Assembly: GCA_903904835.1 (NCBI GenBank)
Contig: CAIVEI010000206.1
Coordinates: forward strand, 1 to 64,000
DNA: 64,000 nucleotides
Direction: 5' to 3'
Source: an uncultured Schlesneria sp.
Lineage (GTDB): Bacteria; Planctomycetota; Planctomycetia; Planctomycetales; Planctomycetaceae
Shown piece by piece: positions 1 through 64,000 of this stretch. Below the pieces are notes generated by a model, which did no database searches, had not been told where the DNA came from, and saw only the letters and a program-made list of their open reading frames with translations. Every line of letters starts with the position of its first letter. The first letter of the stretch is position 1. Made by a program: the position numbers and the translations under genes.

Positions 1-29
1 GGGGGCTGACGCACCCCGGCTCGCCTGGG
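1..29 (-). repeat. REP-like element, cut by window edge
   Basis: On the minus strand this reads as the shared REP core: GGCGAGCCGGGGTGCGTCAG, then CCCCC. The stem is CCGGGG/CCCCGG around TGCGTCAG. The same core occurs at 886-918, 1010-1043, 7234-7264, 7332-7367 and 7455-7488. It lies on the 3' side of the transposase gene at 167-733 and is inverted relative to the copy on the 5' side. Confidence 0.8.
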
Positions 30-55
30 TTTGGTTTGCCTGGGTTTTGCTCGCT

Positions 56-130
56 TCGTTCAACGCGGGAACGATGATCCAATTCTTAACCCATCGTGCG
101 ACGCGGATCAACCGGCTGTGCCGGTTCGTC
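56..130 (-). repeat. REP-associated spacer unit (copy of a ~70 bp repeat)
   Basis: Read on the minus strand this segment contains CCGGCACAGCCGG (a small hairpin), a GCGTCG block, GATGGGTT and a final CGCGTTGA block. The same order is seen at 7262-7331, 11500-11565 and 41098-41163, with about 20 percent divergence judged by eye. It is therefore a repeated non-coding unit, not part of a gene. Short open frames across it follow from the repeat. Confidence 0.7.
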
Positions 131-166
131 TCTTCGCGTTCAAAAATATTTCATTCGCATTGTCAT

Positions 167-733
167 TCATATCAACCGACCGGTTTCCCTCGTCCAAATC
201 AACAGCGGGTTACTTTGTTGACGTACATAATTGACCGCCGCTTCAACGGCGTTTTCATCGGGCAACTTTCGATTTGAACCACCGTCCGACCACCACGTGT
301 CGCTAGCCGGTTTCGTATACGCTCGATTCAAGCATCGAGATCCGTAGGCTTTCAGATCGCCCCGAATCTTTTCGGGATCAGGATCGTCGGGAACTCCGAT
401 GACGATATGAAAATGTGTTCGCATGATCGCAACCGCGATCAACAACCACTGGCGAATCCGCGTTGTTTCTTCGAATTGCTTGAAGAGGACTTCCGCATGA
501 TTGGCTTGAAAAACAATCGGCGGACACTTCAGTCCGTGCACGATGGCAGACTCCAACTTGGGATTCGGCAGAGCGGCTGGCGTAAACGGTTGATTGTGGT
601 TGACCAGCTTCTCATTCTCATCAAGTGCGGACCCAACGAAACCTCGGTGATCGCCAGGGAGCCACGTGCCGTAAGTGGTACACGTGATAAGCCAGTACCG
701 GTCAACGGCAATCATGTTCACAGGCAACGTCAT
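167..733 (-). CDS. REP-associated tyrosine transposase (RAYT, Y1/HUH type)
   Basis: Predicted single-strand DNA endonuclease of the Y1 transposase family, which acts on hairpin ends through a 5'-phosphotyrosine. About 188 residues, in the usual size range. Near the start is the YWLITCTTYGTWLPGD segment typical of this family. The HUH metal site is THFHIVIGV and a candidate catalytic Tyr lies in AAVNYVRQQ. The frame stays open to 883, but that extension runs through repeat DNA, so the ATG at 731-733 is preferred (713-715 is also possible). There is no clear Shine-Dalgarno. The gene stands alone between REP elements on both sides (1-29 and 886-1043, in opposite orientation), the typical layout of a RAYT and its substrates. 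Family assignment is from motifs; mobilisation of these REPs is inference. Confidence 0.82.
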   Translation of the reverse strand: MTLPVNMIAVDRYWLITCTTYGTWLPGDHRGFVGSALDENEKLVNHNQPFTPAALPNPKLESAIVHGLKCPPIVFQANHAEVLFKQFEETTRIRQWLLIAVAIMRTHFHIVIGVPDDPDPEKIRGDLKAYGSRCLNRAYTKPASDTWWSDGGSNRKLPDENAVEAAVNYVRQQSNPLLIWTRETGRLI

Positions 734-885
734 AAAAGTCGTCTGAAAGAGAGAGGACTTCGTACACTGAAACGGGAGTACTTTGCAGCGTAAGGGTCTG
801 GGGACAAGCCACATTTGTAACACCACCAAATCAACTCGCCAACTCAACGCAACGCACGAACGCAACGAGGCGCACGAACACAACG

Positions 886-1043
886 AGGCGAGCCGGGGTG
901 CGTCAGCCCCCGGACTCTTTTTTCGACGATTTCGGAATGCCGGTCATTTTTGCGTAAATCCATTCCCGCGTTTGCGTGGTGAATTTCGTCCTCGAACGTT
1001 GCGGACGAAGAGTCCGGGGGCTAACGCACCCCGGCTCGCCTGG
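886..1043. repeat. Composite REP pair (BIME-like), copy 1
   Basis: A plus-oriented REP core at 886-918 and a minus-oriented core at 1010-1043 flank a spacer of about 92 bp. The same pair and a similar spacer recur at 7332-7488: both spacers contain GCCGGT, TTTTGCGTAA, TTTGCGTGGT and TCCTCGAACG in the same order. The whole element is about 157 bp in both places, so it behaves as one repeated unit. The 734-1133 gap holds this element and no supportable gene. Confidence 0.82.
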
Positions 1044-1133
1044 ATTTATGTGGGGCTGGACTTCAATTACTGCGAGTCAATCACTCAAACGGACGCTGAC
1101 GCGTTCGATTCGAATGGTCATTGATCGACCTGA

Positions 1134-2435
1134 TCAATGACCATTCCCATTCGACGTGCTGTTTGTTCGTTCGATTCGCAGTCTTTTGACGACGCGTGCG
1201 TCAGCGTTCAAAACCGTGAACAACAGTTTGTGCCAGGCAAAAGATTCGCCCGACGAAGGCATACTTCCCTTTTGAGAAAACACAAATCCTCCGACCGTGT
1301 CGAATTCACCATCTTCAGGAAGCTCGAAATCGAATCGGCGGTTGAGTTCATCCAGCCGCACACGAGCTGAAACTTCGACGGTTGTGGGGCTCAGTTCGCG
1401 AATATCATCACTGGCTTGCTCGTCATCGTACTCGTCCGAAATCTCTCCGACGATTTCTTCCAGAATGTCTTCCATCGTGACCAATCCGGCGACTCCACCG
1501 TATTCGTCATGAACGATCGCAATGTGGATTTTCTGCCGCTTCATGAGTTCCAACAGCGACGGAATGGCGGTGGTCATTGGGACAAATACAGGTTCACGAA
1601 TGATATCGCGCAGGACGGGGATCGTGTGACCGGTCCGCGTGGGAGCCAGTGCTTTCAGCAAGTCCTTTGCGTAAAGAATTCCCAGGACATCGTCGGTGGA
1701 ATCGCCGATGACCGGCATTCGACTATGTCCCGATTCGATCAGTTGCTGTCGTGCCTCTTCCAATGTCAGGTCGGCACTGACGCAGTCCATTTCCGTACGC
1801 GGAGTTAAGATGGCACCAACATCTTCGTCTTGCAATTGCATCACTCGCTGAATCATCGCTGTCGAACCCGATTCGAGAACCCCTTCGCGTTCCCCTTCTT
1901 CCACGACAGATCGAATTTCTTCTTCGATCTTCGATGTGTCGTCTGTTTCCAGTTCTGTTCGGCCGGTGATTCGATGCGCGTAACGGTCCAGTTGTAATGC
2001 GATCCACAACAGTGGTGTCAGTATGGTCTGCAAAAATTCGATGCCAGGCCAACAAGTACACAAGAACCTTTCCGATGCCACGCGAGCAATCGTCCATGGC
2101 AGCAAGTCGGCCGCGATGAACGCCAGCGCAGCGAAAAACGCGTAATTCAAAATGAACTGCAACTGCTGGTTGAACGGCGATGTTTGATTGGGCCAACCGA
2201 TCCAGCAGCACAACACTGCGGCCAGACCGAGGGTCGACATCGTCAACAAAAATTCCAGGGCAAGCAAAGCTTCGCCCTGTTTCTTTAAGATCTCGCCAAA
2301 GCGGTTCGCAACGCCTCGTTTTTCGCACAGTTCTTCCAGGCGGCTGTAGGAAAACTCACGAAGTGCATCACAACCGAGGGCGCTCCAACAGGCGGTCGCC
2401 ATCAGCACGAACACCATTACCTGCAGCATGTCCAC
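1134..2435 (-). CDS. CNNM/CorC (HlyC/TlyC) family membrane protein with CBS pair
   Basis: About 433 residues. The N-terminal half is a DUF21/CNNM-type membrane domain: hydrophobic segments around residues 5-22, 55-80 and 90-115. A CBS pair follows at about 195-320 (LTPRTEMDCVSADLT, then AIPSLLELMKRQKIHIAIV). The C-terminal CorC_HlyC domain starts near 345 (VEVSARVRLDELNRRFDFELP). The family is linked to Mg2+/Co2+ transport or tolerance; a haemolysin role is unlikely. The start is GTG at 2433-2435, or ATG at 2427-2429, immediately after the ybeY stop, so the two genes are almost certainly co-transcribed. The ybeY-corC order resembles the ybeZ-ybeY-ybeX cluster of proteobacteria, without ybeZ here. 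Confidence 0.88.
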   Translation of the reverse strand: MDMLQVMVFVLMATACWSALGCDALREFSYSRLEELCEKRGVANRFGEILKKQGEALLALEFLLTMSTLGLAAVLCCWIGWPNQTSPFNQQLQFILNYAFFAALAFIAADLLPWTIARVASERFLCTCWPGIEFLQTILTPLLWIALQLDRYAHRITGRTELETDDTSKIEEEIRSVVEEGEREGVLESGSTAMIQRVMQLQDEDVGAILTPRTEMDCVSADLTLEEARQQLIESGHSRMPVIGDSTDDVLGILYAKDLLKALAPTRTGHTIPVLRDIIREPVFVPMTTAIPSLLELMKRQKIHIAIVHDEYGGVAGLVTMEDILEEIVGEISDEYDDEQASDDIRELSPTTVEVSARVRLDELNRRFDFELPEDGEFDTVGGFVFSQKGSMPSSGESFAWHKLLFTVLNADARVVKRLRIERTNSTSNGNGH

Positions 2436-2436
2436 G

Positions 2437-2973
2437 TCACATTTCCAATCCAGTCGGACACAAACCCCAGATGCCGAGCAATTCTCGCTCTCTTGTTCGC
2501 ATCAGAGGCCGCGTCTCATCTGTCAAATCATCGTATCCGCATAGGTGAAGTAAACCATGTACCACATAGAGTAGCAATTCTGCGCGCGGACTCCATCCAT
2601 GCGCATTCGCTTCGCGTGTCGCGGTCTCAAAACTTACGATTAATTCCCCGTTAAGAAAATCACATAAGTCAGCAGCGTCCTCTGGAGCATCTAATTCATT
2701 CAGGTTGCTGGCGGATTGCAAATCAATGTCGATTCTTGAATTCGCATCCATCGGGTCATTCAAAAGAAAACTGATCACGTCAGTAGGATAATCGTGTCCA
2801 AGGAATTCACGATTGACTCGATGGATTTCCGAGTCGCTCACGATGGCAACACTGATCTTTGCAGTGCGGATCTGCTCTTCCTGTAATACTCGACGAATCG
2901 CACCGTCAATAAACACATGATCGACATCAGGTGTCGACAGTTGTGCGGTAATCTCAATTGAGTAATTAGACAT
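2437..2973 (-). CDS. ybeY: Endoribonuclease YbeY (rRNA maturation factor)
   Basis: 178 residues. YbeY is a zinc-dependent RNase used in 16S rRNA 3'-end maturation and ribosome quality control. Recognised from SVAIVSDSEIHRVNREFLG, TDVISFLLNDP and the zinc motif VVHGLLHLCGYDD near residue 140. The standard motif is HGxLHLxGYDH; here the third metal ligand position is Asp, not His. Asp can also bind zinc, so loss of activity is not implied. ATG at 2971-2973. The gene is followed 1 bp later by the CorC gene, supporting an operon. Upstream, 2974-3275 is non-coding and holds the palindrome at 3165-3262. Confidence 0.9.
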   Translation of the reverse strand: MSNYSIEITAQLSTPDVDHVFIDGAIRRVLQEEQIRTAKISVAIVSDSEIHRVNREFLGHDYPTDVISFLLNDPMDANSRIDIDLQSASNLNELDAPEDAADLCDFLNGELIVSFETATREANAHGWSPRAELLLYVVHGLLHLCGYDDLTDETRPLMRTRERELLGIWGLCPTGLEM

Positions 2974-3164
2974 CTGACATCAAGGGACCGATTGAGAGGG
3001 GTCCCGATTAACCAACGGTAACGTTACGGTAAAAAGTTATCGGCCGCATTATAGCGTGGCAAGCCGCTGTAGAGGAGGCTTCCAGCCTGGTCTGAAGAAA
3101 CGACCAAACTGGCGTAGATTAATACAGTTGCGCCAGATAAACCGAATCGCGGTCGAGAGTCGGG

Positions 3165-3262
3165 GTGCCACGGTTTTGGAGTCTTCGACAAGGCCGTGAC
3201 TTCATTTTTCGATAATGTATCCGAAGAGCACGGCCTTACCGAAGACGGTAAAACCGTGGCAC
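3165..3262. repeat. 98-bp palindromic element, copy 1
   Basis: The outer arms are GTGCCACGGTTTT and AAAACCGTGGCAC. Inner arms pair AAGGCCGTG with CACGGCCTT. A near-identical copy lies at 10452-10550. Both end about 12-13 bp beyond the stop codon of a minus-strand gene and share the linker ACACTTTTCAC. Here the gene is the polysaccharide kinase ending at 3276. It may act as a terminator or an mRNA 3' stabiliser; that role is inferred. Confidence 0.85.
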
Positions 3263-3275
3263 ACTTTTCACAGAA

Positions 3276-5567
3276 TTACGCGGCGATGCGGGTTTCGGCT
3301 TCGATTTCGTCTTCGCCGTTGTTGAGGTCTTCGTCTTCGTTGGCCATATCGGTTTTGTCGTCATGACCATAGCCATAGCCGTAGCCATAGCCGTACCCGT
3401 ATTCGGTACCGCTATTGTTGGCGATATGATTCGCGACAATACCGATGACCTGGACCCCCGACGCACGGAATGATTCAACCGCTCGCAGTACCAGTTTTCG
3501 CCGGTTCTTGTCTGGTCTGATCACCACGATCGCCCCGTCGACCAGGCGCCCGATGATTGCCGGGTCTGTTACGGCCAGTACGGGTGGCGCGTCAACAAGA
3601 ATCTGCTCGTAGTGAGATTCGGCCCAGGCGATAATGTCGTTGAATCGTTCGCTAGCCAGTAACTCTGATGGGTTTGAAGGCCGCGGCCCCGACGGCATGA
3701 CGTCAAGATTTTCAATTCCAAGATTGAAAATGTTTTCCAGGCAACTTTCGGCAACGGGCTTCGTATCACGCAGGATCTGGGAAAGGCCGAGTGGGCCTTT
3801 CAAATCGAGCAGTTGAGTCATGCCGGGACGTCGAAGGTCTGCGTCGATGAGCAAGGTCTTTTTCTTGGCCTGGGCAAATGCCACCGCCAGGTTCGCAAGT
3901 GTCGTGGTTTTACCGTCACCAGGCTCGGTACTGGTGACAACGATCCGCTGACTATCAGAACTCGAAAACGTAATTGAGCTGCGTAGCGTGCGGAAGGATT
4001 CCGATTCCAGGCTGTCCGGTTTTGCAAACGTAACAACCGCGTCAAGACCCACGCCGTGAAGAGGTTCCATTTCACGAATCATGGCCAGCATCGGCAATCC
4101 GAGCTGCGATTGAAGTTCATCCGGCGAACGGAAGCGATCGTCAAGAACATCCGTGACATAAATCATTCCCAGGCCGAAAATCCCGCCAAGTAGCGTGCAG
4201 AGAAAAACGGTTGTTGAGATTTTGGGAGCGACGGCACCGGGCATGACCTTGGCCGGTGTGGTGACGCTGATCTTCAGCCCGGAGTCAAACCCGATGTCGA
4301 TCTTCTTCATTTGCTCAAGAACCAGATCGTAGTACAACCGCAGACGCTTCAAATCCATTTCGACAATTTCGATTTGTGCCATCTGGCCGTTCAAGCTGAG
4401 TGCCTGTCTCTTGATTGTTTCAAAGTCGTCACGGATCGCTGCTTCATGAGCGCTCGCCTGATAAAGTCGCTGCTTGACCATCTCGAGCAACTTTGGGGCG
4501 AGCGCCCGTTCACGAACTTCTTTCGAGGTCGAAGAAACCGACTGAGCCCGTCCTGCGAGCCAATTTTCCGTTTTCTTAATGCGTTGTTCGAGTTGCCGGA
4601 TCTGCGGGTGATTGGGGCCATATGTCTGCAATTTGCTCTGCAGTTCGGCCTGATCCATTAAGAGCTCGTCTTCCCGTTTGGCGATAGTGTAAGCATCGTT
4701 GGCACCAACACCCAGTTCCGCCATCAGGAATTCACGTGATATATCACCTGCCGCCTGCTGAAGGTACGGCTGAATATCAGTTCCCGTTGCGAGTGCATGT
4801 TCGACCGACATGAGTAACGCTCGCGATTCGAGCGTTTTCTTTTGAGCCTCAACCAACGCGTCATTCAGCTTAACGGTTTGTTCAATGATGACGTGCGTAT
4901 TCTTGTCGTTTCCTTGAAGCAGGATTCCCGTGTCCCGTTTCAGATTGAGAAGTTCCGTTTCTTTTTCTCGTAAAGCGATCTCGTTTTGTGCTTTCTCACG
5001 GTTTAAAAGCACCAGGCTTTCTTTCGAGTTTCCCTTGTGAATCTCACGCATATATTCGAGGTAAGATTCGACGATCGCGTCAACAACAAATTTCGCGGTC
5101 TTGGGATTTTTCGAGACGTAGCGAACCGCAAGCAAATTGGTTAATCGCGTTGATGAGACCGACAGATTCTTCTTCAATTCGGCAGACCACCGCGATTTCG
5201 CAACACCCTTCAAATCGATGCGATGCAGTGTCGGAAGACGCTTGATGGCCCCTTCAAGCACGCGATCACTGGTTAAAACCCTCTGGTACGTCGGCATGAT
5301 GTCCTGAATCGCTCGTTGATTCGGCTGATTATTTTCATTCAGGACGTTCCCTTCCGTCTTGAGCACCATGATTTCCGACGAAGATTCGTATTTGCGCGTG
5401 GCCGTTGAGTACCAGGCAGCGCCAATGATCCCACCGACAATCGTGCAAATGATCAGAGTTGGCAGCTTGCGACGAACGACCTGGAGAAAACGAACCGATT
5501 CGTTGAGCAAGTTCGGTCCGCTGGCCGACATGTCTGGCAAACCGGTCAGGCGTTCGTTTGTATTCAT
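3276..5567 (-). CDS. Polysaccharide chain-length determinant fused to BY-type tyrosine kinase
   Basis: About 763 residues. The N-terminal half is a Wzz-type domain: a membrane segment (LIICTIVGGIIGAAWYS) near residue 45, long coiled-coil helices, then a second membrane segment near 470 (STTVFLCTLLGGIFGLGMIY). The C-terminal half is a bacterial tyrosine kinase: Walker A TEPGDGKTTTLANL near 545, Walker A' LLIDADLRRP, Walker B ILVDAPPVLA. A tail near 722-736 is a run of YG dipeptides, the likely autophosphorylation cluster. The kinase controls polymer length and export of exopolysaccharide with the SLBB lipoprotein encoded just upstream at 5698. The ATG at 5565-5567 is chosen because a longer frame would overlap that gene. 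There is no convincing Shine-Dalgarno. It is followed by the palindrome at 3165-3262. Confidence 0.9.
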   Translation of the reverse strand: MNTNERLTGLPDMSASGPNLLNESVRFLQVVRRKLPTLIICTIVGGIIGAAWYSTATRKYESSSEIMVLKTEGNVLNENNQPNQRAIQDIMPTYQRVLTSDRVLEGAIKRLPTLHRIDLKGVAKSRWSAELKKNLSVSSTRLTNLLAVRYVSKNPKTAKFVVDAIVESYLEYMREIHKGNSKESLVLLNREKAQNEIALREKETELLNLKRDTGILLQGNDKNTHVIIEQTVKLNDALVEAQKKTLESRALLMSVEHALATGTDIQPYLQQAAGDISREFLMAELGVGANDAYTIAKREDELLMDQAELQSKLQTYGPNHPQIRQLEQRIKKTENWLAGRAQSVSSTSKEVRERALAPKLLEMVKQRLYQASAHEAAIRDDFETIKRQALSLNGQMAQIEIVEMDLKRLRLYYDLVLEQMKKIDIGFDSGLKISVTTPAKVMPGAVAPKISTTVFLCTLLGGIFGLGMIYVTDVLDDRFRSPDELQSQLGLPMLAMIREMEPLHGVGLDAVVTFAKPDSLESESFRTLRSSITFSSSDSQRIVVTSTEPGDGKTTTLANLAVAFAQAKKKTLLIDADLRRPGMTQLLDLKGPLGLSQILRDTKPVAESCLENIFNLGIENLDVMPSGPRPSNPSELLASERFNDIIAWAESHYEQILVDAPPVLAVTDPAIIGRLVDGAIVVIRPDKNRRKLVLRAVESFRASGVQVIGIVANHIANNSGTEYGYGYGYGYGYGHDDKTDMANEDEDLNNGEDEIEAETRIAA

Positions 5568-5697
5568 TCGGCAAGACCAATTAGAGGAGGCAAGTGACCT
5601 GGGCCGATGCCCGCGGACCAATTCGCTATTGCTGATTGTCGCACGCTCAAGCCACCCTGCCTCATCGCTTCTGGCCCAACGATTGACTAAGAAACCA

Positions 5698-6930
5698 CTA
5701 GAATATTGGTGTACCAACCAGAGGTATCGAACCACCCAGATTCATACCAACGCGTTTGAACAAATCGAGCATGAAGGTCAGCGGTGTCTGTTCGACGCTG
5801 ACGACATCTCCCGGCTCAAGCCGAATATTGGCTTCGGCTTTTTGCTTGGCGTTGGCAAGACTGAGCTGAATGATGTATGTCTTGACGCGATCAGGCTTCT
5901 TGACATCAATCTGTTCAACTTCTGTTCCAGGCTTGCGGCGAATGACGAAAACCTTATTCGCTGCTAATGAACTGACACCACCAGCCAGCGCGATCGCATC
6001 GAGCAGTCGAAGTTCTTCAGCGATCGGGAACTCATACCGTCCAGACTTATTAACCAATCCTAAAACGTGCAGAGGTTCAGGATCTCGCTTTTCGACGTAG
6101 ACCACTGCACCATCTTCCAGTTCGTACCCGCCAGTCCCGTTTTTTGTGGCCGAAACCAGATCAACTTTGATCGTATCCGATGACGATCCTGCCAATTCGA
6201 CACTATGCCCGACTTGATCGACCCCTTCTCGATTTTTTCCAGCGACTTTGCTGGAACCTGAGCCGGAATTGATCGCAGAATTCGCGCCTGGATTACGGAT
6301 GACGACCTGAGTTCCCGCAGCATCGGCGAGCCCTTCGGCACTGCTGAGTGCGGATAGAAGATCGCTTTGGCCTCGTGGCAAGTTATAAACAGACGGCTTT
6401 TTCACCGCCCCGGCCACCATAATCCGGTTCGTACGCTGGGACTTCATCGTCATCGTGACGTTAGGATTGCGGTAAAGTCCACGCTCAACACATTCGTAAA
6501 CAATCGCGGCTTCAGCGGCTTCCATTTTCAAGCCAGCCAGTGGCACACGGCCGATTTGAGGGATATTCGCAGTCCCGTCTTCTTCAATTCGAACAGGAAG
6601 TTTGACAGTGTCTTTTTCGCTAAGACCAGCGGCGATCGTTACTTCAACAACGTCACCTCGATCCAGCACGTCCGATTTTCGCGAAGCGCTAGCCAATCGA
6701 GTCAGGTCGATGGTCTGAGGATTCTCTCGAACTCCAGCCACATATTGAGAAGGAAGCGATTGGAAAGTGTATTTTTCACCCTTAATTGTGGCACAGCCCA
6801 GGCTCGATAGAGCCAACAAAAAACCACAGAAGATTCGGAACGACACGGCAATACGCCGATGCCCTGACGGTAACGGTTTTGCCGCAGCGCGCGGTTCCGA
6901 AACTCTCTTCAACATCGATTCTGGCGTCAT
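5698..6930 (-). CDS. Polysaccharide export outer-membrane lipoprotein (Wza-like, SLBB)
   Basis: About 410 residues. The N-terminus has a basic stretch (GHRRIAVSFRIFCGF) and a lipobox LSSLGC, so it is exported and lipidated. A Poly_export domain follows (DVLDRGDVVEVTIAAGLSE; ANIPQIGRVPLAG), then SLBB repeats (IMVAGAVKKPSVYNLPRG and LHVLGLVNKSGRYEFPIAE). Wza-type proteins form the outer-membrane pore for exopolysaccharide and work with the chain-length/tyrosine kinase encoded next downstream. The start is uncertain: ATG at 6928-6930 or 6913-6915, or GTG at 7003-7005; none has a good ribosome site. Function call is firm, start is not. Confidence 0.88.
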   Translation of the reverse strand: MTPESMLKRVSEPRAAAKPLPSGHRRIAVSFRIFCGFLLALSSLGCATIKGEKYTFQSLPSQYVAGVRENPQTIDLTRLASASRKSDVLDRGDVVEVTIAAGLSEKDTVKLPVRIEEDGTANIPQIGRVPLAGLKMEAAEAAIVYECVERGLYRNPNVTMTMKSQRTNRIMVAGAVKKPSVYNLPRGQSDLLSALSSAEGLADAAGTQVVIRNPGANSAINSGSGSSKVAGKNREGVDQVGHSVELAGSSSDTIKVDLVSATKNGTGGYELEDGAVVYVEKRDPEPLHVLGLVNKSGRYEFPIAEELRLLDAIALAGGVSSLAANKVFVIRRKPGTEVEQIDVKKPDRVKTYIIQLSLANAKQKAEANIRLEPGDVVSVEQTPLTFMLDLFKRVGMNLGGSIPLVGTPIF

Positions 6931-7233
6931 CGCAAATGAAAGCGATTCGACCGAAAGATGTGGAAGAGGCCATACTGACTCAGGCCGTGTTGCCGAGGGA
7001 GTCACTTTTTCTGGGCATCCAAAAGGGGAGTGTTGATAAAGCGAGAAGTCGCCGACATTTGAATTCGATTTGCCGAAGCGCGCGGAATCTATGAGAACCT
7101 TCGGAAAGCGTCAAGACGAGTCACGTCGGTCCGGAAAACTGAAGCTGAAATCAGGTTTCGGGCAAAGAATTCAGTGAGAAAGTCGATTGCGACTGAATCA
7201 TCCGCCACAAAAGCCGCCCGAAGCCTAAGTCGA

Positions 7234-7488
7234 CGAGGCGAGCCGGGGTGCGTTAGCCCCCGGACCGGCACAGCCGGCTGCCTCGCGTCGGACGACGGGT
7301 TCAGAATAGGGTTATCGTTTCGCGCGTCGAACCAGGCGAGCCGGGGTGCGTCAACCCCCGGACTCTTTATTCGGCGAATACGGACAGCCGGTGATTTTGC
7401 GTAATCCACCCCCGCATTTGCGTGGTTAATTCCGTCCTCGAACGCTCGGATGAGGAATCCGGGGGCTAACGCACCCCGGCTCGCCTGG
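7234..7488. repeat. REP cluster: three REP cores and two spacer types
   Basis: The order is REP(+) 7234-7264, ~70 bp unit 7262-7331, REP(+) 7332-7367, ~90 bp spacer, REP(-) 7455-7488. The second half (7332-7488) copies 886-1043; the ~70 bp unit copies 56-130, 11500-11565 and 41098-41163. This is the most complete array in the window and lies over 6 kb from the RAYT. The whole 6931-7577 gap holds only this array and short open frames created by it. Confidence 0.85.
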
Positions 7489-7577
7489 TTAACTCGAGAT
7501 TAATAGTCCGATTCTGAACCCATTTCGAAGGAGCAATAACAAGACCGTCGCTTGTGCTTTGGACCAATCAACCCTGA

Positions 7578-8750
7578 CTAACGATTCAGGTACGCCGGGT
7601 CACGAACATTTCGTTCTGCCACAGGACGCGAGATTTTTGAAGAATCGAAAAGTTGACGAACGGTCTCGTCAAAGCTGAGCATCCCGTCTTCACGGCCTGT
7701 CATCAGGTAGTTGTCGATGGATTCAAACTTACCATTTCGAATCGCGCTGGCGATCGGAAACGTATTCCACATCACCTCCAGCGCCAGATGGCATTTGTGA
7801 CCGGGCTGAATATCCGGCAAAAGGCGCTGCGCGACGATGGCTCGCAGGCAAAGCGCCAGTTGCGAGCGAATGTCCCGTTGAGCCTCGTTCGGAAAAAGGT
7901 CCGTGTACCTCGTAATGGCTCCCTTGGCATCACGCGAATGCAGCGTTGTAAAGACAAGGTGTCCGGTTTCCGCCGCACTGAGAGCGATCTGAGCCGTCGC
8001 ATGGTCTCGAATCTCGCCCACAAGAATCACGTCGGGATCTTGTCGTAGCCCGTTTCTCAAGCCTTCCGCGAACGAAGGAACGTCGATCCCGACCTCGCGC
8101 TGTGAGACGACTGAGTTCGGCACGCGAGGAAACTCGAATTCCAACGGCTCTTCAATGCTGATGATTCGGCAACCGCCCGCTTTGTTGATCAGATTGACCA
8201 GCATGGCCAGAGTCGTCGACTTTCCTGATCCAGTTGGCCCGGTGAGGATCACCATGCCATCCCGATTTGCTGTCAGACGCGTAGCCAGACCGGATGGAAA
8301 GCCTGCCCAATCGAAATCTGGTATCGCCGCCGGAATAATTCGAAAGCAGGCACCAAGTCGACCGGCGGAGTAAAACATATTGACGCGGAATCGCATCGAC
8401 AAACCATTACAGGGCCAGGCAAAGGCAAAATCGAGACTCTTTTCGTCCTTTAAACGTTGCTGGAAATGGACCGGGCAGAACGTCTCAAGCACCTGATGCA
8501 ACCAGTCAGCGTCAAGTGCCGCCACAAGCGGTTTGCCAGGAGCTTCCGCTCCATGAACACGAGGAAGTGTGGCGACACTTCCTGCGTCAAGTTCCTCAAG
8601 ACGTGGTTCTGGAAGATCACGTAAAATTCCATTTAAACGCAAGGTTGGCGGAAACCCGCCAATTAAATGCAGGTCCGAAGCGTCGGACTCGACCGCAACG
8701 GTCAGCCATCGTTCGATTGGTTCTGGCAGCGGTTTTTCATCTCGTGACAA
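7578..8750 (-). CDS. PilT-like type IV pilus retraction ATPase
   Basis: About 390 residues, the usual PilT size. N-terminal PAS-like region with SDASDLHLIGGFPPTLRLNG. Walker A is TGPTGSGKSTTLAM, the Asp box is ISIEEPLEFEF, Walker B is VILVGEIRD, the His box follows (GHLVFTTLH), and the PilT C-terminal signature appears as SAIRNGKFESI. The AIRNGK motif favours PilT over PilB/GspE. The protein is a hexameric cytoplasmic motor that disassembles pili. The start appears to be TTG at 8748-8750, overlapping the upstream gene by 14 bp. It is the last gene of a run with three membrane or membrane-anchored proteins and no pilin, so its partner machine is not visible here. A GspF-like protein is encoded at 36395. 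Confidence 0.85.
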   Translation of the reverse strand: MSRDEKPLPEPIERWLTVAVESDASDLHLIGGFPPTLRLNGILRDLPEPRLEELDAGSVATLPRVHGAEAPGKPLVAALDADWLHQVLETFCPVHFQQRLKDEKSLDFAFAWPCNGLSMRFRVNMFYSAGRLGACFRIIPAAIPDFDWAGFPSGLATRLTANRDGMVILTGPTGSGKSTTLAMLVNLINKAGGCRIISIEEPLEFEFPRVPNSVVSQREVGIDVPSFAEGLRNGLRQDPDVILVGEIRDHATAQIALSAAETGHLVFTTLHSRDAKGAITRYTDLFPNEAQRDIRSQLALCLRAIVAQRLLPDIQPGHKCHLALEVMWNTFPIASAIRNGKFESIDNYLMTGREDGMLSFDETVRQLFDSSKISRPVAERNVRDPAYLNR

Positions 8751-9480
8751 TTGATGAGGCTTTCTTTGATTCCCGCTGGTCGACCTTTGTCAGCCCTTCC
8801 ACGGCAGACGCAATTTGCCGGACAAGCTCTTCCGCACGAGACGCGGGTGCTCCCGTATATTTCGCAAGGTGGATCATCGTAACAAGCTCACGAACCCAAG
8901 CTAGCGTTGACATCAGGCTGTCATACATTTGAGCTCGGACCGTATTGAGTTTCGCAAGATTCTCTCGCCGTGATTGTTCGCAGATGGCAGTCCGAGTTTG
9001 ACTTTCGGTCCCCGGAGTTTCCGTTTGATCGGAAGGATTATCCGTTGAAGCAGTACCTGCTTCCGAGTTGTCGGGAACGGTCTCGTTTGCGGTCGACTCA
9101 AGTAAACTGTCCAGCTCACGGATGCGATCGGCCTGTTGATGCCACGCCATTTTCAATTCGGCGATGCGATATCGTTCATTGGTCAAAACATTTTCAGCCC
9201 ATCCCTCCAGGCTGCCAAATGCCGTTTCAAGTTCCGACTCGACTTGATCAATCAACTGCGACATCCCGTCATTGCTTTGGGGTATTGTCCGTTTCGGTTC
9301 GATGACCGACGTCGAGCGATTCGTCAAAAGAACGGGAAGATAAATCGGCCAGAACAAAGGGGCCGTCATTCGTTGAAAGATCTTTTCATGAGCGCTTGTT
9401 GAATCGTCGCTAACCCATAATGCGATCGCAATTCCGATTCCAATAATCAAATAGAAGGTGATTGTGACGCCGAATCCCAT
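8737..9480 (-). CDS. Membrane-anchored protein of unknown function in the PilT-like operon
   Basis: 247 residues, not recognised. It has one strong N-terminal membrane segment (YLIIGIGIAIALWV, residues 10-23) and a second weaker hydrophobic stretch (APLFWPIYLPVLL). A long helical, charged region at about 75-125 and a polar linker follow. ATG at 9478-9480 has AAAGGAG nine bases upstream, a good ribosome site. The stop of the preceding gene is 13 bp upstream and its own end overlaps the PilT-like gene, so translation is probably coupled. Likely a membrane adaptor of that system; inference from position only. Confidence 0.75.
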   Translation of the reverse strand: MGFGVTITFYLIIGIGIAIALWVSDDSTSAHEKIFQRMTAPLFWPIYLPVLLTNRSTSVIEPKRTIPQSNDGMSQLIDQVESELETAFGSLEGWAENVLTNERYRIAELKMAWHQQADRIRELDSLLESTANETVPDNSEAGTASTDNPSDQTETPGTESQTRTAICEQSRRENLAKLNTVRAQMYDSLMSTLAWVRELVTMIHLAKYTGAPASRAEELVRQIASAVEGLTKVDQRESKKASSIVTR

Positions 9481-9493
9481 GATAGCACTCCTT

Positions 9494-10381
9494 TCATCCT
9501 TGCAGACGTTGCCAAAGGGTGAAGATCAGGACTGGAGAGACAGCGGAATAAACGCCGGACCAGGAGAGCACAAGCCGTTGAAGAAAGCATTCGCGGTCGA
9601 ACCGCCGATCTGCGTCCATGGTGTCAGTCAGCGTCGAAAGACCTCTATAGAGTGAATACGTTCCTGACAGACCGGCGACGAAGGGGAGTACCAGCCCCAG
9701 TAGCAGCACTGAATCTCGCAGCGACTCCGGTAAGGGGAATATGGCAATCGCCAAGCCGAATGCTGCGTAGATTGGCAGTATTCCAACCAGTGTCACCGCA
9801 GCAACCGCTTTTGATTTCAACGAATGGATCACAACGTCCATCATTGTCATCCTGACACCTGACAATAATCCATAGAAGTAGAGGCTGGGCAAACAGATTC
9901 CGGTTGCGGCAATCAACCCGATGGCATATGCAGCAATCAGCCGGAAGGCGTTTCCATTGAGCCAGGGCGCGATGAGTGAACTGGTTTCGCCGGTTTCGAA
10001 TCGCAAAGGGGTCACCTGCTTCCCCTCGAGTACGGCGTCGATTGGAAACAGATGCGGCCAGACCGTCGCAGCACTGAGAACCAGTGACATTGCCACACCA
10101 AAAAAGATGAAACCAATCAGCGAGATTGCCAGCAACCGCGAGACGAGTTCCGGCTGATACTCGGGTCGCCGAATCAACCGATCGAGCTGGATCGGGTCTT
10201 TCAGAATCAGTTCCAGTAAAGCAAGCGGGCCACTTCGCACTTGTTCGATGGCGTGGTCATTCGCCGGAGTACTTGACTCCAAGTTTTCGTCGTCGACAAC
10301 AACCCGTTCCGCATGAGCGCGACTCATCGCATCGGGGTGATCAAACGTCTTACGTAATGATTCGAGAACATGAGGATTCAT
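9494..10381 (-). CDS. Multi-pass membrane protein of unknown function
   Basis: About 295 residues. A soluble N-terminal part (about 75 residues) is followed by an amphipathic region and five or six membrane segments, for example LLAISLIGFIFFGVAMSLVL, LIAAYAIGLIAATGICLPSL and VLLLGLVLPFVAGLSG. The ATG at 10379-10381 is chosen; AAGAAAG lies just upstream, and the frame beyond 10381 is only translated palindrome. Parts resemble the protein encoded at 10563-11159: a GICLPSLYFYGLLSG block here matches GIPLPALYILNSLSG there. The two are probably distant paralogues. Co-oriented with the PilT-like gene. No function assigned. Confidence 0.75.
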   Translation of the reverse strand: MNPHVLESLRKTFDHPDAMSRAHAERVVVDDENLESSTPANDHAIEQVRSGPLALLELILKDPIQLDRLIRRPEYQPELVSRLLAISLIGFIFFGVAMSLVLSAATVWPHLFPIDAVLEGKQVTPLRFETGETSSLIAPWLNGNAFRLIAAYAIGLIAATGICLPSLYFYGLLSGVRMTMMDVVIHSLKSKAVAAVTLVGILPIYAAFGLAIAIFPLPESLRDSVLLLGLVLPFVAGLSGTYSLYRGLSTLTDTMDADRRFDRECFLQRLVLSWSGVYSAVSPVLIFTLWQRLQG

Positions 10382-10451
10382 GATGATCTTTCTTAGATAA
10401 AACTCGGTGAATGGTTTTGCGGACGGGGATATTGGGAAGTCAGAATTCGGG

Positions 10452-10550
10452 GTGCCACGGTTTTGGACTTCCTCGACAAGGCCGTGTCTTCCTGGTTCGA
10501 TAACGTCTTCGAAGAGCACGGCCTTACCGAAGACGGTAAAACCGTGGCAC
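10452..10550. repeat. 99-bp palindromic element, copy 2
   Basis: Same arms as 3165-3262: GTGCCACGGTTTT and AAAACCGTGGCAC outside, AAGGCCGTG/CACGGCCTT inside. It lies 12 bp beyond the stop of the membrane protein gene at 10563-11159, in the same orientation and distance as copy 1. The two copies share almost all positions by eye. Confidence 0.85.
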
Positions 10551-10562
10551 ACTTTTCACGCC

Positions 10563-11159
10563 TCATCTGCCGAACTGAAACAGCCCAAAAAAATAGAACA
10601 ATTCCGCACCGATGGTTCCGACAATGGCCAGCCACCAGATGGGTGTGGTTTCACGGTTCGGCTCCAGCCGGCGCATGACCCGATGAAAGACATCGATCAT
10701 CGACACGCCAACTCCGGTAAACACGATCAGATTGACCAGCAAGATGAACATTGGAGAAGGGATCGCGACGGTGAAAAACCAGTTAATCGGGATCGAAGCG
10801 ACCATCGCCAGTCCGCCCCAACTGGTCGTGACCAGCGCCGCCAGCAATGTGCTGCTCGCACGAAGTTTGGAGCCAGAAAGGCTGTTCAAAATATAGAGTG
10901 CCGGCAGCGGAATTCCCCACGCCAAGCCTGCTCCGGCAGTGCAAGCCAATCCCTTAAGGACCACATCCCGCACGTTCCCACTCAACCCCATCGTCATTCC
11001 ATACGTCATTGTCCCAAGGATGGCGGTGGTCATTAACGAAATCCAGACCCACCAGCGGTATTGAACCTGATGTTCGTTCCATCGAGCGGCGAATTCCTCA
11101 GGCTCACGTAACGCAAGCCCGACATGAGCGATGCCAGATTGCAGTTGTGCGCGGAACAT
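10563..11159 (-). CDS. Membrane protein of unknown function, related to the neighbour at 9494
   Basis: 198 residues with a soluble start and about five membrane segments, including WWVWISLMTTAILGTMTYG and PMFILLVNLIVFTGVGVSM. The block GIPLPALYILNSLSGSKLRA resembles the matching block of the next gene, suggesting shared ancestry. ATG at 11157-11159 with AAAGGA eight bases upstream. First gene of a four-gene run ending in the PilT-like ATPase, although the 99-bp palindrome separates it from the rest and may end or process its message. No recognised domain. Confidence 0.75.
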   Translation of the reverse strand: MFRAQLQSGIAHVGLALREPEEFAARWNEHQVQYRWWVWISLMTTAILGTMTYGMTMGLSGNVRDVVLKGLACTAGAGLAWGIPLPALYILNSLSGSKLRASSTLLAALVTTSWGGLAMVASIPINWFFTVAIPSPMFILLVNLIVFTGVGVSMIDVFHRVMRRLEPNRETTPIWWLAIVGTIGAELFYFFGLFQFGR

Positions 11160-11460
11160 CGAATGTCCTTTCTGTCAGTTGAAATGGATGAAACCCCTAA
11201 CGGTGAACAACCGTCGGGCAAGGTTTTCTGAGAAGAAGTTTGAAATCAGCGAATTAATGCCTCTTGATGGAATCATCAAAGGCAATCGTGTGAGCCACGA
11301 AGAATTTCACCGGTCGGTGATCAGATGACGGCGCGACGTAACTCCATCTCACTAAAGAAGGTAGTTGCCGGAATCTCAATCACTTTAGTGAACCGTTGCT
11401 CTATAGAAATATCCGCAGCCCGATTTCAAGATTAACAGCGTGTGGAAAAAATAGTCTGAA

Positions 11461-11600
11461 CCAGGCGAGTCGGGCGACGTCAATCCCCGGATTCTTCCCG
11501 GCGCAGCCGGTTCGTGCGCGTCGGACGATGGGTTCAAAATATGGCTATCGTTCGCGCGTTGACCAGGCGACCCGGGTGATGTAAGTCCCCGGATTCTTCC
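11461..11600. repeat. Degenerate REP pair with ~70 bp unit
   Basis: Diverged REP cores start at 11461 (CCAGGCGAGTCGGG) and at 11561 (CCAGGCGACCCGGG), with the ~70 bp unit between them (CCGGCGCAGCCGG, GATGGGTT, CGCGCGTTGA). The cores have lost parts of the stem, so these look like decayed copies. The rest of the 11160-11884 gap holds no supportable gene. Confidence 0.7.
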
Positions 11601-11884
11601 TCCGGACCTTCGTTCGAAGACGCAGAAATCGTCAATGAAATTGCCAACCCCATGGGAAGAAACGATGCCGAACCCAGTCGCGATTGAGTTTTCGAAAAGG
11701 TTTGCGGTCGTTGAGTACGAGCTTGCAATGGGGCACTGAAGGGAAGCAAAGAGTCTTCTAGTTCTAAAAGTGTCATTTGCGTCTTCTAGGATAAGGCCGT
11801 CAAACCACATTAAACAACGGAAATCATTGCGATCAAAAGAATCACAAGGTCAAGCCTGTTCCACATATGATAGTGACTTGCGGA

Positions 11885-14686
11885 TCAAATGCCCGACCTT
11901 CGAGACAGTGTTCGCAGGATCGCGTCCAAGACTCCGTCAAGATTCTTGCTGACATCACCGGCCAGGAAGCGCAAAACAAAGAAACCGTTTTCCTGAAGCA
12001 ATTGGTCCTTGCGTCGGTCCCGTCGATAGGCATCCAGGCTCTCCATATGTTGAAGTCCATCGAGTTCGATGGCGATTTGTGCATCGCCGCAGAATACGTC
12101 GACTTCCATTTTTCCCGCTCCATCGAAGGGGATTGGTAATTCGGCATTCAGTCGAAAACGACCTCGCGTTGTCGGAAGTGATTCTAATCGGCGATACAGG
12201 AATGCTTCCGAGGCGCTTCGTGCTCGTTCCACTCCCTCGGCATCGGGTTCGAATGGCCGTGCTGCGTGTTCAAACAGCATGGCTAAAGGAGTGTCGACTC
12301 CATCGCGAATCAGTCGACGCACTGTGGCAGCATATTCAGTCTTCCACTGCGGATCGATCGGTAGAACAACCTCTTCGGGCCAGCCGGCTATCGCACTTCC
12401 CGGAACTAATATCTTGTATCCAATTGCTTCATATCCTCGACATCTTCGATCGAACATCCGAGAGAGCATTGGAACATTCAGGTCGGCGTAGTCATATACG
12501 CGAACCTCTTTCTTTCGATGATGAAGACGGTGCAGTCGTCCGACATATTGAGCAATCGTCCCGTGCCAGGATACCGGCAGTCCAAGAAAAAGGGTGTCCA
12601 ATCGCGCGTCGTCAAATCCTTCCCCGATGTATCGGCCGGTCGCGAGAATCGCTCGTGGTTCGTTATCGGGGATGGTATTGAGGCGTGTTGTTGCCGCACG
12701 GATGTCGGTGACTTTCATTCCTCCACGCAAGATCATGACGTGTGGAATTCGCGAGGATAAATTGGCAGCAAGAGCGTCGAGATGCTCGTTCCGCTCGGTC
12801 AAAACGAGGGGCGATCGTCCCGCCGCAATTGATTGCATGACATCTTCGCAAATCTGGAGATTACGACCGTTGTCGGCGACCAGTTGTGAATAGAGATCCT
12901 GGAACTGAATTCTCGCATCTTCGGATGGCGAACCACGCTGACAAAATCCGGTCGGTCGTACCCACACTGTGTGTTCGAAGGGATGAGAAGCTGCCATATT
13001 TTTGGCATCAACGCGATGTCGGACGGGTCCGCACTGCATGAAGATGATCGGATGATGTCCGTCCTTTCGACTGACGGTGGCCGACAGCCCAGTCACGTAT
13101 TTGGCTTTGGCCTGTCGAACCACCTGTTCAAAGCTACGGGCCGCCAGGTGATGGCATTCATCGATGATGATTTGGCCATATTCACCAACACGATCACTGA
13201 CGACTCCCTTATGTACGAGGCTTTGAACAATGGCAACGTCCAATGATCCCGTCGGCTTTTTTCGGCCACTTCCAATTCGACCAATCGACTTGGGCGGTCG
13301 ATCGAGAAACGTCGATAACCGATCCACCCATTGTTCCATCAGTTGTCGGCGATGCACGATGATCAATGTGTTAACCTCGCGTTGTGCAATCAGCCAGGCG
13401 GCAATGACCGTTTTGCCAAACCCAGTCGTTGCGGACAACACACCGATATCATGAGCCAGAATATTCCTGGCAGCGCGTTCTTGTTCTGGTGAAAGTTCGC
13501 CTTGGAATTTGATCGCGAGGGGCAGACCTAAAAACCGTTCATCTTGAATTTCCAGTTCGATATTCAAGTTTGACATCAGTGATCGAATATCGTCGAGACA
13601 GCCTCGAGGCAAACCGATGTAATGACCATGATCTTCGGCACAGCCAATGATGCGAGGCGTTCCAAACGTGGTTAAGCGTAACGCCTGTGCTTTATAGAAT
13701 TCCGGATTTTGAAAAGCGGCGAGCCGGATCAATCGGTTTCGCAAGCCAGGTGGCAATGCATCGTTGGCAACATATAGTTGGTTTCCAAGCACCAGTTTGA
13801 GCGATTTGGGCAACGGGCCGCCGAGTGGTGGTTCCCGGCGATGTCGAGAGGGCGATAATGTCCACGGCGCTGCGGGTTCGTCGTCGGTGACGAAATAACG
13901 TACGCCAGTGATGCGGCCCCGCTTTTCCGCGTCCGATGTGATTTTCTCCACAGTGGAGCGGTCTACCTTGTTGAGAGTCGACAGAAACGACCATTGGTCC
14001 AAGTATGGCTGAAATTCTTCGTCTAGGAAGACGCTGTTGTTTACCTCTCGTGCTTTCTTTTGAAGTGGCAATGCAATCAGGTTTCCAAACCCACCTTTGG
14101 GAAGTGTGTCTTGATTGGGGAAAAAACGATCGTACGAACCCAGTCCAATGTCGGGCCGACGTTCCATCGTCTCCGTCAGAAGAAACGCCCCAAGTTTCCT
14201 CGCGAGAACAGCAGGAATTGCCTCGTCGAAGAACAGCCAGATGTGGCCACCATTTCCTGAACGGGATCGCTCCAATGCGACCGGAAGTTGCCATCGGCGA
14301 CACGTTTCTTGAATGGCGTCGGTGTCCCGTTGCCAATCTTTGCGATCCAGATCGATTGCCAGAAAGAAGCAACGTTCATCGAGCAGCATGGGGTAGACAC
14401 CCATCACGAACTCGTGACCAACTTGATCGCTACCGGAAAGGTGCCAGCGAATTGTTTCATTGGTCACTGGCAAAAAATGTTGATGTGAACAGCCCGAGCA
14501 TTTGATTCTGGGTTTCTCGCAGAGACCTCGGATCCATTCATTACCGCAGGCGGGCGAGTAGCCCGATTTGCCGGTTTTTCGATTTTCGAACCGGCAGGCG
14601 TAGACATCGTCCCGGCCTCGAAAGAGCGAACGGAACAGAGCGATTTTAGCTTCGGGAGGCGATGCCCGATCAATGACGGGATTCAT
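11885..14686 (-). CDS. TOTE-type primase-helicase-nuclease
   Basis: 933 residues in three modules. (1) Residues 1-260: archaeo-eukaryotic primase of the TOTE conflict type, with a Cys pattern at C48, C56, C63 and C66 that may bind zinc, metal motif FLAIDLDRK (D112, D114), and SGNGGHIWLFF with H148. (2) About 395-760: superfamily II helicase, with Walker A TGFGKT at 421-426, box DECH at 509-512, SAT at 535-537, and QYVGRLHR. (3) Last 100 residues: DUF559/Vsr-like endonuclease, with EVDVF then IAIELDG. TOTE enzymes are regarded as components of prokaryotic conflict or defence loci acting on invading nucleic acid. ATG at 14684-14686. A nucleotidyltransferase-fold gene starts 209 bp away in the opposite direction. 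Domain calls are confident; a defence role is inference. Confidence 0.87.
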   Translation of the reverse strand: MNPVIDRASPPEAKIALFRSLFRGRDDVYACRFENRKTGKSGYSPACGNEWIRGLCEKPRIKCSGCSHQHFLPVTNETIRWHLSGSDQVGHEFVMGVYPMLLDERCFFLAIDLDRKDWQRDTDAIQETCRRWQLPVALERSRSGNGGHIWLFFDEAIPAVLARKLGAFLLTETMERRPDIGLGSYDRFFPNQDTLPKGGFGNLIALPLQKKAREVNNSVFLDEEFQPYLDQWSFLSTLNKVDRSTVEKITSDAEKRGRITGVRYFVTDDEPAAPWTLSPSRHRREPPLGGPLPKSLKLVLGNQLYVANDALPPGLRNRLIRLAAFQNPEFYKAQALRLTTFGTPRIIGCAEDHGHYIGLPRGCLDDIRSLMSNLNIELEIQDERFLGLPLAIKFQGELSPEQERAARNILAHDIGVLSATTGFGKTVIAAWLIAQREVNTLIIVHRRQLMEQWVDRLSTFLDRPPKSIGRIGSGRKKPTGSLDVAIVQSLVHKGVVSDRVGEYGQIIIDECHHLAARSFEQVVRQAKAKYVTGLSATVSRKDGHHPIIFMQCGPVRHRVDAKNMAASHPFEHTVWVRPTGFCQRGSPSEDARIQFQDLYSQLVADNGRNLQICEDVMQSIAAGRSPLVLTERNEHLDALAANLSSRIPHVMILRGGMKVTDIRAATTRLNTIPDNEPRAILATGRYIGEGFDDARLDTLFLGLPVSWHGTIAQYVGRLHRLHHRKKEVRVYDYADLNVPMLSRMFDRRCRGYEAIGYKILVPGSAIAGWPEEVVLPIDPQWKTEYAATVRRLIRDGVDTPLAMLFEHAARPFEPDAEGVERARSASEAFLYRRLESLPTTRGRFRLNAELPIPFDGAGKMEVDVFCGDAQIAIELDGLQHMESLDAYRRDRRKDQLLQENGFFVLRFLAGDVSKNLDGVLDAILRTLSRRSGI

Positions 14687-14895
14687 AGGGCTATTCCGAA
14701 TGACAACGAATCCTCATTCCCAAGCGAAATTGAATCAGCTCGATAGTCACGGATGTTGAAGGATTGTTGGTGTGTACTCGTGAGATTGAAGCAATCCAGC
14801 AGTTCCCAAATCCGGCTTCACTTCCGTGACGCGAACCGGATACAATACCAATTACGAATAAAAGCTTTCAGATTCTAAATCAAGGTTATGCCTCA

Positions 14896-15858
14896 ATGGA
14901 TGAATTCGGCGCGACCGAGTCTGAACAGCAGAAACCGGTACTGAACCGATCGCTCGTGAGCCCAACTCGTCCAATTCAAGTCGGCATGCTCGTTTATGAG
15001 GAACAACTCAATCGTGATCCGAGGTGGGCGTTGAGTGAGGGAAGCCAGCATTTCGAAGAGAATAGTGCGGTCTTTAAGGCATTGCACAACATTGCCAATC
15101 GGCTCAAAGCCCTTGGCATTCCCTATGCCGTCATCGGTGGCATGGCATTGTTCAGACACGGGTTTCGCCGTTTTACTGAGGACATCAATATTCTGGTGAC
15201 TAAGCAGGACTTGAAACGAATTCACGAAAATCTGGTGGGGCGGGGTTACCTTCCCCCTTTCGCAAAAAGCAAACATCTCCGGGACACTGAATTTGGTGTG
15301 AAGATCGAATTTCTCACAACTGGCGATTACCCAGGTGATGGAAAGAAGAAGCCCGTTTCGTTTCCTGATCCGAGCACGGTGAATTTCGAAGCGGACGGAA
15401 TCAATTTCATTAATCTACCGAAACTTGTGGAGTTGAAGCTGGCATCGGGAATGACGAATTCCGGGAGGCTTAAAGATCTGTCGGACGTACTTGAACTTAT
15501 CAAAGCTCTGGAAATTCAGGCCGATTTTGCAGAACAATTAGACCCCTTTGTAAGGGGAAAATTCCAAGAATTATGGAAAGAGGCTCGTAAACGTTTTGTG
15601 AAAACGTGGCGTAATAAATGGCTCACATCTCAGGCAAAATCCATCGACGAGATGATTGTCATGGTTCGTGCCGCTGCCGACGATCTTGAGCAAATGCAAA
15701 AGGAAGGCGTCGTTCTGGAAGACTATGGCGGTGTTGACGACGACTATGCTCTTCTGGTGACCTACGATCCAAAGGTCGCCGAAAAGTATGGGCTTGTGGA
15801 TGAGTCTGAGTTCTGGGGACAAGACTTTGAGGAAGATACGTCGAATGAGCGGCAATAA
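14896..15858 (+). CDS. Nucleotidyltransferase-fold protein (AbiEii/MNT-like)
   Basis: 320 residues. The core at about 70-200 resembles minimal nucleotidyltransferases: PYAVIGGMALFRHG, then RFTEDINILV, then VKIEFLTTGDYP. The GG motif is present, but the metal pair that is normally DxD reads D-I-N here, so catalysis may be altered or lost. The C-terminal third is charged and helical and ends in an acidic tail. ATG at 14896 follows AAGG by 10 bases. The gene is divergent from the TOTE enzyme and could share a promoter region at 14687-14895. It might be a regulator, toxin or antitoxin of that locus; that is inference from proximity. Confidence 0.72.
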   Translation: MDEFGATESEQQKPVLNRSLVSPTRPIQVGMLVYEEQLNRDPRWALSEGSQHFEENSAVFKALHNIANRLKALGIPYAVIGGMALFRHGFRRFTEDINILVTKQDLKRIHENLVGRGYLPPFAKSKHLRDTEFGVKIEFLTTGDYPGDGKKKPVSFPDPSTVNFEADGINFINLPKLVELKLASGMTNSGRLKDLSDVLELIKALEIQADFAEQLDPFVRGKFQELWKEARKRFVKTWRNKWLTSQAKSIDEMIVMVRAAADDLEQMQKEGVVLEDYGGVDDDYALLVTYDPKVAEKYGLVDESEFWGQDFEEDTSNERQ

Positions 15859-15948
15859 GGCTCTGCAAAGATCTTGTTGTCAACGGATCTTCCAATCTTT
15901 GAGAACTGGTCGATACCGGCGCGACTAATGTTTAGCGTACGAAATTTA

Positions 15949-15986
15949 AGAGCACTGCTTGACCGGGGACGGTCAAGCAGTAGCAC
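15949..15986. repeat. Short hairpin repeat
   Basis: The arms ACTGCTTGACCG and GGTCAAGCAGT form a stem of about 11 bp around GGGAC, ending in AGCAC. The same hairpin occurs at 43042-43078 and, diverged, at 22203-22236. It lies in the 15859-16045 gap, beyond the stop of the DUF11 gene. It may end that transcript. Confidence 0.7.
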
Positions 15987-16045
15987 AAGACGGTGTGACG
16001 TTGTTACTTGTGACGACCTGTTTTGACAGGATGTGCCTGTGATTC

Positions 16046-17464
16046 TCAGCGGACTCGGGCTTTGAAGGTGACGACTCCGCCGGTCTTGCCTTTGAGTGGT
16101 TCGTCGAGTTCCCAGATCAGGATCTGGCTTCCTTCTCCGTTGTCCTGAAGGACCAATCGCCCGGCTCTGTCGGACGTGGCACTGTCGTCGACGTACTCCA
16201 GGCGAGGAGTCAGGTTGTCGACGATGCGGACGTGATAGACTTCACGCGTCCCCAGATTGTCGTAACGAATGGTGAATTCGATCTGATCGCCTGGAGCGGC
16301 CGTTTTCTTATCGGCCAGCTTCACGATTCGCAGATTCTCACTTTCCTTTTCGTCGATGGCGGTGATGACTGCGGTCGCCTGCAGGAAGTTCCCTTCCAGG
16401 GCCATGTCGGTCTTCGACGAAATGACCGGGTTCTCTTCACGAGTCCACAGTGATGCCGCCTGTAAACCGTAGTTCAATCGAGCCGAGTCGGCGTCGTCGA
16501 TGCGACCGAATTTGACGAACGCCAATGCCTGGTAAATGTTTAACAGTTTGTCGTGGACCGACGGGCTGCGAAGCTGCGACATGACACCTTGGTAGGCATC
16601 CATTTCCAGTCCGCTGGCACGCGAACGAACCGCGAGTCGACCGGTCATTTCTCGCTTGACGGCATTCGAGGCCTTCAATCGAGTGTGGATTCCACCCGTC
16701 ATTGCCAACTGGCCGACCCCTGCGACTTCGTCTGTCATGGATTCTTCATGCGGTCTGCTGACCGTACGAACGGACGCAAATCGAGGTGCGTAAATGCAGA
16801 CACGGTTCGTCGGTTTCATTCGTTCGAAACCAGCGCGGTCCGTGTATTCCATGATCGTGTCTTCGGTCTCAAGACCACGACGGAAGGCCCGGTCGTAGTG
16901 AACGGGAACGTCTCGGTCGCCACCATCGCACAGATATTCATCCGCATAAGTCTCTGGCGAGGGAAGATTACAGGCGTCGCAGGCCATCATGCCGGGGGCC
17001 AATGGATTTGGCCCGGCGGCTGGCATACGAGGTTCACACGGAACACATTCGACGTCCACTGGATTCGGACAGGCTTCAATCGGTGCAGCAAACCGGGGTC
17101 TTCGATGAATCCAGCCGGCTTGGTCAATTCCGTCGGAACCGTTGCCGGGACGACTTTCTTCGGTGTAGGCAACCTGTTGAATCGATCGGTCTTTTTTGAC
17201 TTGTGTCGCGCCCGCTTGAGGCTGCTCGTAACCTAATTGCTGGATATCCGAGACGCGAGCTTTTCGTGCCGTCTTTGTGCCAGTTCCGTCTTTCGAGCTG
17301 GGTTTCGCAACCTCGTTGTAAATCGCCTGGATGTTGCCGTCATCAGGGGAGTTGGAACGAGCCGTTGTCTGAGAAACGGTCGCACAGGCTGAGCAGCTCA
17401 ACGCCAGACCAATGGCGCTCCATCCGAGTACCTTGCGTCCGAGTTGGCGAGATAGCGAGATCAT
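16046..17464 (-). CDS. DUF11-domain surface lipoprotein
   Basis: About 472 residues. The N-terminus is a lipoprotein signal ending in LSCSAC. A long low-complexity and Pro/Cys-rich middle follows (PCEPRMPAAGPNPLAP). The C-terminal 100 residues are a DUF11 domain: KTAAPGDQIEFTIRYDNLG, VRIVDNLTPRLEYVDDSA, ILIWELDEPL. DUF11 is an Ig-like fold of cell-surface proteins. The ATG at 17462-17464 is preferred over the GTG at 17474-17476. It lies downstream of two related envelope proteins on the same strand (47 bp from the first), so a three-gene envelope operon is likely. Probably a structural or adhesive surface component; exact role unknown. Confidence 0.82.
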   Translation of the reverse strand: MISLSRQLGRKVLGWSAIGLALSCSACATVSQTTARSNSPDDGNIQAIYNEVAKPSSKDGTGTKTARKARVSDIQQLGYEQPQAGATQVKKDRSIQQVAYTEESRPGNGSDGIDQAGWIHRRPRFAAPIEACPNPVDVECVPCEPRMPAAGPNPLAPGMMACDACNLPSPETYADEYLCDGGDRDVPVHYDRAFRRGLETEDTIMEYTDRAGFERMKPTNRVCIYAPRFASVRTVSRPHEESMTDEVAGVGQLAMTGGIHTRLKASNAVKREMTGRLAVRSRASGLEMDAYQGVMSQLRSPSVHDKLLNIYQALAFVKFGRIDDADSARLNYGLQAASLWTREENPVISSKTDMALEGNFLQATAVITAIDEKESENLRIVKLADKKTAAPGDQIEFTIRYDNLGTREVYHVRIVDNLTPRLEYVDDSATSDRAGRLVLQDNGEGSQILIWELDEPLKGKTGGVVTFKARVR

Positions 17465-17511
17465 GCTGAGACTCACATCAATGGCGAAAAAGTGAATTCG
17501 GTTATCGCCGC

Positions 17512-18339
17512 TTATCGCTGGGCGACCCGGCGAGACGTCCCTTTTCGGAGACTGACGACGCCTGTCTGAGCTGACACAGTCGATGTTCGGTTTTCGAGAT
17601 TGTTCAGGCGCGAGTTCGATGCCGATTGCATTTCTTGCTGTATTTGTTGCTGGTTGACCTTGATGGGTCCGCCAGGTCCGAAAAAACGAGGGTCTGGCTG
17701 ATTGGGATCAGGAGTTCGTCCACCCATACGGATAATGGCGACCGGTCGACCCAGCATATCCGCTTCGGCAATGGCGTTTTGCGATGGTTCGATCGTCGTG
17801 ATTCGTTGTTTTTGGTCGAGCAGCGTGACGGGAACTCGATCGGGCTGTTCCAGGTAGATGACCTTTGTGACCAGTCGCCCGTTCGCGGCCCATTCGAACT
17901 CTTCCTCCGTGAATTCAAATTCAATCGGAAAATCTTCGACCTGGCAGGTCGGAGGATGCAGGCGATCGATCAATTCGATGGACGGGAAGAACTCGACTCC
18001 AGGGAATTCCGGCATGGCACTGATTCGCATGCGATACATTTGTCCGACGACGAGGCTGGCTTGTGCAGGCGCTTTCACGTCGTAAGAGCGGTGGGGTGAG
18101 CCTTCGTAGTAGGTCACCAGTCCCTTGGTTGGCAGCGAGACCCGGACAGGCTGAAAGTATTCGAGATTTCCTCGGCCGGAATTGGCGGCCCATTGAGCCG
18201 CTGTGCCGGGTGGGCTCATCTGATTCACCGGAAACTGACGTCCGTTCACCGACGGAAACTGTTGTGCCGAGACTTTTCCACACGGCAGCGTCAGCGTCGT
18301 AATCAATGACAGCCAGAGGATCAACGAGATCCGTTTCAC
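17512..18339 (-). CDS. Secreted protein, paralogue of the lipoprotein at 18503
   Basis: 275 residues with a clear signal peptide (LILWLSLITTLTLPCGKVSA). The middle holds VVGQMYRMRISAMPEFPGVE, FFPSIELIDR, NGRLVTKVIYLEQ and ADMLGRPVAIIRMG. The same blocks occur in the next protein as [35 protein letters not shown] and [14 protein letters not shown], so the two are related. GTG at 18337-18339 preceded by AAAGG at about ten bases. Domain unknown; probably periplasmic or outer envelope. Confidence 0.78.
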   Translation of the reverse strand: MKRISLILWLSLITTLTLPCGKVSAQQFPSVNGRQFPVNQMSPPGTAAQWAANSGRGNLEYFQPVRVSLPTKGLVTYYEGSPHRSYDVKAPAQASLVVGQMYRMRISAMPEFPGVEFFPSIELIDRLHPPTCQVEDFPIEFEFTEEEFEWAANGRLVTKVIYLEQPDRVPVTLLDQKQRITTIEPSQNAIAEADMLGRPVAIIRMGGRTPDPNQPDPRFFGPGGPIKVNQQQIQQEMQSASNSRLNNLENRTSTVSAQTGVVSLRKGTSRRVAQR

Positions 18340-18502
18340 AATAAACTGCCTTTAGGAAGAGTGCTGCTGAGGAACAGGAATCTGAGTCGAGCCGGTCGGC
18401 ATTCCCACCGGCTTTGTCAGAAGCGGTCGTTTCGTCAGAGAAGGGACTCAGCCCGTATGCGGCAAGGCATCCGGGCTGAGTGGTGTCACAGATTTCTGAA
18501 CC

Positions 18503-19798
18503 TTACTGACCTTGAGGGCCGTAGCCTGGTCCTGGACCATAACCTGGGCCGGGGCCGTAACCTTGACCATTACCTGGAACGTTCCAGGCTGGATTCGAAA
18601 GTTCACCGGGGCGATAGACTGGGTGCTTTTCGGTGTATTCGACATATCGAACTGGTTCAGGCAGGCTGAGTCCCGGTTCATGTCGGACATCGACAAGCAT
18701 GTGATCAACTGGTTTCGGCAAGTCCATTCGGGTTCGGTTTCGAACCGTGTGAGACTTCAGGCTGGCTGGCCCACCGAGTGGAAGGTGTGGAGGACCAGCG
18801 AGTCCGATTGGAGTCCCCGTAATTGGCATGCCCCAAGGTGGCATGTTTGCACCCGAAATCGGTGCACCGGGATATCCAGAGCCGGCAACCATCATCGCGT
18901 TGGGGATGCCAGTTCCACTACCAACGTTACCGGCTGGGCCGATTGGCATTGGTGGAACCATTTCTCCCCGTTCTCCGTCAATTCGATAGGTGACTTGTTC
19001 GACATCGCTTCCATCGCCGGAGGCGAGTGGTGGGCAACCAGCTTGTCCTTGCATTTCGAGATCCATGTTACCGATTCGGATAACGGCCATGATCGTCCCC
19101 CGCTTGTCGGCTTCCTGGATTGGATCGACACCGGGATCAAGTCGTGTCGAAACGAGCGTTTCAACGTTGGCAATTGCCAGTTCCTGAAACCGTGCATCCG
19201 GCAGGTAAATCACTTTCGTGACGAAGTTATTGCTTTCGACCTGATCCAGGTCCTCATTCGTCAACTGAATGGGGACGCTGTTGTGCGACAGGTAAGCATC
19301 GGTGTTCGGGTGTGTTGGATACACCTGCAATGTCGGGTAGAGAACCAACCCTTCACGGCCAGGAATCCCGCTGAATTTCAGGCGATAGGTCGAGGCCTGC
19401 ATGAAATTGTAACGGCCCGGTGTGACGAGTTGATGCTCGGCATAGCCGGTAGGAACCTGCCAGCCAACGTTCATCCCATCTGGTCCGACAAACCGAACCT
19501 GTGTACTGGTCGGAGCGAAGGTTCGGGTACCGCCGGGACCCATTCCCCCACCACCCATACCGCCCGGACCCATCATCGCCAATACGCCGGGCCCTGGGCC
19601 GTCAACCATCGGGCCTGGCCGCATCATCATTGCGGGTGGAGGTGCATGGTATTCCCCCTTGTTTCCGCCGGAGTGGTTTAACCCCGCCAGATTCGGACCA
19701 CCCAGGCCGGAGCTCTGGTTGATCCCCTGATGTCCATCCATGGCGCAGCCGACGCACACTACGACGACCGTGCCCAATGCGAGAAAGTACAGCTTCAT
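18503..19798 (-). CDS. Gly/Pro/Met-rich envelope lipoprotein
   Basis: 431 residues. Lipobox VVVCVGC ends the signal at about residue 18. A Gly/Met/Pro-rich stretch follows ([16 protein letters not shown]), then a folded domain shared with the protein at 17512, then a Gly/Pro/Tyr-rich tail of GYGPGP repeats. ATG at 19796-19798 with GAGGGA six bases upstream. First gene of the envelope group 18503, 17512, 16046. The repetitive ends suggest a flexible surface or matrix protein. No enzymatic motif seen. Confidence 0.78.
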
Positions 19799-20071
19799 TG
19801 CGATCCCTCTCGGGACAGGCTGCGAAACAGTGTCGATATCGTGATGGCTGGCTTCTCATTCCCAGCCCTTCTCCACATCGTCCCGTCGCCGGTCCTGTCG
19901 AATCCCTTCTGATTTGCCTTGTGACACGTTTTTCCGTCGACCCGTGCATCCGTTTCCAGTTACAATGCCATGCGTTACGATTTGCGTTCGAAAGAACTGA
20001 ATTCGTAACACCATGGCGACTGGCGCATCGTGGCACCTTGGTCTGCTCTTCTCTTTTCGGAAGGAACTACG

Positions 20072-21034
20072 TTGCATCTTTGGCAAATCCGACATATTCC
20101 GAATCGTCCACAAACTTTGCTTAGATTGACGATTCTGGGGGCTGCTTTTGTTTTTGTTGCTGTAACTCTATTGTCGCCAATCAGTTTCGTCGCTGGTCAG
20201 GCGGGCGATGGCGTTAAGGATCGTGCGGAAGGCAACGATCAGGGGGTTGAAGCCGCAGAATTTCTGGATCGAGTCCGGCAGGAATTGCAGGCACACCAAT
20301 CGGTCAAAGCGGATTTGAGCCAAAATGTTTCGATTGGAGATCAGCAATTCAAAGTCACCGGCCAGTATTTGTCGTTCGGTAATTCGACCACAGGAATGAA
20401 ATTGAAGCTCAACTACCTGGTCGTTCCCGATCAGGGAGCTGAAGGAGAAATGCTGGAAGTTTGCGATGGGAAGGAACTTTGGACGGTGCTGACGCTTCCT
20501 GGATCGCCGAAACGCGTGACGCACCGAAATGTCCTTCAGATTCAGAAAGCGGCTCTTGCTGCCAATAAAAAGAGTGTTCCCGAATCGACCTTGAATGTTG
20601 AACTCGGTCTCGGCGGTTTAACGGCCCTTCTTGCCTCGTTGGAGCGAACGATGGTGTTTGATGCCATGAAACAGGAAGAAGTTGAGGGGCATCAACGAAC
20701 GATTATCCAAGGCCGCTGGAAAAAAGAGGTTGCTCAACGTTTTCCAAAGGGAAAAGATGATTCCCTGCCCCCTTTCGTGCCGGACCTTGTTCGATTGTAT
20801 GTTGACTCGCAGACACTTTTTCCTGAAAGGTTGTTGTATCTGAAGAAGCAGCCTGAAAAGAAAACTCTCAGGCCATTGGTGAATCTTGAGTTCCGAAACG
20901 TGGAACTCGACGGTCCCGTGAACGAAAAAGAATTTGAATTCCTCATTCCGCCTGATGTCGTTCCTGAAGACGTGACTAAGATGTACGTCGATCGGATTGC
21001 AGGCGCGGCAGAAGCTCCTCCAGCGACGAAATGA
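20072..21034 (+). CDS. LolA-like periplasmic protein
   Basis: About 320 residues. The start is TTG at 20072-20074, chosen because GGAAGGA lies six bases upstream (20059-20065); an in-frame ATG lies at 20030. Signal segment LLRLTILGAAFVFVAVTLL. The fold resembles LolA/LolB-type lipoprotein carriers: FLDRVRQELQAHQSVKADLS, GQYLSFGNS, KLKLNYLVVP, CDGKELWTV and a C-terminal FRNVELDGPVNEKEFEFLIP. Such proteins bind acyl chains in the periplasm. The ferrochelatase gene starts 67 bp downstream on the same strand, probably co-transcribed. Family level call only. Confidence 0.75.
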   Translation: MHLWQIRHIPNRPQTLLRLTILGAAFVFVAVTLLSPISFVAGQAGDGVKDRAEGNDQGVEAAEFLDRVRQELQAHQSVKADLSQNVSIGDQQFKVTGQYLSFGNSTTGMKLKLNYLVVPDQGAEGEMLEVCDGKELWTVLTLPGSPKRVTHRNVLQIQKAALAANKKSVPESTLNVELGLGGLTALLASLERTMVFDAMKQEEVEGHQRTIIQGRWKKEVAQRFPKGKDDSLPPFVPDLVRLYVDSQTLFPERLLYLKKQPEKKTLRPLVNLEFRNVELDGPVNEKEFEFLIPPDVVPEDVTKMYVDRIAGAAEAPPATK

Positions 21035-21101
21035 TGCTCTGGATCTGTCCGCCGTATCTTCACCGTGCCGTATATCGGCTGAAATACATTGGGAATATGT
21101 T

Positions 21102-22163
21102 GTGTCTGAATCGGAAAAAATTCCTTACGATGCTCTACTGGTTGTCTCGTTTGGTGGGCCAGAAAAGCCCGCTGATGTGATCCCCTTTCTCGAAAATGTG
21201 TTGCGAGGCAAGCCCGTCCCGCGAGAGCGATTGCTGGAAGTGGCCGAACACTACCAGCATTTTAATGGTGTCAGTCCCATCAACGCTCAGGTACGGGAAT
21301 TCATTGAGGCGTTTCGAGCGGAACTGACGCGATCCGATATCCATTTGCCAATCTATTGGGGAAATCGCAATTGGCATCCGATGCTGGCTGACACGCTGGG
21401 CCAAATGAAACATGATGGAATCAAACACGCCCTGGCGTTTGTAACTTCGGCTTACAGTTCTTATTCAGGCTGCCGTCAGTATCGAGAGAACGTTGAAAAA
21501 GCCCGCGAGGAAGTCGGTGCAGACGCGCCTGTCATCGATAAGATTCGCGTTTTTTACAACCATCCTGGTTTCATTGCCGCCAATGTGGACCGAATTCGCT
21601 CGGCATTTGAGAAACTTTCTGCAGACAACAGGTCAACCGCAACGTTGGCTTTCACGGCGCATAGCATTCCGCTGTCAATGTCGACGAATTGCAACTATGT
21701 CAAGCAGCTTGAAGAATGCTGTCGACTTGTCGCGCACGAGCTTCAAATTCCCCAGAATCGCTGGCGATTGGTTTATCAGAGTCGAAGTGGCCGACCGGGA
21801 GACCCGTGGTTGGAGCCTGACATCGGTGACTACATTCGCGAACTGAAAGCCGCGGGTCAGAAGGCCGTCGTGATCGCTCCGGTCGGATTTCTGTCGGATC
21901 ACATGGAAGTTTTGTTTGACCTCGACGAAGAAGCCAAAGGGATCTGTGTCGAGGTCGGAATGGAAATGTCTCGCTCCGAAACCGTGGGGACTCATCCCGT
22001 GTTTGTTGAGTGTATTCGGGAACTGGTTGAAGAGCGGTTGGGCCGTCGCACTGAAAAACGGGCCATCGGGCAATTCGGCCCCAATCATGATGTCTGCCCC
22101 GTCGATTGTTGCCTTTACACGATCCCGCAGAGACCCCAGCCGCCAGCCCCAACGTCAAAGTAG
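21102..22163 (+). CDS. hemH: Ferrochelatase
   Basis: About 353 residues. It inserts Fe2+ into protoporphyrin IX (or coproporphyrin III) in the last steps of haem synthesis. Recognised from YDALLVVSFGGPEKPADVIP, YQHFNGVSPIN, YWGNRNWHP, the metal-site histidine in FTAHSIPLSM, and VVIAPVGFLSDHMEVLFDLD. The start is probably GTG at 21102-21104 (VSESEKIPYDALLV), with a weak GGGAA upstream; earlier in-frame codons extend into non-conserved sequence. The many haem c proteins in the window fit a need for haem. Whether it takes protoporphyrin or coproporphyrin cannot be read here. Confidence 0.93.
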   Translation: MSESEKIPYDALLVVSFGGPEKPADVIPFLENVLRGKPVPRERLLEVAEHYQHFNGVSPINAQVREFIEAFRAELTRSDIHLPIYWGNRNWHPMLADTLGQMKHDGIKHALAFVTSAYSSYSGCRQYRENVEKAREEVGADAPVIDKIRVFYNHPGFIAANVDRIRSAFEKLSADNRSTATLAFTAHSIPLSMSTNCNYVKQLEECCRLVAHELQIPQNRWRLVYQSRSGRPGDPWLEPDIGDYIRELKAAGQKAVVIAPVGFLSDHMEVLFDLDEEAKGICVEVGMEMSRSETVGTHPVFVECIRELVEERLGRRTEKRAIGQFGPNHDVCPVDCCLYTIPQRPQPPAPTSK

Positions 22164-22202
22164 AGCGGAATCCATCTTTTTCGTTAAGTCAAATGCTTAT
22201 GT

Positions 22203-22236
22203 GTCACTGCCTGAGCGTCTTCGGTCAAGCAGTGTT
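22203..22236. repeat. Short hairpin repeat, diverged
   Basis: CACTGCCTGAGC pairs imperfectly with GGTCAAGCAGTG around GTCTTC. It is the same family as 15949-15986 and 43042-43078. The reverse strand shows the GACCGAAGAC tip shared by several hairpins here. The rest of 22164-22462 holds nothing recognisable. Confidence 0.6.
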
Positions 22237-22462
22237 CTTTGGGCGACAGAAGGGAAAGACACTGCGGCTCCCAAGACTCCATCGATGCTTTTCCTCCGAC
22301 CAAAGTAGTCATCATCGCTCCGCGATGATGGCTACTTTGGAAGATATCCTGAAACTAGACTCATGGAATCAAGTATCAATCTCGAAGAAGTCTGATGCAG
22401 TAGCGCAGAATCCTGATATCAACGTTTGTTGAAACACGATAACTTCTTTTGACAGGTGAGAC

Positions 22463-23632
22463 ATGGCGGCATGGTGGGCCTCGAAAACTCGATCCGCCCA
22501 CGCCAATGAGTCCCCCTCGACATTTGGCAAGCCAATTCGCATTGCTTTCTGCATCACGGAACTCGATCCAGGTGGTGCCGAACGAGCATTGACTCAACTT
22601 GTTCTAAGTTTGGACTGTGACGAGTGGGAACCATACGTGATCTGCCTGGGACCACGTGCCCATTTGGTGGCGGTGCTTGAGTCGGCGAACGTCCCCGTGT
22701 TGTGTTTGAACGCCGGTGGGTTGTTAAGCCTTCCTCGTGTTCTCTTTCAGTTGACGCAACATTTGCGTCGTATCAAACCTGCAATCCTGCAAACATTCCT
22801 GTTTCATGCGAACCTTGTCGGGCGAATTGCGGCACGTCTGGCTGGGGTAAAAACAGTTGTTTCCGGCTTGCGAGTTGCCGAGCGTCAGTCTGCGTGGCAC
22901 AGATGGCTCGATCGCTGGACGAATTGGCTTGTCGCTACGAATGTCTGCGTCAGTAAAGGGGTTGCAGAGTTTTCCGCGAATGTTGCCGGTCTGAATCCCG
23001 CGAAACTCGTCGTCATACCGAATTCGGTCGACGCAGAGTTATTTGCGCGAGCGACCCCGGCCGACATGACCCAATTTCGAATTCCAGCGGGAAGTCGCAT
23101 CCTGATTTCAATCGGGCGACTCGAACGGCAAAAGGGTTTTGATGTTCTGCTCGATGCCGTGGCGTCACTGAACCCATTTCCTGATGATGTGTACTTTTTG
23201 ATTGTCGGTGACGGGCCTGATTTAAACAGCCTTCGAAATCAATCAAAGCTGACCGATCGAGTCCTTTTTCTTGGTCGACGGGACGACGTCCCGAATCTGC
23301 TGGCAGCGTCAAACGCGTTCATTCTCCCGTCACGCTGGGAGGGAATGCCCAACGTGGTGTTGGAAGCGATGGCGGCTGGCTTGCCTGTTGTCGCAACGCA
23401 AGTCGAAGGGGTATCAGAGTTGATCCACGACGGAGTCAACGGTTTGACCGTTGCGCCAGATCAACCAGCCGAGTTGGCAAACGCCATTTTTCGAATTCTT
23501 TCTCAACCCGATTTCAGAAGAAATGCTGGGTTGAATTCTCAAGTCATTGTTGCAAAAGAGTTTACGATTCAATGTACGGCCGACGCGTACGCGAAGCTCT
23601 ATCTCCAACTGCTGCAGCGCCAGGCAAACTGA
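22463..23632 (+). CDS. Glycosyltransferase family 4 (GT-B)
   Basis: 389 residues. Retaining GT-B glycosyltransferase. N-terminal acceptor domain begins IRIAFCITELDPGGAERAL; C-terminal nucleotide-sugar domain holds ISIGRLERQKGFDVLLDAV, LIVGDGPDLN and the E-x7-E element in SRWEGMPNVVLEAMAAGLPV. ATG at 22463 with AGGTGAG just upstream. Likely adds sugar to an envelope polysaccharide or glycolipid; donor and acceptor cannot be read from sequence. It stands about 160 bp before mraZ with no cell-wall genes beside it. Confidence 0.88.
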   Translation: MAAWWASKTRSAHANESPSTFGKPIRIAFCITELDPGGAERALTQLVLSLDCDEWEPYVICLGPRAHLVAVLESANVPVLCLNAGGLLSLPRVLFQLTQHLRRIKPAILQTFLFHANLVGRIAARLAGVKTVVSGLRVAERQSAWHRWLDRWTNWLVATNVCVSKGVAEFSANVAGLNPAKLVVIPNSVDAELFARATPADMTQFRIPAGSRILISIGRLERQKGFDVLLDAVASLNPFPDDVYFLIVGDGPDLNSLRNQSKLTDRVLFLGRRDDVPNLLAASNAFILPSRWEGMPNVVLEAMAAGLPVVATQVEGVSELIHDGVNGLTVAPDQPAELANAIFRILSQPDFRRNAGLNSQVIVAKEFTIQCTADAYAKLYLQLLQRQAN

Positions 23633-23758
23633 CGACGCTGAAAATTTTTCACAAAATCGTAAGTCCAATACGTGGAAAGGGTCTAGGACAGACTGTGGGC
23701 CTCGTTTAGAAAATTGCGTCCTTTTCTCGCTTGAAGAACCTAAAAGCCTTGGTACATT

Positions 23759-23803
23759 TGGGCCGCCGTGGGGAGAAATGGGGAAGAATGGTGGCAAATG
23801 GCA
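23759..23803 (+). promoter_or_regulatory. MraZ operator: five TGGGN boxes at 10-bp period
   Basis: Five boxes start at 23759, 23769, 23779, 23789 and 23799: TGGGC, TGGGG, TGGGG, TGGTG and TGGCA. Each is followed by a five-base spacer. MraZ is known to bind TGGGN direct repeats with 5-nt spacers upstream of mraZ. The last two boxes are degenerate and overlap the mraZ start codon, so binding could also block initiation. Confidence 0.82.
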
Positions 23804-24223
23804 CTGACGGGGACATACCTCCGAACGCTGGACGATAAACGTCGTTTGGCAGTGCCGAAGCGAGTCAAGGATGATTTCGCGGAAGAGCACCTGGACAGTC
23901 TCATTATCGCCCCGGGGACAGAGAAGTCTCTGGTGATTTACTCGCCGAAGGGCTTCGATCAATTCGCAGCCAAATTGTCGAGCGCACCAGAACACCAACG
24001 TTACACGCGATTGTTTTACTCGTCGGCCGAACGGATGGAATTCGACAGCCAAAGCCGAGTTCGCATTCCTGACCGACTGGCAGAGTACGCCGGGTTAAAG
24101 AAGGATGTCTATCTTTTGGGGGTTCAGGATCATGCTGAACTATGGGACAAGGATGCCTGGGATGCATTTACCAATACCTACACCCCCGAGTTCGATCAGT
24201 TAGCCCTGCGTGCGATGTCGTAA
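23798..24223 (+). CDS. mraZ: MraZ transcriptional regulator
   Basis: 141 residues, normal length. MraZ is an AbrB-fold octameric DNA-binding protein. Two domains: LTGTYLRTLDDKRRLAVPKR at the start and ERMEFDSQSRVRIPDRLAEY in the second half, each with the DxxxR turn. The ATG at 23798-23800 is preferred over 23768 because the conserved MALTGTY starts there. In most bacteria mraZ opens the division and cell-wall cluster; here no rsmH, ftsI or mur gene follows and the next gene is a cardiolipin synthase. Planctomycetes lack ftsZ, which fits an orphan mraZ. It is probably autoregulated through 23759-23803. Confidence 0.92.
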   Translation: MALTGTYLRTLDDKRRLAVPKRVKDDFAEEHLDSLIIAPGTEKSLVIYSPKGFDQFAAKLSSAPEHQRYTRLFYSSAERMEFDSQSRVRIPDRLAEYAGLKKDVYLLGVQDHAELWDKDAWDAFTNTYTPEFDQLALRAMS

Positions 24224-24356
24224 GTTCAGGTTACGTGAGAAGCTCCGCTGGCGACCGGGCTATGCGGAACGGTCGAAGACGAGGTCGACCATGGAAGGAT
24301 GTGACGAGGAATCGCGGCAGCATCGCGTCACAGGTCATTCGCCCAATCCTGGCGCA

Positions 24357-24400
24357 GCCGCCGGGCGGAAAGGATTCCGCCCGCGGCGAGTGACTCTTTT
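24357..24400 (+). terminator. Rho-independent terminator of mraZ
   Basis: A GC-rich hairpin: stem GGGCGGAA/TTCCGCCC with loop AGGA, extended outside by GCCGC/GCGGC with a bulge. It is followed by TTTT at 24397-24400. It separates mraZ from the cardiolipin synthase gene and supports mraZ as a single-gene transcript. Confidence 0.7.
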
Positions 24401-24426
24401 GTGCGAGTATTGATTATGCTGAGCCC

Positions 24427-25857
24427 ATGCAAACCGTGCTCGCAATCTTCACCGTCTTCGGCTATGTGCTCACGCTGGCATTGTTGCCAGTCGTGCTGTT
24501 AACAAAGAAAAAGCAGCCCGTTTCGACGGTCGCCTGGCTGATGGCCATCGTGACGATGCCCTACGTCGGGGCGATCTTCTTTCTGGTGTTCGGCATCAAT
24601 CGAGTCGATCGACGTCTTCAAGGGAAACAAGCGGCCAAAAAGACGGTCATCCGAACATTGCCGCAATTGTCACATCAACACCATTTGCATCACGATCACC
24701 TTGATGAAACTCAGCGAGTTCTCAAACGACTGGCAGAAAGAATCTCAGGAACGCGTGCCACGGTCGGAAATCGAGTTCAACTATTGATCGATGCGAAACG
24801 GACGTTCGACGAAATCGCCACAGCAATTACAGCAGCACATTCGTCGATTCATCTGGAATACTACATCTGGCAGCCTGACAAACTCGGAACCAGGCTACGC
24901 GACTTGTTGATTGAAAAGGCGAAGCAAGGGGTTCGAATCCGTTTCCTTTACGATGGTATTGGCTCCGTGGGTTTAACACACCGGTTTCTCCAACCAATGC
25001 GGGACGCCGGAATTCAGATCGCCTCGTTTGTACCAGGACAATCATTAAGGGAACGCTGGTCAATTAATCTGCGCAGTCATCGTAAGATCGTGATTGTCGA
25101 TGGCCAGACGGCGTTCACAGGGGGAATGAATGTCGGCGACGAGTATCTAGGGCTTGATCCCCACTTCGGTCGATGGCGGGATACGCATCTCAGGCTTCAT
25201 GGTCCGACGGTGTTGCAATTGCAGGAAGTCTTCGCCATCGACTGGAAATATGCGACAGGTGAAGAGTTGACCGACGAAAAATTCTTCCCTCCACCGGAGC
25301 AAATTGGAAATGTCTTTGCTCAGATCGTTGCGAGCGGTCCTGATGACGATCGAGATGTGTTTCATGGGCTGATGTTTGCTGCTATCAACGAAGCCCGTCA
25401 TCGAGTGACCCTTGCAACGTCATATTTTGTACCGACGCCGTCTCTCGTGTCTGCGCTCGAGTCTGCTGCGCAGCGCGGAGTCGCGACATCAGTTCTCATC
25501 TCGGGCCCCAAAACCTATTGGGCAACGCTTCACGCTGCGCGCTCGAATTATGACTCCTTGTTGCACGCCGGCGTCAAAATCTACGAATATCAGGATGGGC
25601 AACTCCATTCAAAAACACTCTCGATCGACGGTTGCTGGTCATTGGTCGGAACTCCAAATTTCGATGCACGCAGCCTGTTTCTCAATTTCGAAGTCGGAGC
25701 TGTGCTTTACGATTACAGCATCGCCGAGCAACTGGAACATCAGTTTCATACAGATCTGACCCACGCGAAACAAATCGACCCGGCGACCTGGTTTGAGCGA
25801 CCCGTCTGGGACCGACTGCAGGAAAACTTCTGCCGCATGTTTTCGCCCGTTCTTTGA
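24427..25857 (+). CDS. cls: Cardiolipin synthase, phospholipase D type
   Basis: 476 residues, the usual length. Two N-terminal membrane segments (FTVFGYVLTLALLPVVLL; VAWLMAIVTMPYVGAIFFLVF). Two HKD motifs: LRSHRKIVIVD and QLHSKTLSID, each with HxKxxxxD. The C-terminus ends with WFERPVWDRLQENFCRMFSPVL, typical of Cls. It makes cardiolipin from phosphatidylglycerol at the membrane. ATG at 24427. A REP copy follows downstream at 25895. Confidence 0.93.
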   Translation: MQTVLAIFTVFGYVLTLALLPVVLLTKKKQPVSTVAWLMAIVTMPYVGAIFFLVFGINRVDRRLQGKQAAKKTVIRTLPQLSHQHHLHHDHLDETQRVLKRLAERISGTRATVGNRVQLLIDAKRTFDEIATAITAAHSSIHLEYYIWQPDKLGTRLRDLLIEKAKQGVRIRFLYDGIGSVGLTHRFLQPMRDAGIQIASFVPGQSLRERWSINLRSHRKIVIVDGQTAFTGGMNVGDEYLGLDPHFGRWRDTHLRLHGPTVLQLQEVFAIDWKYATGEELTDEKFFPPPEQIGNVFAQIVASGPDDDRDVFHGLMFAAINEARHRVTLATSYFVPTPSLVSALESAAQRGVATSVLISGPKTYWATLHAARSNYDSLLHAGVKIYEYQDGQLHSKTLSIDGCWSLVGTPNFDARSLFLNFEVGAVLYDYSIAEQLEHQFHTDLTHAKQIDPATWFERPVWDRLQENFCRMFSPVL

Positions 25858-25894
25858 TTGGCACCGTTTTGGGCGTGGTCTTGTGTAAGATTTG

Positions 25895-25923
25895 ACCAGG
25901 CTAACGCACCCGGGCTCGCCTGG
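25895..25923 (-). repeat. Isolated degenerate REP core
   Basis: On the minus strand it reads CCAGGCGAGCCCGGGTGCGTTAG, keeping the core but losing one G of the usual CCGGGG arm and most of the CCCCC arm. It lies between cls and the kinase-receiver gene. The rest of 25858-26124 shows no gene. Confidence 0.65.
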
Positions 25924-26124
25924 GATTGGTGCGACGTGGGTTTGGGTCGCTGCGGTCGAATCTGACAGATATGCTTCCACGAACTCTGCGTGAATGCTTG
26001 AAGATTGTTTCGAAAACAGGAAATATGCTGATTGAAGACGATGATTGGGCCTGTAAGCATAGTATTCATCCGAGTTAATATATCGCCTAGTGTTTGGTAA
26101 GTGATTAAACGTTTCAGGTTGATC

Positions 26125-27981
26125 ATGACATCTTCAATTGAGCAAGTAACAGACGAACTGCTGCGCCATGGATTACTGAACGACGAGTCGATGGCCGAGT
26201 CGTGCCATGAACTGGAAAAACGAGGCGATTCGCTCACAAAAGAAAATTTGTTGTCGTTGCTGACTGCTACGGGGAAGCTCACACCGTTTCAAGCGGAAGA
26301 AGTCCGACAAGGGCGAGCAAATCATTTATTGATCGGAAACTATCTTGTTCTCAGCCGTCTCGGCGAAGGGGGCATGGGAACTGTCTATAAGGCGCTCCAT
26401 CGGCGGATGCAGCGTCTGGTGGCAATCAAGGTCATTCGCAAAGATGTCGCGACGCGAGATTTCATCACTCGTTTCCGTCGTGAGATCCAGTTGCTGGCTC
26501 GATTGAATCATCCGAATATGGTGATTGCCTACGATTCGGACCAGTGCCTCATGGGCGAATTCCTGGTGATGGAATATGTCGAAGGGATCGACCTGGCGGA
26601 AGTCTTGAAGCGGAGTGGTACCTTGAGCATGGCGGAGGCCATTTCCGCCGTTCGTCAGGCGGCTCTGGCATTGGAATACGCACATCGACAAGGGATTGTG
26701 CATCGTGATATCAAGCCGGCAAATCTGTTGCGAGACGTTTCAGGGTGTGTCAAAGTCGTTGATCTGGGACTGGCACGACTGGCGGAATGGGAGGGGGCCA
26801 AGGGGTTAGAGTTGACGCAGATGGGAACCGTAACCGGGACGGTTGACTATATGTCGCCCGAACAGGCCGAAACGCCACTTTCGGTTGACCTGCGCAGTGA
26901 CATCTACAGTCTTGGCTGTACGATGTTTTATCTGCTGACGGGTGGGCCGGTCTTCACGAAGTCGAGCCTTGTTGCCCGCATTATGGCACATCGGAATGAT
27001 CCCCCTCCAAAACTCAATTTCGTGCGAAGCGACCTCCCGCCGGGGCTGGATGCCATTTTCCAAAAAATGGTGGCCAAGAGACCGGACGATCGATATTCCT
27101 CGATGCAGGAAGTCGTTGAGGCATTAGACAGGCTAGATCGTTCCTTGAAAGATCATCAGCCAACACAGTTCATCAATCCGCAAGATGTCATTCAAAAGTG
27201 GATGCCTGAGCGTGCGAGAGTCATGCTTGTTGAACAGTCCCGATTGCAGTCAGGCGTTATTGGAAAAATCCTGGCCGAAATCGGTGTGGCAAACGTCCAC
27301 TTCGTTGCCACAGGCAAGGAGGCACTCGAACAATTTAGCACCTGCTCGCCAACTGTCGTGCTGAGCAGTATGAAACTGTCAGACATGAGCGGCCTGGAAC
27401 TGGCCGCCCGGATTCGCGATTCGATACGGTGTCCGGATACGGGAATCATTCTGATGACCGGTGATGACTGGAGCTCCGATCGCCAGACCGCCGCAAAACG
27501 TTTGGGACGAACGCAGATGATCCGAAAGCCTTTTGACGGCGAAGGACTGCGAAAAATCATCGAAAAAACGCTCAATGATCAGGAACGCGATCAACAACCG
27601 ATGGATGGATTAAGCGATCTTCGGGTGCTGATCGTGGACGATAGCTCCGTCGCGCGCCGTCACGCTCAAGAGACTTTGACTCGACTCGGGTTTTCAAGAT
27701 TTACACTGGCCGACGATGGCAGCACCGCCATCGAAGAATTAGAAAAAGCTTCGTTTGACCTGGTCGTCACCGACTACAACATGCCGCAAATGGATGGCCA
27801 GCAATTAATTACGTACATCCGTCAGGTCAGCAATCAGCGGCAAGTTCCCATTATTATGGTGACGACCGAATTCGATCCACAAAAGCTCGCGGCCGTTTAT
27901 CAGCTTGGTGTTTCGGCCATCTGCAATAAGAGCTTCGATCTGGAGCTCGTTCGCAATATCGTCATGAAACTGTTTGCGTGA
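26125..27981 (+). CDS. Ser/Thr protein kinase fused to a pseudo-receiver and a receiver domain
   Basis: About 618 residues. Start ATG at 26125 (GTG at 26101 is possible). Residues ~1-70: short helical region. ~72-345: Hanks kinase with LGEGGMGTVYKA, VAIKVI, HRDIKPANLL, VVDLGLARL and SDIYSLGC. ~365-490: receiver-like domain whose acidic pair reads EQ and whose phosphorylation site reads VVLSSMKL, so it lacks the Asp. ~497-615: intact receiver with VLIVDDSSVARRH and VVTDYNMPQMDG. Unlike most such kinases there is no transmembrane segment. It lies 300 bp upstream of cheA on the same strand. Because no free cheY is present, the intact receiver is the obvious phospho-acceptor of CheA; that link is inference. 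Confidence 0.9.
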   Translation: MTSSIEQVTDELLRHGLLNDESMAESCHELEKRGDSLTKENLLSLLTATGKLTPFQAEEVRQGRANHLLIGNYLVLSRLGEGGMGTVYKALHRRMQRLVAIKVIRKDVATRDFITRFRREIQLLARLNHPNMVIAYDSDQCLMGEFLVMEYVEGIDLAEVLKRSGTLSMAEAISAVRQAALALEYAHRQGIVHRDIKPANLLRDVSGCVKVVDLGLARLAEWEGAKGLELTQMGTVTGTVDYMSPEQAETPLSVDLRSDIYSLGCTMFYLLTGGPVFTKSSLVARIMAHRNDPPPKLNFVRSDLPPGLDAIFQKMVAKRPDDRYSSMQEVVEALDRLDRSLKDHQPTQFINPQDVIQKWMPERARVMLVEQSRLQSGVIGKILAEIGVANVHFVATGKEALEQFSTCSPTVVLSSMKLSDMSGLELAARIRDSIRCPDTGIILMTGDDWSSDRQTAAKRLGRTQMIRKPFDGEGLRKIIEKTLNDQERDQQPMDGLSDLRVLIVDDSSVARRHAQETLTRLGFSRFTLADDGSTAIEELEKASFDLVVTDYNMPQMDGQQLITYIRQVSNQRQVPIIMVTTEFDPQKLAAVYQLGVSAICNKSFDLELVRNIVMKLFA

Positions 27982-27984
27982 TCA

Positions 27985-28222
27985 GGTGGCGTCAAATCGA
28001 TATCGAGTCGTCCCTGCAGGGATCGTAACGGTCGTGATCCCGCTGTTTTCAATGCGTTTTAGCGAGGCTGGCGCTCAAACCTGTTTCAGATGTTCTCAAA
28101 AATCAACGCCCGGGCGTAATCGACAGAATCGTAACGGGTCATCTCGTTTTTGCAAAAAATGGATGAAATTCGTGCAAAGTTTGTGGAGCGAGCACTAACC
28201 TGTTCGGTAGCGTCAAATCGAT
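27985..28222 (+). repeat. Direct repeat pair bounding the gap before cheA
   Basis: GGTGGCGTCAAATCGAT at 27985-28001 and GGTAGCGTCAAATCGAT at 28206-28222, 16 of 17 bases identical. They lie at the two ends of the non-coding stretch between the kinase gene and cheA. They may be regulatory sites or a relic of a duplication. Nothing else is recognised in 27982-28281. Confidence 0.5.
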
Positions 28223-28281
28223 TATTCAGCGATTTTTCTCCGTGAACTTCGAAACCGTCGTCCCGAACCAAACCTACGCCC

Positions 28282-30630
28282 ATGTCCCACGATCAAGAAA
28301 TCCTTCAAGAATTCGTTGTCGAATGTCGCGAAGGATTGGACCGTATTGATGCCGTGCTGGTTGCGCTGGAAGCCGCACCCGAGGACAAATCGCGCCTGGA
28401 TATTGTCTTTCGGGTCTTGCATACGATCAAAGGAAACGCGGGATTTCTCGATTTTCCCAAACTGGGAGCAGTTGCCCATGCAGGAGAATCGCTGCTGTCC
28501 AGGCTGGTCAATGGATCACTTCCGGTCAATTCGCAAGTCACCGACCTTTTGCTGCGGTTAGTGGATGCGATAAGAAATGTTGTTGCCGAAGTCAATTCCA
28601 GCGGGACCGAAGGTGATCTGCAGCACGATGAATTGATCCGCGAATTGAGTGAATGGACATCGACAACCCAGAAGGAATCGCCTGCAGAATCGCCAAAGCC
28701 ATCGACCGTTACCCCGAATGCACCCGGATCAAATTTCCGGGCACAGATACTCGATGATCTGGGCGAGGTTTCAGAACAGACCGGTGACGCAAAAACCCAG
28801 GCACTGGATCTATCGGAAATCTTCGCTCAACCGGGCAGGATGGAGCCAAAATCAGTTCCACCGGAACCTCCGCCGTTCTTTCAGCCACCTCTACCAGCGG
28901 CGAATACTACGTCAAGTCTCAGCGACTCAGGTTCTGGTTCGTCATTAAGTTCTGGTGCATCATTGAGTAGCAGGGTTTATTCCGAACCCGAGCAATCAAC
29001 AGTCATCCGCGTTCAGATTGACCACCTCGATGATCTCATGAATCTGGTCGGTGAACTAGTGCTGACTCGTAATCGGATCGTACAGATTACGGCCAGTCGC
29101 CAGGACGACGAATTGACCGAGCCAATTCAGCGTTTGAATCGCCTGACCGCGGCATTGCAGGACGGCGTAATGCGCACGCGAATGCAGCCGGTTCGCAACG
29201 CCTGGAAAAAGTATCCTCGAATCGTTCGTGATCTTGCAAAACAATGCGGGAAGCAATGTGAGATCGAATTGCAGGGAGGCGATACAGAACTCGACAAATC
29301 GATGCTCGAAGCGATCGCCGATCCTCTGGTGCATCTGGTTCGAAATTCCATCGACCACGGGATCGAAAAGCCCTATTTGCGCCGGATTAAGGGGAAACCT
29401 GAAACCGGTCGACTTCTTGTTCGCGCATTCCAGGAGAGTGGGCAGGTCCATATCGAAATTTCTGATGATGGTGCCGGGCTTGACCTGGAACGCATCCGGA
29501 AAAAAGCTGTTGAAGTTGGTGTCATTTCCCCTGAAAAGGCGCTCCTGGCGACCGAAAGTGAGCTGAGAAATTCGATCTTTCTCCCCGGCTTTACGACCGC
29601 AGAAAAAGTGACCAGCTTGTCGGGCCGTGGCGTGGGGATGGATGTGGTAAAAACCTCCGTCGAGCAAATTGGTGGAACGATCGAACTGCACACTCAGAAG
29701 GATGTCGGGACAACCGTCCGCCTGACCGTACCGTTGACTCTCGCAATTGTTCCTGCCGTTATGGTTGCTTGCGGATCGCAACGATTTGCGATTCCACAAA
29801 TCAATGTCGTGGAAATGCTGCGTCTCGAAGGAGAGGAACGGCACCTTGCCTGCGACCTCTATTTCGACACCCCGGTTTTGAAACTCCGTGGTGATCTTTT
29901 GCCGATGGCCGACTTGTGTCAGAAACTGCAAATTTGTTCGAACAGCGAGATCACGACTCGTGAAAAACTCGAAATCCTGGTTTTGAAGTCCGGTACTCGG
30001 CGGTTTGCTTTGCTGGTCGATGCGATTGGCGATGCCCAGGAAATCGTTGTGAAGCCGCTGGGAGCACTTCTTGCGAGTCAAACGGAATACAGCGGTGCCG
30101 CGTTGATGGGGGATGGATCCATCGCTTTAATTCTTGATGTACTGGGGATTGCACGCGGCGCGGGATTGCTGGAAGCCGAGAAAACTTTGTTTCATGACTC
30201 CGGGGCGGCGTCTGTGGTGGATCCTGGTCTCGATCACCAGGTGTTGATTTGCCAGGTTGACGGCGACCGCCAGATCGCAATACCGCTGGCTGATGTTGTC
30301 TGTCTCGAACAGATTCCTTTGTCGAACGTCGAAAATTCGGCAACGGGTGATGTGTTGCAGTATCGCGGCGAAATACTGCCTCTTCGGCAATTGTCGCAAA
30401 TCCGGTTAGAGACGAGCACGCCAGCATCCGATGATCGGCTTCTTTCGGTCGTGATTTATCGCATTGCGGAATCATGCATGGGGCTGCTGGTCGATCGGAT
30501 TGTCGACGTTGCCCAGCGCCCTGCAGACTTGCGGTCTGTCGACGCTAACGTGCGGCCCAGCGGTCCTGCGACGGTCGTCGGGACCGCAGTCGTTCTTGGA
30601 CGAGTGACTGACTTTTTACACCTGAACTGA
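28282..30630 (+). CDS. cheA: Chemotaxis histidine kinase CheA with two CheW-like domains
   Basis: 782 residues. Hpt domain 1-105 with phosphorylatable H47 in VLHTIKGNAG. Then a Pro/Ser-rich linker (about 130-235) in place of a recognisable P2 domain. Dimerisation and ATPase: LVGELVLTRNRIVQI, PLVHLVRNSIDHGIE, GLDLERIRKKAVEVG, GRGVGMDVV. The C-terminal region has two CheW-like domains, the second starting near 655 (DHQVLICQVDGDRQIAIPL). CheA autophosphorylates when receptors signal and passes phosphate to receivers. Start ATG at 28282. It heads the run cheA-mcp-cheW-cheB-cheR. No receiver domain of its own. Confidence 0.95.
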   Translation: MSHDQEILQEFVVECREGLDRIDAVLVALEAAPEDKSRLDIVFRVLHTIKGNAGFLDFPKLGAVAHAGESLLSRLVNGSLPVNSQVTDLLLRLVDAIRNVVAEVNSSGTEGDLQHDELIRELSEWTSTTQKESPAESPKPSTVTPNAPGSNFRAQILDDLGEVSEQTGDAKTQALDLSEIFAQPGRMEPKSVPPEPPPFFQPPLPAANTTSSLSDSGSGSSLSSGASLSSRVYSEPEQSTVIRVQIDHLDDLMNLVGELVLTRNRIVQITASRQDDELTEPIQRLNRLTAALQDGVMRTRMQPVRNAWKKYPRIVRDLAKQCGKQCEIELQGGDTELDKSMLEAIADPLVHLVRNSIDHGIEKPYLRRIKGKPETGRLLVRAFQESGQVHIEISDDGAGLDLERIRKKAVEVGVISPEKALLATESELRNSIFLPGFTTAEKVTSLSGRGVGMDVVKTSVEQIGGTIELHTQKDVGTTVRLTVPLTLAIVPAVMVACGSQRFAIPQINVVEMLRLEGEERHLACDLYFDTPVLKLRGDLLPMADLCQKLQICSNSEITTREKLEILVLKSGTRRFALLVDAIGDAQEIVVKPLGALLASQTEYSGAALMGDGSIALILDVLGIARGAGLLEAEKTLFHDSGAASVVDPGLDHQVLICQVDGDRQIAIPLADVVCLEQIPLSNVENSATGDVLQYRGEILPLRQLSQIRLETSTPASDDRLLSVVIYRIAESCMGLLVDRIVDVAQRPADLRSVDANVRPSGPATVVGTAVVLGRVTDFLHLN

Positions 30631-30678
30631 AAACAACGCACAATTTTTTATTCCTGATTTTTTCCGTGAGACTGACCA

Positions 30679-32682
30679 ATGGCAGCCAACTTTTTGACTC
30701 GTCGACGAATTTCCAACAAACTGTTGTGGATCAGCCTGAGCTTTTCGCTTCCGATTGCGGTCCTGCTTTACTTCATGATCGCGGGATTCAACCGGGACAT
30801 ACGGTTTGCCGAGCAGGAACTGGCAGGAATCGAGTTTCAACGACCAATCCACGATTTGTCCCGAGCGCTCTCTCGTCACGATTGGCTCTCACGGGCAGAC
30901 AAAGTTGTTGAATCGGAACTTGCCAGCGAACAGGGAAAGATCGACCAGTCGCTACAAAGGCTCGACGGACTGGAGCGGCATCTGGGCAATACCTTGCAGG
31001 TCAATGAAGCAGCTCTCGCTCAGCGACAGCGTTCGAGTTCGCTCCCTCGTGAAATGAACGCTTCGTGGCAGCGGTATAAGTCGGAAAGGGCTCAACTCAC
31101 TCCTGAAGTCGATGAGGCTCGTCACCGGGCATTCGGCGAACAAGCGCGAAAACTCGCGGCGCATGTGATTGACACTTCAAATCTGATCCTTGATCCCGAT
31201 CTCGACAGCTTTTATCTGGTGGATGGAATCTGCATCGGATTACCTCGGCTTCAAAATCATCTTGCCGAATTACGATTGCTGGTTCGAAAATCCTTCGCCA
31301 AGCCAGAACTGGAAATGACCGACGTCGTCAATCTGGTTTCCACGGGCCGGTTAATCAAGGAAGCCGACTACGACCCTGTCGTCAACAGCATTCGGACCGC
31401 TTTAGCAGAAGACATCAATTTTCACGGGATCAGCAACTCGATGAGACAGATTGAACCTGCGTTAGACAGTTTCATCGTTGCAATTGATTCACTGTTAGGC
31501 CAACTCAATGCCAGCGAAGCAAACAAGCTGAATGGCCGTGGAGCCGAAATCGACCAGCTCATCGCGAAAGCGATCGATGCCAGTTATCAATTGGGGAATA
31601 TCGGTGAACGGGAATTGACGGAATTACTGTCGATTCGTGCCAAGGAGTTTCGAAACGGAAGACTCTGGTCGCTGTTGTTGACGGCACTGGCTCTGGCAGT
31701 CGCCGTCGGGATGGTCGCGATTGTCGCTCGCAGTATTACGGTCCCGCTCGCGAATTGTGTCGCCGGATTGCAATCGCTGGCCAATCGCGATTTGACACGT
31801 CGAATGAACGTGAAATCCGATTCCGAGATTGGCGAGATTTCCACTGCCGTGGATCAGGCCGCTGATGGAATGCTTGCGGCAATTCGTTCGATCCGTTCCG
31901 GTGCATCGGAACTGAATCGAGCGGCAGACCGTCAAACCGACGTCAGCTCGCAGATGTCGACCAACGCCGAAATGACCTCACAACAGGCGCATCGGACATC
32001 GCTGGTCGCTGAACAGGTCAATAACAATACGCAAGCCGTATCGCTGGCGATGAACGAACTGAGTACCGCCATTCGCGAGATTGCCAACAACACCCACCAG
32101 GCCGCTCGCGTTGCCACAGATGCTGTTCAATTGGCAGCGACAACCAATTCGACGGTCGCAAAACTTGGTCAAAGCAGTGCGGAAATTGGCGAAGTGATTA
32201 AGGTCATCACGTCCATCGCCGAGCAGACTAACATGCTTTCCCTGAATGCAACCATTGAAGCGGCTCGAGCGGGTGAGGCGGGTAAAGGTTTTGCTGTGGT
32301 CGCGAACGCGGTCAAAGAACTTGCCAAGCAGACGGCCAGCGCGACAGAAACGATTCGTCGTAAAATCGACGTGACTCAAAGCGATATTCGTGATTCTGTT
32401 TCTGCGATCAGTCGTATCAGCCAGACAATTCAGCAGATCAATGACTTTCAGAATTCCATCGCCGGGGCTGTCGAAGAACAAACCGTCGTCACTCGTGATA
32501 TCAGCCGCAATGTCGCCGACGCGGCGAAGGGAACCTTGGAAATCACGGAAAACGTGATTCAGGTGGCAAAAGCGGCAGAAGGTACGGCTGCTGGAGCGGC
32601 AGCAACCAGGACTGCCGCCGAAGATGCCACTCGCCTGGCGACGCAGCTGAATGAACTCGTTTCCCAGTTCCGCAGTGATTGA
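30679..32682 (+). CDS. Methyl-accepting chemotaxis protein
   Basis: 667 residues. Membrane segments at about 17-40 ([20 protein letters not shown]) and 335-355 ([19 protein letters not shown]), with a helical periplasmic sensor of roughly 290 residues between. HAMP follows, then a coiled-coil signalling domain with the hairpin tip [20 protein letters not shown] and [20 protein letters not shown]. No PAS or Cache motif seen in the sensor. It is the only receptor in the operon and probably feeds CheA through CheW. ATG at 30679, 48 bp after cheA. Confidence 0.93.
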
Positions 32683-32746
32683 GATTGTTGCATGATCCTC
32701 ACGATTTCCGCAGTCGTCATACTGATCTCAAAATTCTGGCCCAAAC

Positions 32747-33244
32747 ATGGCTTTATTAGAAAAGATTTTCACGTTTCATCTCGATGGCCTGTTTCTAGGG
32801 ATCGACGTGAATGAAGTTCACGAGGTCCTGCCGACTCAGGCATTGACTCCGGTTCCGCTGGCGCAACCCATCGTAGCGGGTTTGATTAACATGCGCGGTC
32901 AAATCGTCGTGGCGATCGACCTTCGCCGGTTTCTGCGGCGACCTGTCCGTTCGGTCGATCAGCGACTGCCAATCAACGTCATTGTTCGCAATGGCGGCAA
33001 TCTCATGAGCCTTCTCGTCGATGATATGGGGGATGTCATTGAAGTAGACTCGGCATTGTTCACGAAGCCACCCGACACAACCGCCACCGACACCCGAAGT
33101 CTTTTTCGGGGAGCCTTTCAACTCCCCTCACAGTTGCTGTTAGTCTTCGATACCGTTCGTGCGACCGAAGCCATAGTGTCGCAGGCGACATCCAAAGTGT
33201 TACAATCAGTACATGAATCGAATCCGCATTCTGATCGTCGATGA
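32747..33244 (+). CDS. cheW: Chemotaxis coupling protein CheW
   Basis: 165 residues, single CheW domain: FHLDGLFLGIDVNEVHEVLP, LINMRGQIVVAIDLRRFL and LLVDDMGDVIEVD. It couples the receptor to CheA. ATG at 32747. Its 3' end overlaps the cheB start by 32 bp, indicating coupled translation. Confidence 0.93.
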   Translation: MALLEKIFTFHLDGLFLGIDVNEVHEVLPTQALTPVPLAQPIVAGLINMRGQIVVAIDLRRFLRRPVRSVDQRLPINVIVRNGGNLMSLLVDDMGDVIEVDSALFTKPPDTTATDTRSLFRGAFQLPSQLLLVFDTVRATEAIVSQATSKVLQSVHESNPHSDRR

Positions 33245-34334
33245 GTCCTCCGTCAGTCGGGACGCGCTCCGAAGAATTCTGAGTGCTGTTGCTGATTTGG
33301 AGATTGTGGCTGTCACAGGTAGTGGCAAAGTTGCACTGGCCCGATTGGCCGAACTGAATCCCGATGTCGTCTTGCTTGACGTGATTGGGCCGGAAAAAGA
33401 AGGCTTAAAAACACTTGCCGCCTTGCGTCAAAAGGCCCCTTCGTTGCCGGTTATCATGTTCAGTCATTTGACTGATCGAGGTTCTCAGACAACGGTTGAT
33501 GCGCTTCTGCTTGGAGCAACCAACTACTTGATGAAACCTGACACGAATACGGAACTTGAGAGCTGCATCCAAAACGAATTGACGAAGAAGATCAAGAATC
33601 TAGGTACGCCTTCTTCAGATCAGTCCAGTCTTCGTCTACGTGACGGTTTGGCGGGGATTCGACTGAATCGAAATGCGGGTACTCCGGCAGTTGTCGAAAA
33701 GCCCGCGCGGGAGAGTAAGATCGTCCCGGCTCGTTCATCTCGCTCAGTGGAACTGGTCGCGATCGCCACATCCACGGGGGGGCCGAATGCACTGGCAAGT
33801 GTACTTTCTTCCCTGCCGAGTTCGTTTGTGACGCCGATCGTGATTGTCCAACATATGGGAGCAGGGTTTACTACCGGTCTTGCCGAAAGCCTGGGTCGCC
33901 AGTCGGGTCGGACTGTTCGTGTCGTCGATCATGCCCATTCGCTGACGGACTCCACAGTCTGGATCGCTGCGGGAGGACGGCATGTCACCGTGACAAAGCG
34001 CGGCAACGTCATGCAGGTTGCACCAAATGACGAACCGGAAGTGAATGGTTGCCGCCCGTCGGCCGATGTGTTGTTTCAGTCCGTGGCAACGGCGGTCGGT
34101 GCCCATTGCCTTGCTGTTGTTCTGACCGGAATGGGATTTGATGGCCTCGCGGGATGTCGCATGATCAAGCAGGCTGGCGGATCGATTCTGGTTCAGGACG
34201 AAGCCAGTAGTATCGTCTGGGGCATGCCGGGTCAGGTGGCGACCGCCGGACTGGCGGACATGGTGCTGCCACTTTCTGATATTTCCCGGTACATCAGCCT
34301 GTACGTCAATTCGAGGCCAACGAATGCTGGATAA
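33213..34334 (+). CDS. cheB: Chemotaxis response regulator methylesterase CheB
   Basis: 373 residues. N-terminal receiver (1-120): RILIVDESSVSRDALRR, VVLLDVIGPEKEG. The phosphorylation Asp is present but the usual MPxMDG is replaced by GPEKEG. Linker, then methylesterase with the Ser-His-Asp triad in IATSTGGPNAL, VQHMGAGFTTGL and LTGMGFDG. It removes methyl or deamidates receptor glutamines for adaptation. Overlaps cheW (32 bp) and cheR (11 bp), so all three are one operon. Confidence 0.95.
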   Translation: MNRIRILIVDESSVSRDALRRILSAVADLEIVAVTGSGKVALARLAELNPDVVLLDVIGPEKEGLKTLAALRQKAPSLPVIMFSHLTDRGSQTTVDALLLGATNYLMKPDTNTELESCIQNELTKKIKNLGTPSSDQSSLRLRDGLAGIRLNRNAGTPAVVEKPARESKIVPARSSRSVELVAIATSTGGPNALASVLSSLPSSFVTPIVIVQHMGAGFTTGLAESLGRQSGRTVRVVDHAHSLTDSTVWIAAGGRHVTVTKRGNVMQVAPNDEPEVNGCRPSADVLFQSVATAVGAHCLAVVLTGMGFDGLAGCRMIKQAGGSILVQDEASSIVWGMPGQVATAGLADMVLPLSDISRYISLYVNSRPTNAG

Positions 34335-35124
34335 CAACAGTTTCGCATTCATCTGCGAGCTTCTCGAAGACCAGGCGGGTATCGCGATTGAAGCGGATCA
34401 GGACCAGTTTGTTGCCTGCCGGTTGCTTCCAGTCGCACAGAAACACAGGTTTGACTCGCTCGAACCGATGATTACGCAACTGAGAACTCGAAATGATCGA
34501 CACTTAATTCAGGAAGTGATCGAATCGCTGGTGACTCACGAAACCTCATTTTTTCGAGATGCACATTACTTCGATGAACTGACCGAGCGAATCTTGCCGC
34601 GTCTGATCGCTCGACAGGCACCAGAACGTCGACTATCCATCTGGTGTGCCGCCTGTTCCACAGGCCAGGAAGCCTATAGCGTGGCGATGATTCTGCGCGA
34701 ACAATTCGCTCAACACTTGAATGACTGGCACATCGAATTGTTAGCGACGGACCTGTCAGAGATCTCGTTGCAACAGGCGCGGTCAGGTTGCTATACCGAT
34801 GTGGAAGTCCGACGAGGCTTGACCCCTGCCCGGCTGACTCAACACTTTCGCCAGGATGGTGACGGGTGGCAAATCGATGATCGTTTGAAACGAATGGTCC
34901 ACTTTCAGCAATTGAACTTGACCGCTGTCTGGCCACCCTTTCCCACGATGGATTTAATTCTGCTCAGAAACGTGCTGGTCTACATGAACCCAGCCACTCG
35001 CGAGAAGATTCTGACTCGTATGCAACGGGTCTTGCACCCCGAAGGTCGTCTGATTCTGGGAAGCTCAGAATCTTCAGGCATTCCCGACGCCCGTTTCGCG
35101 ACGGTTCGGCCAGGGATGAAATGA
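34324..35124 (+). CDS. cheR: Chemotaxis protein methyltransferase CheR
   Basis: 266 residues, standard length. N-terminal helical domain, then a SAM domain: WCAACSTGQEAYSVAM, LLATDLSEISLQQARSG, DLILLRNVLVYM, LHPEGRLILGSSES. It methylates receptor glutamates using SAM. ATG overlaps the cheB end by 11 bp. After it the 35125-35424 gap holds no gene, only the -10-like element at 35358. Confidence 0.95.
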   Translation: MLDNNSFAFICELLEDQAGIAIEADQDQFVACRLLPVAQKHRFDSLEPMITQLRTRNDRHLIQEVIESLVTHETSFFRDAHYFDELTERILPRLIARQAPERRLSIWCAACSTGQEAYSVAMILREQFAQHLNDWHIELLATDLSEISLQQARSGCYTDVEVRRGLTPARLTQHFRQDGDGWQIDDRLKRMVHFQQLNLTAVWPPFPTMDLILLRNVLVYMNPATREKILTRMQRVLHPEGRLILGSSESSGIPDARFATVRPGMK

Positions 35125-35357
35125 CAATTCCTCCGCTGTGCGATTCCAAAGACGTCTAAAGCAGCGGTCTCCTGACGCCGTACAGGATGCCGACCGAAAG
35201 TCTGCTCTCAGTTTTCAATTTGATGAGATCAATGAATTTGGCTTGCACAATAAACGGACCTGAGGCGTTCTCTGCTCATCCTTGGCCATTTCAGCGACGT
35301 TTCGTGCGAGAATTCACAAATATCGATTTCTGAAATTCCAATCCATGAATCAACGGG

Positions 35358-35363
35358 TATAAT
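35358..35363 (+). promoter_or_regulatory. Perfect -10 element before the VapBC-type pair
   Basis: TATAAT, 62 bp before the start codon at 35425. No good -35 box is visible at the usual spacing. Assigned to the toxin-antitoxin pair by position only. Confidence 0.4.
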
Positions 35364-35424
35364 CCGTTCAACAACTAGTGCCTGGACGGTCGAATTTTAA
35401 GGCGAAAACCATGAGGGACATATC

Positions 35425-35769
35425 ATGAGCCTGATCGAAACGACGGTCGAAGGGACAATTGAATCTGACGGAACGCTTGTACTGGACCAACCGACGAACC
35501 TGCCTGCGGGTCGGGTTCTGGTCGTGTTAAGGCAAGAAGCACAATCGCAATCAGTACATTCCGTCGAAGAGAGCTTCTTTGAGATGATGGAAGAGATCTG
35601 GACGTCGCAGCGAGCACGAAGCCACATTCCCCGAACCATGGCTGCTGTTCATGAGGATCATTTCGAGCTTCAGGGCCAAATTGAAGACGAAATTGAAGCT
35701 GCGATTCGACTTCAGAAAGAGTGCCGACACCGTCGAAAGCAAACTGAAATCGAGACCATCTCGCCATGA
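35425..35769 (+). CDS. Antitoxin-like protein paired with a PIN toxin
   Basis: 114 residues. Begins IETTVEGTIESDGTLVLDQP, which resembles short AbrB-type or DUF104-like antitoxin strands, followed by a charged helical tail. ATG at 35425 with GAGG upstream. Its stop overlaps the next ATG by 4 bp, a typical toxin-antitoxin arrangement. Length is somewhat above usual antitoxins. Antitoxin role is inferred from position. Confidence 0.7.
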   Translation: MSLIETTVEGTIESDGTLVLDQPTNLPAGRVLVVLRQEAQSQSVHSVEESFFEMMEEIWTSQRARSHIPRTMAAVHEDHFELQGQIEDEIEAAIRLQKECRHRRKQTEIETISP

Positions 35770-36170
35770 GAGTCTGCGTCGACACCAACATCATCATTTA
35801 CTATGTGGAACGGGACCCCGTCTGGCAACCAAAAGTGGATGCATGTTTTAGAGCGGTAATCGCTAATGGTGATGTATTGGCTGCAAGTGATGCCGCACGT
35901 TTCGAGTGTCTTGTTGGTCCCCTTCAGACGGGCGATGCTGCGGTACTCAACGACTACCACAGGTTTTTCGATTCGAAGAATAGCATTCATACTTTGCCAG
36001 TGACGTCAGCCGTTTGGGAACGGGCAGCCGAGATTCGAGCTTTGTTCCGATTTCAGGCGTTGGACTCAATTCATCTGGCTTCAGCAATTGAGCGCGGCTG
36101 CGGTATCTTCTTGACGAACGACGCACAATTGTCTCGCTGTACTGCAATTGCTGTGCAAGTTCTGACATAA
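35766..36170 (+). CDS. PIN-domain ribonuclease toxin (VapC family)
   Basis: 134 residues. PIN acidic residues are present: RVCVDTNIIIYYVE, the Glu in AARFECLVGP, the Asp in ALDSIHLASAIERG, and LTNDAQLSR. VapC toxins cleave tRNA or rRNA in a Mg2+-dependent way. The specific target is unknown. Overlaps the preceding gene by 4 bp. It follows the chemotaxis operon as an independent module. Confidence 0.9.
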   Translation: MRVCVDTNIIIYYVERDPVWQPKVDACFRAVIANGDVLAASDAARFECLVGPLQTGDAAVLNDYHRFFDSKNSIHTLPVTSAVWERAAEIRALFRFQALDSIHLASAIERGCGIFLTNDAQLSRCTAIAVQVLT

Positions 36171-36394
36171 TTGGCCGTTATTTGCGATGACAAACGGACA
36201 CGGAAAAATCGGAACATTTCGAGCCTCATCTGAGCGCATGCGAAGAAATTGTGATCGTCCGTGACAAACAAAAAATCGACCTGATTCTGTCAGATATGAG
36301 ATTCGTACTGACTGCCAATTCGTTATGCTGATGCGGAAGACGTCTATGACAATTCGGCGGCTTGGTTGCGCTGAAATACCCTTTGGAATTCCTC

Positions 36395-37447
36395 ATGTCC
36401 AATTTCCTGACATCGTCGACGTTGCCGTTATCCACACTGGCCACGTTTTGCCGGTCGCTTGGAACGATGCTGCATTCTGGGGTGAATATCCTCAAGGCAT
36501 TTCAAGTTGCGGGTGGGAAATCGACTTATCCCAGACTGAAGCAGATTTCTGAAGAAATTGTCGATGAGCTGCGAAAAGGGTCTGACGTCTCAACGGCGAT
36601 GAGCAATCAAGGGGATGCGTTCCCGGAATTGATGGTGGATATGGTCCGTGTTGCCGATCAGACGGGTTCATTGCCGGAAGTTCTGCACGCACTCGCCGAG
36701 CATTACGATAATCTTGTTCGACTGCGTCGCACGTTTCTGAGTGCGATTGCGTTTCCGATACTCCAACTGATCGCTGCGATCTTTATCGTCGCACTGTTGA
36801 TCTGGATTCTGGGGATGATCGCGTCGAATAGTGGCGACAAGCCATTCGACGTTTTGGGGTTGGGGCTGACCGGAACACTTGGGGCACTCACCTGGCTGGG
36901 TGGTTGTTTCGGTACCGCATTAGCCGGCTTGTTCCTGTACTTGTTTCTGGTCCGTGGCTTGAAAGGACGCAAGTTTGTTCATTCGGCGTTATTGCGAATT
37001 CCGGTGATCGGTGGTTGCCTGCGCTCTTTTGCGATGGCTCGGTTTTCGTGGGCATTTGCATTGACTCAGCAGGCGGGGATGTCGATAAATCCAAGCCTTG
37101 AATCAAGCCTGAAAGCGACCGGAAATGGTGCTTTTGCGGCTGTCACACCGATGGTGACGGCGATGATTACCGAAGGGGAAGATCTTTCGTTTGCTCTCGA
37201 CGCCACGCATTTGTTTCCCCGCGATTATCTGGAACTCGTCCGTGTGGGCGAAGCGACCGGAACTGTTCCTGAGACTTTAGAGCGGCTTAGCCCTCAGTTG
37301 GAAGATCAGGCTCGACGAAGTCTTGATGCCATGACGGCGGTACTCGCCTGGGTCATCTGGGGGATGGTGGCAAGCGTCATCATCTTCTTCATCTTTCGAA
37401 TCGCGCTGATGTATATTGGATTGCTGAACGATGCGGGAAAAATGTGA
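36395..37447 (+). CDS. Type II secretion / type IV pilus inner-membrane protein (GspF/PilC family)
   Basis: About 350 residues. Two T2SSF domains: TFCRSLGTMLHSGVNILKAF near the start, and ARFSWAFALTQQAGMSINPS in the middle. Three membrane regions: LSAIAFPILQLIAAIFIVALL, a central pair near GGCFGTALAGLFLYLFLV, and a C-terminal WVIWGMVASVIIFFIFRIAL. ATG at 36395 with a weak GGA eight bases upstream; a TTG lies 33 bp earlier in frame. It stands alone, with no ATPase or pilin adjacent; the nearest motor gene is the PilT-like one at 7578. Confidence 0.87.
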   Translation: MSNFLTSSTLPLSTLATFCRSLGTMLHSGVNILKAFQVAGGKSTYPRLKQISEEIVDELRKGSDVSTAMSNQGDAFPELMVDMVRVADQTGSLPEVLHALAEHYDNLVRLRRTFLSAIAFPILQLIAAIFIVALLIWILGMIASNSGDKPFDVLGLGLTGTLGALTWLGGCFGTALAGLFLYLFLVRGLKGRKFVHSALLRIPVIGGCLRSFAMARFSWAFALTQQAGMSINPSLESSLKATGNGAFAAVTPMVTAMITEGEDLSFALDATHLFPRDYLELVRVGEATGTVPETLERLSPQLEDQARRSLDAMTAVLAWVIWGMVASVIIFFIFRIALMYIGLLNDAGKM

Positions 37448-37557
37448 CTTCGTTCTGGGGTCGGGTGTTCAATTTACAAAATTGGCCGCGTGACCGAGCT
37501 TACGGCAGGGGATCATTCGAACGCCAATTTTGAAATTTGAACGCCTGACCCCTTGCG

Positions 37558-38181
37558 CTAAACCACGACGCCATTACGAAGATGAATACCGCGGATGGAC
37601 AGTTGGTGTTTCAACGCGTCGACCGTTGTAAAGACTTCGGCGTCGAGGCCGTGTTTCCGTCCATGCTCGACGTATTGAGGAATGTCGTCGGTGTAGAAAC
37701 AATCCGGGGCATCGCAGCCAATCTTTTTCAATGCCGCTTCGTAGATCTCGGGTTGTGGTTTCAGCGCGTGAACCTGGTAAGACAATACGAAATCGTCGAA
37801 ACGATCGAGAACCTGAAATTGCTGGCTGACAAATTCGTAGTGGAAAACGCTGGTGTTGGATAACAAAACCAATCGGTAGCCGCGCGATTTGAGTTCGTCG
37901 AGAACGGGAACAATGGGTTTGTTAAGTGTAAAGATGTCGGATGCCGCGTGGGCCAGTTTCTGGAGATCGACTTTGGTTTTGAATTGTAATTCGAACCACG
38001 CGTGAAATTCTTCGGGTGTCACAAGACCTCGTTCGAAATCCCACTGCCAACCCGAATCGATCAAAGATTGACGAAGTTCGTAGCCGGTTCGACCACAGAG
38101 TGCTCCAATCTGAGAACACATCCGATCATGGCTGAAATGGACGAGAACATTTCCCATATCAAAAAGCACGGTGCGAATCAC
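37558..38181 (-). CDS. HAD-superfamily phosphatase (YihX-like)
   Basis: 207 residues. Motif I is VLFDMGNVLVHF, with the nucleophile Asp and Gly at the second position, as is usual in the YihX-type subgroup. Motif II is LVLLSNTS, the Lys lies in HALKPQPEIYEAAL, and motif IV is CFYTDDIPQYVEHGR. The start is GTG at 38179-38181, supported by GGAGG six bases upstream. Substrate is probably a small sugar phosphate; not determinable. Confidence 0.87.
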   Translation of the reverse strand: MIRTVLFDMGNVLVHFSHDRMCSQIGALCGRTGYELRQSLIDSGWQWDFERGLVTPEEFHAWFELQFKTKVDLQKLAHAASDIFTLNKPIVPVLDELKSRGYRLVLLSNTSVFHYEFVSQQFQVLDRFDDFVLSYQVHALKPQPEIYEAALKKIGCDAPDCFYTDDIPQYVEHGRKHGLDAEVFTTVDALKHQLSIRGIHLRNGVVV

Positions 38182-38247
38182 AAATTTCCTCCGTTGAATT
38201 TTTCCGTGCGCATTAGTGTTAATCTATGAAAAAGTCTCTTCACTTTT

Positions 38248-38288
38248 GAAGAGAAAGGACTAACCGAAGACGGTGATCCCGTGCCACC
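38248..38288 (+). repeat. Half copy of the GTGCCAC palindrome family
   Basis: TGAAGAG then TAACCGAAGACGGTGATCCC and GTGCCACCC. It matches the right arm of the 3165 and 10452 palindromes and the copy at 42979-43020. Only the right half is present. The rest of 38182-38455 has no gene. Confidence 0.65.
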
Positions 38289-38455
38289 CGACTTTTTACT
38301 CGTGGCGCAGCATTGCTACTGGGTCGTGACCGATTGACCATCGACACTCGTTTGTCGTAGAGTGAATAACAGAATTGGCTTGCAGCGAAAAGTGTGCGTG
38401 CGGCTTGCACGGGGTTCCTCTGAACCAAGTTCCAAACGATCGACGGAGCGACGAC

Positions 38456-38968
38456 ATGCCTGAGAATTTCCAGGGGGGCGAAGGCGAATCAAACGATACG
38501 GAGACTCTCCGCGGCCGGGATTGGCCTTGCTTGCGTCAGTTCTGCATCTTTCTTGAAAACCGCGTCGGCCGATTGAATGATGTCATGCGACAACTGGAAT
38601 CGCTCGATACGCGTGTTATGGCTATGAGTATTGTCGATTCCGTCGACTTTGCCATGGTTCGTCTGATGTTCGACAACGCCGATCGCGCCCGCGAAAAGTT
38701 AGAACTTTCTGGATTTCTTTTCAGCGAAAGCGACGTCGTCGGTGTCGAGTTGCCTGACAGCGATAAGCCGATCCACATGGTTTGTTCCGCTCTGGTGAAA
38801 GCGGAAGTCAATATTCATCACGCCTACCCCCTGCTCTACCGGCGAAATGGTCGCGGCGCTATCGCCATGTTCGTGGATGACGTCGATCAGGCCCTTCACA
38901 TCTTGAAGGATGCAGGACACCGAATCGTCACTGAAAATGATCTTCACGACGATGATGAATATTTATGA
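38456..38968 (+). CDS. Tandem ACT-domain protein
   Basis: About 170 residues. Two ACT-type domains, FCIFLENRVGRLNDVMRQLE and PIHMVCSALVKAEVNIHHAY. ATG at 38456 with GGAG seven bases upstream. ACT domains sense amino acids and regulate biosynthetic enzymes. A family of ACT proteins related to the regulatory subunit of acetolactate synthase is a possible parallel, but no ilvB lies nearby. Ends in an acidic DDDEY tail. Partner unknown. Confidence 0.8.
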   Translation: MPENFQGGEGESNDTETLRGRDWPCLRQFCIFLENRVGRLNDVMRQLESLDTRVMAMSIVDSVDFAMVRLMFDNADRAREKLELSGFLFSESDVVGVELPDSDKPIHMVCSALVKAEVNIHHAYPLLYRRNGRGAIAMFVDDVDQALHILKDAGHRIVTENDLHDDDEYL

Positions 38969-39429
38969 CACCGATGTGGTTTTTCTTCACCACTAATCTG
39001 TCCGGGGACAAAGTTTTCGAGAGATCGTCGGATTGTTCGATTTTTCCGATCCGATCGATGAGGCCGACGAGGCGATCTCTGACGGCTCAAAATCGCCCGA
39101 AATACCCTCCAAGTCGGTTTAATCTCCCCGATTTCGCTTCGCGGGACACTTACGCAATCGGATTGACCGATCCGATCGCGTGTTCTGCGTAGAATTCACC
39201 GACGACGTTAAGACTTCCGTTCGAACTTCGCGTGTTGAAATTTGACATCACAGTTTCACGCCATATATTCAATTTTGACGACGCGGATGTCGAGAGCTGG
39301 CGACCCCAGTAATCGACTTGCCACACGGATTCGAGGGCCGCATGTCCGCCGTTCACACTTCGAGGGGGAGTGTGCAAGACCGGCGCAGGACTCACCAGCC
39401 TGTTCAATCCAGAAGGGCGATGATCGACA
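38969..39429. other. Intergenic, no recognised feature
   Basis: I see no gene with codon or motif support on either strand in this 461 bp stretch before the protease gene. Short open frames lack any ribosome site or conserved motif. The protease ribosome site lies at about 39411-39419 at its end. Confidence 0.55.
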
Positions 39430-41091
39430 ATGTTATCCTCAAAATTCCTAAAGCGCGCGTTCGCTGTTTGTACAGTGGCATCAATGTTCGGCGCGGTTCA
39501 CGCAGCAGACCAGATTGCCGAAGGTCGCCTGACCAGAACACGCACGGTTTCGACTGACGATGGTCCCTCCGCAGTGATTCAGGAAGGGCTTGACCTGCGA
39601 AACTCTCATCGCTGGGTCGAAGCGATTGAACTCTACGAAAAATCCTTGAAGAGCTGGCCTGAAAACGAACAACTGAAGCAAGGGTTGCGACAATCGAAGA
39701 TTCATTTCTCGATTGAACGTCGATATGCAGACAAGTCCTTCGTCAACACCATGCTTCCGATGTCACGCGCCGAAGCGATGGTTTATCTTGACGACGTGCT
39801 CGAAAAGGTTCGACACTATTATGTTGATACCGTGAGCGGTACGAACTTCATCGCTCACGGAACCGAAAGTTTGTATTTCGGCTTGAACAACGAAAAATTC
39901 CTGCAGAGAAACCTACCCTACGGCGACCGTGATAAAATCGCTCAGGTCCGGACAACTCTTCGAGAACGGTTTTGGAACAAGCCCGCAGTGGGAGTGGACG
40001 GTGCTCGTCGGATTGTCGTCGAACTGTGTGACCTGACTCAACGGGAACTGAATCTTCCGCCGAGTGCTGTCGTAATGGAGTTTGTCTTCGGTGGCTGCAA
40101 TTCGCTCGACGACTACAGCAGCTACCTGACTCCGGGAAAACTGGGCGACCTCTACAATAATATTGACGGTGAATTCGTCGGGATCGGCATTGAAATGAAG
40201 GCCGAATCGGGTAAAGGATTGCTGCTCGTCAACGTTCTGCCAGAAAGCCCTGCCTCGGAAGGGGGAGCACAAGTCGGTGACTTTATCGTTGCGATTGATG
40301 GACGTGATTGTCGAAAGCTGACCACCGAAGAAGCAGCTACGATGTTACAGGGCCAGCCTAACAGCCGGGTTCGGCTGCAACTTGCAGACCCTGGCACGAA
40401 CGAAGAACGTCAGGCGACATTGATTCGCCGAGCGGTCAAAGTCAAAAGTATTCCAGTCGTCAAGATCATCGATCGAGCCAACCATATTGGCTACATCCGC
40501 ATGACCGGTTTTCAAAAGAACACAGCAGAAGAGCTTGACGCCGCGATGTCAAAATTGCGACGCGAAGGAATGCAGGCTTTAATTTGGGACGTACGAGGCA
40601 ATCCGGGTGGGTTGCTGAATGCAGCCGTCGAAGTTCTTGATCGGTTCATCGGCAATGGAGTCCTCGTCTCAACCCGTGGTCGAGTCCAGGACCAGAACTC
40701 GATTTATAAGGCTCACGTCGATGCCACGGATTGGAGTGGACCGCTTGTGCTGCTGGTGGACGGAGACAGCGCCAGTGCCAGTGAAATCGTGGCCGGGGCG
40801 GTACATGATCTTCATCGTGGAACGATCGTCGGACGCAAGACCTACGGAAAGTGGTCAGTTCAAAGCATCCTCCCCGGACACGCCGAGTCAGGTTTCCGGT
40901 TGACGACTGCCAAATTCTACGCACCGAACGGTGGCAACTACAGTAAGATCGGCATTCAGCCTGACGTGCAAGTCGCTGAAGAGACTGAGAATAAATCGAA
41001 TCAACGAAATCGTCGTAGCGGAAAAACGGAAGACGATCGTGACATCGAAGCCGGGGTCGAAACGCTCCGTAAACAATTAGCAAAACGCTAA
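39430..41091 (+). CDS. C-terminal processing protease (S41 family, PDZ)
   Basis: 553 residues. Signal peptide (FLKRAFAVCTVASMFGAVHA). A helical region follows at 40-230 with TPR-like features, then a PDZ domain (VGIGIEMKAESGKGLLLVNV; GAQVGDFIVAIDGRDCRKL). The S41 core holds VRGNPGGLLNAAVEVLDRFI, the catalytic Ser in GDSASASEIVAGA near 447 and the Lys in KTYGKWSVQ near 473. It trims C-termini in the periplasm or degrades misfolded proteins. ATG at 39430. Confidence 0.93.
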   Translation: MLSSKFLKRAFAVCTVASMFGAVHAADQIAEGRLTRTRTVSTDDGPSAVIQEGLDLRNSHRWVEAIELYEKSLKSWPENEQLKQGLRQSKIHFSIERRYADKSFVNTMLPMSRAEAMVYLDDVLEKVRHYYVDTVSGTNFIAHGTESLYFGLNNEKFLQRNLPYGDRDKIAQVRTTLRERFWNKPAVGVDGARRIVVELCDLTQRELNLPPSAVVMEFVFGGCNSLDDYSSYLTPGKLGDLYNNIDGEFVGIGIEMKAESGKGLLLVNVLPESPASEGGAQVGDFIVAIDGRDCRKLTTEEAATMLQGQPNSRVRLQLADPGTNEERQATLIRRAVKVKSIPVVKIIDRANHIGYIRMTGFQKNTAEELDAAMSKLRREGMQALIWDVRGNPGGLLNAAVEVLDRFIGNGVLVSTRGRVQDQNSIYKAHVDATDWSGPLVLLVDGDSASASEIVAGAVHDLHRGTIVGRKTYGKWSVQSILPGHAESGFRLTTAKFYAPNGGNYSKIGIQPDVQVAEETENKSNQRNRRSGKTEDDRDIEAGVETLRKQLAKR

Positions 41092-41097
41092 CCGGTA

Positions 41098-41163
41098 CAC
41101 CGGCGCAGCCGGTTGGTGCGCGTCGGATGACGGTTTTAGAATAGGTTGACCGATCGCGCGTTG
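41098..41163 (+). repeat. ~70 bp REP-associated unit, isolated copy
   Basis: CCGGCGCAGCCGG, then GCGCGTCGGATGACGG and CGCGCGTTGTTGA. Same order as 7262-7331 and 11500-11565. No REP core on either side, so the unit can exist without REPs. Confidence 0.65.
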
Positions 41164-41238
41164 TTGATCGGGAGGGTGATGAGGCTGTGGAAGGCTTCCA
41201 GCCTCCCTTCCCGCCTTCATAATAAAATTGGCGAACAG

Positions 41239-42138
41239 ATGACTGATGGAGCAGCAGATTGGCTAGTGACGACGGGGCGCGGTCATCGACCGACGCTCCG
41301 TTGGTCATTTTCGGTTGATGCCCCGCTCACCGATCTGCGTATGTCCCGAGAGACCGGCGAAGTCCTCGCGGCCGATCAGTCTGGTGGTCTTTATCTGCTT
41401 GACCGTCGCGGTCAGGTTCAAGCACTGACCCGCACGCGGCACTCTGTGCAGAAGCTTGCCTGGTCCGATACGGGAACGGTCGGAGCCGCAGTTCTCGACG
41501 ATCATCTGGTTGGCTGGTTTGATCGTCGTCTGCAGTTTCAGTGGACGCGGGATCTTCCCGACGAAATCCTTTCGATCGCCGTTGACCCATACGGAACTCA
41601 TGTCGCGGTCGGCCAGGCCGATGGTGTCAATGTGATCTATTCGCAGTCGAACAAGAAAGTCTGTCGGTTTGAAACGGCGCGTCCTCTGCGTCACCTGCAA
41701 TTCCTGGCGAATAGCATGGAGCTACTTGTCGCTTCAGAGTACGGGTTCACGGGACGCTACACGTTGGCAGGTGCCCCGGTCTGGACGAGCAAACTGTGGT
41801 CGACGGTCGGTGATGTTGCGGCGACAGGTGACGGTAAGTCGATGTTTCTTGCGGGTTTCGCTCAAGGAATCCAAGCGTTTGATGGTAAGACGGGGAATAC
41901 GCGTGGGACATTCGTCTGTGATGGAACTGTCGGGCTGGTGACGTGTGGATTTGCCAAGTGCAAGATCGTGGCCTACACGCTCGAGAGAACGTTGTTTAGC
42001 GTTGATGATGCGGGCAATCCCGAATGGAACGTGACGGCCCCTGAGGACATTCTCCGCATTATTCTTTCTCCGCTAGCCGATTTCATGATCTGCGGTTTTT
42101 CGTCAGGCAGAATCATGCGATTCGATTTGAACTCCTGA
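41239..42138 (+). CDS. WD40/PQQ-like beta-propeller protein
   Basis: About 299 residues. Repeated propeller blades are visible: GEVLAADQSGGLYLLDRRGQ, WSDTGTVGAAVLDDHLVGWF, IAVDPYGTHVAVGQADGVNV, TGDGKSMFLAGFAQGIQAF. No signal peptide if ATG at 41239 is used, so probably cytoplasmic. The frame is open back to 41146 but that part is repeat DNA. Scaffold or sensor role likely; specific function unknown. Confidence 0.78.
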   Translation: MTDGAADWLVTTGRGHRPTLRWSFSVDAPLTDLRMSRETGEVLAADQSGGLYLLDRRGQVQALTRTRHSVQKLAWSDTGTVGAAVLDDHLVGWFDRRLQFQWTRDLPDEILSIAVDPYGTHVAVGQADGVNVIYSQSNKKVCRFETARPLRHLQFLANSMELLVASEYGFTGRYTLAGAPVWTSKLWSTVGDVAATGDGKSMFLAGFAQGIQAFDGKTGNTRGTFVCDGTVGLVTCGFAKCKIVAYTLERTLFSVDDAGNPEWNVTAPEDILRIILSPLADFMICGFSSGRIMRFDLNS

Positions 42139-42304
42139 TCTCGACCATTTCATGAATTCGGTGAATCGGTCGCAGACTTTCGTCAGTTGGCCAGTCTCAT
42201 GATCGTGCCAAGATCGGTGATTCAGGCTACAAAACTGATCCTGCGACGACTATTGTTATATCGAACAGATTCAATCCTCGACCGTCAAACGAAAGAATAC
42301 GATC

Positions 42305-42901
42305 ATGGTGAAGACCGCTTCGACGATGCTTCCGCTGGGAACTGCCGCGCCTCATTTTTCCTTGCCTAACGTCGATGGAAAAACGGTCTCGCTCGACGAT
42401 TTCAAGTCGGCGAAGGGATTAGTCGTGATCTTCATGTGTAATCATTGTCCGTTCGTAAAGCACTTGCGAGCGGGTTTGGCGCAGTTTGGCAAAGATTATA
42501 TTTCCAAGGGAGTGGCCGTCGTCGGCATCAGTTCCAACGATGTTGCATCGCATCCGGACGACAGTCCCGCCAGGATGATCGAGGAACACAAATCGGCTGG
42601 GTATACCTTCCCCTACCTGTACGATGCAACACAACAGGTCGCTGTCGCGTACAAGGCCGCTTGTACGCCTGACTTTTTCGTATTTGACCAGAACCACTCG
42701 CTGGTTTATCGCGGGCAGTTTGATGCCAGCCGACCTGGCAATGGAAAACCGGTCACGGGGAGCGATCTGCGGCAGGCGGTGGACAACATGCTTGCGGGCA
42801 AAGGTCCGTTGGTCGAGCAGCGCCCCAGCATCGGTTGCAACATCAAGTGGATTCCCGGCCACGAACCGCAGTACTTCACTGGGGTTTCGGCCGTCGAGTG
42901 A
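42305..42901 (+). CDS. Redoxin-family (AhpC/TSA-like) thioredoxin-fold protein
   Basis: 198 residues. Begins GTAAPHFSLPNVDGKTVSLD, then the cysteine motif FMCNHCPFVKHL (CxxC). FVFDQNHSLVYRGQFD follows near 125. These are the marks of the family that resembles peroxiredoxins but has CNHCP. Probably a thiol reductase or peroxidase. No signal peptide. ATG at 42305. Confidence 0.85.
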   Translation: MVKTASTMLPLGTAAPHFSLPNVDGKTVSLDDFKSAKGLVVIFMCNHCPFVKHLRAGLAQFGKDYISKGVAVVGISSNDVASHPDDSPARMIEEHKSAGYTFPYLYDATQQVAVAYKAACTPDFFVFDQNHSLVYRGQFDASRPGNGKPVTGSDLRQAVDNMLAGKGPLVEQRPSIGCNIKWIPGHEPQYFTGVSAVE

Positions 42902-42918
42902 CACTGTGAGCCGGTCTT

Positions 42919-43078
42919 AGTGCCACTGCATCGGAGTCTTCTCCGACGCAGTGTCTTCGCTTTTGCCAAAACACTGTTGAAGAGCACGGGCTAACCGAAG
43001 ACGGTAATCCCGTGGCACCCCAAGAGCACTGCTTGACCGAAAGAGCACTGCTTGACCGAGGAGGGTCGAGCAGTGGCA
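42919..43078. repeat. Cluster of three hairpin elements
   Basis: (a) 42919-42951: CACTGCATCGGAG/CTCCGACGCAGTG, tip TCTT. (b) 42979-43020: right half of the large palindrome (CCGAAGACGGTAATCCCG, GTGGCACCC). (c) 43021-43078: AGAGCACTGCTTGACCG twice in tandem, then GGTCGAGCAGTGGCA. All three use the GTGCCAC/GTGGCAC end. They fill most of 42902-43101 beyond the stop of the gene at 43102. Confidence 0.75.
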
Positions 43079-43101
43079 AGGTATCACTAAATTCGCCGCG
43101 A

Positions 43102-43938
43102 TCAGGTTGATGCAGTTCTCTCGTCGCGAATCTGGACCTGCAGCGCACCCAGCATCTTCGTGATGGCAGCTTCTTTTCTGTCAATCCCCAGAACGTTATC
43201 CAGCACAAATGCGCGGGGTTCGTTGCTGGGATGAAGGATCAGTCGTCCGCAACGAAGCAGCATGTATTCGAACACGTCATCGATTTCTTTGCTGATTCGC
43301 AGATTGGGAGCCGAGTACCGTTCCAGGCTGCTCAGAAAACCGTGATGGTGTAACAGTTCATTCGGTCGTACTTCCCAGTAATCAAACCGGATATTGATGA
43401 ACACACCGACGTAGATCAGCCCGAGCATGGTTGCAAAACAGACGTAAAACGTCGAATTGGCTCGAGGATTGATCCTCTTCAACATCGACGTGACGTTGGG
43501 AAGCAGTTCCGGAAAGTAAATCGAAAGGAGCAGCAAGCCCATTCCGAGTGTCACAAGCAGGAAAAAAACGATCAACGACGTCGTCCGCGGAAAATCGAAT
43601 GCAAGAACAACCATGTTCACCGTCATCAGTGTGAGAAACACGATGGCAATGGTTTGATTGTGATCGTTATCAATCTTAAAAAAATAAGCCAGGATTGCTG
43701 CCAGGATCGAAGCAATGAACGTCGGATAGAGAAGAATGATCTTTGGATAGGAAACCAAAATAATCGTCTTTGTCTCTGCATCACTCGTCTGGACAGGCGA
43801 TTTGCTGCTCACTGAAAGCTCCTCAGAAGTCAGAATAAAGTGCCACAAATCCTGGAATGTGGTCGCGGGAAGGATAACCCACTGCTGCGAATCATTCCAG
43901 TTGCGCGAGTAAACGAGCGCACGCGGTAGACGGATCAC
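43102..43938 (-). CDS. Four-segment membrane protein with possible C-terminal PH-like domain
   Basis: 278 residues, not recognised. Membrane segments at about 65-90 (IILLYPTFIASILAAILAYF), 97-115, 120-145 (IVFFLLVTLGMGLLLLSIYF) and 165-185 (VCFATMLGLIYVGVFI). The last 85 residues start WEVRPNELLHHHGFLSSLERY and resemble bacterial PH-type domains. ATG at 43936-43938. No known function. Divergent from the HU gene. Confidence 0.68.
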   Translation of the reverse strand: MIRLPRALVYSRNWNDSQQWVILPATTFQDLWHFILTSEELSVSSKSPVQTSDAETKTIILVSYPKIILLYPTFIASILAAILAYFFKIDNDHNQTIAIVFLTLMTVNMVVLAFDFPRTTSLIVFFLLVTLGMGLLLLSIYFPELLPNVTSMLKRINPRANSTFYVCFATMLGLIYVGVFINIRFDYWEVRPNELLHHHGFLSSLERYSAPNLRISKEIDDVFEYMLLRCGRLILHPSNEPRAFVLDNVLGIDRKEAAITKMLGALQVQIRDERTAST

Positions 43939-44095
43939 GAAATTACGAAAAATACGGGGGGCAACGTCGAAAACCGCTTAAAAACAGGCCGTTTTCCGCG
44001 TTGCGGTCGGAAATTTCCTTAGAAAATGCCAAGTTTGACCAGGACATTCTGCAAAAAACTCTGAAAAACATGGGTAAAAAACCAGTGAGTCTTCA

Positions 44096-44124
44096 TTGAC
44101 ATTGAAAATGTCCTTGATTTAACT
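44096..44124 (+). promoter_or_regulatory. Sigma70-type promoter of HU gene, with overlapping dyad
   Basis: -35 TTGACA at 44096-44101, 17-bp spacer, -10 TTAACT at 44119-44124. A perfect dyad GACATT-GAA-AATGTC covers 44098-44112, overlapping the -35 and spacer. That position suits an operator. The transcript would carry a leader of about 90 bases before the HU start. Confidence 0.65.
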
Positions 44125-44219
44125 AGGAAACCTATGAGAAATGCAGTTTCTCAAAGACATTGGAAGTCGCTTTCGAAACGGATTTCGCAGACAGGATTGT
44201 CGCACAAGAGGAGAGAAAA

Positions 44220-44537
44220 ATGTCAGAGACCAAGAAGCCACTGAGCAAGACCGAAGTCATCAACGCTTTGGCCGAATCGACGGGCCTTTCCCGCAAGGAC
44301 GTTGGTAGCGTGATTAGCAGTCTGACCGAACTGATCGGCAAAGAGATCGGTAAAAAGGGTCCGCAAGTATTCAACGTTCCTGGATTGTTGAAGATCACCG
44401 TCATCACCAAGCCAGCAACCAAGGCTACTCAGCGAGCCAACCCTTTCAAGCCGGGTGAAATGATGACCGTCAAAGCGAAGCCAGCTCGCAAGGTCGTCAA
44501 GATCCGTGCCCTGAAGGCTCTCAAAGACATGGCATAA
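44220..44537 (+). CDS. HU/IHF-family nucleoid protein
   Basis: 105 residues. TKKPLSKTEVINALAESTGL and DVGSVISSLTELIGKEIGKK are the HU helices; FNVPGLLKITVITKPATKAT the beta-arm region. It is a DNA-bending nucleoid protein. The arm reads ATQRANPFKPGE, keeping the Asn-Pro tip that intercalates DNA. The ATG at 44220 is preceded by GAGGAG, an excellent ribosome site; it has its own promoter at 44096 and terminator at 44562, so it is a single-gene transcript. Confidence 0.92.
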   Translation: MSETKKPLSKTEVINALAESTGLSRKDVGSVISSLTELIGKEIGKKGPQVFNVPGLLKITVITKPATKATQRANPFKPGEMMTVKAKPARKVVKIRALKALKDMA

Positions 44538-44561
44538 TCATCAAACGATGATGGAATCTTT

Positions 44562-44603
44562 AAGACGGGCAGAGGGACGTGATTCCGCTGCCCGTCTTTG
44601 TTG
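44562..44603 (+). terminator. Rho-independent terminator of HU gene
   Basis: Perfect stem AAGACGGGCAG/CTGCCCGTCTT (44562-44572, 44588-44598) followed by a short T-rich tail TTTGTT. Lies 25 bp after the HU stop. Confidence 0.85.
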
Positions 44604-44610
44604 ACGATCG

Positions 44611-44650
44611 AGTGCTACGGCCTCGGTGAAGACTCCGAGGCTGTGGCACT
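44611..44650. repeat. GAAGAC-tip hairpin, fourth type
   Basis: AGTGCTACGGCCTCGG pairs with CCGAGGCTGTGGCACT around TGAAGACT. Same end and tip as the family at 42919 and 3165. The remainder of 44538-44905 shows nothing else supported. Confidence 0.7.
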
Positions 44651-44905
44651 CGGTCGGTTTAGCGTGGCCTGCGTCATTGTCCTGAGACCCCGCAGGGTTA
44701 AATGATGAAACTGTTGTCATCGTTTAACCGTGCCTCGCAGAGAAGCGAGTCAGGCGGCGTCACTGACGAGCCCGAAGTGTCATTGCTCGTTTGACTAATG
44801 CGGTTGCGTTTTCTCGCCGTCGGTCGGTTTTCTGTCACCCAAGCTCAGAAACGTTCGAAGAGATCGGCTGAAGGCCGCGATGGCTTCGGGTTCAACGATG
44901 TCGCA

Positions 44906-46534
44906 TCACGGCGTGTCCGCCCAGGGGGGCGGGCCAGCTTCTTCTCGGTTGATCCGCTTGGATGCATAGCTCACTTGGGGCCGAACTTCTTCGTTGTCCT
45001 TGTACAAAGTTTTGATGCTCTGCCAGATCTCTTCGGCTTCCGTTTGGTTTCCCTTTTTGAACAGGCTATCCGCTTCTTTCAATTTCTTGTTGAGGTACGA
45101 GACGTAGTCTTCGTCTGCTCCGCCGGTTTTGATGATGGCGTCCACCTCATCCTGTGCCAGCGAAACGTAGACGCGGAATTCCTCGTTATTCTTAAATAAT
45201 TGAGTGATGCTGCGAAATTTGCGTAAGGCCGTAATCCGATCGCCAAATTTTAGAAAGTGCTCGGCCGAGAGATACTGCTTTTCGGCTTCGTTGGCAGGTC
45301 CCTGCTTCAGGCGTTTCGTGCTATGCATTTCCTTATCGATCGTTCGTTTATCGATCGAGATGATCATCTGCTGAGCCTTTTCTGCAAAGCGGCCCTCGGG
45401 AAATCTTTCAATCAGTGGCGTCAAGCACTTTTCTTTTGCGACACGCCAGTCCATGGCAAACTCTGACTGAAGCAATTTTTCAGCTCGCGCCATCAGCTTC
45501 GCTTCCCCTTCGGGTAAAAAATGCCATGCAACAAAGCCGGTAATCAATGCAAGACAAAGCCCGAGGAACCAGGCTCGCTCGTAAATGGGGCCTTGATCTC
45601 TTTTCTTCCTTTTCTTTTTCCTGGAAAGACTTGTATTCGATTCAGCGGCGGCGACGGTGTCACCTTTTGTAACGCCATCAGAGATCGTTTGAATGGCAAC
45701 GGCATGTTGGGCCGTCACTTTTGTACGAACATCTTCCAGTTCGTGTTGAAGAGCCAACGCATCATAAATGCGATCGGCCGGGTCCTTTTCCAAAAGGCGA
45801 AAAATCAAGTCCTCCAAGGCCTTTGGGCAGTCGGGGACGAGCGATGTAATCCGTGGCGGATCTTCCTGCAAATGCTGCATCAGCATTTCGCCCTGGTTCT
45901 CGCTCATGAACGGCGTCTCGCCCGATAACATTTCAAACAAGACGCAACCTAAAGCATAAAGATCGGTCTTCTTGTCAACGGGTGGTTTGCCTCGGATCTG
46001 CTCGGGTGCCATGTAGGCGTACGTTCCCACCGTCTTGCCCGCAGCCGTGAGCGATGTCGCGGTTGTATCTCGCGCGATTCCAAAATCGGTCAATTTAATG
46101 ACATTGGCTGACGTCATCAGCAAGTTAGCTGGCTTCAGATCGCGGTGAATCACCCCTGCTTCGTGGGCATGCTCCAATGCTTTTGCGATCTGCATTGTGA
46201 ACTCAACGGCCTCTTCCCAGGGAAGACGACCTTTCTTTTTCAGATATTCTTCGATCGATCCCCCTTCAACCAGTTCCATTGCATAGAATCGCTGGGAACC
46301 GAACTTTCCGCCGCCGTAATACCGAACGATATGGGGATGCTGTAGTTTCTTAAGGATCGAAATTTCGCGTTCGAAACGCCTTTGCAGAGGTTCGGAATCA
46401 GCAACGTCAGGAGCCAGCACTTTCAGGGCAACGCGCGCGCCGTTCTTGGTGTAGATCGCACGATAGACGATCCCCATTCCGCCCACGCCGATCCGATCCC
46501 CCACTTCAAAGGGGCCGATCATTCGTTTGCTCAT
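44906..46534 (-). CDS. Membrane-anchored Ser/Thr protein kinase
   Basis: 542 residues. Kinase at 1-275: IGVGGMGIVYRA, ALKVLAPD, HRDLKPANLL, LTDFGIARD, APEQIRGKP. Then a basic juxtamembrane stretch (RKKKRKKRD), one membrane segment (FLGLCLALITGFVAWHFL), and an external helical region of about 190 residues with TPR-like repeats. It phosphorylates Ser/Thr in response to an envelope signal. ATG at 46532-46534. No partner phosphatase nearby. Confidence 0.92.
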   Translation of the reverse strand: MSKRMIGPFEVGDRIGVGGMGIVYRAIYTKNGARVALKVLAPDVADSEPLQRRFEREISILKKLQHPHIVRYYGGGKFGSQRFYAMELVEGGSIEEYLKKKGRLPWEEAVEFTMQIAKALEHAHEAGVIHRDLKPANLLMTSANVIKLTDFGIARDTTATSLTAAGKTVGTYAYMAPEQIRGKPPVDKKTDLYALGCVLFEMLSGETPFMSENQGEMLMQHLQEDPPRITSLVPDCPKALEDLIFRLLEKDPADRIYDALALQHELEDVRTKVTAQHAVAIQTISDGVTKGDTVAAAESNTSLSRKKKRKKRDQGPIYERAWFLGLCLALITGFVAWHFLPEGEAKLMARAEKLLQSEFAMDWRVAKEKCLTPLIERFPEGRFAEKAQQMIISIDKRTIDKEMHSTKRLKQGPANEAEKQYLSAEHFLKFGDRITALRKFRSITQLFKNNEEFRVYVSLAQDEVDAIIKTGGADEDYVSYLNKKLKEADSLFKKGNQTEAEEIWQSIKTLYKDNEEVRPQVSYASKRINREEAGPPPWADTP

Positions 46535-46733
46535 TCCTGTCGATTCCTAGAACTCAAATGCATTCGACGATTATCGCCCATTTGCAACGAAATGTAAAAA
46601 CGTGACATCGTCAACCTTAGCCCCAAACGGATGGTTGGCAGATTCTCGTAAGTTCATTTGTTTAAACACGTATTCTCAACACCTTGCGCGACGAGTGCAA
46701 TCCACGCGAGCGAATTCGGTTGAATAAACTCGC

Positions 46734-49700
46734 TTACGGGACTCGGGTTGAGCCGATACTCTTGAGATAGGCATATAAATCGGCGTGGTCCTTGGGCGTA
46801 AGGCCTTTTAACAGGCCCACCGGCATCAGCGATATCGGGGATTTTCGTTTCTCATCGACCTGATTCGTTTCGATACGGAATGTCTGTCCTGAACCATTGC
46901 GGAGCAAAAAGCCGTCGACGGACTCGTAAACAATCAATCCGGAATACGACTTCCCGTCTTTCGTGGACACAACGGTCGTTTGATACCTGTTAGAAACATC
47001 GCGACTCGGTGCGACAATTGCCACGAAAAGATCCTCGCGCGAGAAACGGCTTGTGACGCCTCCCAAATCGGGGCCTAAGGCGCTGCGACCGTTATGGCAC
47101 TGGAGACAGGCTCGACTTTGAAACAGTTCCGCCCCGCGTTTGGCATCGCCGCTCTCCCGATCGGATTCGGCAAGAATCGACTTTAGCTGGGTTAATTCAA
47201 CATCGTTACCGCCGAACTCGGACGTTGCTTCGTCCTTAAATCGGAACACAATCCACTTTGTCCAAAGGTCGACAGTTTCCGGCTGAGGTCGGTGTCCGGG
47301 TTTTCCCGCGACGAACGGAAACGACTGATTGTTATTTCGTTGTAACAGCTTGATGACCTGTTCGCGCGCGACGTATTCACCTTCATCAGCACCCAAACGT
47401 CGAAGTCCCTTCACCAGTGCAATCTGTTCCTTCGGCTGATCACTTGGACCCAGTTTTTCCAAAGCTGACAGGCATGCCGCTTGAACTTCGGTTTGTGACC
47501 ATTCCAATCCTGCAATAAATTTGTCGCGATCAGCCGGAACGGGATTGCGACTGAGGACCACCAGAACCGCACCGCGAATTGAAAAATTGTCAAACTGTTT
47601 TCGAATGATCGACTGGTGAGCAGGATCTTCAGAATCACCAAGGGCAAAAACCACGTCATTGTTCCACCCATAATCGACGACATTCGTAATCATTTTTGCC
47701 ATCGCCGTCCGCGCCGCCGGTAGTAGTTCGGGGGGCATTTGATTCAGGAAAATCGTATGGCCTGGTCGCCCAAATTTGGGATGGCTGACAACGGCAGGTG
47801 CCAGGTAGCGATCCGCCAAGGCGAGCTTCAGCCACATTTCTTTCATGCGGTCTCCCCAACTGGCATCTTGAGCCAGATTTCTTATCACCATTTTCTCTTC
47901 CAGATCGACCAGCGCCGAAACGATCAGGTCCCGCTGTTTGACCGAATGCGTCATGGGGCAGCGGGCGAGTGCCACCAGCCGATGAATGTCATCTACAGGG
48001 TCGGACGTGGGGGTCAATCGATCGCAGATCGCGTCAATCACTTTTCCATTAAACGTCGTGATCATGGCAAACAGACGGATCAACTCATCATCGAGTACTG
48101 GGGCGCTAGTTGGAAATATCTCGGCAAGTTGAACTCGTAGTGGATCAAGTTCCCGTTCAAACTCGTCAAGATTCAGGCTACTGGCGTATCCATCAAAAAC
48201 GGGTGGTCGGTCCGGTCCTGACCCCATGTCGCCGAGTGTGAGTTGAAGCAGGCGAACGGCATCCAGTTTCAGTTCGACAGGATAATCTTTCTTTTTCAGC
48301 ACAGAAATCGCGAGCGAAGGAATGACACTGCGAACTCGACGTGCGTTATCGTTTGATCGGACGAGCCAGCCAATCGCGTAGCTGATGACCGCCCTTGCCC
48401 CCAGTTTCGTGGCAGATTCCGATACGGCAGGTAAGTACTTTTCATCCATGCGAGCCACGACGGCTGCCGCCAGAGTTCGATTGAAGCGGTCGACTCCACC
48501 CAGGCGACGCGACAAACCGGAGACAATTTTCGGCCAGTCAAAGTCTGGCTGATTGAGAAGTTGGCACATCTCTAAGGTAGTTCTCGCAACAAGTGGACTC
48601 GGATCATCAAGATACGTTTGGATGATTGCGGCGTCGTACGCGTCAAGGCTTGAGCGTCCGTATGCCCAAATTCCGCGAGCACGAACTTCGGGTGAATCAC
48701 TTGATGCCAACGCCTTCAGCGTCTCTAAAGTGATTCCCTGAAAAAGTTCGACCAGAATTTCAATCGCTCGAACACGTTTTGCAGCGGGCTCAGCCTGATT
48801 GTAAGCGGCTTCACGGAATGCTGCGGCACCGAGTTCCAGGGCTATCGGTTTCCATTTTGCTCGCGACCAACTGCTCAGAGGCTGATTTGCGGAGAGGACC
48901 TGATCAAGTTTTTCGTTCGTTGTCGGACGATTTGCTGTATTCGTCTGAGTGGCGTTTCCGGCGTCGCCGACGTAACGGATGCGGTAAACACCCCCTCGTG
49001 TCCCGCGACCTCCCACACAGACATAAAGTGAACCATCCGGTCCAATCTCGACATCTGTTGGAGCGAAACCGTTTTGTCCGGTGCCGACCATGAAAAGTTC
49101 GGGCTGCGATGACCATGTGTCCCCAGCCTGCTTAAGCGGTAATGCGTGGACTCGACCATATGTCCAATCGAGCACAAATAGTGCACCTCGATACTTTTCG
49201 GGAAACTGCGTATGCCGATAACAGGCAACACCCGTCGGTGATCCTCGTCCAAACGAGGCCAAAGCCGGTGGCATATCGAAGTAACCATCACGGCGCATCC
49301 AGCTTTTGCTGACCCAGCCATGATCTGCACCGGCGAATGCATGATAAACGCGCGTCGGCCGATACCAGGGCAAAGAGACTTCACGTTCTTCGTCACTGTC
49401 ATAGGTGAAGATGTCACCCTGCGGATTAAAGGCAAAATCGTAGGCATTCCGAAGTCCGTCGGCGAGGAGTTCCCCACCAGTCAGGTCAGGCTTAAGACGA
49501 AACAAGACTCCGGCTCGAGGTCCCTTGATCGGGGATGATGGTAGCGTCGCATATTTGCTGCTGATTCCTGCGTTATTACCGGCAATGAGATACCACCAAC
49601 CATCAGGCCCTAGCTGAATCGAATGGACATCATGTTCGCCCCCGGTCTTGAGTTTGAGAAAGTTATCGGGGGGGCCATCGGCTTTGTCATCGCCATTGGT

Positions 49701-50066
49701 GTCGTCCAGTCGCAGAAGGCCTCCGTCGCCAATACACACCAATGAACGACCATGGAAATACATTCCCTGAGCACCATTTTTCGGGACCTCAGAAAATAAT
49801 TTCGCTTCGTCCGCTTTGCCATCTCCGTTGTTGTCGACCAGGATTTTGACGAACCCCGCCCCTGCGACGACGACTCGCCCTTTTGAATCCAAGGTCATCG
49901 AATAAATATCATGCGCCAGTTCGTTACCGGCAAATTCCGTGACCTCGAAACCCTCCGGGACTTTTACGCCGATCTCGTCCGCCACGAGCGTACGAGCGAT
50001 AAAGACCGCAGATAACGCCGCCAATGTGATTCTGAATGAGGGTCGAGAAGATAAGAATCGAAACAT
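46734..50066 (-). CDS. PVC-type dehydrogenase-HEAT-cytochrome c protein
   Basis: 1110 residues. Signal peptide (FRITLAALSAVFIARTLVA). N-terminal propeller of the PVC membrane-bound dehydrogenase type (VPEGFEVTEFAGNELAHDIYS; HVHALPLKQAGD-like blocks) to about 370; a HEAT-like helical region to about 960; a C-terminal cytochrome c with haem site CLQCH near 990 and Met-ligand region. These proteins are very common in planctomycetes; probably periplasmic sugar oxidation with electron transfer. ATG at 50064-50066. Confidence 0.9.
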   Translation of the reverse strand: MFRFLSSRPSFRITLAALSAVFIARTLVADEIGVKVPEGFEVTEFAGNELAHDIYSMTLDSKGRVVVAGAGFVKILVDNNGDGKADEAKLFSEVPKNGAQGMYFHGRSLVCIGDGGLLRLDDTNGDDKADGPPDNFLKLKTGGEHDVHSIQLGPDGWWYLIAGNNAGISSKYATLPSSPIKGPRAGVLFRLKPDLTGGELLADGLRNAYDFAFNPQGDIFTYDSDEEREVSLPWYRPTRVYHAFAGADHGWVSKSWMRRDGYFDMPPALASFGRGSPTGVACYRHTQFPEKYRGALFVLDWTYGRVHALPLKQAGDTWSSQPELFMVGTGQNGFAPTDVEIGPDGSLYVCVGGRGTRGGVYRIRYVGDAGNATQTNTANRPTTNEKLDQVLSANQPLSSWSRAKWKPIALELGAAAFREAAYNQAEPAAKRVRAIEILVELFQGITLETLKALASSDSPEVRARGIWAYGRSSLDAYDAAIIQTYLDDPSPLVARTTLEMCQLLNQPDFDWPKIVSGLSRRLGGVDRFNRTLAAAVVARMDEKYLPAVSESATKLGARAVISYAIGWLVRSNDNARRVRSVIPSLAISVLKKKDYPVELKLDAVRLLQLTLGDMGSGPDRPPVFDGYASSLNLDEFERELDPLRVQLAEIFPTSAPVLDDELIRLFAMITTFNGKVIDAICDRLTPTSDPVDDIHRLVALARCPMTHSVKQRDLIVSALVDLEEKMVIRNLAQDASWGDRMKEMWLKLALADRYLAPAVVSHPKFGRPGHTIFLNQMPPELLPAARTAMAKMITNVVDYGWNNDVVFALGDSEDPAHQSIIRKQFDNFSIRGAVLVVLSRNPVPADRDKFIAGLEWSQTEVQAACLSALEKLGPSDQPKEQIALVKGLRRLGADEGEYVAREQVIKLLQRNNNQSFPFVAGKPGHRPQPETVDLWTKWIVFRFKDEATSEFGGNDVELTQLKSILAESDRESGDAKRGAELFQSRACLQCHNGRSALGPDLGGVTSRFSREDLFVAIVAPSRDVSNRYQTTVVSTKDGKSYSGLIVYESVDGFLLRNGSGQTFRIETNQVDEKRKSPISLMPVGLLKGLTPKDHADLYAYLKSIGSTRVP

Positions 50067-50356
50067 TGGATATCCATATACAACCTGAGGCCGAAGTCAC
50101 CTGCAATCTTACTCGGCATGGATGAAAACGAGCAACAACGGTTTCATCGGTGTTCGTCTCAAATGCTCGTGTAAGCGAGATGCGGTACGTCCACCCACCC
50201 AAAAAACTGAACATGCCGAAGTATCGGGAATTCCTGTTTTTTGCTTGACGGTTCATCGTGGCACAAATAGGATTTCAGACGTAACATCTAATGTCGCGCG
50301 TTTTCTGAAGATTGAATACACAGCGTTTCCGGCAGAATCTCAGAAAGGACTTCGTC

Positions 50357-51418
50357 ATGTCTCAGGCAGCAACGTTATCGGTCGGCCATCCTTATTTGCC
50401 GGTCAAACAGACTCAATGGTCGCCCGTCGCAACCGGCACAGAATTCGAAGACAATTCACCATTTGGTCTTCAAGGCTTGGCGCGGGACTCCCTTCAGATT
50501 ATTAAACCCGAATGCGTGAAACAGCTGGCCGTGAGATTGGCATTGCGTGCGACACGAGCACAGATTCAAGATGATAACTACGTCAATCAGGTCCTGAATT
50601 TGCACCCGGACTGGGTCGATGAATATCAGGTCGTCCATTTGATTGAGCGATCTTTATGGATTCGGGAACATAGCGATCTCGTGATGACAATGGTGCGAAA
50701 CCCAAGTCAGATTCCCGACAATCCTCCCCAGAAAATCATGGACGCGTTGACTCGGGCTTACTCGCTGCACCCTGAATCCACCGTGTGGTATGGAGTGCCG
50801 CTATTTGGTGATCAAACGAATCATGAAGGGTTGCCAATACCGGTGACGGCGGACGAAGTACGAGCGGAAGCGAAGAAACGCGTCGCTGCGGCGCAAGAGC
50901 ATGCACTTCGCTGGGGGTGGTTCTATCGAACCGCGATGACGACCATAGGAATTCCTTCCATGTGTTGGTACTCGCTCCAAGCGATTAAGAACCGGATTCA
51001 GCAAGTTTCCACGAGCGTCGGGGAGTATTGGAAGAAGTGTCGGCAGGATGCGCGTCGCCGAGCTCGAGCCATTTACATGGCAGAACATGAACGCTGCCGA
51101 TTTGGTTTTTCGAAGACAGAGATTCCAGCACATCGCACGTGGTTAGGGCAAAGCCTGGAAACGGCGTGCGTAATACTTGAACTGATGGCCTATCAATCGT
51201 CGGTTGCGGCGTCTGCGTCACCATTCTTCGGACTCGTCGCTGCCCCACTCGCGATGATCAAGTTTGTGCCGTTGATCTTCGTTCCGTTAACCGTCGTTTC
51301 CTGCGACCCATTCCTCTTTGTCGAGCTTCCCAAAGAACCTGGAAAATTACGGCATCTTGGGCACTGGTATTGGCAAAACCAACCGAAAGGCCAACAAAAA
51401 TTGCATTTGCACTTATAG
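50357..51418 (+). CDS. Protein of unknown function
   Basis: About 353 residues, not recognised. ATG at 50357, with AAAGGA about eight bases upstream; the in-frame ATG at 50312 lacks one. It has a helical, charged core, a hydrophobic stretch near the C-terminus (FFGLVAAPLAMIKFVPLIFVP) and a His-rich end. It is convergent with the methyltransferase gene 60 bp away and is not clearly part of that operon. Codon use looks normal. Confidence 0.7.
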   Translation: MSQAATLSVGHPYLPVKQTQWSPVATGTEFEDNSPFGLQGLARDSLQIIKPECVKQLAVRLALRATRAQIQDDNYVNQVLNLHPDWVDEYQVVHLIERSLWIREHSDLVMTMVRNPSQIPDNPPQKIMDALTRAYSLHPESTVWYGVPLFGDQTNHEGLPIPVTADEVRAEAKKRVAAAQEHALRWGWFYRTAMTTIGIPSMCWYSLQAIKNRIQQVSTSVGEYWKKCRQDARRRARAIYMAEHERCRFGFSKTEIPAHRTWLGQSLETACVILELMAYQSSVAASASPFFGLVAAPLAMIKFVPLIFVPLTVVSCDPFLFVELPKEPGKLRHLGHWYWQNQPKGQQKLHLHL

Positions 51419-51477
51419 AATTTCCATGACTCACGGCTCAGGCGTTAGCCAATCGCCACAGATTCGTCGGTCAACGA

Positions 51478-52995
51478 TTAGCGTTTCACCGAGCGAGTCA
51501 TTGGATTCGGGGTGGCCCGCTGTTTCTTTGCGCAAACAATCATTGCCTGACCTCCATAGGCATTTTCGGAGTGATAATTGATCGAGCCGAAACCTGCCTC
51601 TAACAGCATTTTCTTCATGTCTTCAACCGTCCAGCGGAACAGGATCGGCCGCAGAATCGTCTGATTGATTTGTCGGACCTGCTCGAATTCGAGGTTCAAT
51701 TCAGACATCCGGTCGGCGGCAACCAGATCGGCCGCAATCCGCGCGAACAGCTTTTCCAGATTTGTCGATTTCTGTGGGCCGCTGACTCGAATTTCGCCTC
51801 CAATTTTGAGGGAGTCCCACACTTCTTTGAAACATTTGATTGGGTCTTCTAACGAATACGCCACGTTATTCAAGATGGCGAAGTCAAACGCATTTCCCGG
51901 TAAGCCAAACAACGTGTTGACGTCCTGCTTAATCGCGAGAATTCCAGGTCCAAGCGCGTCGCTCCGCAAGTAGTCATGGCATTTGTCACGCAACAGATCC
52001 AGCATCATCCGGTTATTCTCGACAGCGAAGATCGTGTGACCACGCTGTTGTTTCGCGAGATGTAATGACAAATTACCGGTTCCCGCGCCGAGGTCCAGGA
52101 TTCGGGATCGTGGTGGCAGGCGGGTCAGTTCCCCTTGTCCACCGCGTGGAACCTGCTCTCCGAGAATATGCTCAATCAGTTCGTGGTAGACGCGTGAAGC
52201 CAGCAGGACGCGGTCGTAAGACATGGCATATTCAGACCAGGTCATGTCCAGCCGTAACGCCTCGAACACATCTCGCTTATAACGGTACGTGGTTGGCAAA
52301 TCGTCGAACTTCACTTCGAGAATCACCAGCCAGCCCTGGGTTTCTTCGGCGTCTTTGGGGATCTGATAGGCTCGCTTAATCGCATGAATCTTTCCGTATC
52401 GCGGACTTGTGTACTCGATCGGTTCGATATGGATCGGTGGTAGTTTGGTATTGTTAAACTCTTTGGCACCCTGATCCAGGATCGCCTTATAGTTATCCAG
52501 GAAATAGACCCATTCACTGACATGCTGCCCACGCCGACCTTCCATTGTGCGGTCAAAAGCCAGACCAAACGCCAGGTTCCAGTCAACAATCCTGAAGTAA
52601 TTGTCGAGCATGTAGGCGGGAACGAGGGCATCGGCCCACGGGGTGACGCCAAACGTCAAAAAATCGCTGACCAGATTGAAATCAGGAGCGTTGATGCCTG
52701 GGAGATCAAGGCCTTCAGCGTACGACTCGCGTTCATCTCGATCTTCGGGGACTTCTTTTGCAACAAATCCGCCCGAAGAAAGTGTTGGCAGATCTGCTGG
52801 CTGTTGGCTCGCTTTTCGCAATCGCTCGACTTCCTCACGCAAGAGTCGAAGTTCCTCCTCAATCGAACTATTCATGGAAGTCGGACTGGTTTTGTTTTTG
52901 GTTGAATCACTGTGCGAAGCCGCATTTTGCGTGGCTTTCGTACGGACCTTGCCGGTGACTGCGGCGGTTGTTCGAGACGGACTTTTCTTTGCCAT
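51478..52995 (-). CDS. PAS-like sensor fused to SAM methyltransferase
   Basis: About 505 residues. A low-complexity basic start, a short coiled coil (IEEELRLLREEVERLRK), then a PAS-like domain at about 120-240 (MLDNYFRIVDWNLAFGLAFD; GRRGQHVSEW). The C-terminal half is a class I methyltransferase with SAM motif ILDLGAGTGNLSLHLA near 310 and FDFAILNNVAYSLEDP. ATG at 52993-52995 chosen; a TTG lies at 53025. The TIR-GNAT gene ends 40 bp upstream on the same strand, so the two form an operon. The substrate is unknown; a small molecule or the partner's product is plausible. Confidence 0.85.
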   Translation of the reverse strand: MAKKSPSRTTAAVTGKVRTKATQNAASHSDSTKNKTSPTSMNSSIEEELRLLREEVERLRKASQQPADLPTLSSGGFVAKEVPEDRDERESYAEGLDLPGINAPDFNLVSDFLTFGVTPWADALVPAYMLDNYFRIVDWNLAFGLAFDRTMEGRRGQHVSEWVYFLDNYKAILDQGAKEFNNTKLPPIHIEPIEYTSPRYGKIHAIKRAYQIPKDAEETQGWLVILEVKFDDLPTTYRYKRDVFEALRLDMTWSEYAMSYDRVLLASRVYHELIEHILGEQVPRGGQGELTRLPPRSRILDLGAGTGNLSLHLAKQQRGHTIFAVENNRMMLDLLRDKCHDYLRSDALGPGILAIKQDVNTLFGLPGNAFDFAILNNVAYSLEDPIKCFKEVWDSLKIGGEIRVSGPQKSTNLEKLFARIAADLVAADRMSELNLEFEQVRQINQTILRPILFRWTVEDMKKMLLEAGFGSINYHSENAYGGQAMIVCAKKQRATPNPMTRSVKR

Positions 52996-53035
52996 ATTGT
53001 TTTTGCTCGGAAAGACATGTGCCAAAGCGACCTGG

Positions 53036-54916
53036 TTAATCTGTCAGATTATCCATCGGCAGAAGTTCACGCTCCATCGCTAAACACGGAACTTTGTAAG
53101 TGAGAAAGTGATCACCGGTAACACCGGGGATCACCTGGAATCCACAGCGATGGTAGAACCCACGATGCTTCTCATGGCAGGCCAGAAACAGCACCTGGAA
53201 CGAATGTGCTTTGGCAAACGAACATAAGGTATCGACAATCACTTCACCAAGTCCCAGTTGCTGCCAGTCGGGAGCAACAATCACTCGACTCACCTCGGCC
53301 TTGGCAACGCGACGCTTGACCAGCTTCTGGTAATAATTCTGGAATTCGCTGAATTCTTGCAGGACATCGAATGGAAGTTGCCGTTGATTTGATGGATAAC
53401 GCAGATTCATTTCCAGCAATTTCGAAGATTTTTCTTTGACAAGCTCTTCGATCAGTTTTGCAATCTGAGGGTATTCTTCGCCGAATCCACGGACGAGTCG
53501 AGCCGCACCCAATAAAGATCCGTCTGCCTTTGAGAATAATCCGAACGGAAGCGACATCTTGTCCGTGAAATCGAGTTCCCACGGAACGTCGGGCGAGACC
53601 TTCTGGGACGACAAGTAACCCAGCTCTTCCCAGACTTTGTAACGCAGTTCAAAATACGCAGCAAATTCCTCTTTTGTCCGGATCACTCGTGCGGTTGCGA
53701 CGTGTCGCGTTCTGACTTTTAGAACAACTTTTCTCAATGTTTCGAAAAGCATTTCTTCGGAAGTAACCTGCCTGCCTGCTTGCATGATTGACGCAGTAGG
53801 CCGATGTGCAGCGAATTGTTCCCACTCAGGAGAATTGATGACGACTTCAAACTGACATTTGACATCTGCCGGAAGAATTAATTCGTCGACTTGCGGACTG
53901 TGGGGCTCGAAGCCGTCGAGCAGAAGAATTGATCCCGTTTCCCGTTGTCGCAACTGAGCGACGGCTTCTTCGAGCGATGAGCATTCTTTGAGTGTCGCAG
54001 CGGGGCCAGGGAAGAGTCGATCCTTAGGGTCAAAACACCATTTTCGCAGACGCTGACGCTTCTCCCGGCTATAGCGATCGGGATGTAGAGTGCAAAATAT
54101 GATTTCCGGAATAAGCAGTTTCTCGGCCATTGATGTCTGCCCGCTGAACAATTCAGGCGAACCATCATCGACCTGGGATGGCGACCGACCTGCAATGGGG
54201 CTTTTGTTAACCTGAATGTCCGCTGGCTGGCGAACTTCTGAAACAAGACGCGAGTTGAGTGGCTCGACCGTCTCGTTAACAGTCGGGTCGCATTCAATTC
54301 GCTCATTAGAGATTAGTCTTGAGCTTTCGTCCTGGGTGCTAAAACCTCGTTCTTTCGTGGAAATTGTTTGAACCGTATTCCGAGGACTTATGTCGGCATC
54401 TGCGATTTGGTTAGCAGCTTGGTTCTGGCGTTCAGCGATTTCTCGTTCAATTTCGCCAAATAATGGAAAAAGGCTGTCGCCGATGTTTTCATAGGCCTCG
54501 GCTGGATGCTCCCACATCTCGACGGGACGCCCGTTTTTTGGGAGGACATTCAACTTCACGAGCTTGGAATATTTCCAATTCACGGCCTGACAAATCACGG
54601 GAACGACACGAGCCGTCTTTTCCTCATGTCGCCTGAGTGCTTCAGGCAATTCCCGCTTCATACAGTAGTCAGAGTTGAAGAAGTTCGGGGTGACGAGTAA
54701 CAAAATGATGTGTGCTGCGGCGAAACGCTCGTAGATTTCGTCTTCCCAGTCGTCACCTGGTCTAATATTGCCGTCGTGCCAGATTCGCACTCCATGCTCA
54801 TTCTCAAAAACCTTCAGGCTACGCCGTAAGTCCTCAAGGAACGGCAGGTCTTTCCGAGAATAAGAAATGAAGATCTCGATCGGTTGTTGCGATACTCCCG
54901 TTATGGCCGTGGACAT
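53036..54916 (-). CDS. TIR domain - linker - GNAT acyltransferase fusion
   Basis: About 626 residues. TIR domain 12-140: IEIFISYSRKD, WHDGNIRPGDDWEDEI, ILLLVTPNFFNSDYC, then E89 in the position of the catalytic Glu of NAD-cleaving bacterial TIRs. A disordered linker at about 170-290. An uncharacterised alpha/beta region at about 290-425 (ILLLDGFEPHSPQVDELIL). C-terminal FeeM/LuxI-like GNAT at 425-626: ATARVIRTKEEFAAYFELRY, LLGAARLVRGFGEEYP, VIVAPDWQQLGLGEVIVDTL. The ATG at 54914-54916 is chosen because GGAAGG lies ten bases upstream; 54925 is too near that site. First gene of a pair with the PAS-methyltransferase. The known families are separate; I do not recognise this fusion. Confidence 0.85.
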   Translation of the reverse strand: MSTAITGVSQQPIEIFISYSRKDLPFLEDLRRSLKVFENEHGVRIWHDGNIRPGDDWEDEIYERFAAAHIILLLVTPNFFNSDYCMKRELPEALRRHEEKTARVVPVICQAVNWKYSKLVKLNVLPKNGRPVEMWEHPAEAYENIGDSLFPLFGEIEREIAERQNQAANQIADADISPRNTVQTISTKERGFSTQDESSRLISNERIECDPTVNETVEPLNSRLVSEVRQPADIQVNKSPIAGRSPSQVDDGSPELFSGQTSMAEKLLIPEIIFCTLHPDRYSREKRQRLRKWCFDPKDRLFPGPAATLKECSSLEEAVAQLRQRETGSILLLDGFEPHSPQVDELILPADVKCQFEVVINSPEWEQFAAHRPTASIMQAGRQVTSEEMLFETLRKVVLKVRTRHVATARVIRTKEEFAAYFELRYKVWEELGYLSSQKVSPDVPWELDFTDKMSLPFGLFSKADGSLLGAARLVRGFGEEYPQIAKLIEELVKEKSSKLLEMNLRYPSNQRQLPFDVLQEFSEFQNYYQKLVKRRVAKAEVSRVIVAPDWQQLGLGEVIVDTLCSFAKAHSFQVLFLACHEKHRGFYHRCGFQVIPGVTGDHFLTYKVPCLAMERELLPMDNLTD

Positions 54917-55101
54917 CGTGTTCATACCTTCCGGAAAGCGCTGTATCAAACTAATCCATTTACCATACGGCCAATGAAGGGCCTCCGCAAGCGAGTTTCC
55001 ATCGGCTGTGGATGTTTCCACTGCATTGAATCCTGGTTCGTTGCATTTTTGTCCTAGAGTACCGATCTACCGTAGGAATCAGACCCGCGTGCGTTGATAA
55101 G

Positions 55102-55136
55102 AAAAAACAGGGAGCACCACGAAAGTGCCCCCTGTT
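55102..55136 (-). terminator. Rho-independent terminator of the PQQ propeller gene
   Basis: Stem CAGGGAGCAC/GTGCCCCCTG with one mismatch at 55108-55134, followed on the minus strand by TTTTTT (55102-55107). It lies between the stop at 55205 and the TIR gene start, separating the two transcripts. Confidence 0.78.
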
Positions 55137-55204
55137 GAAACTGCATTAAGAAAACCGCTAGTTACCCGATTTCGCCTTAGCAAAACGCGAGTTACCGTGT
55201 CGTA

Positions 55205-56515
55205 TCAGTTTCCACTCGATTTTGCGGCAGGCGACTTTTCCCGGATATCATAGCAGAGAACCGTATTGTTCTCGCGGAGATAAAGCTTTCCATCGAGAAT
55301 CACAGGATGTGCCCAACTCGGCCGTTCACCGCTGCCTGGTATGGTGAATGAGCCGACCTCGACAAAGGCCTCTGGATCGGCCTTGGCAAGAACCATCGTC
55401 CCTTTTTCGAAATGGAGATACAGTCGACCATCGGCCGCAGCGATGGAGAAAGTACCACCTCCGCCCGCCGGACGTGTTTTGTTCCACTTGATATCGCCTG
55501 TCGTCAGGTTCGCACAGAATGGGACGCCAGAAGAATCGGTGTCGCCATAGAGATAATCACCGACAAGCAAGACGCCACCGTGTTTATTCCCCAATTCCTT
55601 TTTGAGCGGATAGACCTCTGACATGGCGACACCGCCCGCGCCGTCCGCTGCCTGTTTCAGAAGAGCGCCGCCGCGTCCATAGCCTGCGGAAATGAATACC
55701 AGGTCGTCACGTACAATCGGCGTCGGGATGACAGCCGTCGTCTTCTCAATCGGATAGGACCAGAGCAGCTTACCATCGCCGGCACGAACTCCAAGAGCAC
55801 CCCCTCCGGTCGTCTGCACGTAAACACGAACGTCGCCGATTTTGGAAATCACGATCGATGCGTGCCCCGCACCGCGGTCTCCTTCACGCACGGTGGTCCA
55901 GATCGTGTCACCAGTGAGCTTATCGAGCGCAACCATCGTTGCCTTTTCGCCGCCAGGTGTGCAAACCAGTTGCTTTCCGTCGATCAGTACGGATTCGCTG
56001 TACCCCCAGGAATCGGCTTTGTTTCCGCCGAAGTCTTTTTTCAGATTCTTGCGCCAATGCTCACGTCCTGTTGCGACATCACAACAAAACAAGTCCCCGT
56101 CTGCCGTCAACGCATAGACGCGGTCTTCGTCAACGGTTGGAGTGCTTCGGGAACTCTGCCAACTTGATTGCCCCGACATCCATGGTGCCCCCGCTTTAAC
56201 TGCCCACAGACGCTTGCCGTCACGAATATCAATACAAATCAGGTACTCGTCTTTGTCGTCGACGCCTGAAATACTGTCACCCACTAAAAAACCGCGACCA
56301 TTGGCGATTGCCAGGCTGGTATAGCCTCGACCGGAACCTTCAACTTTCCAAAGCAGTGATGGTCCGCCTGCTGGCCATTCTTGCAGCAAATCCGTCTCTT
56401 TCGAAACCGCCGTTCGATCGGCACCGCGAAATGTTGGCCAATCGGCTGTCGCCTGTTGAATCACACCGAACGTCCCGAACAACACTAACGCAAAAAACAG
56501 GCCTCGTGGAATCAT
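55205..56515 (-). CDS. Secreted PQQ-like beta-propeller protein
   Basis: About 436 residues. Signal peptide (FFALVLFGTFGVIQQATA). DWPTFRGADRTAVSKETDLL opens the propeller; repeats continue as LWKVEGSGRGYTSLAI, VYALTADGDLFCCDVATG and LVCTPGGEKATMVALDK. This is the PQQ-like or BamB-like propeller type common in planctomycetes. No quinoprotein disulfide motif seen, so enzymatic activity is uncertain. ATG at 56513-56515; a GGAG lies ten bases upstream. Terminator at 55102. Confidence 0.87.
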   Translation of the reverse strand: MIPRGLFFALVLFGTFGVIQQATADWPTFRGADRTAVSKETDLLQEWPAGGPSLLWKVEGSGRGYTSLAIANGRGFLVGDSISGVDDKDEYLICIDIRDGKRLWAVKAGAPWMSGQSSWQSSRSTPTVDEDRVYALTADGDLFCCDVATGREHWRKNLKKDFGGNKADSWGYSESVLIDGKQLVCTPGGEKATMVALDKLTGDTIWTTVREGDRGAGHASIVISKIGDVRVYVQTTGGGALGVRAGDGKLLWSYPIEKTTAVIPTPIVRDDLVFISAGYGRGGALLKQAADGAGGVAMSEVYPLKKELGNKHGGVLLVGDYLYGDTDSSGVPFCANLTTGDIKWNKTRPAGGGGTFSIAAADGRLYLHFEKGTMVLAKADPEAFVEVGSFTIPGSGERPSWAHPVILDGKLYLRENNTVLCYDIREKSPAAKSSGN

Positions 56516-56701
56516 CTTGCAACCGCTCCCCAAGTTTCAGGTGATCGTGATCTTGAACTCAACCGCGAGTTTACGACCGGTCATGCATGTCGGCAAGCCA
56601 GTTGGTAACATCGAACGAGACGTCATAGCCATATGACGACTGGAACTCGGAATGCCCGCGATGCGGTTCGCGTGAACGGGTTTCACCCATGTGCGACTTT
56701 C

Positions 56702-57943
56702 TTACTTGTTCCATTCAGCCAGAACCATTGCTAACGCTTCCTCGCGACTTTCGATCTCCAGGTTCAATTGTGCGTCTTGAATCACAACGAGAATCGATTT
56801 GAAAAGCGGTCCTGGCTTCAAACCGAGTGCGATCAGATCGTCGCCGGTGACCAGCGGCACGGGATCGATTACTTCAGTGGGTGTTTTCGCCAGAAAGTCT
56901 TCGCAGAACTCGATCGATTCCAGACTCAATGAATTCGCGATTCGATCCGCTCGTAAAAGCTTTAACAAGTCTACGCAGTACGGATGAGCGAGGGATCGTT
57001 TCAGTGCCGCAAGGCTGAGGCGTGCGGCGTCGTCCAGATCGTTCTGATGAGCCACCAGCCAGACAATCCGGTCAGTTTCGTCGTTTGACAGCTTTAATCG
57101 TCGACAGACTTTGTCGACGGCTTGTTTGTCTGTTAGTGGTTTCAGCAGAGCCGCCATGGCCAGTTCAAACGACGGTGCGTCCAACAATTCCAAGCGCTTT
57201 AAAGTGACCTGCCATTCGGATTCCCGACAGATCAGATCAAGTTCGGGAAAGACAATCCGCATCAGTCCGACATCGTCAGCCAGTTCGATCGCTCGCCGTC
57301 GATGTACATCAACCAGCATTTTCTTCATCTCTTGAGCGATCCGTTCGGCGCTCACGACGATCAATTCCGACGACATTTCTCGTATGGCATCGGCAGTCGT
57401 GGAATCAAGCGAGAATTCGAGCGTCGCTGCGAATCGAACTGCACGAAGCATTCGCAGTTTGTCTTCCCGGACGCGTTCATGTGGGTCACCAATCGCGCGG
57501 ACCATTTTTGCAGCCAGGTCGACAGCTCCGCCGACATAATCAAACACGCTTTCTTCAATGGGGTCGTAAAACATCCCGTTGATTGTGAAATCTCGCCTTT
57601 TGGCATCTTCTTCCGGTGTGCAATATTCGACCCGTTCAGGACGCCGTCCATCCAGATAGGGCCCCTCGGTTCTAAACGTGGCGACTTCAACTTGCCCGGC
57701 ATCTTTCGGTCCGAGGACCATAATGACGCCGAAACTCGCTCCCACCGCGAGCGTCCGTTTGTGACCGAAAAGTTTTCTCACTTCCTCCGGTCGTGCGGTC
57801 GTGGCCACGTCGTAATCCTTGGCCTCGCGACCCAGCAACGCATCGCGGACGCAGCCTCCCGCAAAAAAAGCCACGTGACCCGCCGATCTCAGCTTTACGA
57901 CGATCTCGATCGCAAATTGATGCTGCGGCGAAAATTCGGACAT
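56702..57943 (-). CDS. cca: CCA-adding tRNA nucleotidyltransferase
   Basis: About 413 residues. Class II nucleotidyltransferase: FFAGGCVRDALLGREAKDYD with GGxVRD and the DYD acids, then RRDFTINGMFYDP, RVREDKLRMLRAVRFAATL. It adds or repairs CCA at tRNA 3' ends; some relatives are poly(A) polymerases. The ATG at 57941-57943 is chosen; the frame extends to 58003 without conservation. The adjacent trpF is divergent. Confidence 0.9.
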   Translation of the reverse strand: MSEFSPQHQFAIEIVVKLRSAGHVAFFAGGCVRDALLGREAKDYDVATTARPEEVRKLFGHKRTLAVGASFGVIMVLGPKDAGQVEVATFRTEGPYLDGRRPERVEYCTPEEDAKRRDFTINGMFYDPIEESVFDYVGGAVDLAAKMVRAIGDPHERVREDKLRMLRAVRFAATLEFSLDSTTADAIREMSSELIVVSAERIAQEMKKMLVDVHRRRAIELADDVGLMRIVFPELDLICRESEWQVTLKRLELLDAPSFELAMAALLKPLTDKQAVDKVCRRLKLSNDETDRIVWLVAHQNDLDDAARLSLAALKRSLAHPYCVDLLKLLRADRIANSLSLESIEFCEDFLAKTPTEVIDPVPLVTGDDLIALGLKPGPLFKSILVVIQDAQLNLEIESREEALAMVLAEWNK

Positions 57944-58135
57944 GACACTGAACTCGATTCGCAAAAATTCAAAAGGAAGGCACCAAATATCATATCTTCG
58001 CACAACGAAAGTTCTTCCTTTCGGGTTTGTTTTCAGCGTTGATTTCTACAGAATAAATCTCGCAGACAAAAAAAGGCCCCCTGATCGGGAATGATCGGGT
58101 TCGTCGGTCGTTCGGTTTCAGTAAGGATCATCAGG

Positions 58136-58792
58136 ATGTGGGTCAAAGTATGTGGGATTCGCGACCGCAAGACGGCGCGAGATCTGGCTGAGATCGGTGT
58201 TGACGCGATCGGACTGAATTTTTACTCCGCATCGCCCCGCGTCGTCGAAGCGGACGAAGCCCTGGAAATCTCGAAAATCCTACCTTCTGAAGTTGTCAAA
58301 GTTGGTGTCTTCGTGAATCACTCGATTTCCGATGTTGAAACGCTGGCGACCCAGTGTCGGCTGGATTTTGTCCAATTGCATGGTGACGAAACGCCTGCAT
58401 ATTTCGCTGAAATACAGCGTCGTTTGCCCCGTATTCGGTTAATTCGGGCCTGGCGCATGTCTAGCGACGGACTGGAGGGACTCAAAATCTTTCTCGATGA
58501 ATGCCGGCGTCAGCAACTCGATCTCGCCGCGTGTCTTGTCGATGCACACGTCGCGGGGGTCTTCGGAGGATCAGGGAAAACCGTCCCGTGGAAACAACTG
58601 GCGAGCGAGTATCGCCGAGACGAATGGCCACCGCTGATCCTGGCCGGGGGATTAACCCCAGATAACATAGCCGAAGCGATCTCGTCCGTTCACCCTTGGG
58701 GGGTCGACGTTGCCAGCGGTGTCGAGTCGGCTCCGGCAGTCAAAGATCAAAAGCGAGTGCGTCAGTTTCTGTTAAACGCAAAAAACGTCTGA
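58136..58792 (+). CDS. trpF: Phosphoribosylanthranilate isomerase
   Basis: About 218 residues. Begins WVKVCGIRDRKTARDLAEIG, with GLNFYSASPRVV, VKVGVFVNHS, FVQLHGDETPAYF and LILAGGLTPDNIAEAI; the catalytic Cys is in VCGI. TIM-barrel enzyme of tryptophan synthesis, converting PRA to CdRP. ATG at 58136 with AAGGAT upstream. No other trp gene is adjacent, as often in this phylum. Confidence 0.92.
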   Translation: MWVKVCGIRDRKTARDLAEIGVDAIGLNFYSASPRVVEADEALEISKILPSEVVKVGVFVNHSISDVETLATQCRLDFVQLHGDETPAYFAEIQRRLPRIRLIRAWRMSSDGLEGLKIFLDECRRQQLDLAACLVDAHVAGVFGGSGKTVPWKQLASEYRRDEWPPLILAGGLTPDNIAEAISSVHPWGVDVASGVESAPAVKDQKRVRQFLLNAKNV

Positions 58793-58948
58793 TCGTTGGG
58801 TTTGATGCAGTATTTGATATTGCGGCATGGCTGATTCGGCGGACGGCGTTCAAATCAGAACGAATTTGCCGCTTAGAACGAACTTACGGCTTGTATCGAC
58901 GACGACGCTTCTTATGCCATTTACGGCGATTTAGGGTCGTCTCTACCC

Positions 58949-59019
58949 AAATTCAACACGGAATCGAACCGTGAGCCGGCTGATAAAGGGCCGGTGGCAC
59001 CGAACGTAATGGCTGAACT
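58949..59019 (-). tRNA. tRNA-like element, D-arm not evident
   Basis: On the minus strand: a 7-bp acceptor (AGTTCAG/TTGAATT, two G-U pairs), a perfect T-arm with loop TTCGATT (CACGG/CCGTG), and an anticodon-like arm CGGCC-CTTTATC-AGCCG with one C-A mismatch. Total 71 nt. No D-stem pairs, position 8 is not U, and no CCA follows. By position the loop would give UUA as anticodon, which would be abnormal. A degenerate tRNA or a chance fold is as likely as a working tRNA. The rest of 58793-59295 shows nothing else. Confidence 0.3.
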
Positions 59020-59295
59020 ACCTGAGATAATCTGCCTCATGGCGAAAAATTTGATCGCCGATTGTCATAAAGAGGCTGGTCGACATCGCTTTTGCCCGAT
59101 TGCCGAATTCTGACGAGAACAATTCGAACCAAGGTGAGAAAAATTCTCGTCGAACGAAAGTTTTGATTGTTCTCCTGTCGCAAACAGGCTTACAATCATT
59201 ATCAGTTCGATTCCAGTTTAGTCCTGTCTCAGTGGAAACCTAGACGATCTGATTCGTCTCCGCTTTGTCCTGTGCGTGTGCGAAAGGAAATTTCG

Positions 59296-60231
59296 ATGGC
59301 CCGTCGTCCAATCGCGTTGCTGTTCGCTTGTGGATTTACATCCCTGGCGTTGATCATCGCTGCATCGCTTCCCATCGAACTTTCGGCGGCAAGCAAGGCA
59401 ACAAAGAAGCCGATCAAGAATCCCAAATACGATCCAACGGCGGAAAAGGTTGACCTGTTCGACGCCGTCGACGCCAAACAAGTGACCGTCAAACTTGTCC
59501 CGAAGGATGCCCTAGGTGGTACGGTGTTAATCGAAAACAAGACCGATAAGCCGCTCACCGTGAAGATTCCCGATGCTGTTGCAGGTGTTGCAATCAATTC
59601 CCAATTCGGTGGCATGGGCGGCGGTGGTATGGGTGGTGGCGGTATGGGTGGCGGCGGTATGGGTGGCGGCGGCATGGGCGGCGGTCAGCAAGCAATGGGC
59701 GGCGGCATGGGCGGTGGTGGAATGGGTATGGGCGGTGGCGGCATGGGCGGTGGCGGCATGGGTGGCGGTGGTATGGGGGGCGGCGGCTTCTTCTCCATCC
59801 CGGCGGAAAAGGTTGTCTCGCTGCAGTTTAACTCAGTATGTCTGGAACACGGGAAACAAGAACCCGGACCAAGCAGTAAATACACACTCGTACCGATTAC
59901 CCGCGTGAGCAGTGATCCTGTCCTTCACCAATTGCTTGCGAAAGTTGGTACAGGCAAAGTTGATCAACAGTCCGCCCAGGCAGCCGCATGGCACCTGACT
60001 AACAAAATGTCGTTCCAGGAACTCGCGGAAAAGATGGAAGAACATCTGGGCGACCTCAATCCATCACCTTATTTCACGCGGGAGCAACTTCTCGGTGCTC
60101 AAAGTTTATTGTCACAGGCCATGGTTAAGGCTGAGGAAAAGGCTGAAGAAGAAAAGCTGACTCCAAAAACCGAAACGAAAGTCGCACCACGAACGTCTGC
60201 GGCAAAGGCCAATCCTGCCGCATCGAACTGA
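59296..60231 (+). CDS. Secreted Gly-Met repeat protein
   Basis: About 311 residues. ATG at 59296 with AAAGGAA seven bases upstream. Signal segment ALLFACGFTSLALIIAA. Residues ~105-165 are GGMGGG-type repeats, flanked by a beta-rich domain (VTVKLVPKDALGGTVLIENK) and a C-terminal part with ITRVSSDPVLHQLLAKVGTG. The repeat DNA is strongly GGTGGCGGTATGGG-based. Probable surface or matrix protein. No recognised domain. Convergent with the DUF1501 gene. Confidence 0.75.
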   Translation: MARRPIALLFACGFTSLALIIAASLPIELSAASKATKKPIKNPKYDPTAEKVDLFDAVDAKQVTVKLVPKDALGGTVLIENKTDKPLTVKIPDAVAGVAINSQFGGMGGGGMGGGGMGGGGMGGGGMGGGQQAMGGGMGGGGMGMGGGGMGGGGMGGGGMGGGGFFSIPAEKVVSLQFNSVCLEHGKQEPGPSSKYTLVPITRVSSDPVLHQLLAKVGTGKVDQQSAQAAAWHLTNKMSFQELAEKMEEHLGDLNPSPYFTREQLLGAQSLLSQAMVKAEEKAEEEKLTPKTETKVAPRTSAAKANPAASN

Positions 60232-60258
60232 TTTACCAACTTACGACGGGTGTTTAAA

Positions 60259-60292
60259 CAAGCAGGCTTGCCGATATCGGCAAGCCTGCTTG
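60259..60292. terminator. Perfect 34-bp palindrome, bidirectional terminator
   Basis: Arms CAAGCAGGCTTGCCGAT and ATCGGCAAGCCTGCTTG, 17 bp each with no loop bases. It lies between the convergent genes at 60231 and 60297. It can serve both directions. Confidence 0.75.
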
Positions 60293-60296
60293 TCAT

Positions 60297-61706
60297 TTAC
60301 GCCAGAATTTCCTTGATCACGCGACATTCGCCGTCGATTTGAGTCAGGCGTTGTTCCAAACCCTGGAAGTAAAATGTCAGTTGATCGTGCTCCAGCCCCA
60401 ATAAATACAGAATTGTCGCGTGCAGATCGCGAACTTGAACCGGGTTCTGTTCTGCCTTGAAACCAAATTCGTCGGTGCTTCCATAGACGGTTCCTCCCTT
60501 GATTCCGCCACCTGCCATCCAGGTTGAGTATCCATAGGGATTATGGTCACGACCCGCCGAACCTTCCGATGTCGGCGTTCTTCCGAACTCGCCACCCCAG
60601 ATGATCAGCGTGCTATCGAGTAATCCACGAGCCTTCAAATCCGAGATCAATCCTGCGATTGGTTTGTCGACTTGCAGGCCGTTCCTCAAGTGCTTCGTAT
60701 CATTGGCCCCATGAGTGTCCCAACCGTCGCCACCTCCTCCGTGGTAGAGTTGAACGAAACGCACGCCCCGTTCCACCAGTCGCCGTGCATTCAGGCATTG
60801 GATGCCGAACGGGCGAGTGACATCGTTGTCCAGGCCGTACTGCGAGTGAACTTGCTTTGTCTCCTGACTGAGATCGACCGCTTCCGGCGCCGTCGACTGC
60901 ATGCGAAATGCGAGTTCGTAAGCCGAAATTCGCGAGGATAACGAGCCGTCCCCGTTCTGCTCGTCCAGATGTCGCCGGTTCAACTGCTGTGAGAAATCCA
61001 AAATACGTCGCTGGTCGCGATCACTCACTCCATCAGGTCGATTCAGATAGAGAATCGGCGACCCGCTCAGTCTCAGTTCCGTCGCCGAATAAACCGCAGG
61101 GAGAAAGCCATTTCCGTACGTCAACGGTCCACCTTTCAGCGGGCCGTCACGCAGTACGACATAACCGGGCAAGTTCTGCGATTCGGAACCCAATCCATAC
61201 GTCGCCCATGCCCCAAGACTAGGCCGCCCCATCATGCCAGTCCCTGAATGAGACAGGTAGAGCGCGGGTGCGTGATTGAACTCGGTGTGGTGGCAACTTC
61301 GTATTACTGCAATTTCGTCTGCGACGTTGGGAAGGTGCTGAAAAATGTCGGAGATCTCGATGCCGGATTCACCACATTTGTTGAATTGCCGCTGACTTGC
61401 CAGAATCTTCGCGTCACTGGCCTTGGTGAATTCCAGGTTGAGATTCGCGAAACTCGGTGGCAGCGTTTGGCCGGCATATTTAGTGAGCATCGGCTTGGGA
61501 TCAAACGTATCAACCTGGCTGGGGCCGCCATGCATAAACAGCGAGATCACTGCCCTTGCCTTTGCGGCACGGGGAGTGATCTTCGGTGCCAACGGGTTGT
61601 TCGCAGCGTCGGCCTCGTGGCTCATCAGATCGAGCATCGCCAGCGCACCGATACCCATCCCGGCTTTAGCGAGCAACATTCGTCGAGAGAGCGAGTATTG
61701 ATTCAT
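60297..61706 (-). CDS. DUF1501-family secreted protein (Tat signal)
   Basis: About 469 residues. Starts MNQYSLSRRMLLAKAGMG, a twin-arginine signal. DUF1501 marks: SLFMHGGPSQVDTFDPKPML, VRFVQLYHGGGGDGWDTHG, IIWGGEFGRTPTSEG, AGRDHNPYGYS. The fold is sulfatase or alkaline-phosphatase like. ATG at 61704-61706, 11 bp after the stop of the DUF1553 gene, so co-transcribed. Pairs with it in most planctomycetes. Substrate unknown. Confidence 0.9.
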   Translation of the reverse strand: MNQYSLSRRMLLAKAGMGIGALAMLDLMSHEADAANNPLAPKITPRAAKARAVISLFMHGGPSQVDTFDPKPMLTKYAGQTLPPSFANLNLEFTKASDAKILASQRQFNKCGESGIEISDIFQHLPNVADEIAVIRSCHHTEFNHAPALYLSHSGTGMMGRPSLGAWATYGLGSESQNLPGYVVLRDGPLKGGPLTYGNGFLPAVYSATELRLSGSPILYLNRPDGVSDRDQRRILDFSQQLNRRHLDEQNGDGSLSSRISAYELAFRMQSTAPEAVDLSQETKQVHSQYGLDNDVTRPFGIQCLNARRLVERGVRFVQLYHGGGGDGWDTHGANDTKHLRNGLQVDKPIAGLISDLKARGLLDSTLIIWGGEFGRTPTSEGSAGRDHNPYGYSTWMAGGGIKGGTVYGSTDEFGFKAEQNPVQVRDLHATILYLLGLEHDQLTFYFQGLEQRLTQIDGECRVIKEILA

Positions 61707-61717
61707 CAAGTTGCTTT

Positions 61718-64000
61718 TTAATTGGTGCCAATGAACTCGGTCGTATTCATTAATCCCAGGCAAAACTCCTTGAGTGCGGTGGCGACAGGGTCTGGCGTTC
61801 CCTGCTGCCTATGCGCTGATTCTGATTCAGCAAGGAATTGCAGGGCGACCTCCAATTCTGAATCAGACACGGCACGACTATAGGCCAGCATCCACGCAAG
61901 TCGCACCTGGTCGCTTCCGTTCTCGCCAGCTTCGCGGACCAGACGTTCGCTCATCGCATGGGCCTGCCGTGAAACAATGCTGTTGTTCAACAGCGTTAGA
62001 GCCTGAGCAGGAACCGTCGTCGTTTGCCGAGTCGGGCAGCTAGCACCGCTGTTCGGAGGATCAAAGGCTTCAAAGAACGGGAAACGAAAAGAGCGACGAT
62101 TTAGAAGGTAAATAGCCCTTCGGTTTTGATCGACGGTCACGGGCCATTTCCTATCCGGCTTTTGCTCAATATCGTACAATCCCTTCAGCTCTTCTGCCGA
62201 TAACTGAGGAACAAAAGGGGGGCCAAAGTGGGTTGTTACCAGCGTTCCGGCGGACGAAAGTAAATGGTCCCAGACTTCTTCCGCTTCTAGACGGCGGCGA
62301 GGAAAATGGGACAGCCAGACGTTTTGAGGATCGGTGTTCTGCGCATGAGAATTGCGATTTGCTGATTGCTGGTAAGTCGACGACAGCAATAACAGTCGAT
62401 GCAACTTCTTCAGGCTCCAGCCGTTCTCGATCAGTTCAGTCGCAAGCCAATCAAGTAATTCCGGGTGCGATGGGGGGCGTCCCTTTGTGCCGAGATCATT
62501 CGGTGTTGCCGCAAGTGCTTGACCGAAGTGCCACTGCCAGACGCGGTTTGCCATCACGCGTGCCGTGAGTGGATTTTGCGGCGACACCAGCCAACGAGCA
62601 AGGTGTGCTCGCCGCTGCTGGCTTTCTCTTACGTCATTGGGGAGTGGTCCTCCGCCCGGAAGAAATGCAGGGATCGTCGGCGACACGATCCCGCGCGGCT
62701 TCGTCAGTTCTCCCCGCGATAACAAGCGAATGGGTGTCGGTGACGTTGCATGGCGCAATACGCGAAAGTGATTCCGTTCGCCCGAAGCCCAGGCTTTCTT
62801 TTGTGTGGTTTGGTCCCACGTTTCGCTGGCAGCAAAAATGGCTTCCAAACCGAAATAGTCGCGCTGGCTGATTGGATCGTACTTGTGATTATGACAATTC
62901 GCACAGCCGACAGTCAGTCCCAGCATCGCTTCGCCGAAGGTCGTCACCTGGTCTGTCCGTCGAGTGTACTCCAGCAGATCGGGAAACTTGTCAAGTGAAT
63001 TCGGCCACTGACCCAGCGTCCAGACCGCAATGGCATCTTTGAATGCCTCGGCCTGATCAGGCCAAAGTTCGTCACCAGCCACCTGCTCTATCAAAAACTG
63101 ATCGTACGGTTTGTCTTCATTAAAACTTCGAATGACGTAATCACGGTAACGCCAGGCTTGTTCATAGAAGATATCCGTTTCGTACCCGCCGGAGTCTGCG
63201 TAACGGACAATATCAAGCCAATGTCTTGCCCATCGCTCGCCATACGCAGGCGACGCTAATAGACGATCAACGACGATCGAGAACGCCTCAGGTCGAGGAT
63301 CGTTGATGAAGGTTTCGATCTCGGCAGGTGTGGGAGGAAGACCGGTCAGATCGAACGAGACTCGCCGCAATAACGCTGATTTGGTTGCCAATGGGGAGGG
63401 TGACAACTCCGCATCGCTGAGTTTTACCTGGATGAACGCATCGACTGGCGAGTTGCACCAGTTCTTCTCTGGCGAGACTTTGGACGGTACCGCTGACGTG
63501 GTTTTAAGGAGATTCGCTGAGTTACTTTTGACCGGTGGTATCAGCGGGCGTGTGATCGGTTGAAATGACCAATGATCCACGGCCTGAACGATACGAGGGT
63601 CAAGTTCATCGGCGGCAGAGGGCCAAGCAAGTCCCTGATCGATCCAGGCTCGGATCAGTCCGATTTGTTCGCGGGTGAGTCGTTCCCCTTCGGGCGGCAT
63701 GACTGTCCCGTCATCCAGTCCAGCGATTCGTTGAACCAGCGGGCTGAGTGCACTTTTTCCCAACGCGATCATCTGGCCATTATCCCCACCGTCCAAAGCG
63801 AGTGATCGAGTCGCCAGCGACAAGCCCCCCTGGTCTTTGCCAGGTCCATGACATTTGTAACAGTGCTGCTGGAAGATCGGCTTGATGTCGCGGACAAAAT
63901 CAATGGTACGTTCCGAAGGGGCAGGAAGTCGTGGATCGAGACTCCCCGCCGCGAAATGTAACCGCACCCGGTCGTGTGTCAGAACATGGGAATAGATTGC
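61718..64000 (-). CDS. DUF1549/DUF1553 cytochrome-type protein, 5' end outside the window
   Basis: More than 750 residues, cut at the right edge: the frame stays open to 64000, so the signal peptide and start are missing. A PSCyt1 cytochrome region with haem site CYKCH at the start (FVRDIKPIFQQHCYKCHGPG), then DUF1549 (DLTGLPPTPAEIETFINDPR; YGERWARHWLDIVRYADSGG), and DUF1553 (TARVMANRVWQWHFGQALA). The downstream DUF1501 gene is 11 bp away. Probably a periplasmic redox protein of polymer breakdown; function unproven. Confidence 0.9.
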   Translation of the reverse strand, partial: AIYSHVLTHDRVRLHFAAGSLDPRLPAPSERTIDFVRDIKPIFQQHCYKCHGPGKDQGGLSLATRSLALDGGDNGQMIALGKSALSPLVQRIAGLDDGTVMPPEGERLTREQIGLIRAWIDQGLAWPSAADELDPRIVQAVDHWSFQPITRPLIPPVKSNSANLLKTTSAVPSKVSPEKNWCNSPVDAFIQVKLSDAELSPSPLATKSALLRRVSFDLTGLPPTPAEIETFINDPRPEAFSIVVDRLLASPAYGERWARHWLDIVRYADSGGYETDIFYEQAWRYRDYVIRSFNEDKPYDQFLIEQVAGDELWPDQAEAFKDAIAVWTLGQWPNSLDKFPDLLEYTRRTDQVTTFGEAMLGLTVGCANCHNHKYDPISQRDYFGLEAIFAASETWDQTTQKKAWASGERNHFRVLRHATSPTPIRLLSRGELTKPRGIVSPTIPAFLPGGGPLPNDVRESQQRRAHLARWLVSPQNPLTARVMANRVWQWHFGQALAATPNDLGTKGRPPSHPELLDWLATELIENGWSLKKLHRLLLLSSTYQQSANRNSHAQNTDPQNVWLSHFPRRRLEAEEVWDHLLSSAGTLVTTHFGPPFVPQLSAEELKGLYDIEQKPDRKWPVTVDQNRRAIYLLNRRSFRFPFFEAFDPPNSGASCPTRQTTTVPAQALTLLNNSIVSRQAHAMSERLVREAGENGSDQVRLAWMLAYSRAVSDSELEVALQFLAESESAHRQQGTPDPVATALKEFCLGLMNTTEFIGTN

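What the first reader, a model, noticed from the sequence alone, without database searches (positions are those of the whole stretch)
51478..54916. Two-gene TIR-GNAT / PAS-methyltransferase operon, candidate new signalling or conflict system
The first gene joins a TIR domain (SYSRKD, WHDGN, catalytic-type E89) through a disordered linker and an uncharacterised alpha/beta region to a FeeM/LuxI-like GNAT acyltransferase. The second gene, 40 bp later, has a coiled coil, a PAS-like sensor and a SAM methyltransferase. Known bacterial TIRs cleave NAD or make nucleotide signals, and LuxI/FeeM enzymes make acyl signals. Having both in one protein, with a likely product-modifying methyltransferase, would be a complete signal-making unit. 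I know of no description of this pair.
Basis: partly seen in the sequence, partly recalled or inferred. Interest (0 to 1): 0.88.

Follow-up and report, generated by a model that had tools for sequence, protein, structure and literature searches.

The report
Acyltransferase-methyltransferase pair with swappable effectors
Two neighbouring bacterial genes, an acyl-transfer enzyme and a sensor-methyltransferase, form a rare travelling pair that in different bacteria carries different domains of the kind used in anti-virus or cell-suicide systems, so it may be an undescribed bacterial immune module built around an acyl-type chemical signal.

Summary
The two ORFs are as described: TIR-linker-alpha/beta-GNAT (53036-54916, minus) and, 40 bp on, coiled coil-PAS-like-methyltransferase (51478-52995, minus). 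The pair is not unique. I found 14 PAS-MT loci, mostly in Planctomycetota, four in gammaproteobacterial MAGs; 12 have the same alpha/beta-GNAT gene directly upstream, and the other two are limited by contig ends. In the same 297 class genomes the GNAT family occurs in 6, all among the 7 with PAS-MT. The GNAT is closest to FeeM (N-acyl amino acid synthase) in one fold search, tied with other GNATs in a second. The TIR is not part of the conserved core: it is one of several interchangeable domains (TIR, TIR-CHAT, caspase, CAP12/Pycsar TIR, or a membrane helix), on either gene. Congeners keep both flanks without the pair. Best reading: an effector-armed, horizontally moving conflict (immune or cell-death) module whose core makes or modifies an acylated small molecule, with TIR/caspase as output rather than signal maker. 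Nothing biochemical is shown. The alpha/beta region stays unassigned (no similarity to receiver domains). Nine full-text searches found no description.

The parts
53036..54916 (-). Gene 1: TIR - disordered linker - unassigned alpha/beta region - FeeM/LuxI-type GNAT (626 aa)
54572..54874 (-). TIR domain (residues 15-115), E89 at about 54650-54652
   Evidence: TIR_2 1.5e-17; ThsB-type PADLOC model 2e-31; E89 aligns with the Glu of the relatives' TIRs, and that column of the family profile with the Glu of 3h16 and of the NAD hydrolase AbTIR; position
54131..54439 (-). low-complexity linker, residues about 160-262
   Evidence: sequence; no domain match
53702..54130 (-). unassigned alpha/beta region, residues 263-405, also present before the GNAT in the 10 relatives with a complete N-terminus
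   Evidence: alignment A5; pLDDT under 50 for most of it; no similarity to receiver domains by profile comparison
53096..53704 (-). GNAT acyltransferase domain, residues about 405-607
   Evidence: Pfam; model matches FeeM 2g0b
51478..52995 (-). Gene 2: coiled coil - PAS-like - class I SAM methyltransferase (505 aa)
52300..52644 (-). PAS-like domain, residues about 118-232
   Evidence: model topology; PAS_4 in 5 of 14, PAS in 3 of 14, MLTR_LBD in 9 of 14 family members at E<=1, none in the window's own segment
51520..52119 (-). methyltransferase domain, residues about 293-492
   Evidence: Methyltransf_11 1.7e-11; model matches CysG and CouO, Z 21
55106..55136 (-). terminator-like hairpin after the upstream PQQ-type gene; would separate the pair's transcription from it
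   Evidence: 13 pairs, but the region's total of 9 such sites is about the chance level (mean 8.1)
51433..55204 (.). segment absent from congener G183 (51420-55204 from G176), which keep both flanks

Best explanation
A horizontally moving, effector-armed conflict module (phage defence or programmed cell death). The conserved core is an alpha/beta-GNAT of the N-acyl amino acid synthase/LuxI group plus a PAS-methyltransferase. Inferred mechanism: on a trigger, the GNAT acylates an amine from acyl-ACP or acyl-CoA; the PAS part of the methyltransferase protein binds that product and the methyltransferase matures or silences it; the attached output domain (TIR NADase here; caspase, CHAT or CAP12-type TIR elsewhere) is then switched on by assembly and damages the cell. 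Shown: the pair, its recurrence, the interchangeable domains, its absence from congeners that keep the flanks, the enzyme families. Inferred: all chemistry, the complex, the trigger and the defence role.
For: 12 of 14 PAS-MT loci have the GNAT gene directly upstream on the same strand; gaps -14 to +66 bp in 11, and L068 overlaps by 104 bp at the first possible start. Co-occurrence in the same 297 genomes: MT in 7, GNAT in 6, all six with MT (Fisher 7.7e-12, with the circularity noted under evidence against). 9 of 14 loci fuse TIR, caspase, CHAT or CAP12-TIR to one gene of the pair; the other 5 have an N-terminal hydrophobic helix; where the TIR is on the GNAT (window, L040) the MT has neither. 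L041's TIR matches PycTIR (6.3e-39) and a PADLOC TIR 'Effector' model (3.2e-51; that this is a CBASS effector is my knowledge). The caspase dyad is intact in L042, L048 and L068, its His lost in L039 and L049. GNAT: FeeM in 11 of 12, exosort_acyl in 11 of 12 at E<=0.1; best Foldseek hit FeeM 2g0b, E 2.1e-7. Mobile: flanks without the pair in congeners; gammaproteobacterial and planctomycetal members interleave in the tree. L041 lies beside a trypsin-nuclease gene, which I equate with the NucA-trypsin systems named in PMC8195603 (passage).
Against: No assay. The five neighbouring ORFs scanned show no defence or phage family. The TIR sits on the presumed synthase, not on the receptor, in the window and L040, so a simple synthase-to-receptor scheme needs a complex. 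The window's PAS has no HMM match of its own, and the PAS profile matched no PDB sequence. Rows tied within 1 Z of FeeM include ordinary acetyltransferases, and FeeM did not appear among the PDB sequence matches shown, so acetyl transfer to a protein is not excluded. The GNAT profile was built from MT neighbours, so the co-occurrence is partly circular; at most 5 candidates per genome were scored. G102 has PAS-MT without a GNAT match in the held genome.
Confidence: 0.45

Rival explanations
1. Conflict or cell-death module in which GNAT and MT modify proteins (effector, target or each other) and so set the threshold of the TIR/caspase output; no diffusible acyl signal.
For: Same comparative evidence as the main reading. 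Ordinary acetyltransferases match the model as well as FeeM does and lead the PDB sequence matches. L045 and L046 add a kinase-AAA gene, another modifying enzyme (Pfam for L046).
Against: FeeM and exosort_acyl profiles hit 11 of 12 members, though so do general GNAT profiles; the MT's ten best folds are all of CysG, CouO and NovO, natural-product enzymes, though RNA enzymes such as CmoM and Bud23 also appear in the list.
Confidence: 0.25
2. A small natural-product cassette (N-acyl amino acid plus methylation, like stieleriacines) that happens to carry TIR or caspase regulators.
For: In planctomycetes, N-acyl amino acid synthase genes with nearby methyltransferase genes are linked to methylated N-acyl tyrosines (PMC12479983, abstract and passages). 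The fold of the GNAT fits.
Against: No ThiF or nitroreductase gene was noticed in the neighbourhoods read, but none was searched for; domain fusions in 9 of 14 loci are of effector type; the family is sparse and seems to move between phyla.
Confidence: 0.12
3. One reading: the TIR makes a nucleotide signal and the GNAT an acyl signal, together one signal-making unit with the MT finishing the product.
For: The TIR keeps the Glu and resembles ThsB-type TIRs, which generate signalling nucleotides (start of abstract of PMC11204291 in the listing).
Against: TIR is absent from 9 of the 11 GNAT genes with a complete N-terminus, where caspase, CAP12-type TIR or a membrane helix on the other gene takes its place; no SIR2-SLOG receptor among the five neighbours scanned.
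Confidence: 0.08

Closest known systems
CBASS/Pycsar TIR effectors (CAP12, PycTIR) and ThsB-type TIRs of Thoeris
   Same: TIR output domains fused to, or encoded with, a module that would sense; L041 TIR matches PycTIR and a TIR 'Effector' model, window TIR matches a ThsB model
   Different: No cyclase, STING, SAVED or SIR2-SLOG part in the pair; the core is GNAT plus PAS-methyltransferase
EACC1, NucA-trypsin and other conflict systems of Kaur et al. 2020/2021 (PMC7159879, PMC8195603; passages read)
   Same: Constant core with variable effector domains (TIR, caspase, kinase); planctomycetes; L041 lies beside a trypsin-nuclease gene; L042 beside a weak EACC1 match (0.0031, below cut-off)
   Different: The find searches showed no GNAT-methyltransferase core in either main text: 'methyltransferase' occurs 0 times in PMC7159879 and 3 times in PMC8195603, those shown concerning histone methyltransferase complexes; one GCN5-like acetyltransferase effector is mentioned in PMC7159879
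FeeM / NasY N-acyl amino acid synthases, with methyltransferase in stieleriacine loci (PMC12479983)
   Same: GNAT fold and profile; a methyltransferase in the neighbourhood; planctomycetes
   Different: No TIR, caspase, PAS or alpha/beta region is mentioned in the passages read; here the MT is PAS-linked and immediately adjacent
LuxI-type acyl-homoserine lactone synthases
   Same: Fold (TofI Z 15.7, RpaI 15.0, LasI 13.9); conserved acidic and Arg positions in similar order (LuxI residues recalled, not aligned here)
   Different: No LuxR-type regulator among the neighbours scanned; no autoinducer-synthase family in the Pfam or NCBIfam lists; profile match to an AHL synthase is weak (6wns, E 0.14)
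MADS defence (mads_2 methyltransferase, mads_6 kinase)
   Same: MT domain hits PADLOC mad2 (1.3e-16); L046 kinase hits mad6 (1.1e-65)
   Different: The matches cover only the MT and kinase domains, which are generic folds; other MADS genes were not looked for beyond the proteins scanned

Membership tests
Bacterial TIR NADase/signalling TIR | TIR fold with catalytic Glu | tested here: met
   TIR_2 1.5e-17; E89 aligns with the relatives' Glu and that profile column with the Glu of 3h16 and AbTIR; that this Glu is the catalytic one in AbTIR is recalled
Bacterial TIR NADase/signalling TIR | NAD cleavage or cyclisation | not testable with these tools
   needs assay
Thoeris | ThsA-type receptor gene adjacent to ThsB | tested here: not met
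   the five neighbours scanned are a PQQ protein, tRNA nucleotidyltransferase, TrpF, a DUF7133-cytochrome protein and an ORF without Pfam match; the rest of the genome was not searched
N-acyl amino acid synthase (FeeM) | GNAT domain with FeeM profile above cut-off | tested here: inconclusive
   25.9 bits whole protein, 28.2 for the region, cut-off 27; 11 of 12 members match at E<=0.1
N-acyl amino acid synthase (FeeM) | long-chain acyl transfer to an amino acid | not testable with these tools
   needs assay
LuxI AHL synthase | curated autoinducer-synthase family match | tested here: not met
   no autoinducer synthase model in the Pfam or NCBIfam lists
Class I SAM methyltransferase | Rossmann MT fold with the GxGxG motif | tested here: met
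   GAGTG in 14 of 14 members; Z 21 to CysG and CouO
PAS domain | PAS profile and fold | tested here: inconclusive
   weak in relatives, none in the window; topology in model; no fold search of the domain alone
Response-regulator receiver (for the alpha/beta region) | profile similarity to receiver domains | tested here: not met
   hhalign probability 0.2% against 25 receivers of the same genome
EACC1 / NucA-trypsin conflict systems | EACC1 or trypsin-nuclease constant component beside the effector genes | tested here: not met
   not among the five neighbours of the window pair scanned; beside relatives L042 (weak) and L041

The most novel reading that the evidence does not exclude
A new class of bacterial immune signalling: a FeeM/LuxI-like enzyme and a PAS-methyltransferase make, mature and read an acyl-amide alarm molecule that switches on TIR NADases, caspases or CHAT proteases; to my knowledge it would be the first defence system with a lipid-like second messenger instead of a nucleotide.
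Probability: 0.28. Interest if true: 0.93.

Novelty: new variant of a known kind. Interest (0 to 1): 0.76.

Why it matters
Known effector-armed systems, as far as I know, are triggered by nucleotide signals, NTPases or proteases. A core of acyl synthase plus PAS-methyltransferase with the same outputs would add a new chemistry to bacterial immunity and a new link between quorum-type and death-type signalling. The candidate is testable at once: two genes, clear candidate catalytic residues, and members in gammaproteobacterial MAGs that may express in E. coli.

Tried and rejected
Alpha/beta region as a receiver domain: suggested by eye, tested against 25 receivers of the same genome, probability 0.2%; rejected.

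Plasmid, phage or viral carriage: tblastn of P0002 against plasmids and phages found nothing; one viral-contig scan with A3 gave 45 pattern matches, none confirmed.

Rows dropped before the count of 14: L054 (G760, methyltransferase part only, model positions 135-283); L059 and L060 (G099, G115: distant PAS-MT relatives with other neighbours, partial match); duplicates of the same places (L009-L015, L038/L045, L043, L044, L050-L053, L055, L062-L067, L070). L042 and L069 were kept as members without a GNAT seen. Phylum search with the seven-row profile: 2 of 392 genomes, both already known.

PAS part against PDB sequences: no match at E<=10. FeeM is not among the PDB sequence matches shown for the GNAT profiles, and the best ones are other acetyltransferases (60 of 70 and 60 of 129 shown); only the fold search puts FeeM first.

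Promoter scan: 3 sites against 5.0 in shuffles; nothing usable.

Literature: nine searches aimed at the pair gave no description of it. Searches found no paper; searches list only 20 of 934, 15 of 118 and 10 of 433. One search was about the TIR catalytic Glu; passages of PMC9402430 read place it in helix alpha-C. A survey of prokaryotic caspases (PMC3501461) holds 'methyltransferase' 0 times in its main text. The library lacks most subscription papers, so this is weak evidence of novelty. PMC11580390 (methyl esters of N-acyl alanine) holds no 'methyltransferase' in its main text, so it gave no precedent.
Full report
Observation. Both ORFs are real and lie where stated. Gene 1 (53036-54916, minus; 626 aa) holds TIR_2 at residues 15-115 (1.5e-17), a low-complexity linker, an alpha/beta region without match and a GNAT domain. 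Gene 2 (51478-52995, minus; 505 aa) starts 40 bp later and ends in a SAM methyltransferase. A terminator-like hairpin at 55136-55106 lies after the preceding PQQ-type gene, so the pair probably has its own promoter (inference).

Relatives. With the MT protein, 7 of 297 genomes of the class matched at E<=1e-20, the window's own included. With the whole gene-1 protein, 18 of 297 matched at E<=1e-15: the window's own, 16 in the TIR only and G033 in the GNAT only. Reading the neighbourhoods, a genome-contig scan (58 pattern matches, 5 confirmed, one of them G154 again), and profile searches of 196 genomes of G154's order (5 hits, of which 1 new full-length and 1 partial), 45 of G017's order (3 hits, 2 of them distant and partial) and 229 of the class of L048's genome (4 hits, 2 new; Gammaproteobacteria, inferred from the record title 'Chromatiales bacterium') gave 14 distinct PAS-MT loci: window, L037, L038/L045, L039, L040, L041, L042, L046, L047, L048, L049, L058, L068, L069. 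L048, L049, L068 and L069 are gammaproteobacterial by title or search group; L046's phylum is not named; the rest are planctomycetal. A phylum-wide search gave 2 of 392. The family is sparse.

Conserved core. In 12 of 14 the gene directly upstream on the same strand encodes the alpha/beta-GNAT protein; in L047 it is cut by the contig end and shows only the GNAT. The exceptions are L042, where the upstream neighbour is a weak EACC1 match and the contig ends downstream, and L069, where the contig ends 195 bp upstream. Gaps run from -14 to +66 bp in 11; L068 overlaps by 104 bp at its first possible start. A GNAT-family profile over the same 297 genomes as one search hit 6, all carrying PAS-MT; G102 is the one with MT alone (Fisher 7.7e-12). 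Caveats: the profile was made from MT neighbours, related genomes are not independent, and at most 5 candidates per genome were scored.

Interchangeable domains. TIR on the GNAT: window. TIR-CHAT on the GNAT: L040. Caspase-PAS-MT-TIR with the SGHG/DCC dyad intact: L048, L068. TIR-degenerate caspase (His lost)-PAS-MT-TIR: L039, L049. Caspase-PAS-MT: L042. CAP12/Pycsar-type TIR-PAS-MT: L041, L058. N-terminal hydrophobic helix (Kyte-Doolittle 2.4-3.2, a simple measure): L037, L045, L046, L047, L069; L045 and L046 are followed by a kinase-AAA-repeat gene (Pfam run for L046 only), L046 also by TIR-FGE. So 9 of 14 carry an effector-type domain and 5 a helix, and where the TIR is on the GNAT the MT has neither. 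I read this as one output slot per system, filled on either gene, which suggests that the two proteins work as one complex (inference).

Enzymes. GNAT: FeeM profile in 11 of 12, Acetyltransf_5 in 10 of 12, the general GNAT profiles in 12 of 12, exosort_acyl in 11 of 12. The model (mean pLDDT 62.7, good mostly from about residue 140 of 364) matches FeeM first in Foldseek (2.1e-7); in the second look TofI Z 15.7 and FeeM 15.6 tie with ordinary acetyltransferases up to 16.5. Invariant D452, R473, E541, S543 and R544, and R425 in all but the truncated L047 (P0001 numbering), stand in the order of the LuxI catalytic set; that last comparison is from memory. MT: class I fold, nearest CysG 21.5 and CouO 21.4, GAGTG in all 14. 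PAS: topology in the model; HMM support weak and only in relatives (PAS_4 5 of 14, best 2.9e-5; MLTR_LBD 9 of 14, best 0.0073). MLTR_LBD is, from memory, a PAS-type domain reported to hold fatty acids: a hint for an acyl ligand, no more. The alpha/beta region shows no similarity to receivers and is unresolved in the model.

Mobility. In congeners G183 and G176 the flanking stretches are present at 82-89% DNA identity while 3.8 kb holding the pair is replaced by 247 and 457 bp; none of the 10 other genomes of the genus has a match to the MT. In G201 the matches to the two flanking genes lie 19 bp apart. In G252 the same interval holds another two-gene cargo, one of them ferritin-like. I take the pair as inserted; loss in the relatives is not formally excluded. 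In the tree the window groups with L037 and L069 (100/100); L069 comes from the gammaproteobacterial class search and is 48% identical to it; L049 and L039 pair across phyla (97/95).

Reading. TIR, caspase, CHAT and CAP12-type TIR are outputs of known conflict systems (PMC7159879 and PMC8195603, passages; partly recalled). Being swappable, they are unlikely to be the signal source; the constant GNAT and PAS-MT are better candidates. N-acyl amino acid synthase plus methyltransferase has a chemical precedent in planctomycetes, the stieleriacines (PMC12479983, abstract and passages). No biochemistry supports any of them yet.

Novelty. Effector logic known, core new as far as nine searches show: new variant of a known kind; categorically new if the acyl messenger is real.

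Noticed in passing
L110 1413-4236: At the same intergenic site, congener G252 has a different two-gene insertion (a 341-aa ferritin-like protein and a 624-aa protein without Pfam match): the site may be an integration hotspot.
   Followed up: partly
L059 6380-8570; L060 3198-11537: In two further planctomycete genomes a distant PAS-methyltransferase lies beside a second methyltransferase-like ORF (by eye) and, in L060, near an ORF with a sub-threshold Trypsin_2 match and one that looks like trypsin-nuclease (by eye); possibly a sister system without the GNAT.
   Followed up: partly
L037 14047-16606: A pair of an Mrr-type restriction endonuclease gene and a TIR gene with helicase-like matches lies about 4.6 kb downstream of the GNAT/PAS-MT pair in G033.
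   Followed up: partly
L046 6454-7980: TIR fused to an FGE-sulfatase domain, downstream of the kinase gene of the GNAT/PAS-MT locus.
   Followed up: no
window 26101-27981 and 33213-34334: A Ser/Thr kinase with two receiver domains and a CheB methylesterase: perhaps a chemosensory-type cluster elsewhere in the window.
   Followed up: no
window 50312-51418 (+): Conserved 353-368 aa ORF without Pfam match, present at the same place in G176 and G183; a neighbour of the pair, not part of it.
   Followed up: partly
whole genome G000: 14 TIR_2 matches in the window's genome, several in very long open frames (up to 1630 aa).
   Followed up: no
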